From: Thermococcus guaymasensis DSM 11113
GTDB taxonomy: Archaea; Methanobacteriota_B; Thermococci; Thermococcales; Thermococcaceae
Direction of reading: 5' to 3'
Assembly (NCBI RefSeq): GCF_000816105.1
Contig: NZ_CP007140.1
Span: 1,638,388 to 1,702,387, forward strand
DNA length: 64,000 nucleotides
Positions 1 through 64,000 of this stretch are shown here, piece by piece (the first letter of the stretch is position 1; every line of letters starts with the position of its first letter). The translations under genes were made by a program, and so were the position numbers. The notes under the pieces were generated by a model. It was not told where the DNA came from. It saw only the letters and a list, made by a program, of their open reading frames with translations, and ran no database searches.

Positions 1-1529
1 TTATCCGCAAAAAATACGACGGTAGGAGCTGGTACCTCACCCTGAAGTCCCCTATAGCTTGGGATCTAGTTAGGGCTGAGATTGAAATCGGAGAACATCG
101 GCTGGACTCATCGAGGACCCCACTTGTTGCAATGGCCCACAGTCCCTCCGGGGAGGGAGAAGGAGAGATCCTCCCAATACTCCGCGAGGAGGACTGGGAG
201 AAGGCGGAGGGAAAGGTAGTCCTAGTTGGAGAGAAGTGGAGGAAAGCCTACAAGAAGGCCAACGAGAGCGGTGCAGTTGGGTTTATTGCATACAGAAAGG
301 GAACGGGAAACGCCGTTCCATACATAGGCCTCTTCCTCTCCAAAGACGACCTCAGATGGGCCAAGATTCCGGCTCTTGCAGTTCCGGAAACGTGGGCAAA
401 CGAAATCATAAGAAAACACCTCTCCAGGAAGTCCCCAAGGGCAAAGTTCGCCGTTGAGGTTGAGATAAAGGATAGGGAAACCCTTCCAATCCTCTATGCC
501 AAGATTGGCGAGCCACCTTACATTCTCTTCACTGCTCACATCTGTCACCCCAAGCCTGGAGCCAACGACAACGCCTCCGGGAGCGCAATGCTGATGGAGC
601 TCGCGAGGGTTCTGAACCGTCTTTGGGAGAGTTCCTTCCGCTTTGGCTTTGCATTCCTCTGGGTTCCCGAGTACTACGGCACGCAGGCGTTCATCGAAAA
701 ACATGCGGAGATCGAGCAGTACTACGGTGTCATAAATCTCGATATGGTCGGGGGAAGTGCTGACCGTTCGGGTTCAACGCTCATGCTCGTGAGGACGCCC
801 CTTTCAAACTTCTCTATGTTATCGGGGGTTCTTGAGGCCTCGCTCTCTCTGGCCAATATGGGTGCCAGGAAGAGCTTTTCTGGATCTCCCCTACCGGTGC
901 TCCCACTCAAAGCGTCCTCTTATGAGATGGGGAGTGATCATGACGTCTTCAACTTCTTTGGCGTTCCCGCGGTAATGCCCATAACGTGGCCGGATCGCTT
1001 CTACCACTCCAGTGAAGACAGTCCGGAGAAGATAAGCAGGGAAACCCTTGAGATAGTAGAGAGAGGAGTCCTCTCAGCGGCGCTTTTCCTGGCCAAAGCT
1101 AAAGGAAAAGAACTCCAGCGTTTTGCCAGGGGCTACGCCATGAAGTACCTTGGAGAGCTTGCTATGGAAAGGACCACAGAAGAGGCGGAGAAGCTTGTGA
1201 TGGGCGGCCTTGCAAGGGACTCCGAGTTCCTTGGAATTGAGCTTGGTCACCGCTTCGAAAAGGAGCCCTGGCTTGAGTGGAAGGTTCGGGGCGGGATTTC
1301 CTCTGAGATCCTTAGAGAGAAGGATCCAGCACTGGCAGAGAAGTTTGAAGAACTTACCGCTGATAGGATGACAGCAACCCATCTCCATGAGCTCTTAATG
1401 CTTGGAGAAAAACTGTCTCAGGAAAGAGCCTATGGCGCATTGAGGGAGGAGTTTGGGAGCGTCGATGAAGAAAAGCTCAAAGAGCTCGTGGATATCCTGC
1501 TCAAAGCGGAGGTTATTGAAGGGGTTTAA
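1..1529 (+). CDS. M28-like zinc aminopeptidase (DUF4910-type), 5' end outside the window
   Basis: The reading frame is open from base 3, upstream of the first ATG at 132, so the true start lies before the window and about 508 residues are visible. The motif HICHPKPGANDNASG (bases 537-581) and the downstream motif MGSDHDVF are the metal-binding signatures of M28-family peptidases, and the HxCHP...NDN form is typical of the DUF4910 aminopeptidase-like group. The segment before it, ending near base 470, looks like an inserted PA-type domain. It probably hydrolyses peptides with two zinc ions. The substrate cannot be read from the sequence. It ends at the TAA at 1527-1529, overlapping the convergent regulator gene by 4 bases. 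Confidence 0.8.
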   Translation, partial: IRKKYDGRSWYLTLKSPIAWDLVRAEIEIGEHRLDSSRTPLVAMAHSPSGEGEGEILPILREEDWEKAEGKVVLVGEKWRKAYKKANESGAVGFIAYRKGTGNAVPYIGLFLSKDDLRWAKIPALAVPETWANEIIRKHLSRKSPRAKFAVEVEIKDRETLPILYAKIGEPPYILFTAHICHPKPGANDNASGSAMLMELARVLNRLWESSFRFGFAFLWVPEYYGTQAFIEKHAEIEQYYGVINLDMVGGSADRSGSTLMLVRTPLSNFSMLSGVLEASLSLANMGARKSFSGSPLPVLPLKASSYEMGSDHDVFNFFGVPAVMPITWPDRFYHSSEDSPEKISRETLEIVERGVLSAALFLAKAKGKELQRFARGYAMKYLGELAMERTTEEAEKLVMGGLARDSEFLGIELGHRFEKEPWLEWKVRGGISSEILREKDPALAEKFEELTADRMTATHLHELLMLGEKLSQERAYGALREEFGSVDEEKLKELVDILLKAEVIEGV

Positions 1530-1858
1530 TCCGAGATTTCCTTTTCTATTTCGTTTATTTTTCGCATTATGCTCTCTTTTATGTGCTCTATAAGTTCCTT
1601 TGGGGACGCGGCGGTATAGACGTATCCGAGCCAGCCCTTTTCTATGAGAGTTCTTTTCAGGACACCTTTCCGGTACAGGCTGAGGACGTGCTCCCTAACT
1701 GAACGTTCACTGAGCCCCAGCTCCTTCTGGATCTCTGTGATTCTCATTGGTCTCTTCTTTTCAAGGAGTAGCTGGTAAACCCGGAGTTCTGTCTTCTTGA
1801 AGCCGAGGCTTCTGAGCAGTTCTCCTAGCTTCTCGTTGATGTCGTCCCGTGTAGTCAT
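1526..1858 (-). CDS. Winged-helix transcriptional regulator, TrmB-like
   Basis: A 110-residue protein. Residues 20-75 form a winged helix-turn-helix with the recognition-helix motif GLSERSVREHVLSLYRKGVL, followed by a short basic/acidic helix. This resembles the DNA-binding domain of TrmB-type archaeal regulators without a sugar-binding domain. The ATG at 1858 is chosen over longer in-frame options because a TATA-like element (CTTTTTAAG on this strand, about 1888-1897) sits about 25-30 nt upstream of it, and AGGGATG is about 8 nt upstream. The regulated genes are unknown. It converges with the peptidase gene (4-base overlap). Confidence 0.75.
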   Translation of the reverse strand: MTTRDDINEKLGELLRSLGFKKTELRVYQLLLEKKRPMRITEIQKELGLSERSVREHVLSLYRKGVLKRTLIEKGWLGYVYTAASPKELIEHIKESIMRKINEIEKEISD

Positions 1859-1980
1859 GGCTTCATCCCTATGAATGTTTCTCTTCAGATGCTTAAAAAG
1901 TTTTTGGCAAATACCCGATAAAACGCCGAGGGTTTTTTGAAAAAACTCCAGCTTCTCCACTAATCTGTCGGAAAATCCTT

Positions 1981-2142
1981 GGTGTGGGCCGGGCACAGAG
2001 GCCCGCGCTCATTCGTTCACGCGGGTGGATGCTCCCGGCCCTGTGGGCTCGGCGTGAGCACGCTCCGTTCATTGAACCCGACCACCTCACGGAGGCGGGA
2101 AAACCGAGCCCGTGCGAGGGGTCCTGTCCCCTCGCTGTCGGC
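1981..2142 (-). ncRNA. Double-hairpin H/ACA guide RNA (candidate)
   Basis: On the minus strand two hairpins each end directly at an ACA. Hairpin A: lower stem 1986-1993/2034-2041 (8 bp), pocket strands 1994-2001 and 2026-2033, upper stem 2002-2007/2020-2025, ACA at 1983-1985. Hairpin B: lower stem 2045-2052/2104-2111 (8 bp), upper stem about 2062-2067/2089-2094, ACA at 2042-2044. Both apical parts carry GUGA...AUGA, the sheared-GA signature of the archaeal K-turn/K-loop bound by L7Ae. The distance from pocket top to ACA in A is 16 nt. A third plain hairpin (2114-2121/2128-2135) lies at the 5' end. A TATA-like element at 2163-2173 is correctly placed for a start near 2142. The role would be rRNA pseudouridylation with Cbf5-Nop10-Gar1-L7Ae. 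Confidence 0.72.
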
Positions 2143-2162
2143 GTGAGTTATTAGTCCGTTAT

Positions 2163-2173
2163 GGTTTAAAATG
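2163..2173 (-). promoter_or_regulatory. TATA box for the H/ACA RNA
   Basis: On the minus strand this reads CATTTTAAACC and overlaps the stop codon of the Lrp-family gene. It lies about 25 nt upstream of the inferred 5' end of the guide RNA near 2142. Confidence 0.45.
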
Positions 2174-2636
2174 TTGCGGAATCCTCAATCGGCAGTTCAC
2201 TGCCTTCCTTGTGAACTCTGAGAACAACCATCGTGTGAGTCGACTCAACGCCCTCTATATCGCCTATGGCATCGAGGAAGCGGTTGAGTTCATCGCTGTC
2301 CTTTGCTCTAATTTTAACTACCATATCATAATCTCCGGTCGTTTCATATACCTCGACGATCTTGGGGTACTTGCTGAGCTCCTCGGCAACTTTTGAGTAC
2401 TTGCCGGCTTTTGTCTTTATGAGAACGAAGGCGAGCATTCCAAGACCGAGGGCTTCGGGGTTTAGAAGGACGGTGAAGCGCCTTATTATCCCTTTCTCCC
2501 TCATCTTTTTGATCCTCTCATAAACGGTGGACTCCGCGAGGCCCACTTCCTTGGAGATCTCCCTCAGGGAGGAGCGGCTGTTTTTCTGCAGGATCATGAG
2601 TATCTTCCGGTCTATCTCATCCATCCTACCGCGCAT
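2166..2636 (-). CDS. Lrp/AsnC family transcriptional regulator
   Basis: A 156-residue protein with an N-terminal helix-turn-helix (motif GLAESTVYERIKKMREKGII, about residues 31-50) followed by a RAM/ligand-binding domain (TGDYDMVVKIRAKD, then the IGDIEGVESTHTMVVL strand). This is the normal length and order for the feast/famine family, which forms dimers and octamers and responds to amino acids. The ATG at 2636 is preferred because GGGGTGGT lies just upstream. It is divergent from the GTPase gene, and the two share about 106 bp of promoter DNA. The effector and targets are unknown. Confidence 0.9.
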   Translation of the reverse strand: MRGRMDEIDRKILMILQKNSRSSLREISKEVGLAESTVYERIKKMREKGIIRRFTVLLNPEALGLGMLAFVLIKTKAGKYSKVAEELSKYPKIVEVYETTGDYDMVVKIRAKDSDELNRFLDAIGDIEGVESTHTMVVLRVHKEGSELPIEDSATF

Positions 2637-2700
2637 GGGAACCACCCCTAAAAAATTTTCGAAAGGATATATAAAGTTGCCGATCATCAAAAGGCCATAC

Positions 2701-2710
2701 TTTTATAAAA
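2701..2710 (+). promoter_or_regulatory. TATA box of the DRG-type GTPase gene
   Basis: The palindromic TTTTATAAAA lies about 40 nt before the ATG at 2743. This places the transcript start near 2730 and leaves room for the GGGAGGGGTAGG ribosome binding site. Confidence 0.6.
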
Positions 2711-2742
2711 TCGCCCTCACCCATAATCCCGGGAGGGGTAGG

Positions 2743-3909
2743 ATGCCAACGAACGTAACAGCGGAATACCTTGCGGCAGAGGAGGAATACAGGAACGCTA
2801 AGACCATTCCGGAGAAGATTCGAGCCCTTGAGAAGATGTACGCAACGGTTCCAAAGCACAAGGGAACCGAGAAGCTCAGGCTCCAGATAAAGCGAAGGTT
2901 AGCGGAGCTCAGGAAGGAGCTTGAGAAGCAGAGACAGATGCGCAAAGGCGGTGGCGGGCCCTCGATGGCCGTCAGAAAGGAGGGCGCGGCGCAGATAGTC
3001 CTTGCCGGTTTACCGAACGTTGGCAAAAGTTCCCTCCTTCGTGCCCTCACAAACGTCGATGTGGACGTTGCTGACTATGCTTTTACAACGGTTAAGCCAA
3101 TCCCCGGAATGATGCATCACAGGGACGTTCAAATTCAGCTGGTAGAGGTTCCCGGTCTCGTTGAGGGCGCCGCTTTGGGTAAAGGAATGGGGCCCCAGCT
3201 CCTGAGCGTGGTAAGGAACGCCGATGCCATAGCGATAGTCGTTGACCTCTCCCAGGATCCGGTCAGGCAGATGGAGGTTCTCCTGAGGGAGTTCGAGAGG
3301 GCCGGAATAAAGGTCAACAAGAAGAAGCCGAGGGTCGAAATCAAGAGGACAGCCATGGGTGGAATCGTCATCAACGGTCAGGAGAACATAAAGGGCGACA
3401 TTCAGGAAGTCATGAAGATGCTCCGGGAGGAGCGCATACACTCGGCGGAGATAACGGTCAAGGAACCCGTGACGCTTGAAGAGTTCGCCGACGCAATCGA
3501 TGAGAGCCTCGTCTGGAGGAGGGCTATAATCATAGCCAACAAGGGCGACGCACCGGGCAGTAAGGAGAACTACGAGAGGCTCGTTAAGGCCTATGGCGAC
3601 CGCTTCAAGATAGTCCCGATATCCGCAAAGAGGGGCATAAACCTCGACAAACTCAAGGACGAGCTCTACGAGCTGGCTGGAATAATCCGCGTCTTCACCA
3701 AGAGTCCCGGCGAGGAGCCGGCCTATCCGCCGGTGGCGCTCAAGAAGGGCTCGACCGTCATGGATCTGGCCGAGAGGATTCACAAGGACTTCGCCAAGAA
3801 CTTCCGGTACGCAAGGGTTTGGGGCAAGAGCGTTAAGTTCCCGGGCCAGAGGGTCGGAGCAGACCACGTGCTCGAAGATGGGGACATAGTGGAAATCCAC
3901 GCCCGCTAA
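2743..3909 (+). CDS. DRG-family GTP-binding protein (OBG/DRG type, TGS domain)
   Basis: 388 residues. After a basic N-terminal helical segment (about residues 1-75) comes the G domain: G1 GLPNVGKSS, the G2 region with FTTVKPIPG, G3 VEVPGLVEG and G4 NKGD. The last 65 residues form a TGS domain ending in VLEDGDIVEIHAR. This order matches the eukaryotic and archaeal DRG proteins, which associate with ribosomes and translation. The ATG at 2743 follows GGGAGGGGTAGG, and the earlier in-frame region would overlap the divergent regulator's promoter. Confidence 0.92.
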   Translation: MPTNVTAEYLAAEEEYRNAKTIPEKIRALEKMYATVPKHKGTEKLRLQIKRRLAELRKELEKQRQMRKGGGGPSMAVRKEGAAQIVLAGLPNVGKSSLLRALTNVDVDVADYAFTTVKPIPGMMHHRDVQIQLVEVPGLVEGAALGKGMGPQLLSVVRNADAIAIVVDLSQDPVRQMEVLLREFERAGIKVNKKKPRVEIKRTAMGGIVINGQENIKGDIQEVMKMLREERIHSAEITVKEPVTLEEFADAIDESLVWRRAIIIANKGDAPGSKENYERLVKAYGDRFKIVPISAKRGINLDKLKDELYELAGIIRVFTKSPGEEPAYPPVALKKGSTVMDLAERIHKDFAKNFRYARVWGKSVKFPGQRVGADHVLEDGDIVEIHAR

Positions 3910-4182
3910 CGGCAGAGCGGCCCCTTGCAGGTTCGCTTCCCTTTTCTCTCGGCGGTTCGTCCTGGCTGGAAGAAAGGGCGGTAGAGACTGAGCCGTGAGT
4001 CTGCGGTGTCGGTAGGCCCGTTATTCGTGGTCTATCGGGGGTTTTCGTCCCTTTTTACGCTGATCCCTGCATGTGGGTGCCGTGCATTAACCTGAGGTTT
4101 GAAACCATTTTTGGGTAACTTAACGTTTATAAACATCGGCGTTCACATATGGACGTACGTCAAATTTTCTGGGGTGGAAAGT
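3910..4182. other. Intergenic region, no gene seen
   Basis: This stretch holds T-rich runs after the GTPase gene (3947-3957 and 4046-4057) that could end transcription. A small 5-bp inverted repeat (AGACT/AGTCT) lies near 3986-4003. A TATA element (CGTTTATAAAC, about 4124-4134) serves the downstream proline dehydrogenase cluster. I looked for guide-RNA boxes and hairpins ending in ACA and found none that fit. Confidence 0.6.
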
Positions 4183-5661
4183 ATGAGGCCGCTTGATCTC
4201 ACCAAGAAAGACCCGTCTAGGAAGGTTACAGTCTATTTTGAGGGCAAACCTCTGGAGGCCTACGAAGGGGAAAAGTTCCCCGTTGCAATGCTTGCAAACG
4301 GCGTTTACTGGCTCACGACGAGCAGTGAAGGGAGACACAGGGGTGCCTTCACATTTGGGCCCGTCCCGGTCACTGTTAACGGCGTAAAGAACGTGAACGG
4401 AAGGAAGCTCAAGGTAAGAGACGGAATGAGGATAGAGAGGCAGACCTACACCGATTTCCAGGAGCAGGTTGAAATAGACGAAGGGAAGCCCGTCCTCCAG
4501 TACGTCGTTGATGTCGCAGTTATCGGCGCCGGCCCCGCCGGTTTGGGCGTCATCAAGGAAATCGGCGGCAGGCTTACCACTGCACTGATTGAGGAAAAGG
4601 GCTGGCTCGGCGGTGACCTGAAGCTCAAGGGCGTTGAGCAGGAAGGTTTTGGAGACCCGAAAGAGGCCCTGAAGGAACTAACCGAGCTCTCAGAGAACAC
4701 CCGCGTTTTCCTCGGGACAACTGCACTTGGAGTTTTTGACAAGGGCGAATACTTTCTCGTCCCTGCAGTTAGGGACGACCAGCTCATCGAGATAATGGCC
4801 AAGCGCGTTGTTCTGGCGACAGGAGCAGTTGACGCAATAATGCTCTTTGAGAACAATGACTGGCCGGGCGTTTTCAGAAGGAGCGATGCCCTCGAGGTCA
4901 TCAACGTCTGGGGTGTTGCTCCAGGGAAGAGAGTGGCAGTCGTTGGCGCGTTTCCGGAGGAGATAACGGCCGAACTCGACCGCTGGGGAATCGAGTACGT
5001 TGTGGTGCCGAACCCCAAGCGCGTGGAAGGAGACGACAGGGTTGAGCGTCTCATCGACTGGAACGGCAACAGCTACGAAGTAGATGCGGTTATAATGGCC
5101 GATGGAAGGATTCCGGACATCAACCCCGTGACCCAGGCCGGCGGGAAGCTGAGGTTCAAGCGCGGCTACTACATGCCGGTTCTCGACTCCCGGCACAGGA
5201 TACGCGATGGGATATACGTCGCCGGAAGCGCCGTTTCAATAAAGCCCCACTACGCCAACTACCTCGAAGGAAGGCTCGTTGGGGCGTATCTCCTCCAGGA
5301 GTTCGGCTTTGAGGCGGAGCCGTGCATCTACGAGGAGAAGCTGAAGGAATACGAGCCGATTGCAAAGCCCCTTCCGCGCCTCCCGCTTGATGAGCTGGGT
5401 GGTGAAGACGTGCAGATCTGCGGCTGTGGGGTCACGCTGAAGAAGGTTGACGACGTCGTGAAGAGCGGCATAACCGACCTCCAGATAATCAAGCGCCTGA
5501 CGCACCTCGCGATGGGCTTCTGCCAGGGCCGCTTCTGCCTTTTCAACGGTGCCTTGGTAACCTCACAGAGAAGCGGGACGCCGATGGACAAGCTCGACAT
5601 TCCCGTTGCGAGGCCCCCGATTAAGAACGTGAAGATGAAGGTTGTCGCCGGGAGGGATTGA
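4183..5661 (+). CDS. Proline dehydrogenase alpha subunit, two-subunit type
   Basis: 492 residues. In order: an N-terminal Fer2_4-like fold (about 15-95), an FAD/NAD(P)-type dinucleotide-binding core starting at GAGPAG (115-120) with a second Rossmann motif near KRVAVVGAF, and a C-terminal BFD-like domain with CGCG...GFCQGRFC cysteines. This matches the alpha subunit of the alpha4beta4 dye-linked L-proline dehydrogenase of Thermococcales. The four cysteines that would hold a [2Fe-2S] cluster in the N-terminal domain are absent, unlike in the paralogue at 6928. The start ATG follows GGGGTGG, with a TATA box about 55 nt upstream. The beta subunit gene follows after 2 bases. Confidence 0.82.
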   Translation: MRPLDLTKKDPSRKVTVYFEGKPLEAYEGEKFPVAMLANGVYWLTTSSEGRHRGAFTFGPVPVTVNGVKNVNGRKLKVRDGMRIERQTYTDFQEQVEIDEGKPVLQYVVDVAVIGAGPAGLGVIKEIGGRLTTALIEEKGWLGGDLKLKGVEQEGFGDPKEALKELTELSENTRVFLGTTALGVFDKGEYFLVPAVRDDQLIEIMAKRVVLATGAVDAIMLFENNDWPGVFRRSDALEVINVWGVAPGKRVAVVGAFPEEITAELDRWGIEYVVVPNPKRVEGDDRVERLIDWNGNSYEVDAVIMADGRIPDINPVTQAGGKLRFKRGYYMPVLDSRHRIRDGIYVAGSAVSIKPHYANYLEGRLVGAYLLQEFGFEAEPCIYEEKLKEYEPIAKPLPRLPLDELGGEDVQICGCGVTLKKVDDVVKSGITDLQIIKRLTHLAMGFCQGRFCLFNGALVTSQRSGTPMDKLDIPVARPPIKNVKMKVVAGRD

Positions 5662-5663
5662 AG

Positions 5664-6824
5664 ATGCCGACTAGAGAACTCCCCGAGAAGAGTGAGATAA
5701 CGATTATCGGTGGTGGAATCGTTGGGGTCACGATAGCGCACGAGCTCGCCAGGCGCGGTGAGGAAGTCACCGTCATAGAGAAGCGCTTCATCGGTTCAGG
5801 TTCTACCTTCCGCTGTGGGACGGGCATAAGGCAGCAGTTCAACGACGAGGCGAACGTCCAGGTCATGAAGCGCTCGGTTGAGCTGTGGAAGCGCTATAGT
5901 GAAGAGTACGGCTTCCCCTTCGAGCAGACGGGCTACCTCTTCCTGCTCTATGACGACGATGAGGTTGAGACCTTCAAGCGTAACATCTCAATACAGAACA
6001 GGTTTGGCGTCCCCACGAGGCTCATAACGCCGGAAGAAGCCAAAGAGATAGTCCCGCTCCTCGACATCAGCGAGGTCGTAGCCGCCTCCTGGAACCCGAC
6101 CGACGGAAAGGCAAGCCCCTTCCATTCCACCGCAAAGTTCGCCCTCCACGCCGAGGAGTTTGGGGCGAAGCTGGTGGAGTACACGGAAGTTAAGGACTTC
6201 ATAATCGAGAACGGCGAGATTAAGGGCCTAAAGACTGACAAGGGCACCATAAAGACCGGCATCGTCGTCAACGCCACCAACGCCTGGGCCAAGCTCATCA
6301 ACGCGATGGCAGGGATAAGCGTGAGGATCCCGATAGAGCCCTACAAGCACCAGGCGGTAATAACCCAGCCAATAAAGAAGGGCTCCATAAAGCCGATGGT
6401 CATCTCCTTCAAGTACGGCCACGCCTACCTGACTCAGACCTCTCACGGTGGCGTCATAGGCGGCGTCGGCTACGAGCTCGGCCCGACCTACGACCTGAAC
6501 CCCACCTACGAGTTCATGCGCGAGGTGAGCTACTACTTCACCAAGATCATTCCCGCCCTGAGGGAACTCTTAATACTGAGGACGTGGGCAGGTCACTACG
6601 CTAAAACGCCCGACAGCAACCCTGCCATTGGAAAAATCGAGGAGCTGAGCGACTACTACATTGCCGCTGGCTTCAGCGGGCATGGCTTCATGATGGCGCC
6701 GGCCGTTGCGGAGATGGTGGCAGACATCATCACGAAGGGCAAGACCGACCTGCCCGTCGAGTGGTACGACCCGTACCGCTTCGAGCGCGGGGAACTGCGC
6801 GGACAGGCCCTCCAGATGGGCTGA
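5664..6824 (+). CDS. Proline dehydrogenase beta subunit (FAD oxidoreductase), two-subunit type
   Basis: 386 residues of the DAO/sarcosine oxidase-like FAD family. The N-terminal dinucleotide motif is IIGGGIVGV, the region STFRCGTGIRQQF resembles the flavin-contacting segment of the family, and the C-terminal AAGFSGHGFMMAP motif is typical. It catalyses L-proline oxidation in the alpha/beta complex and passes electrons to the alpha subunit. The ATG at 5664 is preferred to the TTG at 5658 because GGAGGG ends 7 nt upstream. It is closely similar to the product of the gene at 9208, so the two clusters are paralogous. A T-rich run follows the stop. Confidence 0.82.
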   Translation: MPTRELPEKSEITIIGGGIVGVTIAHELARRGEEVTVIEKRFIGSGSTFRCGTGIRQQFNDEANVQVMKRSVELWKRYSEEYGFPFEQTGYLFLLYDDDEVETFKRNISIQNRFGVPTRLITPEEAKEIVPLLDISEVVAASWNPTDGKASPFHSTAKFALHAEEFGAKLVEYTEVKDFIIENGEIKGLKTDKGTIKTGIVVNATNAWAKLINAMAGISVRIPIEPYKHQAVITQPIKKGSIKPMVISFKYGHAYLTQTSHGGVIGGVGYELGPTYDLNPTYEFMREVSYYFTKIIPALRELLILRTWAGHYAKTPDSNPAIGKIEELSDYYIAAGFSGHGFMMAPAVAEMVADIITKGKTDLPVEWYDPYRFERGELRGQALQMG

Positions 6825-6830
6825 AGCTTT

Positions 6831-6846
6831 GCCTTTTCTTTTTTGA
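6831..6846 (+). terminator. T-rich transcription terminator
   Basis: A run reading CCTTTTCTTTTTT directly after the beta subunit gene is a typical archaeal U-tract terminator. The next cluster has its own upstream region. Confidence 0.5.
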
Positions 6847-6927
6847 AGACTTCAACCAAAGGTGAAAAACGTTTTTAGGAAAAAATCCTCATAAATGTTT
6901 TTGGCCATTCTACATTGGTGAAACAAA

Positions 6928-8364
6928 ATGCGCCTCACTGAGCATCCTGTTCTACACTTTAAGCGCGGTAAGGAGGTCACAATATACTTTGAAGGAAAGC
7001 CCATCAAGGCCTATGAGGGTGAAACTATAGCAATGGCCCTTCACGCCGCAGGCATACGGGTCCTGAGCTACAGCGGGGAGAAACACCGGCCCAGGGGGCT
7101 CTTCTGCGCTATCGGCAAGTGCTCTTCCTGTCTCGTAAAGGTCAATGGTATCCCAAACGTTCGCTCCTGCATAACCCTCGTTGAGGATGGCATGAGGATA
7201 GAGATTCAGAGGGGCAAGGAGGAACTCCCCAAAACGGCAAAACCTCCCGCGTGGAAGGACGCACCTAGATACGAGGCTGACGTGGTGGTTATCGGTGGAG
7301 GGCCCGCCGGCCTGATGGCGGCCATACACGCCGCGGACGCCGGGGCCAGTGTCATATTGATCGACGAGCAACCCATGCTCGGCGGTCAGCTCGTCAAGCA
7401 GACCCACAAGTTCTTCGGCAAACGCGAGCAGTTCGCGGGAGTTAGAGGTGTGGAGATAGCAAGGATCCTAAGCGACGAGGTGAAAAAGAGGGAGAACATC
7501 AGGGTCTTTCTGGAGACCTCTGCCGTCGGCATCTTCCAGGAAGGGGAGAAAAAGCTTGTTACGGCGGTCCGGAAAAACACCGAACTGCTTGAATTCACCG
7601 GGAAGAGCCTCGTAGTCGCGACGGGTGCGATGGAGAGGATGATATCCTTCGAGAACAACGACCTGCCTGGAGTCTACGGCGCTGGAGCCATTCAGACGCT
7701 CATGAACACCTACGGCGTCAAGCCCGGCGAGGGGGTTCTCATAGTTGGAGCCGGAAACGTGGGGCTTATTCTGGCGTACCAGCTCATCCAGGCCGGCGTT
7801 GAGGTAAAGGCGATAGTGGAGGCCATGCCCAAGATTGGCGGTTACTTCGTCCACGCAGCCAAGGTCAGGAGGCTCGGTGTTCCAATACTCACGAGGCACA
7901 CAATCCTGCGCGCAGAAGGAAAGGAGAAGGTTGAGAGAGCCGTCGTTGCCCAGCTTGACGAGAACTGGAAGCCAATTCCGGGGACGGAGAAGGTCTTTGA
8001 TGTCGACGTCATAGCTCTCGCCGTCGGCTTGAGGCCCAGCATCGAACTCCTCCATCAGGCAGGCTGTCAGATAAAGTACGTCCGCGAGCTCGGTGGTCAC
8101 GTTGTAGTAAGGGACGACAGGATGGAGACCACCGTTCAGGGAATCTTTGTTGCCGGCGATTCAGCCGGAATAGAGGAGGCAACCACTGCCATGCTCGAAG
8201 GAAAGATAGCGGGGATTGCGGCGGCGCTGAAGGCGGGGGTCGCGTCTCCGGAGTGGCTTAAGGAGATTAGAAAAGCCCAGCGCGACCTCGACGAGTTCCG
8301 TTCGGGCCCGTTTGGAAGGCGCGTGCTTGAGGGCATAAAAAAGGTTCTGGTGGTGAAAGAATGA
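6928..8364 (+). CDS. pdhA: Proline dehydrogenase PdhA, NADH dehydrogenase-type alpha subunit
   Basis: 478 residues. The N-terminal Fer2_4 domain has C60, C65, C68 and C81 in the [2Fe-2S] spacing. Then comes an FAD-binding GGGPAGLMAA motif (about 123-132) and a second Rossmann motif (VLIVGAGNVG). The gene order A-F-X-B matches the cluster described for the four-subunit dye-linked L-proline dehydrogenase of Thermococcus profundus. It probably carries FAD and oxidises NADH or relays electrons. The start ATG follows GGTGA. The stop overlaps the pdhF start (ATGA). Unlike the paralogue at 4183 it lacks a fused BFD domain, which is here the separate pdhX product. Confidence 0.88.
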   Translation: MRLTEHPVLHFKRGKEVTIYFEGKPIKAYEGETIAMALHAAGIRVLSYSGEKHRPRGLFCAIGKCSSCLVKVNGIPNVRSCITLVEDGMRIEIQRGKEELPKTAKPPAWKDAPRYEADVVVIGGGPAGLMAAIHAADAGASVILIDEQPMLGGQLVKQTHKFFGKREQFAGVRGVEIARILSDEVKKRENIRVFLETSAVGIFQEGEKKLVTAVRKNTELLEFTGKSLVVATGAMERMISFENNDLPGVYGAGAIQTLMNTYGVKPGEGVLIVGAGNVGLILAYQLIQAGVEVKAIVEAMPKIGGYFVHAAKVRRLGVPILTRHTILRAEGKEKVERAVVAQLDENWKPIPGTEKVFDVDVIALAVGLRPSIELLHQAGCQIKYVRELGGHVVVRDDRMETTVQGIFVAGDSAGIEEATTAMLEGKIAGIAAALKAGVASPEWLKEIRKAQRDLDEFRSGPFGRRVLEGIKKVLVVKE

Positions 8365-8867
8365 GCGAGATTCCGGAGTACCTTAAGAGGGGTTACATTA
8401 CCCCTGAGGAGCTGTTCTCGATAATTCCGAAGCCGAGCGAAGAGAGACTCAGGAAGAGACCGGTAGCAATCCCGGAGTGCCCGCAGGAGATACCCTGCGC
8501 CCCGTGCCGTGAGGTGTGCCCGGTGAACGCCATCGACATGCCCACCCCGAATGATCTGCCGAGGGTTAACTACGACAAGTGTATCGGCTGCTCCCTCTGC
8601 GTCCAGATTTGCCCTGGCCTGGCCTTCTTCATGGTGCACTACGTCGGCGACAAGGCGAGGATAACGATGCCCTACGAACTCTTGCCCGTCCCGAAGAGGG
8701 GCGAGGAAGTTATCCTGCTAAACAGGGTGGGAAAGCCCGTGGGAAAAGGAAAAGTCGTCCTCGTCATCCCGCGCGAGAAGAGCATGGGGGACACGGCGGT
8801 TGTAACCGTTGAGGTGCCCATAGACCTCGCTTGGGAGGTTCGGGCTATAAGGGTGGTGAGAGAATGA
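8361..8867 (+). CDS. pdhF: Proline dehydrogenase ferredoxin-like subunit PdhF
   Basis: 168 residues with two 4Fe-4S cysteine groups: CPQEIPCAPCREVCP (about 44-58) and CIGCSLCVQICP (about 76-87). The C-terminal half is a beta-rich domain without cysteines. It would carry electrons between the FAD subunits. It overlaps pdhA by 4 bases, so the two are translationally coupled. Order and size (about 19 kDa) match the four-subunit proline dehydrogenase complex. Confidence 0.85.
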   Translation: MSEIPEYLKRGYITPEELFSIIPKPSEERLRKRPVAIPECPQEIPCAPCREVCPVNAIDMPTPNDLPRVNYDKCIGCSLCVQICPGLAFFMVHYVGDKARITMPYELLPVPKRGEEVILLNRVGKPVGKGKVVLVIPREKSMGDTAVVTVEVPIDLAWEVRAIRVVRE

Positions 8868-8927
8868 TAATTCAACGTATTTGTGAGGGGGAGCCATTGG
8901 AAAACGAGAGTTTTAAAGGTGAGGAAA

Positions 8928-9218
8928 ATGAGTGAAGATCCAAGGGAGAAGATAATAATCTGCCGCTGCAACGACGTTACCCTGAAGGAGATAGAGGATC
9001 TGATCGATCGGGGAATAACCGATATCGAGGAGATAAAGCGCCTCACGCGCATTGGCATGGGCCCCTGTCAGGGAAGAACGTGCATTCCCCTCGTGGTGAG
9101 CATAATAGCCAGAAAGACCGGTAAAAAACCGGAGGAAATCCCGGTTCCGGCCACCCGCGTCCCGGTGAGGCCCGTAATGATGGGAGTGCTCGCGGGGGAG
9201 ATGGACGATGAGGAGTGA
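8928..9218 (+). CDS. pdhX: Proline dehydrogenase small subunit PdhX, BFD-like Fe-S protein
   Basis: 96 residues, about 10 kDa. CRCNDVTLKEIEDLI and the GPCQGRTC motif are the cysteine pairs of a bacterioferritin-associated ferredoxin (BFD)-like [2Fe-2S] domain. In the other cluster this domain is fused to the end of the alpha subunit. The ATG at 8928 is chosen because GGTGAGG is placed 3-9 nt upstream. Longer in-frame starts at 8883 have no such site. It overlaps pdhB by 11 bases. Confidence 0.85.
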   Translation: MSEDPREKIIICRCNDVTLKEIEDLIDRGITDIEEIKRLTRIGMGPCQGRTCIPLVVSIIARKTGKKPEEIPVPATRVPVRPVMMGVLAGEMDDEE

Positions 9219-10365
9219 AGCTAAGACCGTCATTATAGGCGGCGGCATTATCGGCCTGAGCATAGCCTACAACCTCGCCAAGCTCGGTGAGGAGGACATC
9301 GTAGTCCTTGAAAAAAGCTATCTCGGCAACGGCTCAACGTTCCGGTGCGGAACCGGAATTAGACAGCAGTTCGGTGATGAGGCCAACATCAGGATGATGA
9401 AGCGCTCGGTCGAGCTCTGGAATGGGTTGAAGGAGGAGCTGGGGCAGGATGTTGAGTTCACCCAGAGCGGTTACCTGTTCCTTATCTACGATGAGGACGA
9501 ACTCCAGTCCTTCAAAAAGAACGTGGCCCTTCAGAATCGGTTTGGAGTTCCTTCGAGGATAATAACCCCCGAGGAGGCAAAGGAGATAGTCCCGCCCCTC
9601 AACACGGACGGGGTTATAGCGGCGGCATGGAACCACACGGACGGAAAGGCGAACCCCTTCAAAGCGGTTTTTGCATATGCAGAGGCCGCCAAAAAGCTTG
9701 GGGTTGAGATTTACGAATACACTGAGGCAAAAGACATCCGTGTGGAAAACGGCAGGATAAAGGCCGTCGTTACGAACAGGGGGGAGATACGAACCGGAAG
9801 GGTCATAAACGCGGCCAACGCGTGGGCCCCCCTCATAAACAAGATGGCGGGAGTTCCGATTGACATCCCCATCCACCCCTACAAGCACCAGGGCGTCAAG
9901 ACGGAGCCGATAAAACCCGGCCAGATCGAACCGATGGTGATATCCTTCAAGCACGGGGGGGTTTACCTGACCCAGGAGGCCAACCAGGGAGGGGTCATAG
10001 GTGGCTACGGCCTCAAATATGGCCCGACCTACGACATCACGCCCACCTATGAGTTCCTCAGGGGCGTTAGTTACCGGTTCAGTCAGATCATCCCCGCGCT
10101 CAAGTATGTAAACGTCATCAGGATCTGGGGTGGATTTTATGCCGAAACACCGGATGGGAACGCTGCTATAGGCAGGATAAATGAGATAGACGAGTTTTAC
10201 ATTGCCGCCGGATTCAGCGGCCACGGCTTCATGCTCGCACCGGTTGTGGGAGAAGCTGTGGCAGAGCTCATCGTGGACGGTAAGACCGACAAGCCGCTCG
10301 ACTTCTACGATCCCTACCGCTTCGAGCGTGGAGAACTGCGCGGACGGGCCCTTCAGATGGGTTGA
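9208..10365 (+). CDS. pdhB: L-proline dehydrogenase catalytic subunit PdhB
   Basis: 385 residues, about 43 kDa. It is a DAO-type FAD oxidoreductase with IIGGGIIGLS near the N-terminus, STFRCGTGIRQQF, and the C-terminal AAGFSGHGFMLAP. It oxidises L-proline to pyrroline-5-carboxylate. It is strongly similar along its whole length to the protein encoded at 5664. It is the last gene of the pdhA-F-X-B operon; the ATG lies inside the end of pdhX. Confidence 0.87.
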   Translation: MRSEAKTVIIGGGIIGLSIAYNLAKLGEEDIVVLEKSYLGNGSTFRCGTGIRQQFGDEANIRMMKRSVELWNGLKEELGQDVEFTQSGYLFLIYDEDELQSFKKNVALQNRFGVPSRIITPEEAKEIVPPLNTDGVIAAAWNHTDGKANPFKAVFAYAEAAKKLGVEIYEYTEAKDIRVENGRIKAVVTNRGEIRTGRVINAANAWAPLINKMAGVPIDIPIHPYKHQGVKTEPIKPGQIEPMVISFKHGGVYLTQEANQGGVIGGYGLKYGPTYDITPTYEFLRGVSYRFSQIIPALKYVNVIRIWGGFYAETPDGNAAIGRINEIDEFYIAAGFSGHGFMLAPVVGEAVAELIVDGKTDKPLDFYDPYRFERGELRGRALQMG

Positions 10366-10403
10366 ATTTTTAAACTCTTTTTCAATCTATTTCTGGTGAT
10401 TTT

Positions 10404-11174
10404 ATGGGCTCTCTGTATGATTACATGAGAGTACCAATGGATCCTTCCAGTGAACACGCTCAGAGGAGGTATGGGGCAATAAAGAAGTTCTTCGACTGGG
10501 CCCTCAAAGAGGAGCTCGTACCCAGAAAGAGGGAGCTTAGGGTTCTTGACCTGTGCGCTGGAACCGGTATAGCGGGCGCAGCTCTCTGTGAGACACTCCA
10601 CGAGTGGGGAATCAAAGGCTCTCTGACGCTTGTTGATAAAAGGGGAGAAGATTTGTCCCTGGTCAAGAATTGGCTTTCCAGGGAGGAGGAAGTTACTGGG
10701 ATAGTCGGTGACTGCCTCACAGAACTCCCGAAGCTGAGGGACTTCGATGTTGCTCTGCTTTGGGGCCACAGTATGGCCCACTTCAACCCGTTTCAGGCCG
10801 CCAAGCTCTTCCGAAGTGTTGCGGAAGTGCTGAACCCGGGCGGAATCTTCCTCATTGAAGAGACCAACAACTTTGAGAGGCTCTTTTACCGAGGACGCTA
10901 CCGTAGCCCGTACGTTGAGGTTAAAAGCGACGAGTGGGCTCTTTTATCCCTTGATGAGGGATATTCAAGGAAAAGAGACACCATAACCATTGGGTTCTAC
11001 AGAATTCCTAATTGGGAGCTTGTTGAGCGAACTGAACTCAGGTTCTGGGATCTAGCAGGAATCGCCGGAATGCTCTCGATGGCCTTTGAGAAGGTCGGCA
11101 TTGTTTCCAAAGCCGAACATGGGATTGTGGGTGTCGATGACGTGGTCTATGCGTTGCTACCTCACCGAGCGTAG
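10404..11174 (+). CDS. Class I SAM-dependent methyltransferase
   Basis: 256 residues. The SAM-binding motif I VLDLCAGTGIAGAALCETL lies at about residues 48-66, an acidic motif II follows (LVDKRGEDLSL), and FLIEETNNF sits in the usual post-IV region. The fold is the common Rossmann methyltransferase. The substrate is not evident. GGTGATTTT precedes the ATG, and a TTTTTAAAC element at 10367 gives a short leader. The end overlaps the convergent nitrilase gene by 13 bases. Confidence 0.8.
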   Translation: MGSLYDYMRVPMDPSSEHAQRRYGAIKKFFDWALKEELVPRKRELRVLDLCAGTGIAGAALCETLHEWGIKGSLTLVDKRGEDLSLVKNWLSREEEVTGIVGDCLTELPKLRDFDVALLWGHSMAHFNPFQAAKLFRSVAEVLNPGGIFLIEETNNFERLFYRGRYRSPYVEVKSDEWALLSLDEGYSRKRDTITIGFYRIPNWELVERTELRFWDLAGIAGMLSMAFEKVGIVSKAEHGIVGVDDVVYALLPHRA

Positions 11175-11953
11175 TATTCGGGCCTCCTGTCTCTAAATAT
11201 GTCGTTGTAGTCGTTGAGCCTCTTGCTCCTTGCAAGGGAGAGGTCAACCTCCGCAATTCCTATTTCTTCCCCGTCTTCGCTTCCTTCCACCAGAGTCTCC
11301 GCGAGGGGGGAGTTGATCTGGCTCCTCCCTATGAACCTGAGCCCCCTTTCCTCACCCACACGATCCGCGGTTATCGTGTAGACCCTGTTCTCAAGGGCCC
11401 TTATCGGCATAGCCCTGGGAGCGTAGGGCATGACGAGGTTGGCAGGATGGGCGATTATTTCGGCCCCTTTAAGGGCAAGAGTTCTTGCGCTCTCCGGGAA
11501 GAACCAATCAAAGCATATCATGACGCCCACTCGAACAAAGCCGAGGTTGAAGACTTCAAAACCGAGGTTACCCGGCTCGAAGAACTCCTTTTCGCGGGCG
11601 AAGAGGTGAACCTTCCGATACCTTCCGAGGTAACCTGAAGGACCGACTACGACTGCGGAGTTGTACAGCCTGCCCAAGCGGTCTTTCTCAGCCGTTCCGG
11701 CAACTATGAAAATTCTGTATCGCCTTGCAAGGCGTACAAGAACGCGGGTAGTTTTTCCGTCGGGTATCGGGGAGGCAACTTCTTCAACTTCTTCTCTGCT
11801 CTTGAAATTGTACCCTGTATCAAAAAGCTCGGGAAGGACTATGAGCTTAACGTTATTCTCGGCAGCTTCGGCAACTAGCTCTTCGGCCTTGGAGTAATTG
11901 GCCTCGGGGTCAAGCAGAATTGGCCTCATCTGGCCAAAAGCAACTTTTACCAT
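11162..11953 (-). CDS. Nitrilase-family carbon-nitrogen hydrolase
   Basis: 263 residues. The catalytic triad is visible: E42 in VLPELFDTG, K at about 113 in YRKVHLF, and C at about 146 in MICFDWFFPE. Length and motifs match the Pyrococcus nitrilase that hydrolyses small aliphatic nitriles. The natural substrate here is unknown and could be an amide. The ATG at 11953 follows GAGGTGGGAGAG, and the alternative GTG at 11962 lies inside that site. It converges with the methyltransferase gene. Confidence 0.87.
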   Translation of the reverse strand: MVKVAFGQMRPILLDPEANYSKAEELVAEAAENNVKLIVLPELFDTGYNFKSREEVEEVASPIPDGKTTRVLVRLARRYRIFIVAGTAEKDRLGRLYNSAVVVGPSGYLGRYRKVHLFAREKEFFEPGNLGFEVFNLGFVRVGVMICFDWFFPESARTLALKGAEIIAHPANLVMPYAPRAMPIRALENRVYTITADRVGEERGLRFIGRSQINSPLAETLVEGSEDGEEIGIAEVDLSLARSKRLNDYNDIFRDRRPEYYAR

Positions 11954-12531
11954 CTCTCCCACCTCTAAGCTTCTATGCAGTCAACGTATAATAAAGCTGT
12001 CGTTAAATTTTTATTTGCCTGTATATTTTGTGGTAGAGGTGGATATCCAGTCTCTGCAGAGCTGTTCTATTTTTAAGTCCTAGGGGATTCCGTTCTCTTT
12101 AGGTAGCTTTCTCAACCTTGGTATATTCAAAAAGTAGGTGAGCTATAAGCACAACCAACGCTTCAGAACCGAAGAAGAATCTACTCAGGACTTTTTGAGG
12201 AGCATTCGGGAAAGAACCGGGAATGACATGATATTGTCCCATGGGTATACCTCTTTCATTCGAACTCAAAAATTCTTCCTGCAATCTCGTTTTTGTTGTA
12301 TTAATCTAGTGTAAATTGGTAGTGCGTTTCTACATTAAACGCATTGACCGATATTAAGAATTTCCATGAGATAAAACAGCAAAAGATAGGTTAGAGCCGT
12401 GTTTTTATAATACTCTATCAAAGCCAAGAAAACCCTCTTTTCCCCGTTTAAAGGACTGAGGGCAATTCCAGGGTAAAGTCAAAGGGAAAAAGCTTAAAAA
12501 CCCTCCAGAGAACCCGGGGCTGGTGACGATC
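11954..12531. other. AT-rich intergenic region with one possible small gene
   Basis: Base composition drops well below the flanks. It holds a candidate 47-codon ORF on the minus strand, a 7-bp hairpin at 12323-12343 (TGCGTTT/AAACGCA), a TATA-like GTTTTTATAATAC near 12403, and a second TATA-like element (CTTAAAAAC, about 12494-12502) suited to the L41e gene. No guide-RNA pattern was found. Confidence 0.5.
12099..12242 (-). CDS. Possible small protein, 47 residues
   Basis: An ATG at 12242 is preceded by GAGGT at a normal distance, and the frame runs 47 codons to TAA. The middle (ALVVLIAHLLF) is hydrophobic enough for one membrane segment, and the C-terminus is charged. I do not recognise the sequence. 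It sits alone in an AT-rich gap between the nitrilase gene and the L41e gene, so it could be a real small membrane protein, a remnant of a longer gene, or chance. Confidence 0.28.
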   Translation of the reverse strand: MGQYHVIPGSFPNAPQKVLSRFFFGSEALVVLIAHLLFEYTKVEKAT

Positions 12532-12645
12532 ATGAAGAGGCGTCCAAGGAAATGGAAGAAGAAGGGCAGGATGAGGTGGAAGTGGATCAAGAAGAGGATA
12601 CGCAGGCTCAAGAGGCAGAGGAAGAAGGAGCGCGGCCTCATCTGA
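12532..12645 (+). CDS. rpl41e: 50S ribosomal protein L41e
   Basis: 37 codons. Translation begins [20 protein letters not shown], and most residues are Lys, Arg or Trp. The core [19 protein letters not shown] matches the tiny, extremely basic L41e proteins of archaea and eukaryotes. GGTGACGATC precedes the ATG, and a TATA-like element about 30 nt further upstream fits. It is easily missed because it is shorter than common length cut-offs and because another frame is open through it into the next gene. The phosphoesterase gene starts 23 bases after its stop. Confidence 0.85.
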
Positions 12646-12668
12646 GCTCCCTCTCCTTCGGTGGTTTT

Positions 12669-13328
12669 ATGGGGGTTTCTCCCTTTTCTTTCGATGAACT
12701 TTCACTTGAATTCCAAACTTCAAGTGGGAGAACCCTTGTTTTTGCAGACCCTCACATTGGGTTTGAACTCTCAAGGGGCCTGAGAATCAGGACGAGGTTT
12801 GAACGCGCCCTTGCAGAGTTTGTTATAGCGAAGGATCCAGACTTGTTGATAATCCTCGGTGATGTTAAGGAACCATTAGGGATGAACTTCGGGCTCAAAA
12901 AGATGCTCACGGAGTTTTTCTCAGTGATCAAGGAAGTTCCAACGGTAATCACGAGGGGCAATCACGACGGAAGGATAGAGGAAGCAATTAAACCATTCAA
13001 AAACGTTGAAGTAGTGCCTTACTTCCTTCTCGATGGGGCACTCTTCCTCCACGGCCATACTCGGCTGCCGGAGGTCAAATTTAATGAGGCCTACCTCGGG
13101 CATATCCACCCCGCGTACGTCTTCAAGAGAAGTGGGACGAGGAGGAAAGTTAAGGTCTTTGCCCGGAGCGGTGGGTATCTGGTGCTTCCCACTATAAACC
13201 CGTACATAGAGGGGTTTCCGCTGGAAGAGGGTATAAGAATGGTGCCCTTCTTAAGGGGGGCAGAATATGTTGATGTGTTTTTACCAAACGGGATGTACGT
13301 TGGGAGAGTTTGCATCAAAAGTAGATAA
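12669..13328 (+). CDS. Metallophosphoesterase (archaeal YfcE/COG1407 type)
   Basis: 219 residues carrying the calcineurin-like metal-binding series: FADPHIG, ILGDVKE, TRGNHDGR, FLHGHTR and YLGHIHP. The family hydrolyses phosphodiesters with two metal ions; the substrate is unknown. The ATG at 12669 is preferred over the longer open frame to 12552, because that extension would read through the L41e gene, and GGTGG precedes this ATG. It may be co-transcribed with L41e. Confidence 0.82.
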   Translation: MGVSPFSFDELSLEFQTSSGRTLVFADPHIGFELSRGLRIRTRFERALAEFVIAKDPDLLIILGDVKEPLGMNFGLKKMLTEFFSVIKEVPTVITRGNHDGRIEEAIKPFKNVEVVPYFLLDGALFLHGHTRLPEVKFNEAYLGHIHPAYVFKRSGTRRKVKVFARSGGYLVLPTINPYIEGFPLEEGIRMVPFLRGAEYVDVFLPNGMYVGRVCIKSR

Positions 13329-13681
13329 AAGCAAACGAAAAACAAATTGATCCCCCGTATTCTAGCGGTTCTTGAGTTTTAGCCTCTTATTGTATCCACC
13401 AATACCACAACACCCGTACGGAGACGGGACCGTTGTCAATTTATCCTTGCTCTGATTTTAGGAATTACTCAGTCGCCAAATGGTAGAAGAAGCTCTATAT
13501 AAGCTTTTTTGTTAAAAATATCCAAATCGAAAAATTTTCTGTTAGAAATTCCCCACATAAGTACATGGTTGTCCATATATCTGGCTAAGGAGTTGAAATG
13601 GATCCAATACTGTGGTGTGGCAAACAGTAAAGAATTAGAATTTCCACAATTAATGAAGATGCTCAAAAAACTGAAGAGAGA
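13329..13681. other. Intergenic region with an orphan TATA box
   Basis: There is a hairpin around 13408-13437 (CCCGT/ACGGG inside ACAAC/GTTGT) and a strong TATA-like sequence CTATATAAGC at 13495-13504 that is followed by no convincing start codon. A frame with no ATG runs on from about 13509, but its product is not recognisable and it continues into the antisense of the prefoldin gene. It could be a gene remnant or an unannotated RNA. Confidence 0.35.
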
Positions 13682-14101
13682 TCACCCTTCGAGAGACTGG
13701 GCGCGTCTGGCCAACTCTTGGAGCTGCTCTTCGATCTTTCTGAGGGCCTCATGAGTCCTCTGGATAGCGACCTCGTACTCATTGATTCTCCTGTCAATGA
13801 GCTCTATGGCACTCTCGATGGGCATCTCTGCTGAATAGCCGGCCCCCATGCTAATGACTGCCCGCTCTTTATCGGCTATGGTGCCCTTGAGGAAGGATCC
13901 GCCTCCTATGGGTATGAGCACCTCCTGGTTCTCAGACTGTACATCTTTCAGCCCAATGAGGGTCTCCCTAAGGCCCTTCAGCTCGTTCTCTGCGAGGGTT
14001 AAAAGTTCGAGGTTCTGGGCCAGAAGCTGAGCCTGAGCCTGGAGAAGCTGGTACTCGTATGCGAGCTTCTCGAGCTCTTTCTTCTTCGCGTTCTCCGCCA
14101 T
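13682..14101 (-). CDS. pfdA: Prefoldin subunit alpha
   Basis: 139 residues. The N-terminal and C-terminal thirds are coiled-coil helices ([40 protein letters not shown]) and the middle contains the beta-hairpin segment [16 protein letters not shown], exactly the prefoldin alpha layout. Two alpha and four beta subunits form the jellyfish-shaped chaperone that hands unfolded proteins to the thermosome. The ATG at 14101 follows GGTGATTGGA. It lies 31 nt downstream of a CBS-HTH regulator gene in the same direction, so the two are probably co-transcribed. Confidence 0.93.
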
Positions 14102-14132
14102 TCCAATCACCGGTGAGAGTTGGGTGGAGGGT

Positions 14133-14708
14133 TTAAAGGCTTTCCGTACTCGTTTTGCCCTTGAAGATATCAACCCTCGTTATTATCCCCACTATCTTGC
14201 CGGTCCTGTCCTGAACCAGAACGGCGGGGTGCTCCTCCAGCAGGTATTTGACGACCTCAAGATCCTCGTCCTCGTTCACAATTGGAAACGGCTCGTCCAT
14301 AACCTCAAGGACTTTCCTCTCGTAGATGTCTTCGTACTCAAGGCTCCTGCGGACAAGGGAGCGTTCGGTCACTGAACCAACGACCTTGTTCCCGCTTATA
14401 ACGGGTATCTGAGAGATGTTGTGGAAGTTCATGAGCTTTATCACGTTCTCAACTTTCTCGTAGGGTTTGACCGAGATGACCGGGGAGGACATGATGTCTT
14501 TTGCCTTTGGAATAGCCTTCTTACAGTCCAGTAATGCCTGCAGGATTCGGTTGAATGTTGAAAGCCTCGGGTCAACCTTACCGCTCTCAAGCTTTGCTAT
14601 GTACGCTTGAGTAACCCCTGCTTTTTTGGCAAGCTCTTCCTGGGTTATTCCAAGCTCTTTCCGGATTTTCTTGATTATGGACGGGTCTATTGGTCGGGGT
14701 ATAATCAT
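14133..14708 (-). CDS. HTH-XRE and twin CBS-domain transcriptional regulator
   Basis: 191 residues. Residues 8-60 form an XRE-type helix-turn-helix ([25 protein letters not shown]). Two CBS domains follow (about 70-125, [18 protein letters not shown]; 130-187, [12 protein letters not shown]), forming a Bateman module that usually binds adenine nucleotides. This architecture is common in archaea. The target genes are unknown; location upstream of pfdA suggests a shared transcript. A TATA-like CCTTATTAAT lies about 45 nt upstream on this strand. Confidence 0.85.
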
Positions 14709-14827
14709 TGTAATGATCCCCGGTTACATTCCTAGATTAATGATTAATAAGGCTTTGGGATATATGGCCTGCTTGGATTGGGCTTGACTAATATTTGAAA
14801 GGTAGAACAGGGAACAGATTTCTGACC

Positions 14828-15760
14828 TCATTCCCGCCGCTGACGCTCTGCAGCGTACCACTCAACCGTTTTTTTCAGTCCCTCTTCAAGGCTCCACTCT
14901 GGTTCAAAGCCGAGCTTTCTGATTTCGGTTATGTCCGCCTGGCTGTGCCTTATGTCCCCCGGCCTAGGCTTGTCAAAGACTATCGAGCTCGTAGTCCCGG
15001 TTATCTCGATGACCTTCATAGCAAGCTCAAGAATGCTCGTCTGCTTCCCCGTTGCAACGTTAAAGACCCTTCCATTGGCCCTCCTGCTTTCGGCGACGAG
15101 GAGGTTTGCCCTGACGATATCCTTCACGTAGATGAAATCGCGCGTCTGTTTGCCGTCGCCATAGATTACAAGCGGTTCTCCAGTCAAAGCCCTGTTGATG
15201 AATATGCTTATCACTCCTGCATACTGGTTTGCGCTCTGCCTTGGCCCAAAGACGTTGAAGTAGCGCAGGGAAACGACGGGCAGACCGTAAAGCTCGTTGA
15301 AGACTCTCAGATACTCCTCCGCAGCCGCTTTCGTGACCCCGTACGGCGACAGAGGCCTCGGTCTTTCAGTTTCCTTCAGCGGGAGGTTGGGGTTGTCACC
15401 ATAAACAGCCGCAGAGGAAGCAAAGACCAGTTTCCCATGACCTTCCATTAGGGCCCTCAAAATGTTGAGCGTGCCGATGACGTTGACTTCTTCTGTGAAA
15501 ACAGGATCACGTATGCTTTCGACGACACTTACCTGCGCCGCCTCGTGGAAGACGTAGTCTGCGTTGCTTATCAGCTCCGCTATTGCTTCGTAGTCCCTTA
15601 TGTCAACTTTAACCAGCTTCGCTCCGGGTGGGACGTTTTCCTCCTTCCCTGTGTACATGTTATCAATCACGATTACCTCATTGTCCTTGACGAGTTCCCA
15701 GGCTATGTGTGAGCCTATGAAGCCCGCTCCTCCGGTGACGACTATCAGCTTGTTTCTCAT
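14828..15760 (-). CDS. NAD-dependent sugar-nucleotide epimerase/dehydratase (GalE-like)
   Basis: 310 residues of the extended short-chain dehydrogenase family. The NAD-binding motif is VTGGAGFIGSH at the N-terminus. The catalytic YGVTK (YxxxK) follows a serine-rich FASSAAVYG segment, and RYFNVFGPRQ is typical of UDP-glucose/GlcNAc 4-epimerases. It probably epimerises a UDP-sugar for glycan synthesis. No other glycan gene is adjacent, so the exact substrate is open. The ATG at 15760 is the first of the frame. Confidence 0.83.
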   Translation of the reverse strand: MRNKLIVVTGGAGFIGSHIAWELVKDNEVIVIDNMYTGKEENVPPGAKLVKVDIRDYEAIAELISNADYVFHEAAQVSVVESIRDPVFTEEVNVIGTLNILRALMEGHGKLVFASSAAVYGDNPNLPLKETERPRPLSPYGVTKAAAEEYLRVFNELYGLPVVSLRYFNVFGPRQSANQYAGVISIFINRALTGEPLVIYGDGKQTRDFIYVKDIVRANLLVAESRRANGRVFNVATGKQTSILELAMKVIEITGTTSSIVFDKPRPGDIRHSQADITEIRKLGFEPEWSLEEGLKKTVEWYAAERQRRE

Positions 15761-15893
15761 TTCAGTTCCCCACCATTGGTGTTAGTCAGGAGTTTTAACC
15801 TTTTTTAGATGAGGTAAAGCATACATTAACACAAAAATGCCCAATTCGAAACCATTATAAGGCCCCTATTGACTTAAACCTGGGTAAGGAGCC

Positions 15894-16913
15894 ATGCCGA
15901 GCTACATCGTTGTTGGCGGCCAGTGGGGAGACGAGGGCAAGGGGTCAATAATAGCGTACCTTGCCCTGAAGGACGAACCTGAGATCATAGCTCGCGGTGG
16001 AGTGGGAACGAACGCTGGTCACAGCGTCTTTATCAACGGCAGGAAGTACGCCGTCAGACAGCTCCCGACGGGCTTCATGCAGACCAAGGCCAGGCTTCTC
16101 GTTGGAGCTGGAGTACTCGTTGATCCTGGGGTCTTTTTCCATGAGCTTGAGCACCTGAAGGACTTCAACGTCGCCGAGAGGGTCGGCATTGACTACCGCT
16201 GTGCTATAATCGAGGAGAAGCACAAACAGCTCGACCGCTCTAATAGTTACCTTCACGAGAAGATAGGGACAACCGGGAGCGGCTGTGGGCCGGCAAACGC
16301 CGACAGGGTCATGCGAAAGGCCAAGCTCGCGAAGGACATTCCTGAGCTTGAGCCTTACCTGACCGACGTGGCCCAGGAAATCAACGACGCGCTCGACGAG
16401 GGAAAGCTTGTCCTCATCGAGGGTACACAGGGCTTTGGGCTGAGCCTTTACTACGGGACTTACCCGTACGTGACCTCAAAGGACACCACAGCTTCTGCCA
16501 TAGCGAGCGACGTTGGGATAGGGCCGACGAGGGTTGACGACGTCATAGTCGTCTTCAAGAGCTTTCCGACGCGCGTCGGGGAAGGCCCGTTCCCGACCGA
16601 GATGAGCCATGAAGATGCAGAGAGGATGGGCCTCGTTGAATACGGCACCGTGACGGGCAGGAGGAGAAGGGTCGGCTGGTTCGACTTCGAGTTCGCGCGC
16701 TATTCGGCTAGGATAAACGGTGCGACGATGCTGGCCGTGACGATGCTCGATAAGTACGACAAAGGGGCCTTCGGCATCACCGACTACGATAAACTGCCAA
16801 AGAGGGCTAAGGAGTTCATAGAAGAGATAGAAGAGATGGTCGGCATCCCGGTCGGACTGATAAAGACCGGGCCCGAACTGGAGCACATCATCGACAGGAG
16901 GGACGTCATTTAG
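15894..16913 (+). CDS. purA: Adenylosuccinate synthetase, short archaeal form
   Basis: 339 residues, about 90 shorter than bacterial PurA, as is normal in Thermococcales. [10 protein letters not shown] at the start is the nucleotide-binding glycine loop, GTNAGHS the next signature and [10 protein letters not shown] the IMP-contact region. It condenses IMP with aspartate using GTP, the first step to AMP. AAGGAGCC precedes the ATG and ATTATAAGG is its TATA box near 15855. Confidence 0.95.
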
Positions 16914-16917
16914 TCCG

Positions 16918-17724
16918 CTATCCGCTACTATTTCTTTGTTGCTTTGAATGCTCAACGAGCCACTCAACGATTGCACGATGGAACTCCTCCGCCCATTCGG
17001 GGTCTTCAAATATCTCATGGTAAGCCCCTTCAAACTCCCTGAGCATCTTGTCCTCAACCTTAAGCCTTTTGAAGAGCTTTCTTGCCCCCTCTGGGGGCGT
17101 TATGACGTCGCCAGTGCCAACGAGCAGGAGGACGGACACTTTTATCCTGTCTGCTTCCCTGTGTGCCAGCTCCATGTTCACGAAGATGCTCCTTCCGAGC
17201 TTGGCTGAGATTCTGTCGTGGACGAGGGGGTCTTCTATGTAGCGCTTGACAGCCTCGGGGTTTCTGGAGAGCAGTTTGGGGTTGATACCGTTGGAGAAGA
17301 CTATCCCCGGGGCTATTTTTCCGAGGAACTTTGCGAGGGCCACCATGAAGCCCGGCGTTTCCGGGCTCTTGGCGAGGGCGGGCGAGGAAGCCACGACACC
17401 TCTTATCTTATCTGGCCTCGTCTCTGCGTACCTGATAACCGTCAGGCCGCCAAGGCTGTGGCCGAAGAGAAAGGGCTTCTCACTCAATTCTGCAATTATT
17501 GAATCAATTATTTCCATAGCCTCTTCAACGCTCGTATGTCCCCTTTTGCCCTGGCTCTTCCCGTGGCCGGGCCAGTCGAATGTGTAGACTGCGAAACCGG
17601 CATCGTTGAGCTCTTTAATCAGCCGTTCGTACCTTCCACTGTGCTCTCCGAGGCCGTGAACGAGAACCACCCAGCCCCTTTCGGGGGTTCCAAACTTGGC
17701 TTTGTAAACTTCTATTTTAATCAC
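16918..17724 (-). CDS. Alpha/beta hydrolase, monoacylglycerol lipase/lysophospholipase type
   Basis: 268 residues from the GTG at 17724 (another GTG at 17730 is equally possible). HGLGEHSGRY is the oxyanion-side motif, GHSLGG holds the nucleophile, and the acid and base lie in VGTGDVITPP and EGAYHEIFE. This is the lysophospholipase/monoacylglycerol lipase family. GGGAG lies 4-10 nt before the two GTG codons. The frame stays open to 17886, but that extension has no ATG and does not look like the family N-terminus. A TATA-like GATTTAAATAG near 17905 would imply a leader of about 150 nt. Confidence 0.82.
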   Translation of the reverse strand: MIKIEVYKAKFGTPERGWVVLVHGLGEHSGRYERLIKELNDAGFAVYTFDWPGHGKSQGKRGHTSVEEAMEIIDSIIAELSEKPFLFGHSLGGLTVIRYAETRPDKIRGVVASSPALAKSPETPGFMVALAKFLGKIAPGIVFSNGINPKLLSRNPEAVKRYIEDPLVHDRISAKLGRSIFVNMELAHREADRIKVSVLLLVGTGDVITPPEGARKLFKRLKVEDKMLREFEGAYHEIFEDPEWAEEFHRAIVEWLVEHSKQQRNSSG

Positions 17725-18002
17725 CCCCACGTTTCTCCCTTTGTTTAGAGTTAGAAAACGATGCCCAACGAGTGCCGTCTGGAGATCATCCTTTGGGCGT
17801 CTTGTGCAATAACGAAAAATTCTCCCAGATTTCTCTCCGGTTATTTTCGTTTTAGCGCCTGTGTACCAGAGCTTACTTCCAATCAAGTTGGTTCTCCATC
17901 TATTTAAATCTTATGAGAGCCGACCTGTGATTTTAACCATAACAAATTATTTATTGCCAAATCCTTATAACCCGTTGATCGTTTCAAAAAGAGGTGCGCG
18001 AC

Positions 18003-18503
18003 ATGGCCGGTACCGTGAGCAAAATAGTCCGCTTTGAGGACGAGGAGGCCTTCGTTAAAGAGCTCGACCTTGCGCTGGAGGCCTTTTCCTATCTTGCGAG
18101 CAAGTACGGCCACAACCCTGTAGAAGGGGTCGTTCTGTGGGATCAGATTGGGATACGGGACGAGGAGAGCGTGAAAGTCTTCCGCGTTGGAGAGTTCCCA
18201 TTCGTTGAAGGCCTCCTAAACCTTGAGCTCGAAAAGATAAGAGTCCTTGAGAGTTACTTTGACGAAATGGAGTCCAAGTGGGACGAACTGAGCGTGGAGG
18301 ACATAGCGAACTACGTTGACCTCATGAACGACACCCTTGGGGAAGAGCGCGTTTACTACGACGCTTACTCCCTCGGTCTGGACAGGAACACTGCCTACTT
18401 AATCCTCAACATAGTGGCCCTGACGTACTTGGAGGGCGTTCTTGATGGAGAAGACCGCGAGATCTTTGAGGGTGCCGTTGAGCTTCTGCTCAAGTACCTT
18501 TGA
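18003..18503 (+). CDS. Uncharacterised archaeal protein, 166 residues
   Basis: An acidic, mostly helical protein (for example EELDLALEAFSYLASKYG-type helices and a C-terminal DGEDREIFEGAVELLLKYL). I do not recognise a domain. It has no membrane segment or cysteine motif. The ATG at 18003 is preferred because GAGGTG lies 8-13 nt upstream and a CCTTATAACCC TATA box is about 40 nt upstream. The gene lies upstream of a small ORF and queE on the same strand. Confidence 0.7.
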   Translation: MAGTVSKIVRFEDEEAFVKELDLALEAFSYLASKYGHNPVEGVVLWDQIGIRDEESVKVFRVGEFPFVEGLLNLELEKIRVLESYFDEMESKWDELSVEDIANYVDLMNDTLGEERVYYDAYSLGLDRNTAYLILNIVALTYLEGVLDGEDREIFEGAVELLLKYL

Positions 18504-18512
18504 TTACACATT

Positions 18513-18540
18513 AAATAATCACGTAACTCAATGATTATTT
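18513..18540. repeat. AT-rich inverted repeat upstream of the queE pair
   Basis: AAATAATC and GATTATTT (8 bp each, 12 bp apart) lie about 15-55 nt upstream of the small ORF that precedes queE. The repeat may be an operator or a weak hairpin. Confidence 0.4.
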
Positions 18541-18566
18541 GATTGCATAGTACTGTGGGGGTGAGG

Positions 18567-18830
18567 GTGTTGCTGTTCAAGAAGAAGGGTGTCTTCACTG
18601 AGGAGGATGCGAGGAAAGTCATTGAGCTGGTTAGCGCCCACCCGGAGGAAAAGGAGCTCATAGTAATGGCCGAGAGCGTTACTGCAGAGGCAAAAAGGCG
18701 CCTCTGGGACTACGCTAGGGCAGTAAAGCTAATGGCCGACATGACCGGAGAGGATAGGGAAGTCAGGGTTGAAATCCTTGAGGGGTATGTAAGCGAAAAG
18801 GTCAAGGGGATTGATGTTGAGACCTTATGA
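18567..18830 (+). CDS. Uncharacterised small protein upstream of queE
   Basis: About 87 residues, beginning with a hydrophobic-basic stretch (VLLFKKKGVFTEEDARKVIEL) and rich in charged residues. I do not recognise it. The start is uncertain: GTG codons at 18555, 18561 and 18567 and a TTG at 18570 are all in frame, and GGTGAGG best fits 18567-18570. Its stop is 9 nt before queE, so the two are one transcript, and a role near archaeosine/7-deazaguanine metabolism is possible but not shown. Confidence 0.6.
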   Translation: MLLFKKKGVFTEEDARKVIELVSAHPEEKELIVMAESVTAEAKRRLWDYARAVKLMADMTGEDREVRVEILEGYVSEKVKGIDVETL

Positions 18831-18839
18831 GGTGCGGCT

Positions 18840-19601
18840 ATGAGGCTCATAATGGCCGAGGTATTCAACAGCTGGCAGGGCGAAGGGGGGAGCGTCGAGG
18901 GTTCTGCCTTTGGGAGGAGGCAGATATTTGTCCGCTTCGCCGGCTGCGACCTTAACTGTGCATGGTGTGATTCTAGGGAGTACATTGATGCCTCCCGCGT
19001 TTCAAGGTGGCGCTACGAGGTAGAGCCGTTCACCGGAAAGTTTGAGTACAAACCGAACCCTGCGGAGCTTGATGAAGTAATTAACGCAATACTCCGCCTC
19101 GACACCGGTGATATTCACTCGATAAGCTACACCGGCGGTGAGCCGACTTTACAGGTGAAGCCCCTGAAAACGCTCATGGAAAAAATGAAGGAGCTCGGCT
19201 TCGACAACTTTCTTGAAACCCACGGAGGGCTTCCGGAACTCACAAAAGAGGTCGCTACGCTTGTGGATTATGCGAGCGTTGACATAAAAGACGAAACCGC
19301 AAGGGCCACCGAAGACTGGAAAGCCCTCGTTCTTCGCGAGGTTGAGAGCATACGGATCCTGAAAACGGCGGGTGCAAAAGTCTACGCCAAGCTCGTGGTG
19401 ACAAAGGGTACAAAGCCTGAAAACGTCCGGTGGTATGCAGAATTGCTGAGGGGACTGGCACCACTTGTAATACAGCCAAAGGAGCCAATTGATATAAGCC
19501 AGAAAGAGCTTATGGAGTTCTACCGCGAGGCCGCTAAGGTTATGGGCAGAAAAAACGTTGGACTGAGCTTTCAGGTCCACAAGTACCTCAACGTTCTATG
19601 A
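18840..19601 (+). CDS. queE: 7-carboxy-7-deazaguanine synthase (radical SAM)
   Basis: 253 residues. The short N-terminal EVFNSWQGEGGSVEG motif and the cysteine triad CDLNCAWC (CxxxCxxC) are the QueE signature. GGEPTLQ and the SVDIKD segment are further family marks. It converts 6-carboxytetrahydropterin to CDG using SAM and a 4Fe-4S cluster, a step toward archaeosine in tRNA. GAGGTG precedes the ATG. Confidence 0.92.
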   Translation: MRLIMAEVFNSWQGEGGSVEGSAFGRRQIFVRFAGCDLNCAWCDSREYIDASRVSRWRYEVEPFTGKFEYKPNPAELDEVINAILRLDTGDIHSISYTGGEPTLQVKPLKTLMEKMKELGFDNFLETHGGLPELTKEVATLVDYASVDIKDETARATEDWKALVLREVESIRILKTAGAKVYAKLVVTKGTKPENVRWYAELLRGLAPLVIQPKEPIDISQKELMEFYREAAKVMGRKNVGLSFQVHKYLNVL

Positions 19602-19602
19602 A

Positions 19603-19659
19603 GTGCGGCACCCGGCCGTTAGCTAGGGGTGCATGGCTGACGAAGGCCGGGCACCGCAC
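19603..19659. other. Long GC-rich hairpin between convergent queE and glyA
   Basis: GTGCGG (19603-19608) pairs with CCGCAC (19654-19659). A symmetric CA/CA internal loop follows, then CCCGGCC (19611-19617) with GGCCGGG (19645-19651), then GTTAGC (19618-19623) with GCTGAC (19636-19641) and a 12-nt loop. It starts 2 bases after the queE stop. No ACA follows the stem and no C/D boxes are present. It may be a two-way terminator/3' end or an unknown small RNA. Confidence 0.5.
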
Positions 19660-19723
19660 GAGAATAAACTACGCTCCGGAAACTTATAACGTTTTTCCGT
19701 CGAGGGAAGAAAAGGAGAAAGAG

Positions 19724-21007
19724 TCACTCCCTGAGCGGGAGGCCGTGGTCGAAGGAGTAGTAGACTTTCTGGAACTCGGCGCGGAATCCGTAGACGTCGC
19801 GCCTGACCTTCTTCGGGTCTTCCTTGTCAATGAGGACGCGCCTGATGAAGCGGGCTATCTCCTTCATTTCGTCCTCCATCATTCCAACGCGGGTCATCTC
19901 CTGAACACCTATGCGTAAACCACTTGGCTCGTTGACCTTCTCAAGCGGGTCCCACGGCAGGAGGTTCTTGTTGAGGATTATGCCTGCTTCTTCAAGGAGC
20001 GGTGCGGCCCATCCTCCAGCGGCCGGGTGGAGGTCTGAGACATCAACGATGACCTGGTGGCTCTCGGTGTAGCCCTTGTCCTCACCGATGACCTTGAAGC
20101 CCTCCTCGGCAAGGGCCTCGGCAAGGGCCTTGGCGTTCTTGACGATCTGGGCCGCGTACTTCTGGCCGTACTCAAGCATCTCGGCGGCGGTGATGACCTT
20201 TCCGGCCATGTGGTGGAGGTGGTGGTTGCTCAGCACACCGGGGAAGATTGCCCACTGGAGCTTGGCTATCTCCTCGGTCTCGCCGAAGCGCTTGTAGATT
20301 ATGACACCGCCCTGCGGTCCCGGGAAGGTCTTGTGGGTCGAGGCTGTGATTATGTCGGCACCCTCGCGGAGCGGGTCCTGGAACTGCTTTCCGGCTATGA
20401 GACCGAGGACGTGGGCGGCGTCGTACATGACGTAGGCACCGACCTCCTTGGCAACCGGGGCGAGCTCCTTGACCGGGTGCGGGAACGGGAAGAGCGAGCC
20501 GCCGAAGACGACTATCTTTGGCTCGATCTCGCGGATGAGCTTCTCGGCCTTGTCAACGTCGATGTTGAACTCCTCGTTGTCGAATGGCCAGGTGTGAACC
20601 TCAAGGCCTCTCATTCCGGCGGCACCGAAGGGCATGTGGCTTATGTGCCCTCCGTGGCTGGTGTGAAGGACTATCGCCTTGTCTCCAGGCTGGGTGAGGC
20701 CGAAGAAGACGGCCTGGTTGGCGTTGGTTCCAGAAATCGGCCTGAGGTCGGCGAAGTCGCTTCCGAAGAGCTTGGTAAAGAGCTCCACTCCAATCAGCTC
20801 GACCTCGTCAACGTACTTACAGCCCTGGTAGTAGCGCTGCTTTGGCCAGCCCTCGGCGTACTTGTGCATGAAACCGCTCGCAACGGCGCGGGTGACGCTC
20901 GGAGAAGTCACGTTTTCACTGGCTATCAGGTTTATCGTGTGCTTCCTCCAGTGCTCGTGGTCCTCAATAAAGTTCAGAACCTTGTCACGGTATTCACGGT
21001 AGCTCAT
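19724..21007 (-). CDS. glyA: Serine hydroxymethyltransferase
   Basis: 427 residues of the PLP fold-type I family. The PLP lysine lies in TASTHKTFPGPQGG, preceded by the YDAAHVLGLIAGK aspartate/histidine region, and NLIASENV is the N-terminal signature. It interconverts serine and glycine with a C1 carrier (tetrahydromethanopterin or a similar pterin in Thermococcales). The ATG at 21007 is chosen because GAGGTG lies upstream; the GTG at 21016 is inside that site. A TATA element (GTTTATATCC) lies near 21040. Confidence 0.95.
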   Translation of the reverse strand: MSYREYRDKVLNFIEDHEHWRKHTINLIASENVTSPSVTRAVASGFMHKYAEGWPKQRYYQGCKYVDEVELIGVELFTKLFGSDFADLRPISGTNANQAVFFGLTQPGDKAIVLHTSHGGHISHMPFGAAGMRGLEVHTWPFDNEEFNIDVDKAEKLIREIEPKIVVFGGSLFPFPHPVKELAPVAKEVGAYVMYDAAHVLGLIAGKQFQDPLREGADIITASTHKTFPGPQGGVIIYKRFGETEEIAKLQWAIFPGVLSNHHLHHMAGKVITAAEMLEYGQKYAAQIVKNAKALAEALAEEGFKVIGEDKGYTESHQVIVDVSDLHPAAGGWAAPLLEEAGIILNKNLLPWDPLEKVNEPSGLRIGVQEMTRVGMMEDEMKEIARFIRRVLIDKEDPKKVRRDVYGFRAEFQKVYYSFDHGLPLRE

Positions 21008-21120
21008 GGTGGACACCTCGATTGTGCTTCGAACGACGGGGATATAAACCTTACTTTTTTCTTCTGAAAGCCTTGCCCCTTTAGGGTGGGGATGCGGTAA
21101 TTGAGGGTTTAGCTCTTTTA

Positions 21121-21138
21121 GACCGAAACCTTTTTAAA
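21121..21138 (+). promoter_or_regulatory. Strong BRE/TATA promoter of the 21-kb RNA
   Basis: GACCGAAACCTTTTTAAA combines a GAAA-type BRE and a TATA box of the kind seen at stable RNA genes. It predicts a start near 21155 at AGGGTCTC. No protein start follows. Confidence 0.55.
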
Positions 21139-21154
21139 CCTTGCCAGCGTAATA

Positions 21155-21470
21155 GGGTCTCAAAGAGGCCATCGTAAGGTAACCCGATGAGGTGAGGGGT
21201 TTCACGTTACCCTCTAGCATTGGAGGGTTGACGCTGTTAAGCGTCCTTTCAAAAACCGCCCTTGGGCGGTTAAAAACTCTAAGGGTGGCCTCTGAGCAAT
21301 AACCCCAATCCGCTCTGCGGTAGGGGTAACGGGCCCGAGACCGGGCCTGCGGGCTGAGTCGAAACCGGCGACGGGAGTAGGTTATGGGCCCGCAAACCTC
21401 CCCACCACTGGTGAGGGGTTAAACCGAACCCTCGCCCTAGCCGGGGAGGAGGTCAGCACAGGTGTCCACG
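21155..21470 (+). ncRNA. Unassigned structured RNA, about 315 nt
   Basis: A run of stems fills the gap between glyA and the permease gene. AGAGGCCA (about 21165) pairs with TGGCCTCT (about 21286) and encloses GGTAAC/GTTACC, CCCTC/GAGGG, GACGCT/AGCGTC and AACCGCCC/GGGCGGTT hairpins. Then come CCCC-CCGC/GCGG-GGGG, GGCCCG/CGGGCC, TGCGGGC/GCCCGCA around a GTCG/CGAC stem, and CCTCCCC/GGGGAGG around GGTGAGGG/CCCTCGCC. The 3' part (CTCGCCCTAGCCGGGGAGGA) recalls the right-end hairpin of IS200/IS605 elements. I do not see the SRP GGAAGG...AGCA loop or the RNase P GGAAAGTCC core. Strand is set by the upstream promoter. Confidence 0.55.
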
Positions 21471-21473
21471 CGA

Positions 21474-21482
21474 ACAAAAAAG
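21474..21482 (-). terminator. T-rich terminator of the permease gene
   Basis: On the minus strand a TTTTTT run lies about 18 nt after the permease stop codon. Confidence 0.45.
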
Positions 21483-21499
21483 TGCATCAATGGAGGCGC

Positions 21500-22573
21500 T
21501 CAGCGGCGCCTCAACCGATCAACGAGCCAGATTAGTATGGGCAGGACTATGAAGGCCATTAAATCTCCAGTATCGCCCGCGAAGGCTAAAACGTCCGCGA
21601 AGTTCCTGACACCTGCGAAGTAAACGAGGGCTGGCGGAATGACCGTTAGGCCCCATGCCACCGGCCTCTTGAGCCCTACGAACTCCTCGCTGTTGCTCTG
21701 TTGTGCCAGGGCAATTCCTATGTAGCTCGTGGTTATAGCCAAGAGGGGGATTAGGTTGCCTACGACCCTCCCGAAGTGTCCGTAGAGGGTTTCAAGTCCC
21801 TGGGTCGCTATCTGGGGCGTATCCCTGCCGAAGGCTAGAAGGAACGCCGTCATAAACACCGCGTAGATTGCGGTCGGAATAATAAACGCCCAGACGAGTA
21901 CTTTCTTGGTCTCCTCGTAGCTCCCAAGGCCCTTGTAGACGTCGGGAACGACTGTGTGACAGCCCAGGGCGAAGATAGCAACGCCGGTGATGCTTAAGAT
22001 TCCAGAGAGGTCTGTGTAGAGGCCGTTGCTCAGCTTGGCGTGGGGGACAAGCATTGCTGTCACGGCTATGAAGAGCGCCAGCATAACGTAGCTCATGGCC
22101 AGCTCCGTCTTTCCGCTGGCTTCGAGGCCGTGATAGACGACAAGCGAAGCTAAAACCCAAAAGATGAACGCGCCTACTGTCTCACTTATCCCGAAGAGGC
22201 CCGCGAAGACGCTTCCAATTCCAGCTATGTAGGCAAGAATCGCCCCGAAGCTCATTATGGAGATGCTCACGTACATCAGCCAGCCTCCGGCCTTTCCGAG
22301 GACGCGCTGGGCGATGGTGCTCATCTGGGCCCCACCCATTCCTGCCGAGAACTTGAGGACAATGAGGCCGGTCCAGAGCATTAGGAGCATTACTCCTGTG
22401 AGGACGGCCAGAGCGGGGATTAGGCCAACCTTACTGGCGGCGTAGGGTAAACCGAGCACTCCTGCACCTATTTGAGTCCCCACAAGTATCGCAAGGGCTT
22501 CTATTCTCGCCGAATAATAGCGACCGTGTGAAGTTGTGATCCGTTTCCTATCAACTCCCTCTGAAATTGGCAT
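21500..22573 (-). CDS. Amino acid permease (aromatic amino acid/APC superfamily)
   Basis: 357 residues with about ten or eleven hydrophobic helices. The first, [20 protein letters not shown], carries the GxG substrate-binding break of TM1 in the HAAAP/APC fold. [10 protein letters not shown] is typical of tyrosine/tryptophan-type permeases. The substrate is not proven. The ATG at 22573 is preferred: GGGGGTGAGAG is placed before it, and the longer frame to 22675 has no hydrophobic or family-like content. It is divergent from the sirtuin gene. Confidence 0.82.
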
Positions 22574-22738
22574 TTCTCTCACCCCCACTCCAACGCTCCA
22601 ATGAGCACATTTAAATCCTTCCACGGAAACCCGAATAGAGACCCAAAAAACGTTCGAGTACTCTGCCTTCTTCAAAAAATGGATTTGGATTCATCGTACT
22701 TCGGGAAAAGATTTAAACCCTGCATTCCAAACTCAATC

Positions 22739-23527
22739 ATGCTCTGCGAAGAGGCAGGTAGGATTCTGACTAAGGCAAAGTTTGCGATCGCTTTCACGGG
22801 CGCTGGAATAAGTGCAGAAAGCGGGGTTCCTACTTTTAGGGACGCCAACGGGCTGTGGAAGAACTACCGGCCGGAAGATCTCGCGACTCCAGAAGCTTTC
22901 AGGAGGAATCCTCGGCTCGTCTGGGAGTTCTACAGGTGGAGGATGAAACTAATATCAAAGGCAAGGCCCAACAGGGCCCATTTAGCTCTCGCAAGGCTCG
23001 AAGAGATGGGGATTCTCAAGGCTGTGATAACCCAGAACGTTGATGACCTCCACCGCGAGGCAGGTACCAAAAACCTGATAGAGCTCCACGGCAACATCTT
23101 CCGGGTTCGCTGTACGGCATGCTCCTACAGAGAAAACCTAAAGGAAAGCGAAAGGCTTGAAGAGCTCTTATCCTCGGATGAGCTCCCAAAATGTCCCCGC
23201 TGCGGTTCTCTCCTTAGACCAGACGTGGTCTGGTTTGGGGAGGCCCTCCCAAAGGGGGCCCTTGAGAAGGCGTTCGAACTGGCCTCTAAGGCCGACGTCG
23301 TCCTGGTCATAGGAACGAGCGGCGTTGTTTACCCTGCCGCGTACATCCCGTACATCGTCAAGGAGCACGGCGGAAGGGTGATAGAGGTAAACCCCCGCAG
23401 GAGCGGCATAACCCCGATAGCCGATGTCTTTATTCCAAAACCGGCCGGTGAGGGAATGGGGAAGATACTGGAAGTTGTGGAGGGACTCGTCTATGGCAAA
23501 AGTTCTGGCGATAGGGTTCAACCGTGA
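22739..23527 (+). CDS. cobB: Sir2-family NAD-dependent protein deacylase
   Basis: 262 residues. Visible motifs are [16 protein letters not shown] (NAD site), ITQNVDDLH, the catalytic ELHGN, four zinc cysteines (CTAC and CPRCG) and [10 protein letters not shown]. It removes acyl groups from lysines using NAD; Alba is a known archaeal substrate of the family. The ATG at 22739 has no ribosome binding site and lies about 27 nt after a GATTTAAAC TATA box, which fits a leaderless transcript. Its end overlaps the next gene by 35 bases. Confidence 0.92.
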
Positions 23528-23891
23528 GGAACTCGGCCTTTTGAGGAAAGCTCTGGAGGGTATTCCTGTTGAGGGGGTCTCGACGGACTACCTTGGCGGG
23601 GTCGTCAGTGAAATCTTTGAAAAGGCAAAAGGGGACGAGTGCGACTGGCACGAGAGGAAGTTCGTCCTCATGGCGGGTGTTGACGGAGAGACTATCAAGG
23701 AGATCGTGGACAGGGTTAAAGCGCTTGGTTTAGGCAGGATCATCTTCGCCGCTCCTACTGAGATATCGATGAAGTGGAAGCTCGAAGACCTGCTGGAAGA
23801 GCTTATAGAGGAGGACGAATACTTTAGGGCTCTCGCGTGGGCGAGAAAAGAGGCCAAAAAGAAGGGGTCTTTCCTCGATTTCAAGCCTTGA
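23493..23891 (+). CDS. Small conserved protein, DUF3783-like
   Basis: 132 residues. The N-terminal [20 protein letters not shown] and the later [19 protein letters not shown] segment look like the small DUF3783 group. The assignment is from memory of the family and is tentative. It overlaps the end of the sirtuin gene by 35 bases, with GGAGG upstream inside that gene, so translation is likely coupled. Its stop overlaps the convergent pgk gene by 11 bases. Function unknown. Confidence 0.65.
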
Positions 23892-25113
23892 AGCGCCGGT
23901 AGCTCTCCCGCAGGGCCTCTATAACGGGAAGGCGTTGGCCGGCAAGGTAACTCAGCATGGCCCCTCCACCTGTGGAGATGTGGCTTATCCCTGCTATGCC
24001 GTACTTGTAGATGCTTGCTATAGAATGGCCTCCGCCGATCACGCTGAATGCTCTGCTCTCCCCTATTGCCCTGAAAACCCCTACCGTGCCTAAAGCGAAC
24101 TCTTCAAGCTCGAAAACGCCCATAGGGCCATTGGCGACTATTGTTCCTGCCTTTAGAATGATCTCGCGGTACTTCTCAACCGTCCGGGAGCCGATGTCGA
24201 GAATGGGGTATCTGTCAAAGAGCTCCTTCTTGTCGCTCAGGAGATCAATTTCAACGCGCTTCCCTTCCACGTCAACTGCAAAATCAACGGGAGTCCTCAC
24301 GTAAGGATAAAACTCGTCGAGTATCCTCTCGGCCCGCTCCACAAGCTCGAGAAGGCCCTTCCTTTCGAGGAACATGATGTTGGCGTCGCCGAGGTTGAAG
24401 CCCTTTGCGAGGGTGAATATCTGTCCCACGAGGCCTCCTGTGAGGATGATATCAGCCCTCCCGCTCCGAAGGACGTTTTCGGCAACCTTGAGGGAGTCAT
24501 CTACCTTGGCCCCCCCGAGAACGTACACCCTTGGCCTTTCTCCGTGCTCGTAGGCCTTTTCAAGCGCCAGCAGTTCCTTTTCCATGAGGAAGCCCGCGAC
24601 CATCGGCACCAATCGGGCGAAGCCGACAAGGGATGGCTGGCTCCTGTGGGCGGCTGCAAAGGCGTCGTTTACCACGTAGTCGAGGAGGGGAGCGAGCTTT
24701 CTTACGAAGTGTGTCTTCTCGCACTCCTCAAGCGGTTTGTAAAAGACCTCCTCGGCCGAGAAACGGAGATTTTCAAGCATTATGGCCTCCCCTGGCCCGA
24801 GAGATTTTATTTTTTCCCGGGCCAGCTTCCCAAACACGTCTTCGACGTACTCGACTTCAGTCCCGAGGAGTTCTCCCAGGATTTCCGCGTGCTGTTCTGT
24901 GGTTATGTAGTCCCCCTTGTAGGGCTTGCTCTGATGGGTCGCAATGACAAGCTTTGCGCCATCCTCGACGAGCTTTTTCACCGTCGGCAGGACTGCCCTG
25001 AACCTGGCGTCGCTGATAATCTTCCCGTCCTTTACGGGTGAGTTGAGATCCACTCTGAGGAACACCGTTTTGTTGTAAAAGTCAAAGTCAGTGAGCTTGA
25101 ATATATCTTCCAT
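23881..25113 (-). CDS. pgk: Phosphoglycerate kinase
   Basis: 410 residues. FLRVDLNSPVKDG is the N-terminal signature, the middle has HRSQPSLVGFA, the nucleotide-binding region contains YVLGGAKVDDS, and GNMGVF-type loop NGPMGVFELEEF is followed by GGGHSIAS. It interconverts 1,3-bisphosphoglycerate and 3-phosphoglycerate; in Thermococcales it acts mainly in gluconeogenesis because GAPOR bypasses it in glycolysis. GGTTGAT precedes the ATG. Confidence 0.95.
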   Translation of the reverse strand: MEDIFKLTDFDFYNKTVFLRVDLNSPVKDGKIISDARFRAVLPTVKKLVEDGAKLVIATHQSKPYKGDYITTEQHAEILGELLGTEVEYVEDVFGKLAREKIKSLGPGEAIMLENLRFSAEEVFYKPLEECEKTHFVRKLAPLLDYVVNDAFAAAHRSQPSLVGFARLVPMVAGFLMEKELLALEKAYEHGERPRVYVLGGAKVDDSLKVAENVLRSGRADIILTGGLVGQIFTLAKGFNLGDANIMFLERKGLLELVERAERILDEFYPYVRTPVDFAVDVEGKRVEIDLLSDKKELFDRYPILDIGSRTVEKYREIILKAGTIVANGPMGVFELEEFALGTVGVFRAIGESRAFSVIGGGHSIASIYKYGIAGISHISTGGGAMLSYLAGQRLPVIEALRESYRRFKA

Positions 25114-25361
25114 CCATCAACCCCCGCCATATTTTTGCCCTTCTTGTGCTAAAAAACGTTCTGCACACTGAGGGTGATAAACAGGGAAAAGAAAGAGTTT
25201 AATGAAATGAAGAACATATGATTGAGCAGTACAAAAGAAGGCCTGCGGATACAACTTGAAAGGGAGTATCGGTGGACATCGTCCTACTTTTCTGCTTCTC
25301 TTTCGTCTCTCTGTGGAAAACTATTTTAAACCTGTTGGCAACTTGTTCTTGGGTGATAGAG

Positions 25362-26603
25362 ATGGCGAAGGTCATACACGACGCCATACACGGGAGTATG
25401 AAAGTGGACGGCCTCGTTCTCGATATCGTGAAGACTCCTGAGTTCCAGAGGCTCAGACACATAAAACAGCTCGGTCTGGCGTTTCTCGTCTATCCTGGTG
25501 CGAACCACAGCAGGTTTGAGCACTCCCTAGGGGCTTGGAACGTTGCAAGAAGACTTTCAGATGAGCTTGGCCTCCCCAAAGATGAGAGGACACTCCTAGA
25601 AACGGCTGCCCTGCTTCACGACATAGGGCACGGCCCCTTCAGCCACACCTTTGAGAGCATCTACAAGCACTACACAAAGGAATACGACCACATGCGCCTC
25701 GGGCAGAGGATAATACTTGGTAAGATCGATATCACGGAAGGAAACGGGGGCGGCAGGATCCCGGAGATATTGGAAAAATGGGGTGTTGATCCCAAGGCAG
25801 TGGCAGACCTGATCCTTGGGAAGCACGAGAAGAGGTACCTAGGCCAGGCCCTCCACGGGGACGTTGACGTTGACCAGATCGACTACCTGATCCGCGATGC
25901 ACATTACACCGGCGTTGCCCACGGGATAATAGACATGGAGAGGCTTCTCAAGGTTTTGACTGTTTACGATGGCGAGCTCGCCGTTGAGGAGAAGGGAGTT
26001 GAGGCGGTCGAGGGTATGATGGTGGCGCGTTCCTTGATGTACTCGCGCGTTTACTTCCACCACACCGTCAAGATAGCCGAGGGCATGCTGACGAGGGCCT
26101 TAGAATTTGCCCTCGAGGAGGGCCACCTCTGGGACTTCTGGAAGATGACAGACTGCCGTGTTATGGTGGAGCTTGAGGATCTTGAGGGCTTCCCGTCTGA
26201 GATAGTCAAGCGGGTCAAGTACAGGAACCTCTACAAGGCGGCAGTTCTTGCAGGCGCGAGTGAGCTCAGCCCGGAGGAGAAAAGGGAGCTCCTCTCTGCT
26301 TACCGCAACGTGAAGAAGAGGCAGGAGCTTGAGAGGAAGCTGGCCGATGAAGTGGGAGCCAGGGAGGGGGAGGTTATCCTCGAGTTCAGCATAGCGGACC
26401 TCATGCTCAGCGAGCCTAGGCTTAAGGCGACCGAGATAAACGTTCTCATGGAAAACGGCAAGCTTGAACCCCTGACAAAGGTGACGCCCCTCGCCAACGC
26501 GCTCAAGAGGAGACAGACGCCCAGATGGGCAGTCTTGATAGCTTCTCCCGAGGAATACGTGGAGAAACTGAGGGAGGTCTGGAGGAAAGTGCTCTTCTCT
26601 TAG
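25362..26603 (+). CDS. HD-superfamily phosphohydrolase (dNTPase/SAMHD1-like, COG1078)
   Basis: 413 residues. The HD metal site is spread over RFEHSLGAWNV (H), LLHDIGHGPFSH (HD), and DVDQIDYLIRDAHYTG (D). This arrangement is shared with dNTP triphosphohydrolases and SAMHD1. It probably hydrolyses nucleoside triphosphates. The ATG at 25362 follows GGTGATAGAG, and a CTATTTTAAACC TATA element lies about 38 nt upstream. It ends 4 bases into the convergent regulator gene. Confidence 0.85.
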   Translation: MAKVIHDAIHGSMKVDGLVLDIVKTPEFQRLRHIKQLGLAFLVYPGANHSRFEHSLGAWNVARRLSDELGLPKDERTLLETAALLHDIGHGPFSHTFESIYKHYTKEYDHMRLGQRIILGKIDITEGNGGGRIPEILEKWGVDPKAVADLILGKHEKRYLGQALHGDVDVDQIDYLIRDAHYTGVAHGIIDMERLLKVLTVYDGELAVEEKGVEAVEGMMVARSLMYSRVYFHHTVKIAEGMLTRALEFALEEGHLWDFWKMTDCRVMVELEDLEGFPSEIVKRVKYRNLYKAAVLAGASELSPEEKRELLSAYRNVKKRQELERKLADEVGAREGEVILEFSIADLMLSEPRLKATEINVLMENGKLEPLTKVTPLANALKRRQTPRWAVLIASPEEYVEKLREVWRKVLFS

Positions 26604-27553
26604 ACGCTCTTTTTAATCTCTCTTTTCAGACCCTCTATGAGCTCTATTAACTCGTCCACATCCTTTACTTCCTCAAGGCTATCCTTTGGTATGAGCGGAA
26701 CCTCCGAGACAACCTCCACCTTTGACTTCTCAAGGACGAAAAGACCGCCGCTGTTTATTACCCTCCCCACTTCTGCCACCATCTCGGCCCTTCTCACCGT
26801 CGAGCGAGTCTTCCTCTCGTCTACCCCCGTCAGGAGGGTTACCTCGTCTTCCCTTGAGAGGGCGTTGAATGGAGCTCTTTTGACCTTCACAACTCCCATT
26901 CCAAGCTCTTTGAGTCTTTCGAAGACGTCTCTTTCGAGGGGCGTCTCGGGTTCCGCCGGCTTGAGCTTGGCATCGACTTTTGCTCTGAGGACGTCTATTG
27001 GCTCGGCTATCGGCTCATCGAAAAGCTCTTCCATCCTCAGCGCAACGTCGAGTGAAACCGCCTGCTCGTTCCGTTCGTAGTTCAAGAGGCTTTTCCGTGA
27101 CACTCCTAGCAACGAAGCAAGTTCCCCAACGGAATAACCGTGCTTTTCCCTCAGCATCCTGAGGAGTTCTCCGTTCACCCGGACGTAAAGCCCCCCGCGC
27201 TCGGCGAAGATTGCCGGAAGTTCGCCCTCAACGAGAGCCCTGTAGAGCGTGGCGGGGTTAAGTGCGTAAATCCCAAAACGCTCGTAGATAACTCCTTCCT
27301 CTATCTCAGAGTTCTTGGTCCTGAGGCCCACGATGAGGGGTGAAGCCCCGAACAGCTTGGCGAGTCTTTTTAGGTCATCCGCTTGTTCCTCTGTAACCGT
27401 GTCGATATTGGTAACTACCTTAATGAAGAGAAGCGTAAAGAGCCCACTTGCCGCGAGGTCAAAACACCCTCCCCTAAGCTCGACCCTCGCGACCTTCAGG
27501 CCGGATTTCTGAAGTATCCTTTCAACCACGTTTATGAGTCTCTCCCTCTCCAT
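26600..27553 (-). CDS. Putative HTH transcriptional regulator (COG1395 type)
   Basis: 317 residues. The N-terminal 120 residues look like a nuclease-fold-like or ligand domain. A Cro/XRE helix-turn-helix follows (EKHGYSVGELASLLGVSRKSLLNYER, about 134-159). The C-terminal part is mixed alpha/beta with VLEKSKVEVVSEVP. This layout is the conserved archaeal COG1395 group, function unknown. A CTTAAAAGG TATA element about 27 nt upstream of the ATG suggests a leaderless transcript. Divergent from the acetyltransferase gene. Confidence 0.8.
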   Translation of the reverse strand: MERERLINVVERILQKSGLKVARVELRGGCFDLAASGLFTLLFIKVVTNIDTVTEEQADDLKRLAKLFGASPLIVGLRTKNSEIEEGVIYERFGIYALNPATLYRALVEGELPAIFAERGGLYVRVNGELLRMLREKHGYSVGELASLLGVSRKSLLNYERNEQAVSLDVALRMEELFDEPIAEPIDVLRAKVDAKLKPAEPETPLERDVFERLKELGMGVVKVKRAPFNALSREDEVTLLTGVDERKTRSTVRRAEMVAEVGRVINSGGLFVLEKSKVEVVSEVPLIPKDSLEEVKDVDELIELIEGLKREIKKSV

Positions 27554-27599
27554 CAAGTTTTAAATATGAGATGATCCTTTTAAGTTTAAGGTGCTAGTG

Positions 27600-28133
27600 A
27601 TGAGGCCCATCATAGTTAAGGGACAACGGGTGAGCCTAGCTGTACCTCTGAGAGAGGACGTTCACCTGATATGGAAGTGGTACAATGATAGAGCCGTGAG
27701 AAAATACCTTACTAAGCCCCACGAAGTGTTCTTCTACGAAGACGAGATGGAGTGGTACGAGGCAATAAGGCGGGAAAAGTCGAGGGAAAAGGTTTTCGCA
27801 ATCATCAAAAACGACTCAAAAACCCTTCTGGGCCTCATTGGTCTTCACAGCATTGACTTCCACAGCAGAAACGCCGAGCTCGGCTATTTTCTCGGGCCGG
27901 AGCACTGGGGAAAAGGCTATGCGACCGAGGCCGTTTCGCTCGCCATTACATATGCCTTTGATTGGCTCAACCTCAGAAAGCTCTACGCTAGAGTCTTCGG
28001 CTCCAACCTTGCTTCTATAAGAGTACTCGAAAAGAACGGCTTTGAACTGGTTGGGAGACTTAAAAAGCACCAGTACGTTCCTGGAGAAGGTTTCGTTGAT
28101 GTGCTTATATACGAGCTCCTCAGGGGGGAGTAG
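27600..28133 (+). CDS. GNAT family N-acetyltransferase (RimJ/RimL-like)
   Basis: 177 residues. The acetyl-CoA-binding region is GYFLGPEHWGKGYATEAVSLAI, followed by ARVFGSNLASIRVLEKNGFE, both typical of RimJ/RimL-like GNAT enzymes. It transfers acetyl to an amine; the substrate is unknown. GGTG precedes the ATG at 27600. The stop is 2 bases before the CTG that seems to start the channel gene, so the two are probably one transcript. Confidence 0.87.
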   Translation: MRPIIVKGQRVSLAVPLREDVHLIWKWYNDRAVRKYLTKPHEVFFYEDEMEWYEAIRREKSREKVFAIIKNDSKTLLGLIGLHSIDFHSRNAELGYFLGPEHWGKGYATEAVSLAITYAFDWLNLRKLYARVFGSNLASIRVLEKNGFELVGRLKKHQYVPGEGFVDVLIYELLRGE

Positions 28134-28135
28134 CC

Positions 28136-29584
28136 CTGTGTGAGTACGTTTACAGCAACGGGAAGAAGTGCAGGCTGAAGCCGGTAGAGGGCTCGAAGTA
28201 CTGCCCCCTCCATATTCCCTACGAAGAGGGGGAGAAGCTTCTGGGTGAGCAAATACAGAAGGTTAAAGCCGAAAAGTTTGCGGAGAGACTTAAAGCCGGC
28301 CAGGGCTATTTTGAGGGTGTTTACCTGTACGACGTTGCCATAACAGGTTTCACGTCGGAGAAAACACTTGTTTTCAAGAACTCTCAAATAAAGACCCTTA
28401 TCATAGACGGTTCGTCCATCAAAGGTCTTGTAGTGACTGGCTGCACTATAGAAAGGGTAATTATCTTTGACACGAGGCTTGAAGTCCTTCTGTTTAAGGA
28501 TTCCAAGATCTTCGGTCTGAACGTTCTCCGCGTCGATTTTGGTGGTCACATCTCGGTTCGCAATTCAGACGTCAAATACCTCATGATAAACTCTACACGT
28601 TACATGGGTAGAGAGGAGGAGGGAGAAGAGGCCGCTTACGGTGAAAAGAGGGAAATTTCCGGACTGATCGAAATCTCGGGCCTTAAAAACGTTAGAAGAA
28701 TCGGGATAAACACCCGCTATCCTCTTCTTAGGAAAATCCTCATGGAGCACGGTCTCAACGTTTCTGAGAGCAAGGAGAGGATCGTTCGTGCCAGGGAGCT
28801 GGTTCTGAGGGATGTAAGCTTTGATACTGCACCACGGTTCAAAAGGCAGGTAAGGCTCACCGTAAGGGGCTTTTCGGGCCGGTTGACCCTCGAAAACCTT
28901 GAAGTCTTTGGCCACGTTGAGATACATCAAAGCAGGCTCATATCTCCCGAGTTCGTTCACCTCAGGATTGAGAGCAACTTCATTATCCGAGGGTCATCGG
29001 TACTGGTATCCCCAACTTGGGCAATAACTGTTCTTCCAGCCCTTCCAATTGAGCTCAACGTTGGGGGCTTCGTCATAGTGGAGGAGTGTACCTTCAACAA
29101 CCCCTACGCTGAGGAAGTCTTTTACCGCCTTGCCCGGACGAGCTGGGAAAAGAGTGGGGACTTTGAGAGGGCCGACCAGTACTACTACCTCGAGATGGTC
29201 GCCAAGAGGAAGATAAAGGCCTCCGCGAGGAGAAGGGGATGGAAGAAGCTCCTTAAAAAAATGGAGATACTCTTCGAATGGCTCTTCGCCGACTTAACCT
29301 GTAAGTATGGAACCGACTGGAAGAGGCCGATACTGATATGGCTGGCCGCCGTCAACGTTTTCTTCCCGATCCTCTTTTTCCTGACGGGAAGCGTCCGGGG
29401 ACTCTCCAGCAGTCTGGGCTTCCTCGACTACGAGTACTTCAGCATAGTGACTGCAACAACCCTCGGCTACGGGGACTATCACCCGGTGGGCGTGGGAAGG
29501 GCTATAGCTTCAGTTGAGGCCCTCTTCGGAATGTTCATGTGGGCGGTGTTCCTGACTGTGTTCGCGAGGAAGTACATGAGGTAG
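28136..29584 (+). CDS. Ion channel protein with N-terminal zinc-site and beta-repeat region; apparent CTG start
   Basis: The frame is open upstream of the first GTG (28430) back to 28100, with protein-like content and no ATG, GTG or TTG. A CTG at 28136 lies 5 nt after GGGGGAG, giving about 482 residues. Residues 2-25 hold C2, C11, C22 and H25, a possible zinc site. The middle (about 60-330) has repeated short beta-like segments resembling pentapeptide or solenoid repeats. The C-terminal about 85 residues have two membrane helices around TATTLGYGDYHP, the potassium-selectivity filter of Ion_trans_2 channels. It is probably a potassium channel with a cytoplasmic sensor. If the CTG is wrong, the start is at GTG 28430. 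Confidence 0.75.
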   Translation: MCEYVYSNGKKCRLKPVEGSKYCPLHIPYEEGEKLLGEQIQKVKAEKFAERLKAGQGYFEGVYLYDVAITGFTSEKTLVFKNSQIKTLIIDGSSIKGLVVTGCTIERVIIFDTRLEVLLFKDSKIFGLNVLRVDFGGHISVRNSDVKYLMINSTRYMGREEEGEEAAYGEKREISGLIEISGLKNVRRIGINTRYPLLRKILMEHGLNVSESKERIVRARELVLRDVSFDTAPRFKRQVRLTVRGFSGRLTLENLEVFGHVEIHQSRLISPEFVHLRIESNFIIRGSSVLVSPTWAITVLPALPIELNVGGFVIVEECTFNNPYAEEVFYRLARTSWEKSGDFERADQYYYLEMVAKRKIKASARRRGWKKLLKKMEILFEWLFADLTCKYGTDWKRPILIWLAAVNVFFPILFFLTGSVRGLSSSLGFLDYEYFSIVTATTLGYGDYHPVGVGRAIASVEALFGMFMWAVFLTVFARKYMR

Positions 29585-29625
29585 AAACCTTTAAGCCATC
29601 GGTCATAATTTCAACGGGGATAGGA

Positions 29626-30768
29626 ATGAAAGAAAGGGTGAGAATTGGGTTCATAGTAAACCCCATAGCAGGGATGGGCGGAAGGGTCGCACTGAAGGGA
29701 ACCGACGGCGTCGTGGAGGAGGCGATAAGGAGGGGTGCGAGGCCCATCGCGGAGGATTTCGCAAGACTTTTCCTCCGGGAGCTGAGCGGCTATGAAGAGG
29801 CCGGAAAGCTTGAGTTTCTGACCGGGCCGGGCCCCCTTGGAGAAAACGTTTTGAGGGAATTTGACTTCCCCTTCGAGGTCATCAGGCACAGGGAAGTGGA
29901 CTACCGAGAGGTTCTCGGCGTTAGGATACCTAACACAACTTCGGAGGACACAAAGGAGCTCGCCCGCAAGATGCTCGGGAGGGTTGAGCTAATTCTCTTT
30001 GCAGGCGGGGACGGAACAGCTAGGGACGTCTTCAGCGTTGTTGGAAAGAGAGTTCCGATCCTCGGGATTCCAACGGGCGTTAAGATGTTCTCCGGGGTCT
30101 TTGCGGCGTCCCCCGAAGACGCGGCTAGGCTGCTCGTCGAGTTCATCAGGGGAAACGCCGAGCTAGTTGAAAGGGACGTGATGGACCTCGATGAGAACGC
30201 CTTCAGGCGCGATGAAGTAAGACCAAAGCACTACGGAAAGGCCCTCACGCCCCACGTTGAGCTACTCCTTCAGGGGGCAAAGGAGCCCGCGAAAACGGAC
30301 GAGGCCGAAGACGTTGACGCAACCATAGAAGCCCTCGTCGAGGAGCTGGAAGATGGGATCTACTTCTTAGGGGCCGGTTCCACCATAAAGAAGCTGAAGG
30401 ACAGGCTGGGCATAGACGGAACGCTACTCGGCGTTGACGTCGTTGAGATAAAGGACGGTAAGGCTAGGCTCCTCGTGAAGGATGCGGCCGAGAAAGACCT
30501 ACTCCGCTTCGTCGAGGAAAACCCAAGGATAATCGTTACCGTTATAGGGGGTTTGAACTTCCTCTTTGGCAGGGGGAACCAACAGTTCTCCGCTGAGGTT
30601 CTAAGGAGGGTTCCAAAGGAGAACGTCATCGTCGTTGCCACGCCCTCAAAGGTTAAGGACGGCTTTGTGAGGGTCTACACCGGCGATAAGGAAGTGGACG
30701 AGAAGTTCAGGGGCTACATCCGCGTCCGCATCGGTCCCTGGAGGGAAAGGCTTGTGAAGGTAGTTTGA
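29626..30768 (+). CDS. ATP-NAD kinase family protein (COG3199)
   Basis: 380 residues. IGFIVNPIAGMGGRV is the N-terminal motif and FAGGDGTARD the GGDGT phosphate-binding motif of the NAD kinase/diacylglycerol kinase superfamily. Later LGIPTGVKMFSGVFA and VVATPSKV fit the COG3199 group, which is distinct from the main NAD kinase of the order. The substrate is unproven. The ATG at 29626 follows GGGGATAGGA. Confidence 0.82.
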   Translation: MKERVRIGFIVNPIAGMGGRVALKGTDGVVEEAIRRGARPIAEDFARLFLRELSGYEEAGKLEFLTGPGPLGENVLREFDFPFEVIRHREVDYREVLGVRIPNTTSEDTKELARKMLGRVELILFAGGDGTARDVFSVVGKRVPILGIPTGVKMFSGVFAASPEDAARLLVEFIRGNAELVERDVMDLDENAFRRDEVRPKHYGKALTPHVELLLQGAKEPAKTDEAEDVDATIEALVEELEDGIYFLGAGSTIKKLKDRLGIDGTLLGVDVVEIKDGKARLLVKDAAEKDLLRFVEENPRIIVTVIGGLNFLFGRGNQQFSAEVLRRVPKENVIVVATPSKVKDGFVRVYTGDKEVDEKFRGYIRVRIGPWRERLVKVV

Positions 30769-30842
30769 TGCTTTTTATCCCTGCACGTTAACCGATATCC
30801 TTTTAAGTTTTCGGTTCTATAACTTTTACTAGGTGGTAAAAG

Positions 30843-31442
30843 ATGGTGTACTATGCTCACGCGGCTGACCCATTTACATTTGGGATGTGTTTTGTGTTAT
30901 ACTACTTTTCGATACCCGTGGCAGTGCTGCTGTGGCTCTGGCATAACTATGTCTACATCAAGAAAAGGAAATATCGTCTGAAGAGACTTGCAGTCGCGCT
31001 GTTGGTGGCCTTTTTCATAACGTCTATCTCAGGGTTTGTACTGCTGGATCAGTACCTTTACCTCCATACACCGTATGATGAAAAGATAACATGCTTCTCG
31101 TCTTCATGTATAACTTCGTCAGCACTGGTTACAGAGTACGGCTTCGATAAGGAGGAGCTGGAAGCAATGGGTCTTCCATCCTTTGGCATAATAAGGGCCT
31201 ATCGTCTGTTTGATACCGGACTTTCTCACGACCTCAAACTCCCCACAAAGCTGAATAATGTCATCATGATACGACCATGGTTAATCCTTCCGGTCGTCGA
31301 CGTTTACGTCTACGAAATGTCGCAGGATGGTACCAAAGAGATCGTAGATAAAAAGCACTATTACCTCGTTTGGCCAGTATCCCCCGGAGGATTTTTGACA
31401 GAGAAGTTCAACTTTGAGTTCACAGTGATGATCAACAGCTAA
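30843..31442 (+). CDS. Uncharacterised membrane protein, 199 residues
   Basis: Two hydrophobic segments lie in the first 75 residues (FVLYYFSIPVAVLLWLW; LAVALLVAFFITSISGFVLL) with a basic loop KKRKYRLKR between them. A domain of about 125 residues follows that would be outside the cell and contains a close cysteine pair (CFSSSC). I do not recognise it. AGGTGG precedes the ATG, and CCTTTTAAG near 30800 is a plausible TATA box. Codon and base use are slightly more AT-rich than in neighbours. Confidence 0.65.
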   Translation: MVYYAHAADPFTFGMCFVLYYFSIPVAVLLWLWHNYVYIKKRKYRLKRLAVALLVAFFITSISGFVLLDQYLYLHTPYDEKITCFSSSCITSSALVTEYGFDKEELEAMGLPSFGIIRAYRLFDTGLSHDLKLPTKLNNVIMIRPWLILPVVDVYVYEMSQDGTKEIVDKKHYYLVWPVSPGGFLTEKFNFEFTVMINS

Positions 31443-31454
31443 CAGAGTTAAAGC

Positions 31455-31478
31455 GGAGGCCTTTGGTTTTTAGCCTCC
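31455..31478. terminator. Hairpin between convergent genes
   Basis: GGAGGC and GCCTCC flank a T-rich 12-nt loop just after the membrane protein gene and facing the cysteine desulfurase gene. Confidence 0.4.
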
Positions 31479-31525
31479 CATCCTTTTAACACTCTTCCGG
31501 ATACTCGTTGAAAAGAGAATTAAAA

Positions 31526-32722
31526 TCACCTGAGGTTCTTAACAAGCTCCTCCATGACACTGAGGAAGGTTTCCACCTCTTCGATGCTGTTGTAGACGTG
31601 GAAGGATGCCCTAACGGTCCCGTTTATTCCAAGCTTCTTCATCACTGGCAGGGCGCAGTGGTGGCCGCTCCTAACCATGATGTTGTGCTCGTCGAGTATG
31701 GCCGCGACGTCGTGCGGGTGCAGACCGGGCACGTTAAAGCTCACAACGCCGGCGTGCTTGTTAAGGTTCCTTGGCCCGTACCAGGGCACTTCGAGCTCAT
31801 CGAGGCCCTGGGTAATGCGCTTCACGAGCTTGTGCTCCTGCCTCTCGATTTTGTCTATTCCAATCTTCTCAATGTACCTTATTCCGGCGGCGAGGCCTAT
31901 CGCACCGCCTATGTTGGGAGTGCCCGCTTCAAACCTCTCAGGTGGGTCTGTCAGCTTGTAGCCGTCGAGGTCTACGTCCTCAATCGTCCCGCCGCCTATC
32001 AGGGGCGGCTCGAAGACGTCAAAGAACTCCTCGTTGATGTAAAGGACGCCTATTCCGGTCGGCCCCATCGGCCCCTTGTGGCCAGACAGCCCTAAGAAAT
32101 CCACATGGAGCTTCTTCACGTCCACTTCCATGTGGCCGGCGCTCTGGGCGGCGTCAACGACAAATATCGCTCCTTCCTCCTTTGCCATCTTCCCGAGCTC
32201 TTCAACCTCGTGGATAACACCGAGGGCGTTCGAGACGTGCTGGATCGCGACGAGTTTGGCGCCTTTAATCTTCCTTTCTGCATCACTTAAATCGAGATTG
32301 CCCTCGTCGTCACCGTCTATGAACTCCAGCTTCAGGCCGAGCTTTTTCGCCAGCCTCTGCCAGGGGAGTAAATCCGAGTGGTGCTCGTAGGGGGTCGTTA
32401 CTATCTTGTCTCCCCGCTTGAAGATGCCCTCAAGGCCGAGGGCGACCAGGTTGAGGCTCTCGCTGGTGTTCTTGGTGAAGACTATCTCCTCAAACTTCGC
32501 GTTTAGGAAGTCGGCGACGACCTTCCTGCTCTCCTCGTACTTGTGGGTCGCCATCTGGGAGAGCCTGTGGACGCCGCGGTGGACGTTGGCACGGTACTTG
32601 AGGTAGTACTCGTCCATTGCTTCGATGACGGGCTTCGGCGTGAGAGAGGTGGCGGTGTTGTCGAAGTAGATAACCTCGCTTGTCAGCGGGATGTCTTTCC
32701 TTACATCCTCCGGAATCCTCAT
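31526..32722 (-). CDS. Cysteine desulfurase, SufS/CsdA type
   Basis: 398 residues of the class V aminotransferase family. The PLP lysine is in LSGHKGPMGPTG, the substrate/persulfide cysteine region is SGHHCALPVM near the end, and NTSESLNLVA is the N-terminal phosphate-binding segment. It removes sulfur from cysteine for Fe-S or thio-nucleoside synthesis. The start codon overlaps the stop of the 97-residue ORF upstream, so they are co-transcribed. No suf scaffold genes are adjacent. Confidence 0.92.
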   Translation of the reverse strand: MRIPEDVRKDIPLTSEVIYFDNTATSLTPKPVIEAMDEYYLKYRANVHRGVHRLSQMATHKYEESRKVVADFLNAKFEEIVFTKNTSESLNLVALGLEGIFKRGDKIVTTPYEHHSDLLPWQRLAKKLGLKLEFIDGDDEGNLDLSDAERKIKGAKLVAIQHVSNALGVIHEVEELGKMAKEEGAIFVVDAAQSAGHMEVDVKKLHVDFLGLSGHKGPMGPTGIGVLYINEEFFDVFEPPLIGGGTIEDVDLDGYKLTDPPERFEAGTPNIGGAIGLAAGIRYIEKIGIDKIERQEHKLVKRITQGLDELEVPWYGPRNLNKHAGVVSFNVPGLHPHDVAAILDEHNIMVRSGHHCALPVMKKLGINGTVRASFHVYNSIEEVETFLSVMEELVKNLR

Positions 32723-33012
32723 GATACCACCTCCATGACTCCAGCACAGTCGTAAACAATCCTCGCGATTTCTTCCCCTTTCTTGGCGTCTTCTAAAAGT
32801 TTAACTATTATCCTTCCGCTTGGATAAATGCTTACCTCGTAGCCGTCCATTTCAGCAATGAGCATCATATTCGGGAGAAGCTTTTTCACGGTGTAACCTT
32901 TCTCTTTCAGGCACTGCGCTGTTTTCGTCAGGTCGAGCTTTATCCTCCTCTCCCATGAGTAGGCCCCTATAACGACACCTTTCATTGTGACACAGGGCTT
33001 TGAGATGATCAT
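32719..33012 (-). CDS. Uncharacterised small protein coupled to cysteine desulfurase
   Basis: 97 residues, mixed alpha/beta with two cysteines (SKPCVTM and VYDCAGV). I do not recognise it. GGTGAGAGC precedes the ATG, and it overlaps the cysteine desulfurase gene by 4 bases (ATGA), which suggests a shared role, perhaps as partner or acceptor. That is inference only. Confidence 0.65.
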   Translation of the reverse strand: MIISKPCVTMKGVVIGAYSWERRIKLDLTKTAQCLKEKGYTVKKLLPNMMLIAEMDGYEVSIYPSGRIIVKLLEDAKKGEEIARIVYDCAGVMEVVS

Positions 33013-33143
33013 GCTCTCACCGTTTGATTCTCTGCCGGCCGGATTTTATGGGTTTCTCAAACCTTAGGTTAAAGGAGGAACTCCAGAAGTTAAGAACCAT
33101 CGGTTTAGGAAAGCCTAATATTTGTCTCCGCGTACTACGAACC

Positions 33144-33890
33144 ATGTTAAGGGAAGCCTTGAACAAAAAGGAAGTCAGGTACCTGCTCTTGATAATTTTC
33201 CTGTCCTTTGGTTTAAGTGCGACGGTTCTTTCCCTGATCGGCATGTCGTACTTTATCCCCCAGTTTCTAACCCTTGCCCTTACTGATTCTGTTAACCCCT
33301 GCACATTCGCCGTTTACACGCTCTTTCTAATCGCTCTCTCGGTGAAAGGGGTTGATAAGAAGAGGCTCTATCTAGTTGGGCTGTCCTTCGTTGCCGCTGT
33401 TTACGTCTCCTACTACACCCTTGGGCTGGGCCTGACTTTCATAGCTGGCAGGATACCGCTTGAATGGGCAGGCTACTTCGCGATTGCATTCGGTATTTAT
33501 ACGATTATCACGGGCCTCGCGGAACGCTCCAGGACTGGTGACAAAAGGGCCCTTCGCAGGAAGATGTTCTCGGCAGATACGACGGTTATAGGTGCGCTGA
33601 TACTCGGGATCAGTGTTTCCACGACCCTCCTTCCATGCTCCGCTGGTCCCTACCTCGTCTACGCGGCTGTTATAGCAAGGTCATCGACCGCGATGGTATT
33701 CCTCCTCCTTGCCCTCTACAACCTGATATTCGTCCTCCCCCTTCTCGTGATACTCTTTGCGATGGGGAGCCTGAGAGAAAGCAAGGAGTTCTCAAGGGCT
33801 ATGGTGAGGCATTCGGCGGAGCTTTCGGTTGTTGCGGGGGCTCTGCTCATCGTAATAGGATTGTGGATCCTCGGCATTTTCAAGCTTTAA
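33144..33890 (+). CDS. CcdA/DsbD-like membrane thiol-disulfide protein
   Basis: 248 residues with about six membrane helices. Two conserved cysteines sit in DSVNPCTFAVYTLF and TTLLPCSAGPYLV, the positions used by CcdA to carry reducing power across the membrane. The partner would be an extracellular thioredoxin-like protein, not seen here. The ATG at 33144 is chosen because a CTAATATTTG element lies about 27 nt upstream (leaderless), and the longer frame to 33024 starts inside the divergent promoter. Confidence 0.8.
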   Translation: MLREALNKKEVRYLLLIIFLSFGLSATVLSLIGMSYFIPQFLTLALTDSVNPCTFAVYTLFLIALSVKGVDKKRLYLVGLSFVAAVYVSYYTLGLGLTFIAGRIPLEWAGYFAIAFGIYTIITGLAERSRTGDKRALRRKMFSADTTVIGALILGISVSTTLLPCSAGPYLVYAAVIARSSTAMVFLLLALYNLIFVLPLLVILFAMGSLRESKEFSRAMVRHSAELSVVAGALLIVIGLWILGIFKL

Positions 33891-33895
33891 GGTAT

Positions 33896-33911
33896 CGAAA
33901 GATTTAAAAAG
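33896..33911 (+). promoter_or_regulatory. Promoter of tRNA-Met
   Basis: CGAAAGATTTAAAAAG is a BRE plus TATA element just after the CcdA-like gene, predicting a start near 33930, about 18 nt before the mature tRNA. Confidence 0.6.
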
Positions 33912-33947
33912 CTCTTCCGAAAGGTATAGGTCGAGCGCTCGGGCCGT

Positions 33948-34055
33948 GCCGGGGTAGCTTAGCCTGGTCAGAGCGCTCGGCTCATAGGGCCGCTCCCCTT
34001 CGGGGGAGCCTGAGAAACCGAGAGGTCCGGGGTTCAAAGCCCCGCCCCGGCACCA
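33948..34055 (+). tRNA. Elongator tRNA-Met (CAU) with a 30-nt intron
   Basis: Acceptor GCCGGGG (33948-33954) pairs with CCCCGGC (34045-34051); A73 and an encoded CCA (34053-34055) follow. The anticodon stem is CTCGG/CCGAG and the loop CTCATA|A, giving CAU. The intron occupies 33987-34016 after position 37. The splice site is a textbook bulge-helix-bulge: CTCA pairs with TGAG, with three-nt bulges TAG and AAA cut between the second and third base. The G1-C72 pair rules out the initiator form, and tRNA-Met introns at this site are known in Thermococcales. Confidence 0.95.
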
Positions 34056-34788
34056 TTCAAACTTCGCCTGCACGACGTCGAGCTCTGCTCGACGCACGGG
34101 ACGATAGTCCCGTTGAGTTTGATCAAGGTTTGTGATTCTTTTCGTGAAGTGCTGTTCTGAGGAGAGTTTGCACTTTTAAAGGTGGTGCCTTTTTGCAGGG
34201 AATCCCTCTTCAAAGGGATTATAGAGAGGGGGTTTCTCTCCAAAAGCGCTCCGGAGGAGCGCGAGTAATAGCAAACCCTAATGTGAAGGCTCCAAACTTT
34301 GGGATTCTAACCCTTCAGGAGCATTTCAGAATGCAAACCAGCAACAATCTATTAGATAGAGGAATCACGAACTTTGATGAAACTTTGCAGATCAAAGTTT
34401 CAGCGTTGACGGAAGATTAGGTGCTCTTTTAAAGTTACTCAATTTTGAGTTGAGTTTCTGCTTGAGTTGCTTATTGGAGGAGTGTTTCACTTTTCCATGG
34501 CGCCCGAAGGGCGCCAAAATAAATTCCGAAACTGCTTTGAAAGTGGATTTTTTGAGGTTAAACTCGCTCCAGAATTGGCAACTTTGTTAGTGTACGACTG
34601 ATTTTTACCCATTGGCAGGAAGTGTAGTCCTTTTGTTCGAACTTTTCCAAAAGTCTGCTTTTCTGGCGAAAAGTTTCATTAAATCTAAAGTCTCTCTGGT
34701 ATTCTGAGAGCATAAAAAACAAAGTCAGTGGCCGCTTGAAATAGGTCTAGCTTTCGAAGAAAACGGGGAAGAGGATTTATTGAGACCT
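34056..34788. other. AT-rich, hairpin-rich island without genes
   Basis: No convincing gene is present in this 733-base stretch after tRNA-Met. Perfect hairpins include 34076-34094 (7 bp), 34096-34113 (7 bp), 34201-34220 (7 bp), 34224-34240 (5 bp), 34246-34262 (7 bp), 34321-34334 (5 bp), 34370-34399 (9 bp arms), 34437-34450 (6 bp) and 34499-34515 (7 bp). AACTTTG-like words recur. It may be a decayed mobile element, an RNA-rich region or a terminator cluster. Confidence 0.6.
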
Positions 34789-37155
34789 CTATTCGTCCTC
34801 GTCCTCAACGTAGGGCGCGGTTATGACCTTCCTTATCTCCCTGGCCTTCTTATCGCCAATGCCCTCCACTTCCTTAAGCTCTTCCTCCGTTGCAGTGAAG
34901 ACCCTCTCGACGTTGCCGAAATGCTTGAGGAGGCGCTTTGCCAGCGTTGAAGACACATTGGGAAGGCCTTCGACGATGAGGCGCTGCCTCTCAGCAAGGG
35001 TTAGGGCTTTCTTCTCGCTCCTCAGGCGGACTTCCTTCTTCCTCTCCTCCTGTTCGCGCTTCGCCAGGAGGTAGATGAACTGGGCCGTTTCCTCTTTTCC
35101 GGAGGAGAAGAGTATTGGAACGCCCCAATCGATGGTCACTGAGGCAATTGCACCGCGAATGGCATTGGGGTGTACGTTCCTTATCCCGTAGAGCTCGCCC
35201 TCGATGATTATCACGGGCTTCTCGTATGCCCTCTTGAGCCTCTCCACCTGGTCGAAGAGTCTGCCGTCTATGATGGACTGGATGAAGTCGTTGGCGCTCT
35301 TCCGTTCTATTCCAACCTCTTCGCTGACGACGTAATCGGCGACGTCCAGCGTTTTAACCTCTATCTCAGCCCCGAGCTCCTTCAGAATCTTCGGGACTCC
35401 GCTCCTCAGCTCTCGCGAGTCAACGTAAACCACTATCCCTTTTGGCTTTCTAACGAAGATTGGTTTAACGGGGATTTCGGGCTTCTCTCCCGGTTTCTTC
35501 TCGGTAGTCTCTTCTGGCCCCGTTTCGCGTTCCTCTTTCTTTGCCTTGCCAACCTTCAGGAACGCGTCAAGAGAGGTTATCTTCCCCTTCGAGGGCATCT
35601 CAACACGCTCCTCGGCCCTTTCCCTTATTTTATCACGCTTTGGGTGGGCCTTTTCGAGTTCCCGGGCTATGCGTTTTATCGCCTCGAACATGCCCTTCTC
35701 CTTTCTCCGGGAGCTCCAGTAGTAGGCCTCGTCCCTCGTGCCCTTCGCCATCAGGATTACGACTTTACCCGGCCTGTGCCTTCCGGTTCTCCCCCTTCTC
35801 TGTATGCTCCTTATCGCTGAGGGCACGGGCTCATAAAAGACGACGAGGTCAACTTCAGGCACGTCCAGACCCTCTTCACCGACGCTCGTGGCGACGAGGA
35901 CGTTAAACTCACCGCGCGAGAACCTGTCGAGGATCGCCTTCTGCTCCCTCTGGCTCATTCCCCTGTCTTCTCCCCTGCTCGCCTGCCCGATGAACCTCTC
36001 TGCGGGAATTCCGAGGGCCCTGAGCTCCTCGACTATCTTCTTCCCGGTGTCCCGGTAGTTAGTGAAAACGATGATCTTTGAGCTGGACTTTTTCTCAAGC
36101 TGTTTCTTGACGATCTCCTTGAGCTTCTCCATCTTCGGGTGGTCAAGGCCGAGCTCCTTCGCCTGGACGAGGAGGTAGATCACCTTCCTCATGCGCGGGT
36201 CTTCCATGAGCTCCCTGCCAGATTTTGAGCGGTCTTCCCGGAGCTTCTTGAGGTAGTTCCTAAGCGCCGTCAGCCCCTGCGTTTCGAGGAGTTCAATCGC
36301 GTGGTGGAGCTTCATGGCCTTTGCCTGGTGCTTCTTGAGGTAGCCGATTGAGTAGTCCCCCTTGGCCATCGCCTGGTTTATTTTCGAGCCAGCTTGAAGG
36401 ACTTCCCGCTTTGAGATGTCAGGTGAAGAGGAACTCACAAGCCCGGCATCGGCGAGGGGCTTTAACGAGTCCCTGAGCATCTCGCGCAGGATTTTTCGAA
36501 CCTCCTTGTAGATTCCGGGTAGTTCAACTCTCACCCAGTCAAAGGCTATTCTATGGACGTAGGGCTTTACGTCCGGGGAGCTCTCCGTCCTGACCTCGAT
36601 GTGCTCCACGCCAAGGTTCTCCACTATCTCGCGGATTTTCTCCTCGTCGCTTCCCGGCGAGGCCGTCAGACCGAGAACAAGCGGGTGCTTCGCCGTCTTG
36701 AGGTACTCCTTCGCTATGAAGACGTAGGCGTAGTTGCCAATGGCCCTGTGGGCCTCGTCAACAACGAGCAGGACGACATCCTCAAGCGAAATCCTGCCAG
36801 TCAGGATGTCGTTTTCAACCGTCTGGGGTGTCGCCGTGATTACCATGCTCTTCCTCCAGAGCTCGGCGCGCTTCTCAGGAGAGAGCTCACCGGTGAGGAC
36901 GTTGATCTTCTCGGGCGGCAGGTTGAAGAGTCGCCTAAAGCTCTCCGCATGCTGCACCGCGAGGGGCTTGGTTGGGGCGAGGAAGAGAACCTTTCCCCCG
37001 TATTTTGAGAGCCTGTAGTCCGCTATGAGCATCGCGATTAGGGTCTTTCCTAACCCAGTCGGGAGGACAACGAGGCAGTTCCTTTCTTTACAGCGGGCGT
37101 AGATGACTTCCTGATAAACACGGGGTTCGATTAAATCTCGGCGGAGATAGGACAT
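34789..37155 (-). CDS. hef: Hef helicase/nuclease (FANCM-XPF type)
   Basis: 788 residues. The N-terminal superfamily 2 helicase has LPTGLGKT (motif I, about 33-40), VVDEAHRA (DEAH), GLTASPG, and the C-terminal helicase motifs VATSVGEEGLDVPEVD and RRGRTGR. A charged linker is followed by an ERCC4 nuclease domain with YVDSRELRSG and GIERKSANDF (ERKxxxD), and a C-terminal helix-hairpin-helix pair (VEGLPNVSSTLAKRLLKHFG; EVEGIGDKKAREI). It processes stalled or forked DNA and is the archaeal route for fork restart in Thermococcales. Full length; the ATG at 37155 is the family start. Confidence 0.96.
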   Translation of the reverse strand: MSYLRRDLIEPRVYQEVIYARCKERNCLVVLPTGLGKTLIAMLIADYRLSKYGGKVLFLAPTKPLAVQHAESFRRLFNLPPEKINVLTGELSPEKRAELWRKSMVITATPQTVENDILTGRISLEDVVLLVVDEAHRAIGNYAYVFIAKEYLKTAKHPLVLGLTASPGSDEEKIREIVENLGVEHIEVRTESSPDVKPYVHRIAFDWVRVELPGIYKEVRKILREMLRDSLKPLADAGLVSSSSPDISKREVLQAGSKINQAMAKGDYSIGYLKKHQAKAMKLHHAIELLETQGLTALRNYLKKLREDRSKSGRELMEDPRMRKVIYLLVQAKELGLDHPKMEKLKEIVKKQLEKKSSSKIIVFTNYRDTGKKIVEELRALGIPAERFIGQASRGEDRGMSQREQKAILDRFSRGEFNVLVATSVGEEGLDVPEVDLVVFYEPVPSAIRSIQRRGRTGRHRPGKVVILMAKGTRDEAYYWSSRRKEKGMFEAIKRIARELEKAHPKRDKIRERAEERVEMPSKGKITSLDAFLKVGKAKKEERETGPEETTEKKPGEKPEIPVKPIFVRKPKGIVVYVDSRELRSGVPKILKELGAEIEVKTLDVADYVVSEEVGIERKSANDFIQSIIDGRLFDQVERLKRAYEKPVIIIEGELYGIRNVHPNAIRGAIASVTIDWGVPILFSSGKEETAQFIYLLAKREQEERKKEVRLRSEKKALTLAERQRLIVEGLPNVSSTLAKRLLKHFGNVERVFTATEEELKEVEGIGDKKAREIRKVITAPYVEDEDE

Positions 37156-37216
37156 ATTAGGCCCTTCGGTGGGGAACCATAAAAGCTTTCCGAGCCAGTA
37201 TTGGCAATTCAGATTG

Positions 37217-37579
37217 TCACCCTGAGGCCAGTTTCAACAGCGGCTCGACTGTCGTGAGAAAGACGCTTGGCCTTGAGATGCCCGCAAGGAGGAGAACGTT
37301 GTTCACCGCTGGGATCGCCTTGAGGACCACCATTCCAATCGCCACGAGCTTGAAGGCTGGGTTGAGCTTTTCCAGCTTGATTGAAAGGGCTATAACAGCA
37401 ACGCCCAGTGCCGTGAAGAAGGCATAGCTACCGAAGAAAAGGACGGAATCTTCGAGTCTTTCGGCTATCGCTGCGTTGGCCTCGGTAAATCCCATCCTTA
37501 CACCGAACCACGTCGTAAGTGCATCAACAATTGCAAACACTACAAAAATGAACGCATAAGTTTTTGCCTTCCCACTCAT
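37217..37579 (-). CDS. Small membrane protein, DUF5658-like
   Basis: 120 residues, about four hydrophobic helices. VDALTTWFGVRMGFTEAN resembles the D-x-x-T-T...G...E-x-N motif of DUF5658-type membrane proteins. Function is unknown. AGGGGTATC precedes the ATG and GTATTTAAG is a TATA box about 30 nt upstream. It is divergent from the gene at 37695, with a palindrome between them. Confidence 0.68.
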   Translation of the reverse strand: MSGKAKTYAFIFVVFAIVDALTTWFGVRMGFTEANAAIAERLEDSVLFFGSYAFFTALGVAVIALSIKLEKLNPAFKLVAIGMVVLKAIPAVNNVLLLAGISRPSVFLTTVEPLLKLASG

Positions 37580-37628
37580 GATACCCCTTTTGATTTGGAC
37601 ACTTAAATACTTTTTTCCTTAGTCAGAA

Positions 37629-37642
37629 CCTACATGTGTAGG
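37629..37642. promoter_or_regulatory. Palindrome between divergent promoters
   Basis: CCTACATGTGTAGG has 6-bp arms around two bases, and a further CATATGTAG half-site follows. It lies between the TATA boxes of the two divergent genes and could be an operator. Confidence 0.4.
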
Positions 37643-37694
37643 TGCATATGTAGATTGGCGGTAGCTTTTATATGCAGAGAGTGAAAATGCGACT

Positions 37695-38132
37695 ATGCTC
37701 TTAACGAGACACGCCGAGGAGAGGCTTATCAAGAGGCTCGCCAAGAGGCGGAGGCTTGAGCGCGTTTATTCTGAGCTCTGGGCATTTCTTGACCGCTCTA
37801 GGAGGATTGACGTAAACGAGCGCGTCGTAATCTTTACCGACGGGAGAAAGAGCCTTGTATGCGCGAGGCTTGACTGTGAAAGGCTTCCGCTGGAGGAAAT
37901 AAAGAAGCGTGTCGAAAACCTTCGGGGAACTTACAGGTGCGTTTTTCTGGACAAGCGGCTTGTGAAAGAGACGAGTCCCCCAAAGTTCCTATTGGAGATC
38001 CCGGACGGCGAGTACTGCTTCTACATAAACCGGGAGAAGCGGAGCCTTTACATCGGGAGCGAAGAGCCCCTCCTCGTGATAACTCTGAGGCCCGCTAAAA
38101 GGTCTGAAAGGGAAAAGGTCAAAGGAAGTTAG
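37695..38132 (+). CDS. Uncharacterised basic protein, 145 residues
   Basis: The N-terminal [17 protein letters not shown] resembles the HAxxR opening of DUF4258/RelE-like small proteins, but the rest is longer and not recognisable. The C-terminal half has [15 protein letters not shown]-type beta strands. The ATG has no ribosome binding site and sits about 25 nt after CTTTTATATG, so the transcript is probably leaderless. It ends 4 bases into the convergent scpA. Confidence 0.62.
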
Positions 38133-38794
38133 TTGGGTTCCTCCCCTGTGGGCACGACCAGGATCTCCCCGAAGGGCTCCTCCTGAATGAGATCCACCTT
38201 CCCCATGTTGGAAAGGAAGAGCAGGTACAGGAAAGTCCGGGCCACGATCTTCGGGCTAGGGTCAAAGACCAGATCCCAGAACCTTATGGGCTCTTTCTTT
38301 TCCCTGTACAACCTGACAACTATGTTGTGCAGTCTGTAGACGTGCTTCTCGATGTCAACGCGGAAGTCATCGACAACGAAGACCTGCTCCTCAATGTTCT
38401 CCTTCTTTTTCTTCCTCGGCTTTCTCCTCTCTGCTTCTTCGAGTGCGTCCATTAATGCTTCGATGAGGTCGTCAAAGGTGTAGTAGCGCTCCGATCTCCT
38501 TATAGGTGGTGCGAGGGGCTCAACGTCCACACGGATCCTTTCCTCGTTTTCTTCTTCCTTCTGTTCTTCGTCCTCACTTAGCAGAGCCTCAGTCTTCATC
38601 CTGACGAGGATTGAAGCGGCCAAAATAGCCCTCGCGGAGACTCGGAGATCAAGCTCCTGCATCTCGCGGAGCATCTTTATGTACTTCTCAGTCAGGTCAA
38701 CGATGTCTATGTTCCAGGGGTCAACCTTCCCCATCTTGACGAGCTGGAGGAGTATATCCACGGGCGTTATCTCGGTTTCAAACCTCGATTCCAT
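38129..38794 (-). CDS. scpA: Segregation and condensation protein A
   Basis: 221 residues. The N-terminal [22 protein letters not shown] is the ScpA/kleisin signature, the middle is charged ([11 protein letters not shown]), and the C-terminal winged-helix portion contains [21 protein letters not shown]. It bridges the SMC heads. It follows smc with 2 bases between, so they form one transcript. No scpB is in the window. Confidence 0.93.
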
Positions 38795-38796
38795 AT

Positions 38797-41700
38797 TCAG
38801 CCCTCCAGATGGCCGAACATTTCTCTGTGCTCAGCGTCGCTTCTCTTTCTTGCTTCCTCCAGAATCTTCATGGCCTTTTCAAGGCTGAGGGAGACGACCC
38901 TGCTTATGCCGTTCCTCATGCTCACCCCGATTATCTTGTCCGCGTTGGCCATCATGACGTCCCTGAGGGTTATGACGATGAACTGACTCGACTGGGAGGA
39001 TTCTTTTATCAGGTCGGCGACGCGCTTGACGTTTGCGTCGTCGAGGTGTGCATCAATCTCGTCGAAGAGGTAGAACGGGGCCGGCTTGTAGCGCTGTATC
39101 GCAAAGACGAAGGCGAGGGCCGTTAGGGCCTTCTCGCCACCGCTCATGGCCTCTATCCTCTTGACGTCCTTGCCGGCGGGCTTCGCCTCGATCTCAAGGC
39201 CTCCGGCAAATGGATCCTCCGGGTTCTCCAGGATGAGCTTTGCGCTCCCACCGGGTGAGAGTTTGGCAAACAGCTCAGAGAAGTTCCTCGCTATCGCCTC
39301 AAGTGTCCTCATAAAGACCTCTCTCTTCTGCCCTTCTATCTCCGCAATGAAGTCCTCTATGCTCTCCTTCTCAGCCAAGACCTGCTCGCGCTTGCTGCTC
39401 AGTTCAAGGTAGCGCCTTTCAACGACCTCAAAGTCCTCGATTGCCTTCATGTTCACGGGCTCAAGGGAGCGTATCTCTTCCTCCATTGCCTCGATCTGCT
39501 CCTTTAGCTTACCGAGCTCTTCTGGCTCGGGGATCTCGTTTGGCTTTATCGATTTAACGAGCTTTGGATCGTGGTGCTTCAGTTGGGCCCTCTTTTCTTC
39601 GAGCTCTGCCTCATACTGGCCCATCTTTATCTTGAGGGTGTTGGCGTTTATCCTCAGCTCCTGGAGTTTCGCGCTTAGCTCGTCTTTCTTGGCCCTGAGC
39701 TCAACGATCTCGTTCCTTAGGCGTTCCCTCTTATCGCGCAGCTCCTTCAGTTCGCCCTTTACGTTCTCCTCGGCCTTCTTGAGCTCCTCAAGCTCTGCCT
39801 CGAACTTCTTTATCGCCTCTTCGTTCTCCTTTATGTTCGCCTGGAGGGCATTTATCCTGTTGACAAGCCCCTCTATCTCCTCCTCAAGGTCAGCCTTTCT
39901 CGGAAGAAGTTCATCGTTTATCCTGCTCTCAAGGCTTTCGAGCTTGCTCTCCACCCTGCTGAGCTCTTCCTTGAGCTTCGCTATTTCCCCTTCTATCTCC
40001 CGTATCTTGGCATTGAGCTCTCTCGCCTCCGGGTTGTCAAGGGCCTTTCTGAGCTTCTCCCTCTTCTTCTCCAGCCTCTCAATCCTTCCCCGGAGCTTTG
40101 CCATTTCACCCTTTGACTCTTCAATTTTGGCAGTTAGCTTTTCTATCAGGCTTTCGCTTTCCGCTATTTCGTCTTTCAGGCCTTTGTCCTCAGCCAGAAG
40201 CCTGTCCAGGTCGCGCTGGAGGACTTGGAGATCCTTGGAGATCTCACTCTTTTTCATTCTGAGCTCGAACAGCTCGTTTCTGAGGCCGTTTACCTCGACC
40301 TTCAGCGAGTTGACCTCTGCCTCAAGGGCCTCCTTCTCGCGCTCAAGCCTCTCCACCCTTACCTTGATTTCATCGACGTTGATCCCAAGCCTGCCCCTCG
40401 GCCTGTAGTGACCGCCCGTTATCGCCCCGCTCCTCTCAAGCAACTCGCCGCCGAGGGTTACCATTCTGACTTTGCCGATGCCGACGCTCCTGGCCTCGTC
40501 CATGTCCTCCACGATCAGGGTATCGCCAAGGGCGTAGGCAACAGCATTCCTGAAGCGCGGGTCGTACTGAACAACGTCCATAGCCGGGACTCCAAGGGAG
40601 GGCTTTTCCCTCATCGAGCGGGGTTTTATCTTGTTGAGCGGGAGAAATGTCAGCCTTCCGAGCTTCTTCTCCTTGAGCAGCTTAATGGCCTTCTCCGCGA
40701 CCTTATCGTCTTCAACCACAACGTTGTCGTAGTTCCCTCCAAGGGCAACCTCGACGGCCAGGGCGTACTTCCCATCTCCAACGGTTATCAGCTCGCCGAG
40801 GGTTCCGTACAGGCCGGGGATGTTGCTCCTCTTGAGGAACTCAACTGCACGGTTGCCCCTCACCTCTTTCTGGGCCTCTGCCTTTATGAGCTCCTCTTTT
40901 GCTTTGGCAAGCTCGGGTTCGATCTTTTTGAGCTTCTTGGTCTTCTCTTCAAGCTCCTTCTCGGCCCTCCTTATCCTGGCCTCGATCCGAGCCATCTTTC
41001 CGTCGATGTTCGAAAGTTCTGACCGCTTTTCGTCTATCTCAGACTTCAACTTCGCTATGGAGTCGTTGAGGACGTTCCTGCGGAGGTTTGCACGGGTTAT
41101 TGAGGACTTCAACCTCTCTATTTCTCCCTGAAACTTTTCAATCTCTGCCTCCCGGGTGTACATCTCTTTCTTTGCCTCTTCTAGCTCAGCGACGACCTTG
41201 TCGAACTCCTCCCTTGCGACGGCGTAGCTCCTGTCTATCTCACCGAGCCGGACGACGAGGCTGTTCCTGACGGTTTCCTTCTCCTTGATTTCAGCCAGGA
41301 GCTTTTCCCGCCTCTTCTTCCACCTGACTATTGCGTTTCTGCTCTTTTCTATTTCCTCTGACACCTTTTTGAGTTCGTCTTTTGCCTTGGAAAGCCTTCT
41401 CTGGTCTTCCTCTATCTCGCGGCGGGCGTTCTCTATGTTCCTCTTTGCCATCTCTATCTTTGACTTGACCTCGCTGATCTTTCTGGTGACTTCAAGGATG
41501 CCGTCCTCACTCTTCTCCTCAAGCTCGCGCTCGACCTCGTTGAGCTCCCTTTCTTTGGATATTATCTCCTTCACGAGGGACTTTAGCTCCGATTCAAGGT
41601 TCTCGATCTCCCCCTCAATCTCCGAGTCCCTGTTCTTGCTCTCCTCAATGAGAAGTTCAAGCCTCTTTATCTCGCCGAGGAGCAGAGAGACCCGGGCGCG

Positions 41701-42375
41701 CTCCACCTTTTCCTTGAGGTCAAGATATCTTAAAGCGTCGTTCCGTTCTTTCTCCAGCTTATCGAGCTGTTTCTTTACCTCCTTTATGAGCAGATCAACC
41801 CGGGCCAAGTTCTCTTCAGCCTTCTTGAGCTCCTCAAGAGCCTTCTCCTTTTTCGCATCGTACTCAGCTATACCGGATATTTCGTCTATGATGAGCCTCC
41901 TCTCGGTTGGGTTCATCTTTATGAACTTGGTTATGTCCCCCTGCAGGACGAGGTTGTAGCCCTCGGGCGAGATCATGGCCGCGCTCAGGAGGTCGAGTAT
42001 CTCACTTCTCGTGGCCCTTTTGCCGTTCAGCCAGTACGTGCTCCTGCCATCAGGATAGACCCTCCTCTTTATCACGACCTCATCTTCGTCGATCGGAAAG
42101 CCCCTGTCCTCGTTGTTGAAGTACATCGTCACTTCGGCGTATTTTGCAGGGGGTTCTGCCTTGTTTCCAGCAAAGATGAGGTCGCTTATCCTCGTCGCCC
42201 TCATAGCCTTGGCTGAAAGACCGCCGAGAACAAAGAGAACTGCATCACCGATGTTGCTCTTCCCAGAACCGTTGGCACCGACGATGGCGGTGAACCCTTT
42301 GGAAAGTGGAACGACAACCTTCCTGTTACCGTAAGATTTGAAGCCTTTCATTTCAATCTTCTCTATATATGGCAT
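38797..42375 (-). CDS. smc: Chromosome segregation protein SMC
   Basis: 1192 residues. The Walker A motif GANGSGKSN lies at about residues 33-41, long coiled coils run to a hinge at about 510-650 (IPGLYGTLGELITVG... GGNYDNVVVED), coiled coils return, and the C-terminal head has MSGGEKALTALAF (signature) and LFDEIDAHLDDANV (Walker B). It compacts and helps segregate the chromosome with ScpA. The ATG at 42375 follows AGGTG; the GTG at 42384 lies within that site. A TTTATATATC TATA box lies near 42410. Confidence 0.97.
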   Translation of the reverse strand: MPYIEKIEMKGFKSYGNRKVVVPLSKGFTAIVGANGSGKSNIGDAVLFVLGGLSAKAMRATRISDLIFAGNKAEPPAKYAEVTMYFNNEDRGFPIDEDEVVIKRRVYPDGRSTYWLNGKRATRSEILDLLSAAMISPEGYNLVLQGDITKFIKMNPTERRLIIDEISGIAEYDAKKEKALEELKKAEENLARVDLLIKEVKKQLDKLEKERNDALRYLDLKEKVERARVSLLLGEIKRLELLIEESKNRDSEIEGEIENLESELKSLVKEIISKERELNEVERELEEKSEDGILEVTRKISEVKSKIEMAKRNIENARREIEEDQRRLSKAKDELKKVSEEIEKSRNAIVRWKKRREKLLAEIKEKETVRNSLVVRLGEIDRSYAVAREEFDKVVAELEEAKKEMYTREAEIEKFQGEIERLKSSITRANLRRNVLNDSIAKLKSEIDEKRSELSNIDGKMARIEARIRRAEKELEEKTKKLKKIEPELAKAKEELIKAEAQKEVRGNRAVEFLKRSNIPGLYGTLGELITVGDGKYALAVEVALGGNYDNVVVEDDKVAEKAIKLLKEKKLGRLTFLPLNKIKPRSMREKPSLGVPAMDVVQYDPRFRNAVAYALGDTLIVEDMDEARSVGIGKVRMVTLGGELLERSGAITGGHYRPRGRLGINVDEIKVRVERLEREKEALEAEVNSLKVEVNGLRNELFELRMKKSEISKDLQVLQRDLDRLLAEDKGLKDEIAESESLIEKLTAKIEESKGEMAKLRGRIERLEKKREKLRKALDNPEARELNAKIREIEGEIAKLKEELSRVESKLESLESRINDELLPRKADLEEEIEGLVNRINALQANIKENEEAIKKFEAELEELKKAEENVKGELKELRDKRERLRNEIVELRAKKDELSAKLQELRINANTLKIKMGQYEAELEEKRAQLKHHDPKLVKSIKPNEIPEPEELGKLKEQIEAMEEEIRSLEPVNMKAIEDFEVVERRYLELSSKREQVLAEKESIEDFIAEIEGQKREVFMRTLEAIARNFSELFAKLSPGGSAKLILENPEDPFAGGLEIEAKPAGKDVKRIEAMSGGEKALTALAFVFAIQRYKPAPFYLFDEIDAHLDDANVKRVADLIKESSQSSQFIVITLRDVMMANADKIIGVSMRNGISRVVSLSLEKAMKILEEARKRSDAEHREMFGHLEG

Positions 42376-42475
42376 ATTCGACACCTAACTGGAAAAATGG
42401 AGGGATGATATATAAACCTCACCCAACGAATTTTCATCAAAATCGTGAAGATGGAGCATCAGCGTCCCAACTAAA

Positions 42476-42512
42476 ACTGGCCTCCTCCCCGCCCTGAAGG
42501 GCGAGGCTTTCA
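42476..42512 (-). mobile_element. Possible solo IS200/IS605 right-end hairpin
   Basis: The inverted repeat at 42484-42506 reads on the minus strand as CCTCGCCCTTCAGGGCGGGG followed by AGGAGG. This is the form commonly seen at the right end of IS200/IS605 (TnpB) elements. No tnpA or tnpB remnant is next to it. It could instead be a chance terminator hairpin. Confidence 0.42.
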
Positions 42513-42565
42513 AAAGTGGAATGTAACGCGAAGACCAAAAATGAAAGCCTTAGAAACCCAAATCA

Positions 42566-43411
42566 TTAGCGGTTCACTATGGAAGTGATTCCTGCGGCCG
42601 CGAACACGAGAACCTCAAAGATCTTATAGACCTCTTCGACGCTCTTTGCTTCGAAGCGCACGGTCTTACCGTCAACCCTCTCGACAAAGGGAAGTAGCTC
42701 AGCGACTTCCGCGTGGGCGCTGTTGAGGAAGCGGAGCTTGACCTCGACCGGTGTTTTGGTCTTCAGCGGTTTAACCTCTCCGCGCTCGAGGCGCCTGAAT
42801 GCCTCAATCGTCCCCTGGCGGAGGAGCTCTTTCACGCTCTCCATCCCGGGGCTCATCGCGGAGTACCTGCCGAAGCTCTCCTTTATCGGGATGCCAACGG
42901 CCCACGGGAGGTGGTTCTTAACGTCGCTCTCTATCAACGCTTTGTCCCCGGCGACCATGGCAACGGGGACGCCCCACTCTCCGAGCAGGTAAGCGTTGAG
43001 GAGCGCCTCGCTGACCTCGACACCGTTCACCTCAAGACTGTCAACTGTGGCCCCGCTGTAGGTGTGGTCGAAGGTCGCGCCAGCGGTACCGGCTTTGGCG
43101 TGGTATCCGAGGAACATCGCAAAGTCCGCGCCCTTTCCTCCGGCGACCATGCTTAGGGGCCTCGGGAAGCCCCTCGTCAGCTTGACGTAGCCGGGCATTT
43201 CCTCCACGAGGATGTTCACCATCGGCCCGTGGCTGTCTGCTACGACGACCTCGTCCACACCCAGCTCGTCGTGGAGCGTCCTCGCGACGGCCATCACGAC
43301 TTCCGTCGCTATCTTCCTGGCCTCGGCATAGAGGGCGCCCTTCACGAAGAGGTGCTCCCTGCTGACAACGTGCGGGAGCCCCTCAAGGTCTAGGGAGATA
43401 AATGCTCTCAT
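42566..43411 (-). CDS. M55 family D-aminopeptidase (DppA-like)
   Basis: 281 residues. Zinc-site motifs are ISLDLEGLP (DxEG), SREHL, VVADSHGPMVN and the GYHAKAGTAGATFDHTYSG segment with the nucleophile region. The family forms ring decamers and removes D-amino acids or processes small peptides. The ATG at 43411 is chosen because GGTGATAACC precedes it. No peptide transporter is adjacent. Confidence 0.87.
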   Translation of the reverse strand: MRAFISLDLEGLPHVVSREHLFVKGALYAEARKIATEVVMAVARTLHDELGVDEVVVADSHGPMVNILVEEMPGYVKLTRGFPRPLSMVAGGKGADFAMFLGYHAKAGTAGATFDHTYSGATVDSLEVNGVEVSEALLNAYLLGEWGVPVAMVAGDKALIESDVKNHLPWAVGIPIKESFGRYSAMSPGMESVKELLRQGTIEAFRRLERGEVKPLKTKTPVEVKLRFLNSAHAEVAELLPFVERVDGKTVRFEAKSVEEVYKIFEVLVFAAAGITSIVNR

Positions 43412-43573
43412 GGTTATCACCAAAGAATAATGGAAACGTTAAGATAAAAACTTTACCGAAGGCACTCGATCGTTTTCGATAACTGCCGGGAATATTTTTG
43501 ACGGAGGACGATAATTCCCGCTCATGAAAAAGGTTTTATAGGGCTTTTTTCTAATAATAAAACGGTGATGGAT

Positions 43574-43807
43574 ATGCAAATCCTAGAAGTAGACTTAAGA
43601 ATCCCCTACCGTGAAAGGGGGAGCGTTTTAGGCCCTCTCCTTTCCAAGGTGTCGGGCAGGATTAGAGATATACACTTCCACCCGCCCGATGCGACAGGTA
43701 TGTCTGAGGTCAGGATGGAGCTCGTTGGGAGTAAAGAACTCATCCAGGAGCTCAAAAAGATTGTAAAAGAAGGAAAGATCTCCTTCAAGATACTCTCTCA
43801 AGCCTGA
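43574..43807 (+). CDS. Uncharacterised small protein, 77 residues
   Basis: Alternating beta and helix (QILEVDLRIPYRERG; VRMELVGSKELIQELKKIV) suggests a small ferredoxin-like or ACT/NIL-like fold, which I cannot confirm. The ATG at 43574 is preferred because GGTGATG is about 5 nt upstream; two other in-frame starts lie just before. AGGTTTTATAGGGC near 43530 is the likely TATA box. Divergent from the aminopeptidase gene. Confidence 0.7.
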   Translation: MQILEVDLRIPYRERGSVLGPLLSKVSGRIRDIHFHPPDATGMSEVRMELVGSKELIQELKKIVKEGKISFKILSQA

Positions 43808-43843
43808 CTCCTTTTCTTCATTGTGTTCTTAAACGGGGAAAGA

Positions 43844-44602
43844 CTACCTCTTGACTCCAGAATTTAGCTCCTCCAGCTTCTCCCTCGCCTTCTCAATTGA
43901 GCCTGCCTTCTCCACCGCCGTCCCGGTGACGATGATGTCCGCCCCGGCTTCGACGGCTTTCCTCGCCTGCTCCTTAGTCCTTACCCCGCCGCCAACGATG
44001 AGCGGGACGTCTATAACGCGCTTCACGAGGGCAATCATCTCGGGCGGGACGGGCTGCGGCGCCCCACTGCCGGCTTCGAGGTAGACGAGGCGCATTCCAA
44101 GGTACTGGCCGGCTAAGGCGTACGCGGCGGCGATCTTCGGCTTGTGCCTTGGTATGGGCTTGGCGTCGCCGACCCACCCGACGGTCTCTCCGGGCTCGAT
44201 GATGAGATACGCCATCGGAATCGGCTCTATGCCGTAGCGCTTGACCGTAAAGGCCCCCAATGCCTGAGAGCCAGTTATGAAGAATGGGTTTCTTGAGTTG
44301 AGGAGGCTCATGAAGAATATCGCGTCCGCGTACTTGCTTATTCCGCCGTGCGAGCCTGGGAAGAGGATAACCGGCAGACTTGAGGACTCCTTTATTGCCT
44401 TAACGACTCCGTCGAGCACTTCTCCTTCTGCCCCGGTCGAGCCACCCACCATTATCGCGTCAACGCCAACGGCCTCGCTCATCTCGGCTATTTTTCCAGC
44501 AGTCTCCGGCGGAACATCGTCCGGGTCGAGGAGAACGAAGTGGAGCTTTTCCTTCTTCAGCTTCTCGTGAATGTAGCGCTCAACCTTGCCTATTTCGAGC
44601 AT
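43844..44602 (-). CDS. Geranylgeranylglyceryl phosphate synthase
   Basis: 252 residues of the TIM-barrel GGGPS family. LLDPDDVPPE is the N-terminal active-site loop, VGGSTGAEGE a phosphate loop, ILFPGSHGGIS, YLEAGSGAPQPV and LIVGGGVRTKEQARKA complete the phosphate-binding and prenyl-site motifs. It makes the first ether bond of archaeal membrane lipids from G-1-P and GGPP. The ATG at 44602 follows GGTGAG. It overlaps the upstream GIY-YIG gene by 23 bases. Confidence 0.95.
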   Translation of the reverse strand: MLEIGKVERYIHEKLKKEKLHFVLLDPDDVPPETAGKIAEMSEAVGVDAIMVGGSTGAEGEVLDGVVKAIKESSSLPVILFPGSHGGISKYADAIFFMSLLNSRNPFFITGSQALGAFTVKRYGIEPIPMAYLIIEPGETVGWVGDAKPIPRHKPKIAAAYALAGQYLGMRLVYLEAGSGAPQPVPPEMIALVKRVIDVPLIVGGGVRTKEQARKAVEAGADIIVTGTAVEKAGSIEKAREKLEELNSGVKR

Positions 44603-45041
44603 TTTTCTCACCTGTTAAATAAGTTTCCTCACCGCTTTTAACGGTTTTCCAGTCCAAACCCATCTTCCTGAGGATTCCCCTCAAGATCTCGTCCGGCTCT
44701 CCCTCAAAGCGGTATAGGTTTGTGTTCACTTTGACATCGCCTGCCCCAAAGCCGGGAACTGCTTCGCCGAAGCGGGAAACCTCCAGCGAGAGCTTTTCCT
44801 CAAGCTTGACCTCGCTGGGAATCAGATATGCCCTCAGAAGCTCCGCCTCTTTGAGAAGGTAGTCTATGTGCCAGTGAAGCTTTTTCTCCCTCCTGAAATG
44901 CCTTGCGACGCGCTTTTCGAGGGAATTCATTGCGGAGCCGACGTAGACGTAGTAACCAGGCTTAAGCTCAAAGGCTCTTCCCTTTGTGCGTATCACTTTC
45001 TCCTCGCCAAGCCGGATGACAAGGAAATACGAGCCCTTCAT
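44580..45041 (-). CDS. GIY-YIG/DUF123-type protein
   Basis: 153 residues. GYYVYVGSAMNSLEKRVARH is a GIY-YIG-like nuclease opening, and KLHWHIDYLL follows as in the DUF123 family found fused to or near endonuclease III. The ATG at 45041 is chosen because a TATA box lies 25 nt upstream (leaderless). The longer open frame to 45248 is antisense to the next gene. It overlaps GGGP synthase by 23 bases, so the two are coupled. Confidence 0.85.
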   Translation of the reverse strand: MKGSYFLVIRLGEEKVIRTKGRAFELKPGYYVYVGSAMNSLEKRVARHFRREKKLHWHIDYLLKEAELLRAYLIPSEVKLEEKLSLEVSRFGEAVPGFGAGDVKVNTNLYRFEGEPDEILRGILRKMGLDWKTVKSGEETYLTGEKNARNRQG

Positions 45042-45059
45042 GCCTGTCCCTATCACTGA

Positions 45060-45073
45060 GGGTTTATAAACCC
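45060..45073. promoter_or_regulatory. Palindromic TATA element shared by two divergent genes
   Basis: GGGTTTATAAACCC is a perfect 14-bp palindrome. To the left it lies about 25 nt from the ATG at 45041. To the right it is about 26 nt before the AGGTGGGG of the gene at 45104. One element could serve both directions. Confidence 0.5.
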
Positions 45074-45103
45074 CTGGCCCAGACCTTGCGTTAGGTGGGG
45101 GGT

Positions 45104-45502
45104 ATGGACGAAGAAAAAGAAAGAAGGGAAAAGAGAAGGCCCGCTGATGATTTTGCCTGGCAGGAATACGACAGGGAGGAATTTGAGAGGATGTTTCCTG
45201 CCCTTGCGAGAGAGCTGGAGGAAGGAGAGGGCCTTGAGATAGACGCATACCGGGTCTCGCCCGAAGAAGGGGAAGAGCTGGCGGAGCCGAGAAGCTTTGC
45301 CGGCTACAACCCGACGATCATAGACTTCCTCAGGAGATGCGAGACCGACGATGAGGCCCTTGAGATAATCAACTGGATGGAGAGCAGGGGCGAGATAACG
45401 CCCGAAATCGCGAAAGAGCTCCGGATAACGCTCGCAAAGAAAGGTGTCAGGGCGTTTGGGCCGAAGAAGGAGTGGGGCTGGTACGAAAAGCACGGCAGAT
45501 GA
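45104..45502 (+). CDS. Conserved archaeal protein, DUF2095-like
   Basis: 132 residues, strongly charged N-terminus (DEEKERREKRRPADDFAWQE), then helices, ending in a conserved RAFGPKKEWGWYEKHGR tail. This resembles the short DUF2095 family of Thermococcales; assignment tentative and function unknown. AGGTGGGG precedes the ATG at 45104. Confidence 0.75.
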   Translation: MDEEKERREKRRPADDFAWQEYDREEFERMFPALARELEEGEGLEIDAYRVSPEEGEELAEPRSFAGYNPTIIDFLRRCETDDEALEIINWMESRGEITPEIAKELRITLAKKGVRAFGPKKEWGWYEKHGR

Positions 45503-45556
45503 GATGCCCATCGAAAGGTTAATATTTTCCTTTTACAACCTTCTTTGGTGGTTCCC

Positions 45557-46708
45557 ATGCCCTTCAACCCGGTTCTTGAAGCGGAGAAGATTAAGGACTT
45601 GATAATCTCCTGGAGAAGGGACTTCCACATGCACCCTGAACTTAAGTACGAAGAGGAGAGGACTTCGAAGATTGTTGAGGAGAACCTTCGCGAGTGGGGG
45701 TACAGGATAAAGCGCGTTGGAACCGGAATAATAGCCGACATCGGGGAAGGCGAGAAAACAATAGCCCTGAGAGCCGATATGGACGCCCTTCCCATCCAGG
45801 AGGAAAACGACGTCCCCTACAAGTCCCGCATCCCCGGAAAGATGCACGCCTGCGGCCACGACGCCCACACTGCCATGCTCTTAGGCGCGGGCAAGATAAT
45901 CTCCGAGCACATTGATAAGTTCAACGGCAGGATAAGGCTAATTTTCCAGCCGGCGGAGGAGGGCGGAAACGGAGCGTTGAAGATGATAGAAGGGGGTGCG
46001 CTGGAGGGGATCGATGCGATCTTCGGCTTTCACGTCTGGATGGACCTTCCGAGCGGTGTGATAGGGATAAGAGAAGGGCCGTTCCTGGCAGGTGCGGGCA
46101 TCTTCGGCGGAAAACTCGTTGGGAAAGGCGGTCATGGGGCATCACCTCACGAGACAAAAGACCCAGTGCCAGCGCTCGCCGAGCTGGTTCTGGCGTACCA
46201 GACCATAGTCAGCAGGAACGTTAACCCCATTGAGACCGGCGTCGTGAGTGTTACGTCAGTCCACGCGGGGACGGCTTTTAACGTTATCCCGGAGACGGCA
46301 GAATTCAAGGGCACCTTCAGGTTCTTCAAGCCGGAAATAGGCGAGCTGATAAAGAAGAGAATGGACGAAATTGCCAGGGGTGTGGCCATTGCCCACAACC
46401 TTGAGTACGAGCTCAAGATTGACGAGCTGACACCGCCTACAATCAACGACCCCGAGATGGCAAGGTTCGCGCGGAAGGTCGCGGAAAAGTACGGCCTGAA
46501 GTACGGTGAGGTTCCACCCACGATGGGCGCGGAGGATTTCTCGTTCTATCTCCAGAGGGTTCCGGGAGCGTTTTTGGCCCTGGGAATAAGGAACGAGGAG
46601 AAGGGCATTATCTACCCGCACCACCATCCAAAGTTCGACGTCGACGAGGACGTTCTCCACCTTGGAACTGCAATGGAGGTTTCCCTGGCCCTTGAGTTCC
46701 TCAGGTGA
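45557..46708 (+). CDS. M20D family amidohydrolase/carboxypeptidase (CPSA-like)
   Basis: 383 residues. Metal ligands are seen in HMHPELKYEE, MHACGHDAHTAML, FQPAEEGGNG and PHHHPKFDVDE; the dimerisation lid domain lies between (GKGGHGASPHETKDPVP). This is the archaeal thermostable carboxypeptidase/aminoacylase family, which cleaves N-acyl or peptide bonds. The ATG follows GGTGGTTCCC. GGTTAATATTTTCC is a likely TATA element upstream. Confidence 0.9.
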   Translation: MPFNPVLEAEKIKDLIISWRRDFHMHPELKYEEERTSKIVEENLREWGYRIKRVGTGIIADIGEGEKTIALRADMDALPIQEENDVPYKSRIPGKMHACGHDAHTAMLLGAGKIISEHIDKFNGRIRLIFQPAEEGGNGALKMIEGGALEGIDAIFGFHVWMDLPSGVIGIREGPFLAGAGIFGGKLVGKGGHGASPHETKDPVPALAELVLAYQTIVSRNVNPIETGVVSVTSVHAGTAFNVIPETAEFKGTFRFFKPEIGELIKKRMDEIARGVAIAHNLEYELKIDELTPPTINDPEMARFARKVAEKYGLKYGEVPPTMGAEDFSFYLQRVPGAFLALGIRNEEKGIIYPHHHPKFDVDEDVLHLGTAMEVSLALEFLR

Positions 46709-47543
46709 GCCTTTTCGCCAGTATCTCTATTTTTCCGACCTCTTTCGTGCCTGCGACTTCTAAATCCTCCGCGAGCACCGTCAGTATCCTCTCGAAGCCC
46801 AGGAGCTTTGCCCTACCGAGAACTGCCCTCAAGTCCTCAACCCTTCCCCAGAGGAAGAGGGCAACACCGTCCCTTCCCGGCAGGTTTCTGAGGGCATAAA
46901 AGGAGTCACCGGCCTTTCCGCTTTCAACGGTGTAGTGAATCCCCGCTATGCTGTCCTTAAACGCTGAAAAGTACATGCTGTAGGAGCTTTGGAAGCGGCC
47001 GGCGACCAGTTCGAGGTCTCTAACCTCATCCCAGCTGAACTCAAGAGGTCTTACGTTTGCATCTTCCGCCCTACTGCTCACAGGAATCCACACCGTCCTG
47101 CCCCTGAAGAGCTCAACATCAAAGCCCAATCTCTCGTAGAAGCCCCTCGCATCCTCGTCTGGCTGGGTCGTCAGCATCTCAGCCCCTTGTTCCCTGGCCA
47201 CGTCCTCGACAAACCCCATGAGCGCTCTTCCAACTCCCCTGCCCCTGTAATCTGGGTGGACTTCGATGACGTCGATGTGGGCGGTTCTTCTGACTTTTCC
47301 ACCGATGGGCTCTTCTGAAAAGAGAACCTCGACTTCGCCGACGATCTTTCCGTCAAGCTCCGCAACGGCCACGAGCTGGTCGTCGAGCAGGAGGTTGTTG
47401 AGGTGAATTGCGAGCGTCTCGGGGGCCATCCACGGCCCGCCCCGAATGTAGCGGTCGTAAATGCCGCCGCTTAACTTCCCGCCAGCAGTGTGAACCCCAA
47501 CTATCCCGCGAACGTCTTCAAGGGTCGCCGGACGAATCCTCAT
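46701..47543 (-). CDS. GNAT family N-acetyltransferase with a second degenerate domain
   Basis: 280 residues. The N-terminal 150 form a GNAT domain (acetyl-CoA loop [20 protein letters not shown], then [10 protein letters not shown]). The C-terminal half (residues 160-280) has a weaker, GNAT-like pattern ending in [22 protein letters not shown]. The substrate is unknown. GGTGGGGGAG precedes the ATG at 47543. It overlaps the upstream phosphatase gene by 26 bases and the downstream convergent amidohydrolase end by 8. Confidence 0.85.
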
Positions 47544-48261
47544 CTCCCCCACCCAGATAGCCGAACTTCCTGAGGATGTGGACTATCGCCTCCGCTCCGC
47601 CGTCGCCGTAGGGCTTCTGGGTTACGTAGTCTGCTTTTTCCTTGAGGCTCTCAGGCGCCTGGGCGATTGCCACCCTATATCCAACGACGCGGAAGGCATC
47701 CAAATCGTTCTCGCCGTCGCCGACGTGAGCGACTTCCTTGGGGCTTATTCCGAGGTACTCGCAGGCCCTCTCTATGCCAGCCCCCTTGTTTATCCACGGT
47801 TTCTTTACGTGGATTGCAAAGCCGGAATCAACCGCGATAAGGTTGAGTCCGAGCTCCTTGATGAGGTCTCTAACGGCCTCGACCGGAAGGGTCCGAAGAA
47901 TGACAAGGCCCGCTTTCCTCTCCATCGTTGAGTAGCTCAGCTTTGCCTCAGGGTAGCGTTTCTTCAGCTCACTCCAGAGTATCCACTCCTCGTCCATGTC
48001 CGTGAGGAAAACACGCTCCCTCATTGTCCCCTCGCCCTTCAGCGAGAGTACCCCACCGTCCTCCGCTATTACCGGTCCGCTCGTGCCGATAAAGACCGCC
48101 GCTGCCTCGGCAAAGGGAACGGAGTTTCCAGTGACGAGCATGACGGGAACACCAAGCTTCTCGGCGAGCCTTATAGCCTTCAGAGCCTCAATGCTGAGAG
48201 TCCTGTCGCGGTAGGTTATCGTGCCGTCTATGTCGAGCGATATGACCTTTATCTTCCCCAT
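47518..48261 (-). CDS. Phosphoglycolate phosphatase (archaeal HAD type)
   Basis: 247 residues. HAD motif [11 protein letters not shown], motif [10 protein letters not shown], lysine [15 protein letters not shown], and motif [15 protein letters not shown], with a type-IIB cap between. Length and motifs fit the archaeal PGP family. It dephosphorylates phosphoglycolate, a by-product of DNA repair. It lies upstream of the GNAT gene with a 26-base overlap, so they share a transcript. Confidence 0.9.
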
Positions 48262-48295
48262 TTCCTTCCCCAGCAGAAAAAAGAGGACAGTCGTA

Positions 48296-49291
48296 TTAAA
48301 CCTTTCCGGCTAAGGCAATGAAACTTTTTTCTTCTGCTTTTATTCTGTAGGCCCTCAGCCTTCCCTCAAGGAAAAGCTTTATCGCCTCAAGCGTTTTCTC
48401 CTTCCTCAGGAGTTCTTTCCGGGCTTCTTCAACGGTAACTTCCTTGAAGCGCACCCTGAAGCCGGGCCTGAGCTGGGCCAGCCTGTGGAGGTGTGCGCTT
48501 ATCACGACCCCGATTTTGGCGTAGCCGCCGGTGGTCTGGGCGTCGCGCATCATGACTATCGGCTTTCCATTGGCGGGCACCTGAACGGAGCCAGGAACAA
48601 GCGGACTCGTAACGATTCCTGCGCCCTTCTCAGAGTGTTCTATCGTCTTCCCATCGAGGCGATAGCCCATCCTGTCCGATTCCGGCGTTACCGTGTAGGC
48701 CTCGCTCAGGAAAGTGTTCACACCCTCTTCCGTGAAGTGCTCCAAGTCCGGGCCGAGAACGACACTCACCGTTATCTCTTGGGCAGAATAGTCCGGCCAC
48801 AGCCCCTCAGGAAGGCGTTTCCCGTCTCTGCCCGTCAGTATCGCGTAGCCAAGGTTCAGGACATCGCCAGCTTTCAGGGGCCTTCCAAGGCCTGCCTTAG
48901 CGTACGTTGAGCAGCTCCCGAGGAGAGGCTCACACTTTATTCCTCCAGCGAAGGCTATGTAGCCGTAAAGCCCGCTCCTCAGCGCCCCGACTTCAAGGAC
49001 GTCCCCCCTCTTCGCCCAGTAGCTCGTCCAGGGTTCAACTGGGACGCCGTTTAGCCTGACCTCAACGTCTCCAGCAACGGCGAAGACCGCTGAAGCGTTG
49101 AACCTCAGCGTTGGCCCCATCGGGAGGAACTCCAGAAGGGGCGCATTTTCGGGGTTTCCGACGAGGTAGTTGGCTATCCTCGCGGAGTAGTCGTCCATGT
49201 AGCCCGAAACTGGAACGCCGAGCTTTCGGTAGCCTCCCCGCCCAGAGTCCTGAACCGTCAGCAAAGATGGGACTTTGAGGAGCTCAATCAT
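48296..49291 (-). CDS. pxpC: 5-oxoprolinase subunit C (KipA/AHS2 type)
   Basis: 331 residues. [17 protein letters not shown] is the N-terminal AHS2 signature, and [20 protein letters not shown] the C-terminal one. With PxpA and PxpB it forms the ATP-dependent 5-oxoprolinase that turns pyroglutamate into glutamate. The ATG at 49291 lies 8 bases inside the end of pxpB. The longer frame to 49342 adds a sequence unlike the family. It is the last gene of the operon. Confidence 0.92.
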
Positions 49292-49979
49292 CTCCGCGCC
49301 CCCATTCGGCTCTGTAGAGCTTCTCGAACTCCTCCTCATCAATCGGGACGAACTTAACCCTGTCCCCCGGCTGAACGAGTGTCGGTTGCTCCTTCGAGGG
49401 GTTGAAAAGCCTCAGCGGTGTTCTGCCTATGATACGCCAGCCAGCCGGGCTTTCTATTGCGTACCACCCCGTCTGCTTTCCAGCTATTCCTACGGAACCT
49501 GCCGGGACCTTGAGGCGCGGTTTCTCAAGCCTTGGAGTTGCTATTCTCTCGTCCATCCCGCCTAAGTAGGCGAAGCCAGGCAGGAAGCCGAGGAAGTAGA
49601 CGCGGTAGATGGGCCTGGAGTGTATCTCGATGACTTCATCGACGGTCAGACCGTTGTATTTTGCCACGAACTCGATGTCCGGGCCGTATTCGCCGCCGTA
49701 AACGACGGGAACCTCTATTAACCTGCCCTGGAACTCCTCAAGTTCCGCGTTTAAAAAGGCCTTTACTGAGGTCTCGATTTCGTTGTAACCGGCCTTAAGC
49801 GGGTCGTAGATCACTAGGAGTGATGAGTATGCTGGAACAACTTCAACGAGCCACTCGGGCGAGGCCTTCTCGATGGCCTTGGCTATGGCGTGCACTCTGA
49901 GGTTTACCCCCTCGTCTATGGCCTCACCAAAGGATATGAGCAAAGCCGAGTCGCCGGCGGGCTTGATTTCTGGTTGCAT
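49284..49979 (-). CDS. pxpB: 5-oxoprolinase subunit B (KipI/AHS1 type)
   Basis: 231 residues. PAGDSALLISFGE near the start, then FLPGFAYLGGMDERIATPRL and the VGIAGKQTGWYAIESPAGW region, are the AHS1 signatures. GGTGAGACT precedes the ATG. It starts 4 bases after the pxpA stop and overlaps pxpC by 8, so it is in the same operon. Confidence 0.93.
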   Translation of the reverse strand: MQPEIKPAGDSALLISFGEAIDEGVNLRVHAIAKAIEKASPEWLVEVVPAYSSLLVIYDPLKAGYNEIETSVKAFLNAELEEFQGRLIEVPVVYGGEYGPDIEFVAKYNGLTVDEVIEIHSRPIYRVYFLGFLPGFAYLGGMDERIATPRLEKPRLKVPAGSVGIAGKQTGWYAIESPAGWRIIGRTPLRLFNPSKEQPTLVQPGDRVKFVPIDEEEFEKLYRAEWGRGDD

Positions 49980-49983
49980 AGTC

Positions 49984-50751
49984 TCACCGCACGAGTTCTC
50001 TCATGGGTACTATCTTGACGCCCTCCCCCTCAAGGACTTCCCTTATGTGCCTCGCTATCTCAACAGCTTTGGGGTTGTCGCCGTGTACGCAGATTGTGTC
50101 TGCTTTGAGCTCGACCCACTCGCCGTTTATGGCCCTAACTCCTCCATCCTTGACCATCGAAACCACGCGCTCCGCTATCTCATCCTTGTCGTGGATAACT
50201 GCTCCGGGCTTTGACCTCGGCACGAGCGTTCCATCAGGATTGTAGGCCCTGTCCGCGAAGACCTCGTGGGCGACTTTAATCCCCATCTCCTCTGCAATCT
50301 CCGCTGGCCTTGAGCCAGATAGGGTCACGAAGATAAGCCTTTTGTCAAAGTCGGCTATTCCCTCTATGACAGCCCTCGCGAGCTCTTCCTCCTTAACCAA
50401 GGCGTTGTAAAGTGCACCGTGAGGTTTGACGTGCTGGAGTTCGAGACCTTCGGCTTTAGTGAACGCGTAGAGCGCCCCAATCTGGTAGAGGATGTAGTTC
50501 CTCGCCTCTTCGGGCGTGAGCTTCATATACCTCCTTCCAAAGCCCATCAAATCGGGATAACCCGGATGCGCGCCAACCGCAACCCCTTTTTCCTTCGCGA
50601 GCCTCACCGTTTTTCTCATGACAAGGGGATCGCCGGCGTGCCAGCCGGTGGCGACGTTCGCCGAGGTTATGTACTTCATGACCTCCTCGTCGAGGCCGAG
50701 CTTGTAACGACCGAAGCTCTCACCGAGGTCGGAGTTAAGGTCAACCTTCAT
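49984..50751 (-). CDS. pxpA: 5-oxoprolinase subunit A (LamB/YcsF type)
   Basis: 255 residues. [12 protein letters not shown] is the LamB/YcsF signature; [31 protein letters not shown], and VKPHGALYN follow in order. It acts with PxpB and PxpC on 5-oxoproline. The ATG at 50751 follows GAGGTGATTGTT. The gene upstream is an isomerase/racemase-like gene 10 bases away. Confidence 0.94.
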
Positions 50752-50761
50752 AACAATCACC

Positions 50762-51478
50762 TCAGAGGTTTTCTTTCATCAATATGCCGTATTTTTCATA
50801 CTTCTCCTTTATTCCAAGGTTTTTAAGGGTATACCACATTGAGGCCTGGTTGCTCGTCACAACGGGAATTCCTAAATCACTCTCAAGTTTGTCTATGATT
50901 TCAATCGTTCTGAAGTTTGTACAGCTGATGAAAAGACCATCTGCCTCTGGAGAATAGACATCCAGCGCCAGCCTGTAGGCCACCTCCGGGGGCTGTTTTC
51001 CGATCTCGGTGTTTTGAACTATTCCAAGCCCCTTGATTGCAAGGACATCGAGGCCATTGTCCTCAAGGAACTGCTTTTCCTTCTCGTTGACCGAGTCTAT
51101 ATACGGCGTTGCAACCACAACTTTGCTTATTCCGAGTGTCTTTAAAGCCTCGAGAACGGCGGTTGATGTCGTTATGGCCTTTATTCCCGACGCCTCTTCG
51201 AGCTCTTTCGCTATTTGCCGGTCGTAACCCTTGCCCTTCACCAAGCTCCCCGAGGTGCAGCCGTACATGATTATGTTCACTGCGGCGTCCGCCAACCTTT
51301 TTGCGGCGTCTTTTGCATAACTCTCCATATCAACCAGAGCCTCTTCGGTAACGACTCTCAGATTCATCCTGGCCGCGTGCACCGAAACTCCCTCTGGAGC
51401 CATCTTCCAGAATTCTGGCTCCATGGTGGTGTTGGATGATGGAACAATCAGTCCAATCCTCCTTCTCCATCCGTACAT
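50762..51478 (-). CDS. Maleate isomerase/Asp-Glu racemase family protein
   Basis: 238 residues. The two catalytic cysteine regions are YGCTSGS and ISCTNFRT, the pair used by maleate cis-trans isomerase, arylmalonate decarboxylase and amino acid racemases. [13 protein letters not shown] is the N-terminal substrate loop of the maleate isomerase subgroup. In this operon a racemase acting on glutamate or 5-oxoproline is possible, but the sequence alone favours the maleate isomerase-like group. Confidence 0.82.
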
Positions 51479-51514
51479 TGCCTACCCTCCAAAAATTTGT
51501 AAAACAGGAAAGGC

Positions 51515-52765
51515 TCACATTAGCCCCAAAGCCTTGAGGATGAGTCTAATTCCCAAAATTGTTGCTGTAACGACTGCAATACCGCCGAGCACGTTGCTAA
51601 TCGGGCCGTTTGTATATTCTCCGAGGTATTCCTTCTTGTTTGCGGCGTAGAGAAGCATCCAAGCAACTATTGGCAGGAGGACACCGTTAACGGCCTGGGC
51701 AAAGATTATTGCCTCGATCGGTGATCTACCAGTTGCGAACACCATGGTGCCGAATCCAAGGCCCGCGAGCATTATGAGAATAAGCCACGTCCTAAAGTGC
51801 TTGTCTTTCATATCCCTTGGCAAGCCAAGAGACTGCTGAATCGCATATGCTCCGGCCAGAGGGGCCGTTACTGCAGAGCTCATGCCTGCTCCGAATAAAC
51901 CAATGGCAAAGAAAGCGGCGGCTGCCCTGCCCAAGAGGGGCTCCAGCTGGACGGCCATGTCCCCGGCGGATTTTACAATTATTCCCTTAGGGTGAAGAAC
52001 GGCGGCGGCCGTTATCATAATAGCCCAGCTGAAGATTCCTCCAAGGAGAACTCCTATTATAGTGTCCCAGCGCATTATTTTTATGCCCACTCTTCCTTTC
52101 CATCCCTTTTCAAGAACTGATGATGAGTGCAGGAACAGATTGTAAGGCACCACAGTCGTTCCGATTAAGGCCAGCACTATCGTGAGTGCACCCTCGGGAA
52201 TAGTGGGCTTTACGAGGTGAACTGCCACCTGTCCCCAGTCCGGCTTTGCGACGAACATATCAACCAGGAAGGCAAATCCCATCACTGCAACTAAAGCCGT
52301 TAGGAACTTTTCGATCACCTTATAGCTCCCGGTCCATAGCAGTATCGTTGCTATGATTCCAATAACCCACAGCCACAGGATGGGGGAACTCCCCAGTATT
52401 GTGTTCAAACCGATGGCAGCACCGGTGAGGTTTCCGGTTTGAAACGCCGCGTTGCCGACGCCTATTGCCAGAACTACTAAGGCCGCCGCAATCTTGTTCA
52501 CGGTCGGGTTCTTTGAGAGGCTTGTCCTGATGAACTCAGCTAAGGGCTTACCAGTTGCAATTGCAATCCTTGCGGACATTTCCTGCAGCACGATCGTTGC
52601 AAACACTGAAAAGGTTAGTGCCCACAGGAGCACGTAGCCGTATTTGGCGCCGGAAGAAGACGTCGTTGTAACGGTTCCCGGGCCGACGAAGGCAGCAGTG
52701 ACGATCAACCCGGGGCCGAGGGCTTTTAGTATATCCTTCCAACTTACGTCCTTCTCTTCCGCCAT
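51515..52765 (-). CDS. NRAMP-related transporter (YcsG-like) of the 5-oxoprolinase operon
   Basis: 416 residues, about eleven membrane helices. It has the NRAMP fold, but the first-helix metal motif DPGN reads VGPGTVTTTSSSG here, without the metal-binding aspartate, and the sixth-helix MPH motif reads VVPYNLFLHSSS. Related NRAMP-like genes (YcsG) sit with the ycsF-kip genes in Bacillus. This suggests an organic substrate such as 5-oxoproline, not a divalent metal. The ATG at 52765 follows GGTGGTTGGA. First gene of the operon. Confidence 0.82.
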   Translation of the reverse strand: MAEEKDVSWKDILKALGPGLIVTAAFVGPGTVTTTSSSGAKYGYVLLWALTFSVFATIVLQEMSARIAIATGKPLAEFIRTSLSKNPTVNKIAAALVVLAIGVGNAAFQTGNLTGAAIGLNTILGSSPILWLWVIGIIATILLWTGSYKVIEKFLTALVAVMGFAFLVDMFVAKPDWGQVAVHLVKPTIPEGALTIVLALIGTTVVPYNLFLHSSSVLEKGWKGRVGIKIMRWDTIIGVLLGGIFSWAIMITAAAVLHPKGIIVKSAGDMAVQLEPLLGRAAAAFFAIGLFGAGMSSAVTAPLAGAYAIQQSLGLPRDMKDKHFRTWLILIMLAGLGFGTMVFATGRSPIEAIIFAQAVNGVLLPIVAWMLLYAANKKEYLGEYTNGPISNVLGGIAVVTATILGIRLILKALGLM

Positions 52766-52816
52766 TCCAACCACCCGGTTTCCATTTGGCCGGTGTCAGA
52801 GGTTTTCGTCATACAC

Positions 52817-52853
52817 CAACATTGTACACTAATCGTTTGGAATAACAATGTTG
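52817..52853. promoter_or_regulatory. Inverted repeat in the leader of the 5-oxoprolinase operon
   Basis: CAACATTGT (52817-52825) and ACAATGTTG (52845-52853) are 9-bp arms 19 bp apart. They lie downstream of the inferred start near 52858, so they could be an operator or an mRNA hairpin. Confidence 0.45.
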
Positions 52854-52876
52854 AACATAGATGATGACTAGAGCGC

Positions 52877-52895
52877 ATATATAAATTTTGGGGGT
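52877..52895 (-). promoter_or_regulatory. TATA/BRE of the 5-oxoprolinase operon
   Basis: On the minus strand CCCCCAAAATTTATATATGC combines a purine-rich BRE region and a TATA box, with a start near 52858 and a leader of about 93 nt. Confidence 0.55.
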
Positions 52896-52902
52896 AAAAA
52901 AA

Positions 52903-52917
52903 TTGTCATACTGACAA
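52903..52917. promoter_or_regulatory. Palindromic operator-like site upstream of the operon promoter
   Basis: TTGTCATACTGACAA has 6-bp arms around three bases and lies directly upstream of the BRE in the direction of transcription. That is a position used by activators in archaea. Confidence 0.45.
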
Positions 52918-53018
52918 AAATTATATGCTAAGACATGTTCTTTTTTGTCTTTTTATCTAAATAAGAGGTTAGAATATCAGCGATAAAGCATTTAACCCGT
53001 TACTCATAATTATGCTCC

Positions 53019-53412
53019 ATGCAGGTAATAGACACTGCCATCTTCATCCAGGGGATGGATGTCGAGGGGGTTACGACGCCGAAGGTCGTTGAGGAGGTTA
53101 AAGACCCGGAGTCCCGGCTCTTTTTGGAGGGACTGATAAGCGCAGGGAAGGTGAAGGTTCTCGTTCCCTCCCGGGAGAGCGTTGAGGCCGTTAAAGAGGC
53201 CGCCCGGAAAACAGGGGACGAACATAGCCAGAACCCTCGGGATTCCCTTCAAAACGCTCAAGCGTGGAATTAAGCGCGTGATACGCTGGAACTACGTTTG
53301 CATCGGCTGTGGAAAGAAGTTCTCCGAAATGCCGCCCGACGGGATATGCCCCGACTGTGGCAGTCCGGTGAGGCTGCTGCCGAAAAGAAAGAGGCGTCAG
53401 AGGCGGAGGTAG
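53019..53412 (+). pseudogene. nob1: nob1 with an internal deletion and frameshift
   Basis: The first frame (53019-53273) codes a PIN-domain N-terminus (VIDTAIFIQGMD... KTGD) identical in style to archaeal Nob1, the 16S rRNA 3'-end nuclease. The C-terminal Nob1 part, with [20 protein letters not shown] and the CIGC...CPDCG zinc ribbon, continues in another frame from about 53222 to 53412. About 67 plus 63 residues remain; the missing middle (about 30 residues in intact proteins of about 160) normally carries two of the catalytic aspartates. As read, no full enzyme is made. A sequencing or assembly error must be excluded. Confidence 0.8.
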
Positions 53413-53930
53413 GGGATTATCTCATCGTAGGCCTCGCTCCAGTCAACAAGGCCGACGCGCTTCTTGACCCCCTTCTCAATCAGCCCCAGAATCTCATCCA
53501 CGACTTCTTCGGGCGTCTTTCCAGTCGTGTCTACCTCTATGACGTTCTCGTTCTCCTCAAGCGCTTCCACGAGGATGACATCGACAAGCTCGGCCTCGAC
53601 GTTCTCGCCGACCTTTTCCCGCGAATAGCCCCTCTCCTTCAGCCTCTCGCCGATTAGCCTCGGATGCGCTCGCAGAACGACCACGAGGTCCGCCGGCAGG
53701 AAATGGCTCAGATGGCCGTCAACGACGATGTCCTTTCCTTTGAAGTCCCGCTCGAAGTTGTAGACAAGCTCATCTACCTCGACTTCAAGCTCCTCGCCTT
53801 TCATCTCGCCTATGCCCTTCTCAAGCGCGTAGTCTCTTAAGTTGACGTACTCATAGCCGAGTTTTTCCACCAAAAGCTTTGAAACCGTCGTCTTTCCCAC
53901 CCCGGGCGTTCCAGTTACGGCTATTATCAT
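53397..53930 (-). CDS. Adenylate kinase AK6/Fap7-type
   Basis: 177 residues. The P-loop is GTPGVGKTT at residues 7-15, followed by [35 protein letters not shown] and an [10 protein letters not shown] tail, the AK6/Fap7 layout. The family is an atypical adenylate kinase that works with ribosomal protein S11/S14 in small-subunit maturation. It converges with the nob1 locus with a 16-base overlap; both act in the same step of 30S assembly. Confidence 0.88.
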
Positions 53931-53987
53931 GTCACCACCACATCCATGTTACCTCAAGCTTTTAAAAGCCTGGCCATAGTTTCGGGC

Positions 53988-55067
53988 ATGTACGAGTTCA
54001 CCGAGGACTTCAGGCTCAGGAAAATTACGAAGTACGAGCTGGACGGTGTCGATGAGAGGGAAGACTTGGTGGTAATTCCTCCGTCCAGCAAGGCCGGGCC
54101 GTGCGGGAGCAACTGCCTCTTCTGCTACCTCAGACAGAACCCTCCGGAGATGATTTATAAGGTTTCCTTCCACGACACGCTGAACGACCCCGAGCTGGAG
54201 AAGAGAATCGCCTACGTGAGCGAGCACTATCCCGAGCTGTGGATTCGTGTTACCGACACGGCTGGAAACGTCGGGCTGGACGAGAAGAGAATCGAGAGTC
54301 TCCACGAAGCCGGCCTCGACGAGATGCAGATTTCTCTCCACACAACGAAGAAGGAAAGGCGAATCGCCCTCATGAGGAGCCCGCTCGCGGGGAGGCTGAT
54401 AGACCTCCTCCCTCTGGTTGCCGAGACATTCAGGGTAATAGCGGACATAATACTCACTCCAGGCTACAACGTCGATGACATCGGCGAGATAATAGAAGAT
54501 TTGGCCTCGATGGACGTTGCCGAGGTCAGGCTCTTCCCCGTCGGCGTAACTCGGTATAATCGGGACGTAAGACCCCTAACGAGGGAGGAGCTAATCTTCG
54601 TTAAGGAGACTGCCCTTGACGTTGGGAAGGAAACCGGGATAAAGGTCGTTATTCCGCCGATCTTCAAGGCCCTCCTCGGCGAGTTCCGACTTGATATTAA
54701 GCCCTTCGAGGTTGAGCCTGAGATACCCACGTACATACTGACCGGTGAGCTGGCCTATCCGGAGCTCAGGAGAGCCTTCCCGAGAATCCCCGTTGTGGCG
54801 GTCAAGAACGAGTTCTTCGGCGGGAACATAGGTACCGCTGGACTGCTCACGGGCAGGGACGTGCTGAGAACGGTTGAGAGGCTTCCAGAGGTGGATCTGG
54901 GAGTTGTTCTCCTCCCAGAGCTGATGTTCTATGGGGACAGAACACTCGACGGCTTCACGCGAGAAGAACTCGTTTCGAGAATCCTCGTGGAGAAGGGCTA
55001 CATCGTCGAGAGCGCCCTTGAGCCGGCTGAGATACCGCGCCTTCTGGAAAAAGTCGGGGCATTATAG
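53988..55067 (+). CDS. Radical SAM protein with DUF512
   Basis: 359 residues. The cluster cysteines are CGSNCLFCY (CxxxCxxC) at about 38-46. The C-terminal half, with [29 protein letters not shown], is the DUF512 region. Target unknown. The ATG at 53988 has no ribosome binding site and is about 26 nt after CTTTTAAAAG, so it is probably leaderless; earlier in-frame starts overlap the promoter. Confidence 0.85.
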
Positions 55068-55149
55068 CGCCCCGGACCGGCTCGGCGCTCATAGGGTATA
55101 TCATCGCCTTCGCTCATCCCGTCTTGGATTCCTCACGGCCGGCCCGGGA

Positions 55150-55211
55150 CGGCGTCAGGGCCAGTCCTCGTCATCACAGGAGCTCGGTGCAATTCGCTGT
55201 CATCATCCGCG
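55150..55211 (-). ncRNA. Box C/D guide RNA (candidate)
   Basis: Read on the minus strand: C box ATGATGA (55200-55206), a 12-nt guide (55188-55199), D' box CCGA (55184-55187), C' box GTGATGA (55171-55177), a second 12-nt guide (55159-55170) and D box CTGA (55155-55158). Both spacers are exactly 12 nt, as required in archaeal C/D particles with L7Ae, Nop5 and fibrillarin. The RNA starts about 3-8 nt after the stop of the coiled-coil gene at 55214, so it may be cut from that transcript. It would guide 2'-O-methylation. The D' box is non-canonical. Confidence 0.7.
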
Positions 55212-55213
55212 GT

Positions 55214-55612
55214 TCAACCTTGAAGGTAGTAGGATATAAGCTTTCTCAGTTCTGGGTTTCTGTTAATGGGCTGTCTCAGGAAGCGCCTGAGCCCGTTGTT
55301 CTCGGCCATTAGACCTGATAACTCAATCGCTAGAAGCTTGTTGTCCTCGCTCAGTCCGTAGGCCTTAAAGCGGAGAGGGGCATACTCTTTTTCAAGCTCC
55401 CAGACTTTCCCTTCGAGCTCCTTAGCTGTCTCTTCAAGCTTTTCGAGTTCTCCCTTTGACTCCTTGAACTCCCCGGTGAGGGCGAGTGTAATGACTCTCC
55501 CAGGAGGAACACCGTACCTCTCGCTAAGACGCACTATCTCGCTCCATATCTCCGCGCTTATCTCGACCTCGATTTTTCCAAGACCCTTTTCGGGTTTGAT
55601 GACGATCTTCAT
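55214..55612 (-). CDS. Uncharacterised protein with a coiled coil, 132 residues
   Basis: The first 45 residues look like a small beta/helix domain with a possible ribbon-helix-helix (IEVEISAEIWSEIVRLSERYG). A coiled coil follows (ESKGELEKLEETAKELEGKVWELEKE), and the C-terminus is basic. I do not recognise it as a known family. The ATG at 55612 is the likely start; a GTG at 55621 is in frame but lies within the inverted repeat region. The coiled-coil gene at 55640 is just upstream in the same direction. Confidence 0.65.
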   Translation of the reverse strand: MKIVIKPEKGLGKIEVEISAEIWSEIVRLSERYGVPPGRVITLALTGEFKESKGELEKLEETAKELEGKVWELEKEYAPLRFKAYGLSEDNKLLAIELSGLMAENNGLRRFLRQPINRNPELRKLISYYLQG

Positions 55613-55637
55613 TCCGTTCACGCTCCATGAACGAACC

Positions 55638-55654
55638 GTTCACGATCTGTGAAC
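55638..55654. repeat. Inverted repeat between two coiled-coil genes
   Basis: GTTCAC and GTGAAC (6 bp, 5 apart) overlap the stop of the upstream coiled-coil gene; further CGTTCA/GAAC words lie just downstream. Possible operator or hairpin. Confidence 0.35.
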
Positions 55655-55972
55655 TTTCTCAAGCTCTTTCTTTTTCTCTTCAACTCTCTTCCTGAGCTCC
55701 TCGTTCTCCTTCCTTAACCTGTCCCTTTCCGCCATCATGAGTTCTTTGTCCCTCAGTGCTTTCTCGTAGAACTCCCTGAGCTCCCCAATCTCTCCTTCCA
55801 TCTCGCGGAGCTTCTCTTCGAGTTTCGCGATTTTCTCCCGGAGGAACTCCTCCCGCTCGGCTTTGAGGGTTTCTTCAACCTTTGGTAGGTTCTCGCGGAG
55901 GAGGACGTTTATATCGCGTCCTTTTAAGGATTTGAACTTTTCCTTTTCCAGAATAACCTTCATTTCGCTCAT
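55640..55972 (-). CDS. Uncharacterised coiled-coil protein, 110 residues
   Basis: Almost all of it is a heptad-rich helix (LREMEGEIGELREFYEKALRDKEL; RLRKENEELRKRVEEKKKELEKV). The first 25 residues are basic/acidic mixed. The ATG at 55972 overlaps the stop of the DNA glycosylase gene by 4 bases and follows GGAAGAAAAG. Function unknown; together with the next gene it may form a complex. Confidence 0.65.
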   Translation of the reverse strand: MSEMKVILEKEKFKSLKGRDINVLLRENLPKVEETLKAEREEFLREKIAKLEEKLREMEGEIGELREFYEKALRDKELMMAERDRLRKENEELRKRVEEKKKELEKVHRS

Positions 55973-56808
55973 CTTTTCTTCCTCTCCATCTCGGTCTTTC
56001 GGTCGTAGCAGGTGACGTAGAACGCCAAGAGGCCCTTCCACTTCCCGTAGGGCTCAAGCGTTTCCCTCACGTCCCTCTCGCGGACTTCCTTAACCCGTTT
56101 CCCGAAAATCTTCGCTATGCCCCTCCTAAGGCCGAGGTCTCCCGCTGGGTAGACGTTCTTCCTGAGGCCATAGGCGAGGAAGAGCTCCGCCGTCCACTTC
56201 CCTATTCCTCTGAACTTCGTGAGGTATCGGATAGCCTCCTCAACATCCCAGTCCCAGAGTTCTAGGTTCAGCTCCCCTCTGAGGTAGAGCTTTGTGAGGG
56301 ACCCTATGTAGTCGGCCCTGTAGCCGAGCTTCGCCTCCCTGAGCTTCTCCCTACCGAGCTTTGCAACCCTCTCTGCGGTTGGGAAGACGTAGAGGTCGCT
56401 GGTTTTCTCTCCGGCCAGCCTGACGAGGTTTTCTATCGTCCTCTGGGCGAATTCAAAGTTTACCTGCTGCTGGGCTGCCGTCTCGACCAGCGCCTGATAT
56501 GGGTCGGGTGCGGCGGGAGCAACGAGGCCGTAAAACTCGTCTATGAGGAAAGCGAAGGGTGAGTCGCTAATCTCGGCGTAGAAGGAGTCAAGGTCTGTGT
56601 CAAGACCCAGGATAAAGGCTATCTTTTCCCTGGCTTCTTTCCGCTCGCTTCGTCCCCACTCCTCGGGGAAATGGAACTCCCCGTCATAGGCAACAATTCC
56701 TGTCTTCCCGTCGCTGAGCCTTATCGCCTGGTAAAACGTCCCGTCCCTGAAAGCCCACGTGCCGTTCCGTATCATTTCTCTTGCCGTTTTCTCAAGGTCT
56801 ATCAACAT
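55969..56808 (-). CDS. DNA glycosylase, AlkA/OGG1-like HhH-GPD
   Basis: 279 residues. The helix-hairpin-helix is FRGIGKWTAELFLAYGLR, followed after a short loop by the catalytic aspartate in YPAGDLGLRRG. The N-terminal half resembles the TBP-like domain of AlkA/OGG1. There is no Lys before the Pro-Asp as in OGG1, so a monofunctional alkyl-base glycosylase is likelier. GGAGGGAGG precedes the ATG. It overlaps the PP-loop gene upstream by 17 bases. Confidence 0.85.
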   Translation of the reverse strand: MLIDLEKTAREMIRNGTWAFRDGTFYQAIRLSDGKTGIVAYDGEFHFPEEWGRSERKEAREKIAFILGLDTDLDSFYAEISDSPFAFLIDEFYGLVAPAAPDPYQALVETAAQQQVNFEFAQRTIENLVRLAGEKTSDLYVFPTAERVAKLGREKLREAKLGYRADYIGSLTKLYLRGELNLELWDWDVEEAIRYLTKFRGIGKWTAELFLAYGLRKNVYPAGDLGLRRGIAKIFGKRVKEVRERDVRETLEPYGKWKGLLAFYVTCYDRKTEMERKKR

Positions 56809-57403
56809 CCTCCCTCCACCCTAAAACTCTTGACTGGTAGTGCCTTTTTGGAAATATCTCCAGTGGGTCAATTCCCTTCTCGCGGAGCAAATGCCTCAGT
56901 TCGACTTCGTAGTCCGCTTTTTGCAGCTCCTCGCTCTCTCGGATCTCCACAACGAAGAGCCTTTCGGTAAGCTCGCGTATCGTCTTGTAACCAAGGCCGA
57001 GCAGGGGCCTGAGGTAAGCTACCCCGAACCTGTCCTCCAGAGAGCGGGTCTTCGGGAGATCGAGTAGCGGAACCCTGTCGTCCCTCCGCGTCCCGTCGCT
57101 CACCCTTTCCACCTCGGGAAGGGACGCTAAGGCCTCCAAAGCCCTCTCGTGGATGAACTGTATCGCGTTGTTGGGGTGGCCGTCGCGTATAGCTATCTCT
57201 CCAGCTTTTTCAAGGATTTCAAAGGGAAGCTCCAGAACTCTATGCCTGAACCCGAGCCTCTCTGCGGTCTCCTGCGCGTACTTCCAGTTGTCAAGCAGGC
57301 CGAAGGTAACCGTTACGAGCTCGACTTCGTAGCCCAGCCTGCTTAAGATCCAAGCGGCCAGGCTGGAGTCCTTTCCGCCGGAGTAGAGGTGGTGGACTTT
57401 CAT
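56792..57403 (-). CDS. PP-loop ATPase, ATP-pyrophosphatase fold
   Basis: 203 residues. SGGKDSSLAAWILSRLGYEV is the PP-loop at the N-terminus, and the HKKA-type downstream region is DGTRRDDRVPLLDLP. The family includes adenylating enzymes for tRNA thiolation and amidation; the substrate here is unknown. The ATG at 57403 follows GGTGATGACA. Its end overlaps the DNA glycosylase start by 17 bases, so both are in one transcript with the coiled-coil genes. Confidence 0.82.
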   Translation of the reverse strand: MKVHHLYSGGKDSSLAAWILSRLGYEVELVTVTFGLLDNWKYAQETAERLGFRHRVLELPFEILEKAGEIAIRDGHPNNAIQFIHERALEALASLPEVERVSDGTRRDDRVPLLDLPKTRSLEDRFGVAYLRPLLGLGYKTIRELTERLFVVEIRESEELQKADYEVELRHLLREKGIDPLEIFPKRHYQSRVLGWREDVDRP

Positions 57404-57512
57404 TGTCATCACCGGCTTTCGGTAGGTGGGGTCTTATTAAACTGATCCAAGATAGCTTTAAAAGGCCAACCTTTTTAAGGCCATTTCAGGCGAGAGGTTA
57501 GAGGTGAGAGAG

Positions 57513-57923
57513 ATGGAGAAACGCTTACCCGGCAAGGTGAGAAGGTCGCTCCGCGCGAGATACTACGACATCGAACCGCGAGCGTGGATTGGGAAGAAGG
57601 GCTTAGCTGAGAGTGTAATCGAGGAGATAAACACCCAGCTTGAGAAGGACGGCGTGCTGAAGGTTGAGATAAGGAAGGGAGCGCTCATCTCGACTGGACT
57701 GGACAGAAAAACCCTCGCTGAAAAGGTTGCAGAGCTGACGGACAGCGAGCTGATAGACGTCAGGGGCAAAAGGTTTATATTGTTCAAACCGAGGGAAGGC
57801 TGGGAAAGGTATTTAAGGCGCCTTGAAAGAAAGGCGTCGGCCGAGAGGCGGGAGAAGCCCGTCCGTAAAGTCAGGCTCGACATCGCTAACTTCAGGAAGA
57901 AGTTTAGAAAGGGGAGGGATTGA
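57513..57923 (+). CDS. CRM/YhbY-domain RNA-binding protein
   Basis: 136 residues. The central IGKKGLAESVIEEINTQLEKDGVLKVEIRKGAL segment is the CRM (CRS1-YhbY) fold, here with the IGK-G motif. The C-terminus is very basic (KKFRKGRD), in keeping with rRNA binding. It starts 3 bases before rps19e ends the pair, with GAGGTGAGAG before the ATG at 57513. Part of a cluster of information-processing genes. Confidence 0.85.
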   Translation: MEKRLPGKVRRSLRARYYDIEPRAWIGKKGLAESVIEEINTQLEKDGVLKVEIRKGALISTGLDRKTLAEKVAELTDSELIDVRGKRFILFKPREGWERYLRRLERKASAERREKPVRKVRLDIANFRKKFRKGRD

Positions 57924-57926
57924 AAG

Positions 57927-58379
57927 ATGGCGACTGTCTATGACGTTCCCGGTGACCTGCTCGTTGAGAGGGTCGCTCAGGCGCTGAAGGAGATAGAGGA
58001 GATAAAGCCCCCGGAGTGGGCTCCGTTCGTCAAGACCGGAAGACACAAGGAGAGGCTTCCGGAGCAGGAGGACTGGTGGTACTACCGCGTTGCCAGCATA
58101 CTCAGGAAGGTCTACATTGACGGCCCCGTCGGAATCGAGAGGCTCAGGACCTGGTACGGAGGCAGGAAGAACCGCGGACACGCCCCGGAGCACTTCTACA
58201 AGGCCGGGGGGAGCATCATAAGGAAGGCCCTCCAGCAGCTTGAGGCGGCTGGCTTCGTCCAGAAGGTTCCGGGCGAGGGAAGGGTCATAACCCCGAAGGG
58301 CCAGAGCTTCCTCGACAAGATCGCCACCGAGCTCAAGAAGGAGCTCGAGGAGCAGATCCCGGAGCTCAAGAAGTACTGA
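57927..58379 (+). CDS. rps19e: 30S ribosomal protein S19e
   Basis: 150 residues. [48 protein letters not shown] and the C-terminal [23 protein letters not shown] are the S19e signatures. Full length. It begins 3 bases after the CRM-domain gene, with GGGGAGGGATTG upstream. Confidence 0.96.
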
Positions 58380-58455
58380 GCTCCATCCTCTTTTCTCACA
58401 CACTATCCAATACATTTTTAACTTCGACTTCTGAGCCTCAACTGGGGGTGAGAGC

Positions 58456-58794
58456 ATGGCGGAGGACATAGAGGAGATTAGGAAGCGCAAGCTCATGGAG
58501 CTCCAGAAGAGGTACCTCGAACAGCAGAAGGCCCAGGAGGAGGCAATAAAACAGGAGATGGAGCTTGAGGCTCAGATTAATGCAATAATGAGGAAAATCC
58601 TGACGCCCGAAGCGAGGGAGAGGCTTGGCCGCGTCAAGCTCGTCAAGCCCGAACTCGCGAGGCAGGTTGAGCTCATTCTCGTTCAGCTCTATCAGGCAGG
58701 CCAAATAAGGGAGCCGATAGACGATGCCAAGCTGAAGAAGATTCTGGCTCAGATTGACGCAAGGACGAGAAGGGACTTTAGGATTAAGTGGTAG
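58456..58794 (+). CDS. PDCD5/TFAR19-like DNA-binding protein
   Basis: 112 residues. A charged N-terminal helix (EDIEEIRKRKLMELQKRYLE) and a helical core with LTPEARERLGRVKLVKPELARQVE match the PDCD5 family. In archaea it binds DNA and may assist chaperone functions. GGTGAGAGC precedes the ATG and a TATA element (CATTTTTAAC) lies near 58411. Confidence 0.92.
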   Translation: MAEDIEEIRKRKLMELQKRYLEQQKAQEEAIKQEMELEAQINAIMRKILTPEARERLGRVKLVKPELARQVELILVQLYQAGQIREPIDDAKLKKILAQIDARTRRDFRIKW

Positions 58795-58808
58795 CGGAAG
58801 GTGGGCCG

Positions 58809-59090
58809 ATGGAGGTCAAAAGGATAATCGAGATCCTCGACGAGAAGGGTGAGGTTAGCCTTGAGACTTGGAAGGCCGTCTCCGTGAAGAACAACAGGGA
58901 CGGGACAGTGGACATACTTTACCGGAACCTCCACCTTGGAAGTGACGACGACCCAGTGTTCCTGTGGATCTACGCGAACGTTGTCAATGACGGTGAGGAA
59001 GACGTTAGAGTCCTGGAACGAATCACGTTCAAGAGGGAAGACCTCGCCTGGATACTCCGCTACGTTCCCACCAAGAAGGCCGGAAAATGA
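58809..59090 (+). CDS. Uncharacterised small protein between PDCD5 and TFB genes
   Basis: 93 residues, alternating strands and helices (VKRIIEILDEKGEVSLETWK; DGTVDILYRNLHLGSDDDPVFLWIY). I do not recognise it. The ATG at 58809 follows AAGGTGGGC and starts 14 bases after the PDCD5 stop. Conserved position in the cluster is possible but cannot be tested here. Confidence 0.65.
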   Translation: MEVKRIIEILDEKGEVSLETWKAVSVKNNRDGTVDILYRNLHLGSDDDPVFLWIYANVVNDGEEDVRVLERITFKREDLAWILRYVPTKKAGK

Positions 59091-59097
59091 GTGGGAA

Positions 59098-59107
59098 CAT
59101 TTATAAG
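59098..59107 (+). promoter_or_regulatory. TATA box of the tfb gene
   Basis: CATTTATAAG about 37 nt before the GTG start, a well-formed archaeal TATA box. Confidence 0.6.
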
Positions 59108-59143
59108 ATGCACTCGTATAGGGCCCGCCGTGGGGGTGTTTAA

Positions 59144-60046
59144 GTGAGTAAGAAGAGGGTCTGCCCCATTTGCGGTTCAACCGAGTTTATTTACGATCCC
59201 AGCAGGGGAGAAGTCGTTTGTAAGGTGTGCGGCTACGTTATTGAGGAAAACGTCGTGGATATGGGGCCGGAGTGGAGGGCCTTTGATGCCAGCCAGAGGG
59301 AGAAGAGGGCCCGCGCCGGTGCACCCGAAAGCATACTTCTGCACGATAAGGGTCTCTCGACGGACATAGGCGTTGACCGCTCCCTCACCGGCTTGATGAG
59401 GGAGAAGATGTACCGGCTGAGGAAGTGGCAGAGCCGCCTGAGGGTCAGCGACGCCGCTGAGCGTAACCTCGCGTTTGCCCTGAGCGAACTCGACAGGCTC
59501 GCCAGCCACCTCAGGCTCCCAAGGCATGTGGAAGAGGAAGCCGCGAGACTCTATAGAGAGGCCGTGAGAAAGGGCCTTATTCGCGGCCGTTCTATAGAGA
59601 GCGTCATTGCGGCCTGTGTTTACGCAGCCTGCAGACTTCTTAAGATACCGAGGACTCTCGACGAGATAGCCGAAGTTTCTCGTGTGGACAAGAAGGAAAT
59701 CGGAAGGAGCTTCCGCTTCATAGCGAGGCACCTCAACCTCACTCCGAAGAAGCTCTTCGTTAAGCCCACCGACTATGTCAGCAAGTTCGCCGACGAGTTG
59801 GGCCTGAGTGAGAAGGTAAGGAGAAGGGCAATAGAACTGCTTGAGGAGGCCTACGAAAAGGGCCTCACGAGCGGAAAGAGCCCGGCCGGTCTCGTTGCAG
59901 CTGCCCTTTACATCGCGGGGATCATGGAAGGAGAGAGGAGGACCCAGCGCGAGGTGGCGGAGGTCGCGCGCGTTACAGAGGTAACGGTAAGAAACAGGTA
60001 CAAAGAGTTAATAGAGAAGCTGAACCTCAAGGTCCCGATAAGCTGA
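59144..60046 (+). CDS. tfb: Transcription initiation factor IIB (TFB1 type)
   Basis: 300 residues. The zinc ribbon CPICGSTEF...CKVCGYV (about 7-30), the B-finger/reader region WRAFDASQREKRARAGAPES, then two cyclin-like repeats (starting near 107 and 200) are the full TFIIB layout. It recruits RNA polymerase to TBP-TATA-BRE. It is TFB1-like. The start is GTG at 59144, 5 nt after GGGGGTG. Its stop abuts the convergent fen stop with no gap. Confidence 0.96.
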   Translation: MSKKRVCPICGSTEFIYDPSRGEVVCKVCGYVIEENVVDMGPEWRAFDASQREKRARAGAPESILLHDKGLSTDIGVDRSLTGLMREKMYRLRKWQSRLRVSDAAERNLAFALSELDRLASHLRLPRHVEEEAARLYREAVRKGLIRGRSIESVIAACVYAACRLLKIPRTLDEIAEVSRVDKKEIGRSFRFIARHLNLTPKKLFVKPTDYVSKFADELGLSEKVRRRAIELLEEAYEKGLTSGKSPAGLVAAALYIAGIMEGERRTQREVAEVARVTEVTVRNRYKELIEKLNLKVPIS

Positions 60047-61066
60047 TCAGCGGAACCAGCTCTCAAGCGTCCTCTGCTTTCCTGCTTTTACCGCCTTCTT
60101 TAGCCTTTCAAGGCCGTTTTTAACGCGTTCCTCGCTGAAGTCGTGCTCATCGCAGAGGAACTTCAGGATTCCCTCCTCGTCCGGCTCGCGCCACTTAAGG
60201 TCGTAGTCATCGGTAACCGGCGGGTTGAGGAAGAACTCCTTTATCTCATACAGGTCAACGTCGCTCTCCTTCTGATACTTTTTGAGCGGATCTTTTGAGC
60301 GCTTCACTATTGTCAATGCCTTCTTTGGCCCGATACCCTTGATTCCGCCGGGGTTGTAGTCCGTGCCGACGAGGATTGCCAGCTCAATGAGCTTTTCCCT
60401 GTCAATTCCGAGCTCCTTGAGTACCTCTTCAAGAACCACGAGCTCTGGCCTTACTTCAACGTAGACGTTCTTTCCGGGGAGCTTCCTCCTTCCCGTTATC
60501 GTGAGGTTCCTCACGAGCCTTGGCGCCCCGAAGAGGAGCGAGTCGTAGTCCTGGCTCGCGGAGGCGTATACCTTGCCCTCCTGTGCCATGTAAGCGGCCT
60601 GGGCCTCACCCTCGCTTGGGGCCTGGACGACGGGTATTCCCATAAGCTGGAGGAGCTTTTTGGCGTCTTCGATTAGGGTCTCGTTCAGCTTCGTCGCCCT
60701 CATCGCGTACTTCTTGGCCTCCTCTACCTCGCCCCTCTCAAGGGCCTCGTGCCATTTTTCCTCGGCCTCTTCTCTCGCCTCGCGCCTCTTCTCAAGCTCT
60801 TTTTTCTTAAATGCGGGGGGCTCACCGTCAAAGACGTAGGCTGGCTTTATTCCTGCCTCCATCAGGTTTATCGTCCTGTAGAAGAACCCGCTGAGGTGAG
60901 AGGTAATCCTCCCCCTTGAGTCCATGAGGGGTGTCCCATCGCGCTGTCTTATTGTCGAGAGGAACTGGTACATCGCATTGAACGCATCTATGGCGACCTT
61001 TTTTCCATAGAGGTTTTCAAGCTCAATTTCTTTTCTGGGAACCAACTCACCTATTTGGACTCCCAT
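60047..61066 (-). CDS. fen: Flap endonuclease 1
   Basis: 339 residues. The N-domain ([41 protein letters not shown]) and I-domain ([37 protein letters not shown]) carry the seven acidic metal ligands. The C-terminal QRTLESWFR is a PIP box for PCNA. It cuts 5' flaps in Okazaki-fragment maturation and repair. Abuts tfb at its end. Confidence 0.97.
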
Positions 61067-61112
61067 AGTGATCCACCCAAGAAAAGTGAGGAAAAGGAGT
61101 ATTTAGGGTTTG

Positions 61113-61173
61113 CCTCGGCCTACCGGGTTGCTCATCACACCTCAGGGAGGGGAAGGCTCCTCATCGGCTAATC
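61113..61173 (-). ncRNA. Possible box C/D-like RNA (weak)
   Basis: On the minus strand D' box CTGA (61142-61145) and C' box GTGATGA (61132-61138) are canonical and 3 nt apart. The outer boxes are degenerate: CGATGA near 61061-61166 region end and CCGA at 61115-61118, with guides of about 15 and 13 nt. It lies between psiE and fen. Confidence 0.3.
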
Positions 61174-61629
61174 CTTCTTGATGCCGTGGGTTATCAGGAA
61201 CTCCTCGTGTCTGGTTCTCCTCTGCCTTTCCTGCACGTAGATCCAGCCCATCACGAATATCAAAGCCGCAATGCCGAAGAGCGTCTGCCAGCCGAGCTGG
61301 TTGTAGTCAAGGGTTATTATAATCTTTCTCACCATCGCCAGGACACCGAGCTCGACGACGTTCCGCATGCTGACGTGGTGTTCAGTGACGTACAGGGTGA
61401 GCAGTTCGAATATTTCAAGGAAGATTATGATGAGAACTATCTGGTGGAGAACCTCCTCGATGTCAAAGGCGTGCATGCTTTCTGTAATAAGGTTGACCAT
61501 GAGATAAACCACGTAGCCCATAGTTACCGTCGCCAAGCCTATCACAACTATGTCAAAAAGCACGCTGAGCCACTTGAGAAGGAGGCTCTCGATGACGCCG
61601 GGGTCACGGTGTCTCTTGACCATATTCAT
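61168..61629 (-). CDS. PsiE-family membrane protein
   Basis: About 153 residues with four hydrophobic helices (LLKWLSVLFDIVVIGLATVT; IVLIIIFLEIFELLTLYVTE; LGWQTLFGIAALIFVMGWIY) and a basic loop. This is the PsiE pattern (phosphate-starvation-inducible E), function unknown. ATG codons at 61629 and 61623 are both possible; a GATTTAAG TATA box about 25 nt upstream favours a leaderless start at 61629. Confidence 0.8.
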   Translation of the reverse strand: MNMVKRHRDPGVIESLLLKWLSVLFDIVVIGLATVTMGYVVYLMVNLITESMHAFDIEEVLHQIVLIIIFLEIFELLTLYVTEHHVSMRNVVELGVLAMVRKIIITLDYNQLGWQTLFGIAALIFVMGWIYVQERQRRTRHEEFLITHGIKKD

Positions 61630-61845
61630 AACCCCAAGAGGGGTCACTTAAATCGCTAAAAACTTTTCGACAATCCTAAGGGTTCTTTGAAAGCCTAAGA
61701 AATCCTCATCGAGAATTTTGAAACATCGGTTGAGAACTTCCGGTCTTTAAACGTCCGTCGATTCCGATATCGGCAAAAAGAGAAGAGAAAGGTTTTAACT
61801 GGCTTTACAGACGTAAAAGCGTGAATGTCATCAGAGGTGATAAAG

Positions 61846-63237
61846 ATGGCGGACCCGAAGATTGAAGCCCTTTTCAGGCCGAAAAGCGTTGCCGTTATCG
61901 GCGCTTCCGGAAAGCCCGGCAAGATAGGATACGCTATTATGAAGAACCTTGTGGAGTACGGCTACGAGGGCAAGATTTACGCCGTCAACGTCAAGGGCGG
62001 GGAGATTGAGATAAGCGGAAGGAAGTTCCCCGTCTACAAGAGCATTCTTGAAGTTCCCGACGAGGTTGACATGGCCGTTGTCGTTGTCCCGGCCAAGTTC
62101 GTCCCGCAGGTCGTCGAGGAGTGCGGCCAGAAGGGCGTTAAGGTTCTCCCGATCATCAGCTCGGGCTTCGGTGAGCTTGGCGAGGAGGGCAAGAAGGTCG
62201 AGAGGCAGCTCGTTGAGACCGCCCACAAGTACGGTATGAGGATCCTTGGCCCGAACATCTTCGGTGTCGTCTACACTCCGGAGAAGCTCAATGCCACCTT
62301 CGGCCCGACCGACGTCATGCCCGGTCCGCTCGCCCTTATCAGCCAGAGCGGAGCCCTTGGAATTGCCCTCATGGGCTGGACGATCCTTGAGAAGGTCGGT
62401 CTTTCAGCGGTCGTCAGTATAGGGAACAAGAGCGACATTGATGACGCTGATCTACTTGAGTTCTTCAAGGAGGACGAGAACACCAGGGCAATACTCATCT
62501 ACATGGAGGGGGTCAAGGACGGAAGGCGCTTCATGGAGACCGCCAAGGAAGTCAGCAGGGTCAAGCCGATAGTTATCATCAAGGCCGGAAGGAGCGAGCG
62601 CGGTGCCAAGGCCGCGGCTTCCCACACCGGTTCCCTCGCCGGAAGCGACAAGGTCTACGATGCCGCCTTTAAGCAGGCCGGCATAATAAGGGCCTACACC
62701 ATCGGTGAGGCCTTCGACTACGCGAGAACCCTCAGCAACCTGCCGGAGCCAGAGGGAGAAAACATTGTCATTCTCACCAACGGCGGTGGAATTGGTGTCA
62801 TGGCAACCGACGCGGCTGAGGAAGAGGGACTCCACCTCTACGACAACCTCGAGGAGCTCAAGGTCTTCGCCAACCACATGCCACCCTTCGGAAGCTACAA
62901 GAACCCGGTTGACCTCACCGGTATGGCCGGCGCTGAGAGCTATGAGGGTGCCATCAGAGACGCCCTTGCCCACCCTGAGATGCACGCCATAGCCGTCCTC
63001 TACTGCCAGACGGCGGTGCTTGACCCGCGTGACCTTGCCGACGTAGTCATCCGCGAGTACAACGCCAGCGGCAGGAAGAAGCCGCTCGTCGTTGCCATCG
63101 TCGGTGGAATCGAGGCCAAAGAGGCCATCGACAGGCTCAACGAGGAAGGAATCCCGGCCTACCCGGAGCCGGAGAGGGCTATAAAGGCTCTCGCCGCCCT
63201 CTACCGCTGGAGCAGGTGGAAGGCCAAGCAGGAGTGA
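61846..63237 (+). CDS. Acetate-CoA ligase (ADP-forming), alpha subunit
   Basis: 463 residues. The CoA-binding domain starts at RPKSVAVIGASGKPGKIG, and the phosphohistidine region is AAASHTGSLAGSD at about 255-267; the SQSGALGIAL segment and ILTNGGGIGVMATDA follow. It releases ATP from acetyl-CoA or other acyl-CoAs, the main substrate-level phosphorylation in Thermococcales. The beta subunit gene is not in the window. GAGGTGATAAAG precedes the ATG at 61846. Confidence 0.94.
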   Translation: MADPKIEALFRPKSVAVIGASGKPGKIGYAIMKNLVEYGYEGKIYAVNVKGGEIEISGRKFPVYKSILEVPDEVDMAVVVVPAKFVPQVVEECGQKGVKVLPIISSGFGELGEEGKKVERQLVETAHKYGMRILGPNIFGVVYTPEKLNATFGPTDVMPGPLALISQSGALGIALMGWTILEKVGLSAVVSIGNKSDIDDADLLEFFKEDENTRAILIYMEGVKDGRRFMETAKEVSRVKPIVIIKAGRSERGAKAAASHTGSLAGSDKVYDAAFKQAGIIRAYTIGEAFDYARTLSNLPEPEGENIVILTNGGGIGVMATDAAEEEGLHLYDNLEELKVFANHMPPFGSYKNPVDLTGMAGAESYEGAIRDALAHPEMHAIAVLYCQTAVLDPRDLADVVIREYNASGRKKPLVVAIVGGIEAKEAIDRLNEEGIPAYPEPERAIKALAALYRWSRWKAKQE

Positions 63238-63301
63238 TCTGTTTTCCTTAGTTTTCCCCAAATCTTTTATATCCTTTTGTCGTAATTCTCCTGGTGGTTG
63301 T

Positions 63302-64000
63302 ATGAAGCACCGTTTGAAGATTATTGGAGTGCTGATTTTTCTCTTTGGCCTTGTTCTAGTAGGGACGTACAGTCGGCCGAACTGTACAGGGATTTCGTGT
63401 CAGGTGGCATTTCCAGTGCTTGAGCTTTCCAGCTTTCGCATTAAAAACGGAGACAGTGTAAACGCCTACGTCATCGCTTTCTGGGGAGACTGCAACGGCG
63501 AGACATATGAAGTTGCCTCGGACAATGGTCCCGTGCAGTTCCATCAGGACGGTTCCATTTACATCGCCAGCAGAATGGGGCACTTTGGAAGCTTTTACCT
63601 CCCAGGATGTAGGGGAAACCTGACGGTCTATGCAGTTAGCACGTACTTTTCCAACATTACCCCTCCAAACATCACCTATAAAAGGGCGGGGGGCTACTTT
63701 GTCTTCCTGAATGACTACTTTCTTCCCCTCAAGGAGTTCCACATAGAAGTCTCGGGCCCCATAGGGTTCAAGGTCACCAACTGGCTCAACATCTTCCCGG
63801 CAGAGGACTTCAGAACGTACGAGATGACCTATACCAACGGAACCCTTCAGGCATTGGACGTGATTTATCAGGAACAGGTCGAAGGGATATTTGTAAGGAA
63901 CGGGACGAGGATAAGGGAAATGACCGTTTACGATGATCCTGCAGCTTACCTCGAATTTAAGAGGTGCACCGAACACTACAACGAAACCTTAGAAGCCTGC
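63302..64000 (+). CDS. Exported or membrane-anchored protein, 3' end outside the window
   Basis: The frame from the ATG at 63302 stays open for 233 codons to the window end. The N-terminal MKHRLKIIGVLIFLFGLVLV is a short basic stretch plus one hydrophobic helix, a signal peptide or anchor. The rest is beta-rich with several NxT/NxS sites (NLT, NIT, NGT, NET) and six cysteines, fitting a glycosylated surface protein. I do not recognise it. GGTGG precedes the ATG and CTTTTATATCC near 63264 is the TATA box. Confidence 0.75.
   Translation, partial: MKHRLKIIGVLIFLFGLVLVGTYSRPNCTGISCQVAFPVLELSSFRIKNGDSVNAYVIAFWGDCNGETYEVASDNGPVQFHQDGSIYIASRMGHFGSFYLPGCRGNLTVYAVSTYFSNITPPNITYKRAGGYFVFLNDYFLPLKEFHIEVSGPIGFKVTNWLNIFPAEDFRTYEMTYTNGTLQALDVIYQEQVEGIFVRNGTRIREMTVYDDPAAYLEFKRCTEHYNETLEAC

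What the first reader, a model, noticed from the sequence alone, without database searches (positions are those of the whole stretch)
53019..53412. nob1 is broken by an internal deletion
N-terminal PIN part and C-terminal zinc ribbon are in different frames. About 30 residues with two catalytic aspartates seem missing at about 53218-53222. Nob1 makes the 16S 3' end and is normally kept, so a second copy, a replacement nuclease, or an error in the sequence is implied. The convergent neighbour is the Fap7-like kinase of the same pathway.
Basis: partly seen in the sequence, partly recalled or inferred. Interest (0 to 1): 0.72.

Follow-up and report, generated by a model that had tools for sequence, protein, structure and literature searches.

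The report
Freshly broken nob1, probably sequence artefact
In this Thermococcus assembly the only gene for Nob1, the nuclease thought to trim the end of the small ribosomal RNA, has lost 89 bases and its reading frame, but the remains show no decay at all, so this is most likely an error of the assembly or a brand-new lesion rather than an organism that has evolved to live without Nob1.

Summary
nob1 (53019-53412) consists of a PIN half (53019-53219) and a zinc-ribbon half (53221-53412) in different frames. Compared with relatives, 89 bases net are missing at the junction (about 30 residues, including Asp75, Asp92 and Asp93; Asp75 and Asp93 align to human and yeast Nob1). No aligned relative lacks this segment. 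All 65 other near-complete genomes searched in the phylum have an essentially full-length PIN match. The single-contig 1.92 Mb genome holds no second nob1 and no displaced copy of the missing piece.

All 129 retained residues occur in relatives, dN/dS against the nearest relative is about 0.06, and the 16S 3' end, Fap7 and the Dim2/Pno1-like protein are intact. The lesion is therefore younger than roughly 2-3% of this species' branch. The assembly is otherwise clean: of 302 shared genes in 800 kb, nob1 is the only real break.

Most likely this is a local misjoin in the assembly or a variant of the sequenced culture (0.65); a real, very recent loss comes next (0.28). Neither can be separated without reads. 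Separately, a 2.3 kb AMDase-Nramp pair has replaced the usual nob1/pxpA intergenic region here.

The parts
53019..53219 (+). nob1 5' part: codons 1-67, first part of the PIN domain, with the first active-site Asp (D5) kept
   Evidence: PIN_6 match; PDB 2lcq match; all residues occur in relatives
53217..53222 (+). deletion junction: 89 bases net missing relative to relatives, with one base not explained by a simple deletion (about 90 out, 1 in)
   Evidence: alignments; relatives' positions
53221..53412 (+). nob1 3' part: end of the PIN domain, zinc ribbon (CxxC...CxxC) and basic tail, in a different frame from the 5' part
   Evidence: ORF 53182-53412; Nob1-type family NF009146 positions 98-161; profile match
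53397..53930 (-). intact convergent Fap7/AK6-like kinase gene; its 3' end overlaps the nob1 3' end by 16 bases
   Evidence: 177 of 177 residues match PDB 4cvn; frame intact against G006
50762..52774 (-). AMDase/Asp-Glu-racemase-like gene (50762-51478) and Nramp transporter gene (51515-52774) placed between pxpA and nob1; in most relatives these two are divergent and about 60-70 bases apart
   Evidence: Pfam; gene order in relatives

Best explanation
This is the single nob1 gene of a Thermococcus, hit by one very recent indel (about 90 bases out, 1 in) that removes the PIN segment with Asp75 and Asp92/93 and shifts the frame of the zinc ribbon. As written it cannot give an active nuclease. The most likely cause is the record and not evolution: a local misjoin in assembly or gap closing, or a variant present only in the sequenced culture, while the species itself keeps a working Nob1. 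Shown: the lesion, its uniqueness, no second copy, no decay, otherwise intact genes and an unchanged 16S 3' end. Inferred: that the true chromosome carries the missing bases.
For: Zero of 129 retained residues are unique to this genome, against up to 12 in intact relatives; dN 0.052 and dS 0.88 to the nearest relative. All 65 other near-complete genomes of the phylum keep the domain. There is no second copy. The partners Fap7 and the Dim2/Pno1-like KH protein, and the 16S 3' end with its flank, are unchanged, so nothing in the pathway has adjusted. No short repeat at the junction suggests a simple slippage deletion.
Against: The assembly looks good: one contig, 99.7% complete, and nob1 is the only true frame break among 302 shared genes or about 90,000 codons in 800 kb, so it is not an error-ridden record. 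A clean loss of 89 bases is not a typical base-calling error. The ancestral upstream region of nob1 has also been replaced here, which shows real rearrangement nearby.
Confidence: 0.65

Rival explanations
1. The deletion is real and fixed in the sequenced strain: Nob1 was lost very recently, and the cells survive with an unprocessed or differently trimmed 16S 3' end or with a weak backup nuclease already present.
For: The surrounding assembly is accurate. The upstream region has been rebuilt by an insertion. The gene is a mosaic of two sequence types that switch near the junction, as a faulty recombination event might leave. Archaeal evidence for Nob1 at the 16S 3' end is described as in vitro (PMC8339473, PMC11602121).
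Against: The gene is kept in all 65 other near-complete genomes of the phylum. The lack of any decay forces the loss into about the last 2-3% of the branch. There is no sign of compensation in the 16S end or in the partner genes.
Confidence: 0.28
2. Nob1 was replaced by another nuclease (for example one of the other PIN proteins) and nob1 is a relic.
For: Other PIN-domain proteins exist, at G000 1160489-1160932 (148 aa) and in a 602-residue PIN protein at about 460606.
Against: An old relic would have decayed, and this one has not. The 148-residue PIN protein is patchy in the genus and occurs beside intact nob1 in other species. No protein in the genome resembles the missing Nob1 segment beyond generic PIN similarity.
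Confidence: 0.03
3. The two halves are expressed as separate polypeptides, or joined by frameshifting, and still act together, for instance as a non-catalytic ribosome-binding factor.
For: Both halves keep open frames and conserved residues. In human NOB1 the zinc ribbon, not the PIN active site, is needed for stable binding to pre-40S particles (PMC6380343).
Against: The missing 30 residues hold two conserved acidic positions and part of the domain core, and the C-terminal half has only an out-of-frame TTG start inside the N-terminal half. Frame conservation is explained equally well by recency.
Confidence: 0.04

Closest known systems
Archaeal Nob1 (Pyrococcus horikoshii, PDB 2lcq; T. kodakarensis TK0337; Pfam PF17146 PIN_6, NCBIfam NF009146)
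   Same: Both halves align along their length to Nob1 of other Thermococcales; the D5 motif, the zinc-ribbon cysteines and the basic tail are present; the fap7 neighbour is as in the closest relatives.
   Different: Residues 68-97 with D75, D92 and D93 are missing, and the two halves are in different frames.
Recent pseudogenes and assembly indels in otherwise finished genomes
   Same: One isolated frame-breaking indel with no other decay.
   Different: It hits a gene present in every near-complete relative searched, which is unusual for a tolerated recent pseudogene.

Membership tests
Nob1 (archaeal 16S 3'-end endonuclease) | N-terminal PIN domain of the PIN_6 type | tested here: not met
   Only the first 69-71 of 87 profile positions are present; every other near-complete relative reaches position 86 or 87
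Nob1 (archaeal 16S 3'-end endonuclease) | PIN acidic residues at D5, D75 and D93 | tested here: not met
   D5 is kept; D75, D92 and D93 lie in the missing segment
Nob1 (archaeal 16S 3'-end endonuclease) | C-terminal zinc ribbon with two CxxC motifs in the same reading frame as the PIN domain | tested here: not met
   The zinc ribbon is present and conserved but in another frame
Nob1 (archaeal 16S 3'-end endonuclease) | Cleaves pre-16S rRNA at the mature 3' end | not testable with these tools
   Needs RNA from cells; the cleavage-site sequence itself is unchanged
Decayed (old) pseudogene | Relaxed selection: extra substitutions, stops and indels beyond the first lesion | tested here: not met
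   0 of 129 residues unique, dN/dS about 0.06, one lesion only
Fap7/AK6-type kinase (convergent neighbour) | Full-length match to archaeal Fap7-type kinase | tested here: met
   Residues 1-177 match PDB 4cvn at E 6.7e-86 and NF003012 over the cut-off

The most novel reading that the evidence does not exclude
The deletion is real: a growing Thermococcus lives without catalytic Nob1, so final 16S 3'-end trimming in archaea can be skipped or done by another nuclease.
Probability: 0.28. Interest if true: 0.7.

Novelty: new member of a known kind. Interest (0 to 1): 0.27.

Why it matters
If the deletion is real, the strain would be a natural Nob1-null archaeon and would allow a direct test of whether Nob1 is needed for 16S 3'-end formation in cells, which the papers read here describe as shown in vitro only. 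If it is an error, it is a correction to a reference genome, and a warning against reading gene loss from one assembly.

Tried and rejected
Second nob1 copy: three searches of the own genome found only the two halves. Displaced missing segment: not found; the remaining weak hits are other PIN proteins or zinc ribbons. Replacement by the 148-aa PIN protein: patchy, and it coexists with intact nob1 elsewhere. Noisy assembly: rejected by the frame survey; in the first passes several candidate breaks appeared, but inspection showed antisense ORFs, start-site or C-terminal differences, or intact genes, and the final survey left nob1 alone, the four other flags having antisense-like compositions. 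Repeat-mediated deletion: no repeat at the junction. Changed 16S 3' end: none. Bacterial-type promoter/terminator scan gave nothing useful for an archaeon. Papers: no report of a broken or absent nob1 in Thermococcus was found.

Full report
What was checked. The window is G000:C1:1638388-1702387 of a single-contig, 1,920,914-base genome that is 99.74% complete. The relatives with named records are Thermococcus and Thermococcaceae, and the nearest held genome, G006, is about 90% identical over the nob1 downstream region. From memory the genome size suggests T. guaymasensis DSM 11113, but this was not confirmed.

The observation. nob1 starts at 53019 and its last stop is at 53412. The first 67 codons match the PIN_6 family but stop at profile position 69-71 of 87. 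The zinc-ribbon half is open in another frame and matches positions 98-161 of the 162-position archaeal family NF009146. An alignment with nine relatives shows exactly 89 columns missing in this genome. The missing residues are 68-97, including D75, D92 and D93, which are invariant in the six relatives aligned. D75 and D93 align to equivalent acidic residues in the human and yeast Nob1 chains. All proteins read from relatives carry this segment. One detail can be added: every relative inspected has a Glu codon (GAG/GAA) where this genome has GAC at the junction, so the event is better described as about 90 bases lost and one gained; no repeat at the junction explains it.

Is it unique? Within the genus, 56 of the 60 other genomes have the domain, essentially complete (one match starts at position 15 but its frame is a full 161 aa), and the four without a match are incomplete assemblies. 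Across near-complete genomes of the phylum, 65 of 65 others have it. This genome is the only truncated one.

Is there another copy? No. The family search, a search with a six-sequence Nob1 profile at E up to 10 and a partial-protein search found only the two halves. The weak remaining hits are a VapC-like PIN protein, a 602-residue PIN protein and zinc ribbons. The VapC-like protein occurs in only some of the relatives searched, beside intact nob1, so it is not a special replacement.

How old is the lesion? None of the 129 retained residues is unique to this genome; each is seen in at least one relative, while intact relatives carry up to 12 unique residues. Against G006, dN is 0.052 and dS 0.88, and mismatches fall on third positions in both halves. 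If about half of dS lies on this branch (inference), a neutral gene would have gathered of the order of 120 non-synonymous changes over the whole branch; seeing no unique residue limits the neutral period to roughly 2-3% of it. This bound is approximate, because changes to residues also seen in relatives would not be counted. The lesion is thus essentially new, whatever its cause.

Has anything else adjusted? The single 16S gene found has the same 3' end and first spacer bases as four relatives. The convergent Fap7-like kinase is intact and matches PDB 4cvn end to end. The Dim2/Pno1-like KH protein (arCOG04150) is intact. Nothing suggests a rebuilt 3'-end pathway.

Is the assembly noisy? As a control, 800 kb of this genome was compared with 1.2 Mb of G006. 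Of 302 coding genes (about 90,000 codons), five were flagged. Four are short ORFs whose serine/arginine-rich translations look antisense, and only nob1 is a real break. Earlier passes with looser filters gave more flags, which on inspection were antisense ORFs, different start sites, or natural C-terminal differences. The record is therefore not error-prone in general. This argues against a flood of base-calling errors but does not exclude a single gap-closing misjoin.

Surroundings. In most relatives nob1 and pxpA are divergent with about 60-70 bases between them (shared upstream sequence). Here 2.26 kb with an AMDase/racemase-like gene and an Nramp gene lie between them, so nob1 has lost its ancestral upstream region. 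Left of the junction nob1 resembles G006/G039, and right of it G009/G007. These facts show that the locus has really recombined in the past and keep a real deletion in play.

Mechanism and verdict. As written, the locus can give only an 84-residue PIN fragment and possibly a separate zinc-ribbon peptide; neither can form the PIN active site (inference from the missing conserved residues). In human cells a NOB1 with one catalytic Asp changed causes pre-18S rRNA to accumulate (PMC6380343). The archaeal role at the 16S 3' end is described as shown in vitro (PMC8339473, PMC11602121), and purified T. kodakarensis Nob1 (TK0337) is an active nuclease (PMC8788744). I found no paper stating whether Nob1 is essential in archaea. 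The most likely reading is an assembly misjoin or culture-level variant (0.65), then a real, very recent loss (0.28). An evolved replacement (0.03) or a functional split protein (0.04) is unlikely. Reads or one PCR would decide.

Noticed in passing
window 50762-52774 (-): An AMDase/Asp-Glu-racemase-like gene and an Nramp transporter gene sit between pxpA and nob1, where most Thermococcus have about 60-70 bases; G033 has an AMDase-like gene in the same slot in opposite orientation.
   Followed up: partly
window 53024-53349: nob1 is a mosaic: stretches alternate between G006/G039-like and G009/G007-like bases, with a switch near the deletion junction.
   Followed up: partly
window 53397-53412: The 3' ends of nob1 and the Fap7-like kinase gene overlap by 16 bases on opposite strands.
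   Followed up: no
window 1972-2142 (-): HgcF (Pab35) H/ACA-type guide RNA, 148.8 bits.
   Followed up: no
G000:C1:1160489-1160932 (-): A VapC-like PIN protein with patchy distribution in the genus, near two genes that look like the GMP synthase subunits.
   Followed up: partly
G048:C4 and G048:C57: This draft relative carries two nob1 matches on different contigs, perhaps from contamination.
   Followed up: no
PDB entry 2lcq: The structure that matches archaeal Nob1 end to end is labelled 'Putative toxin VapC6' in the database, which can mislead annotation of this gene.
   Followed up: no
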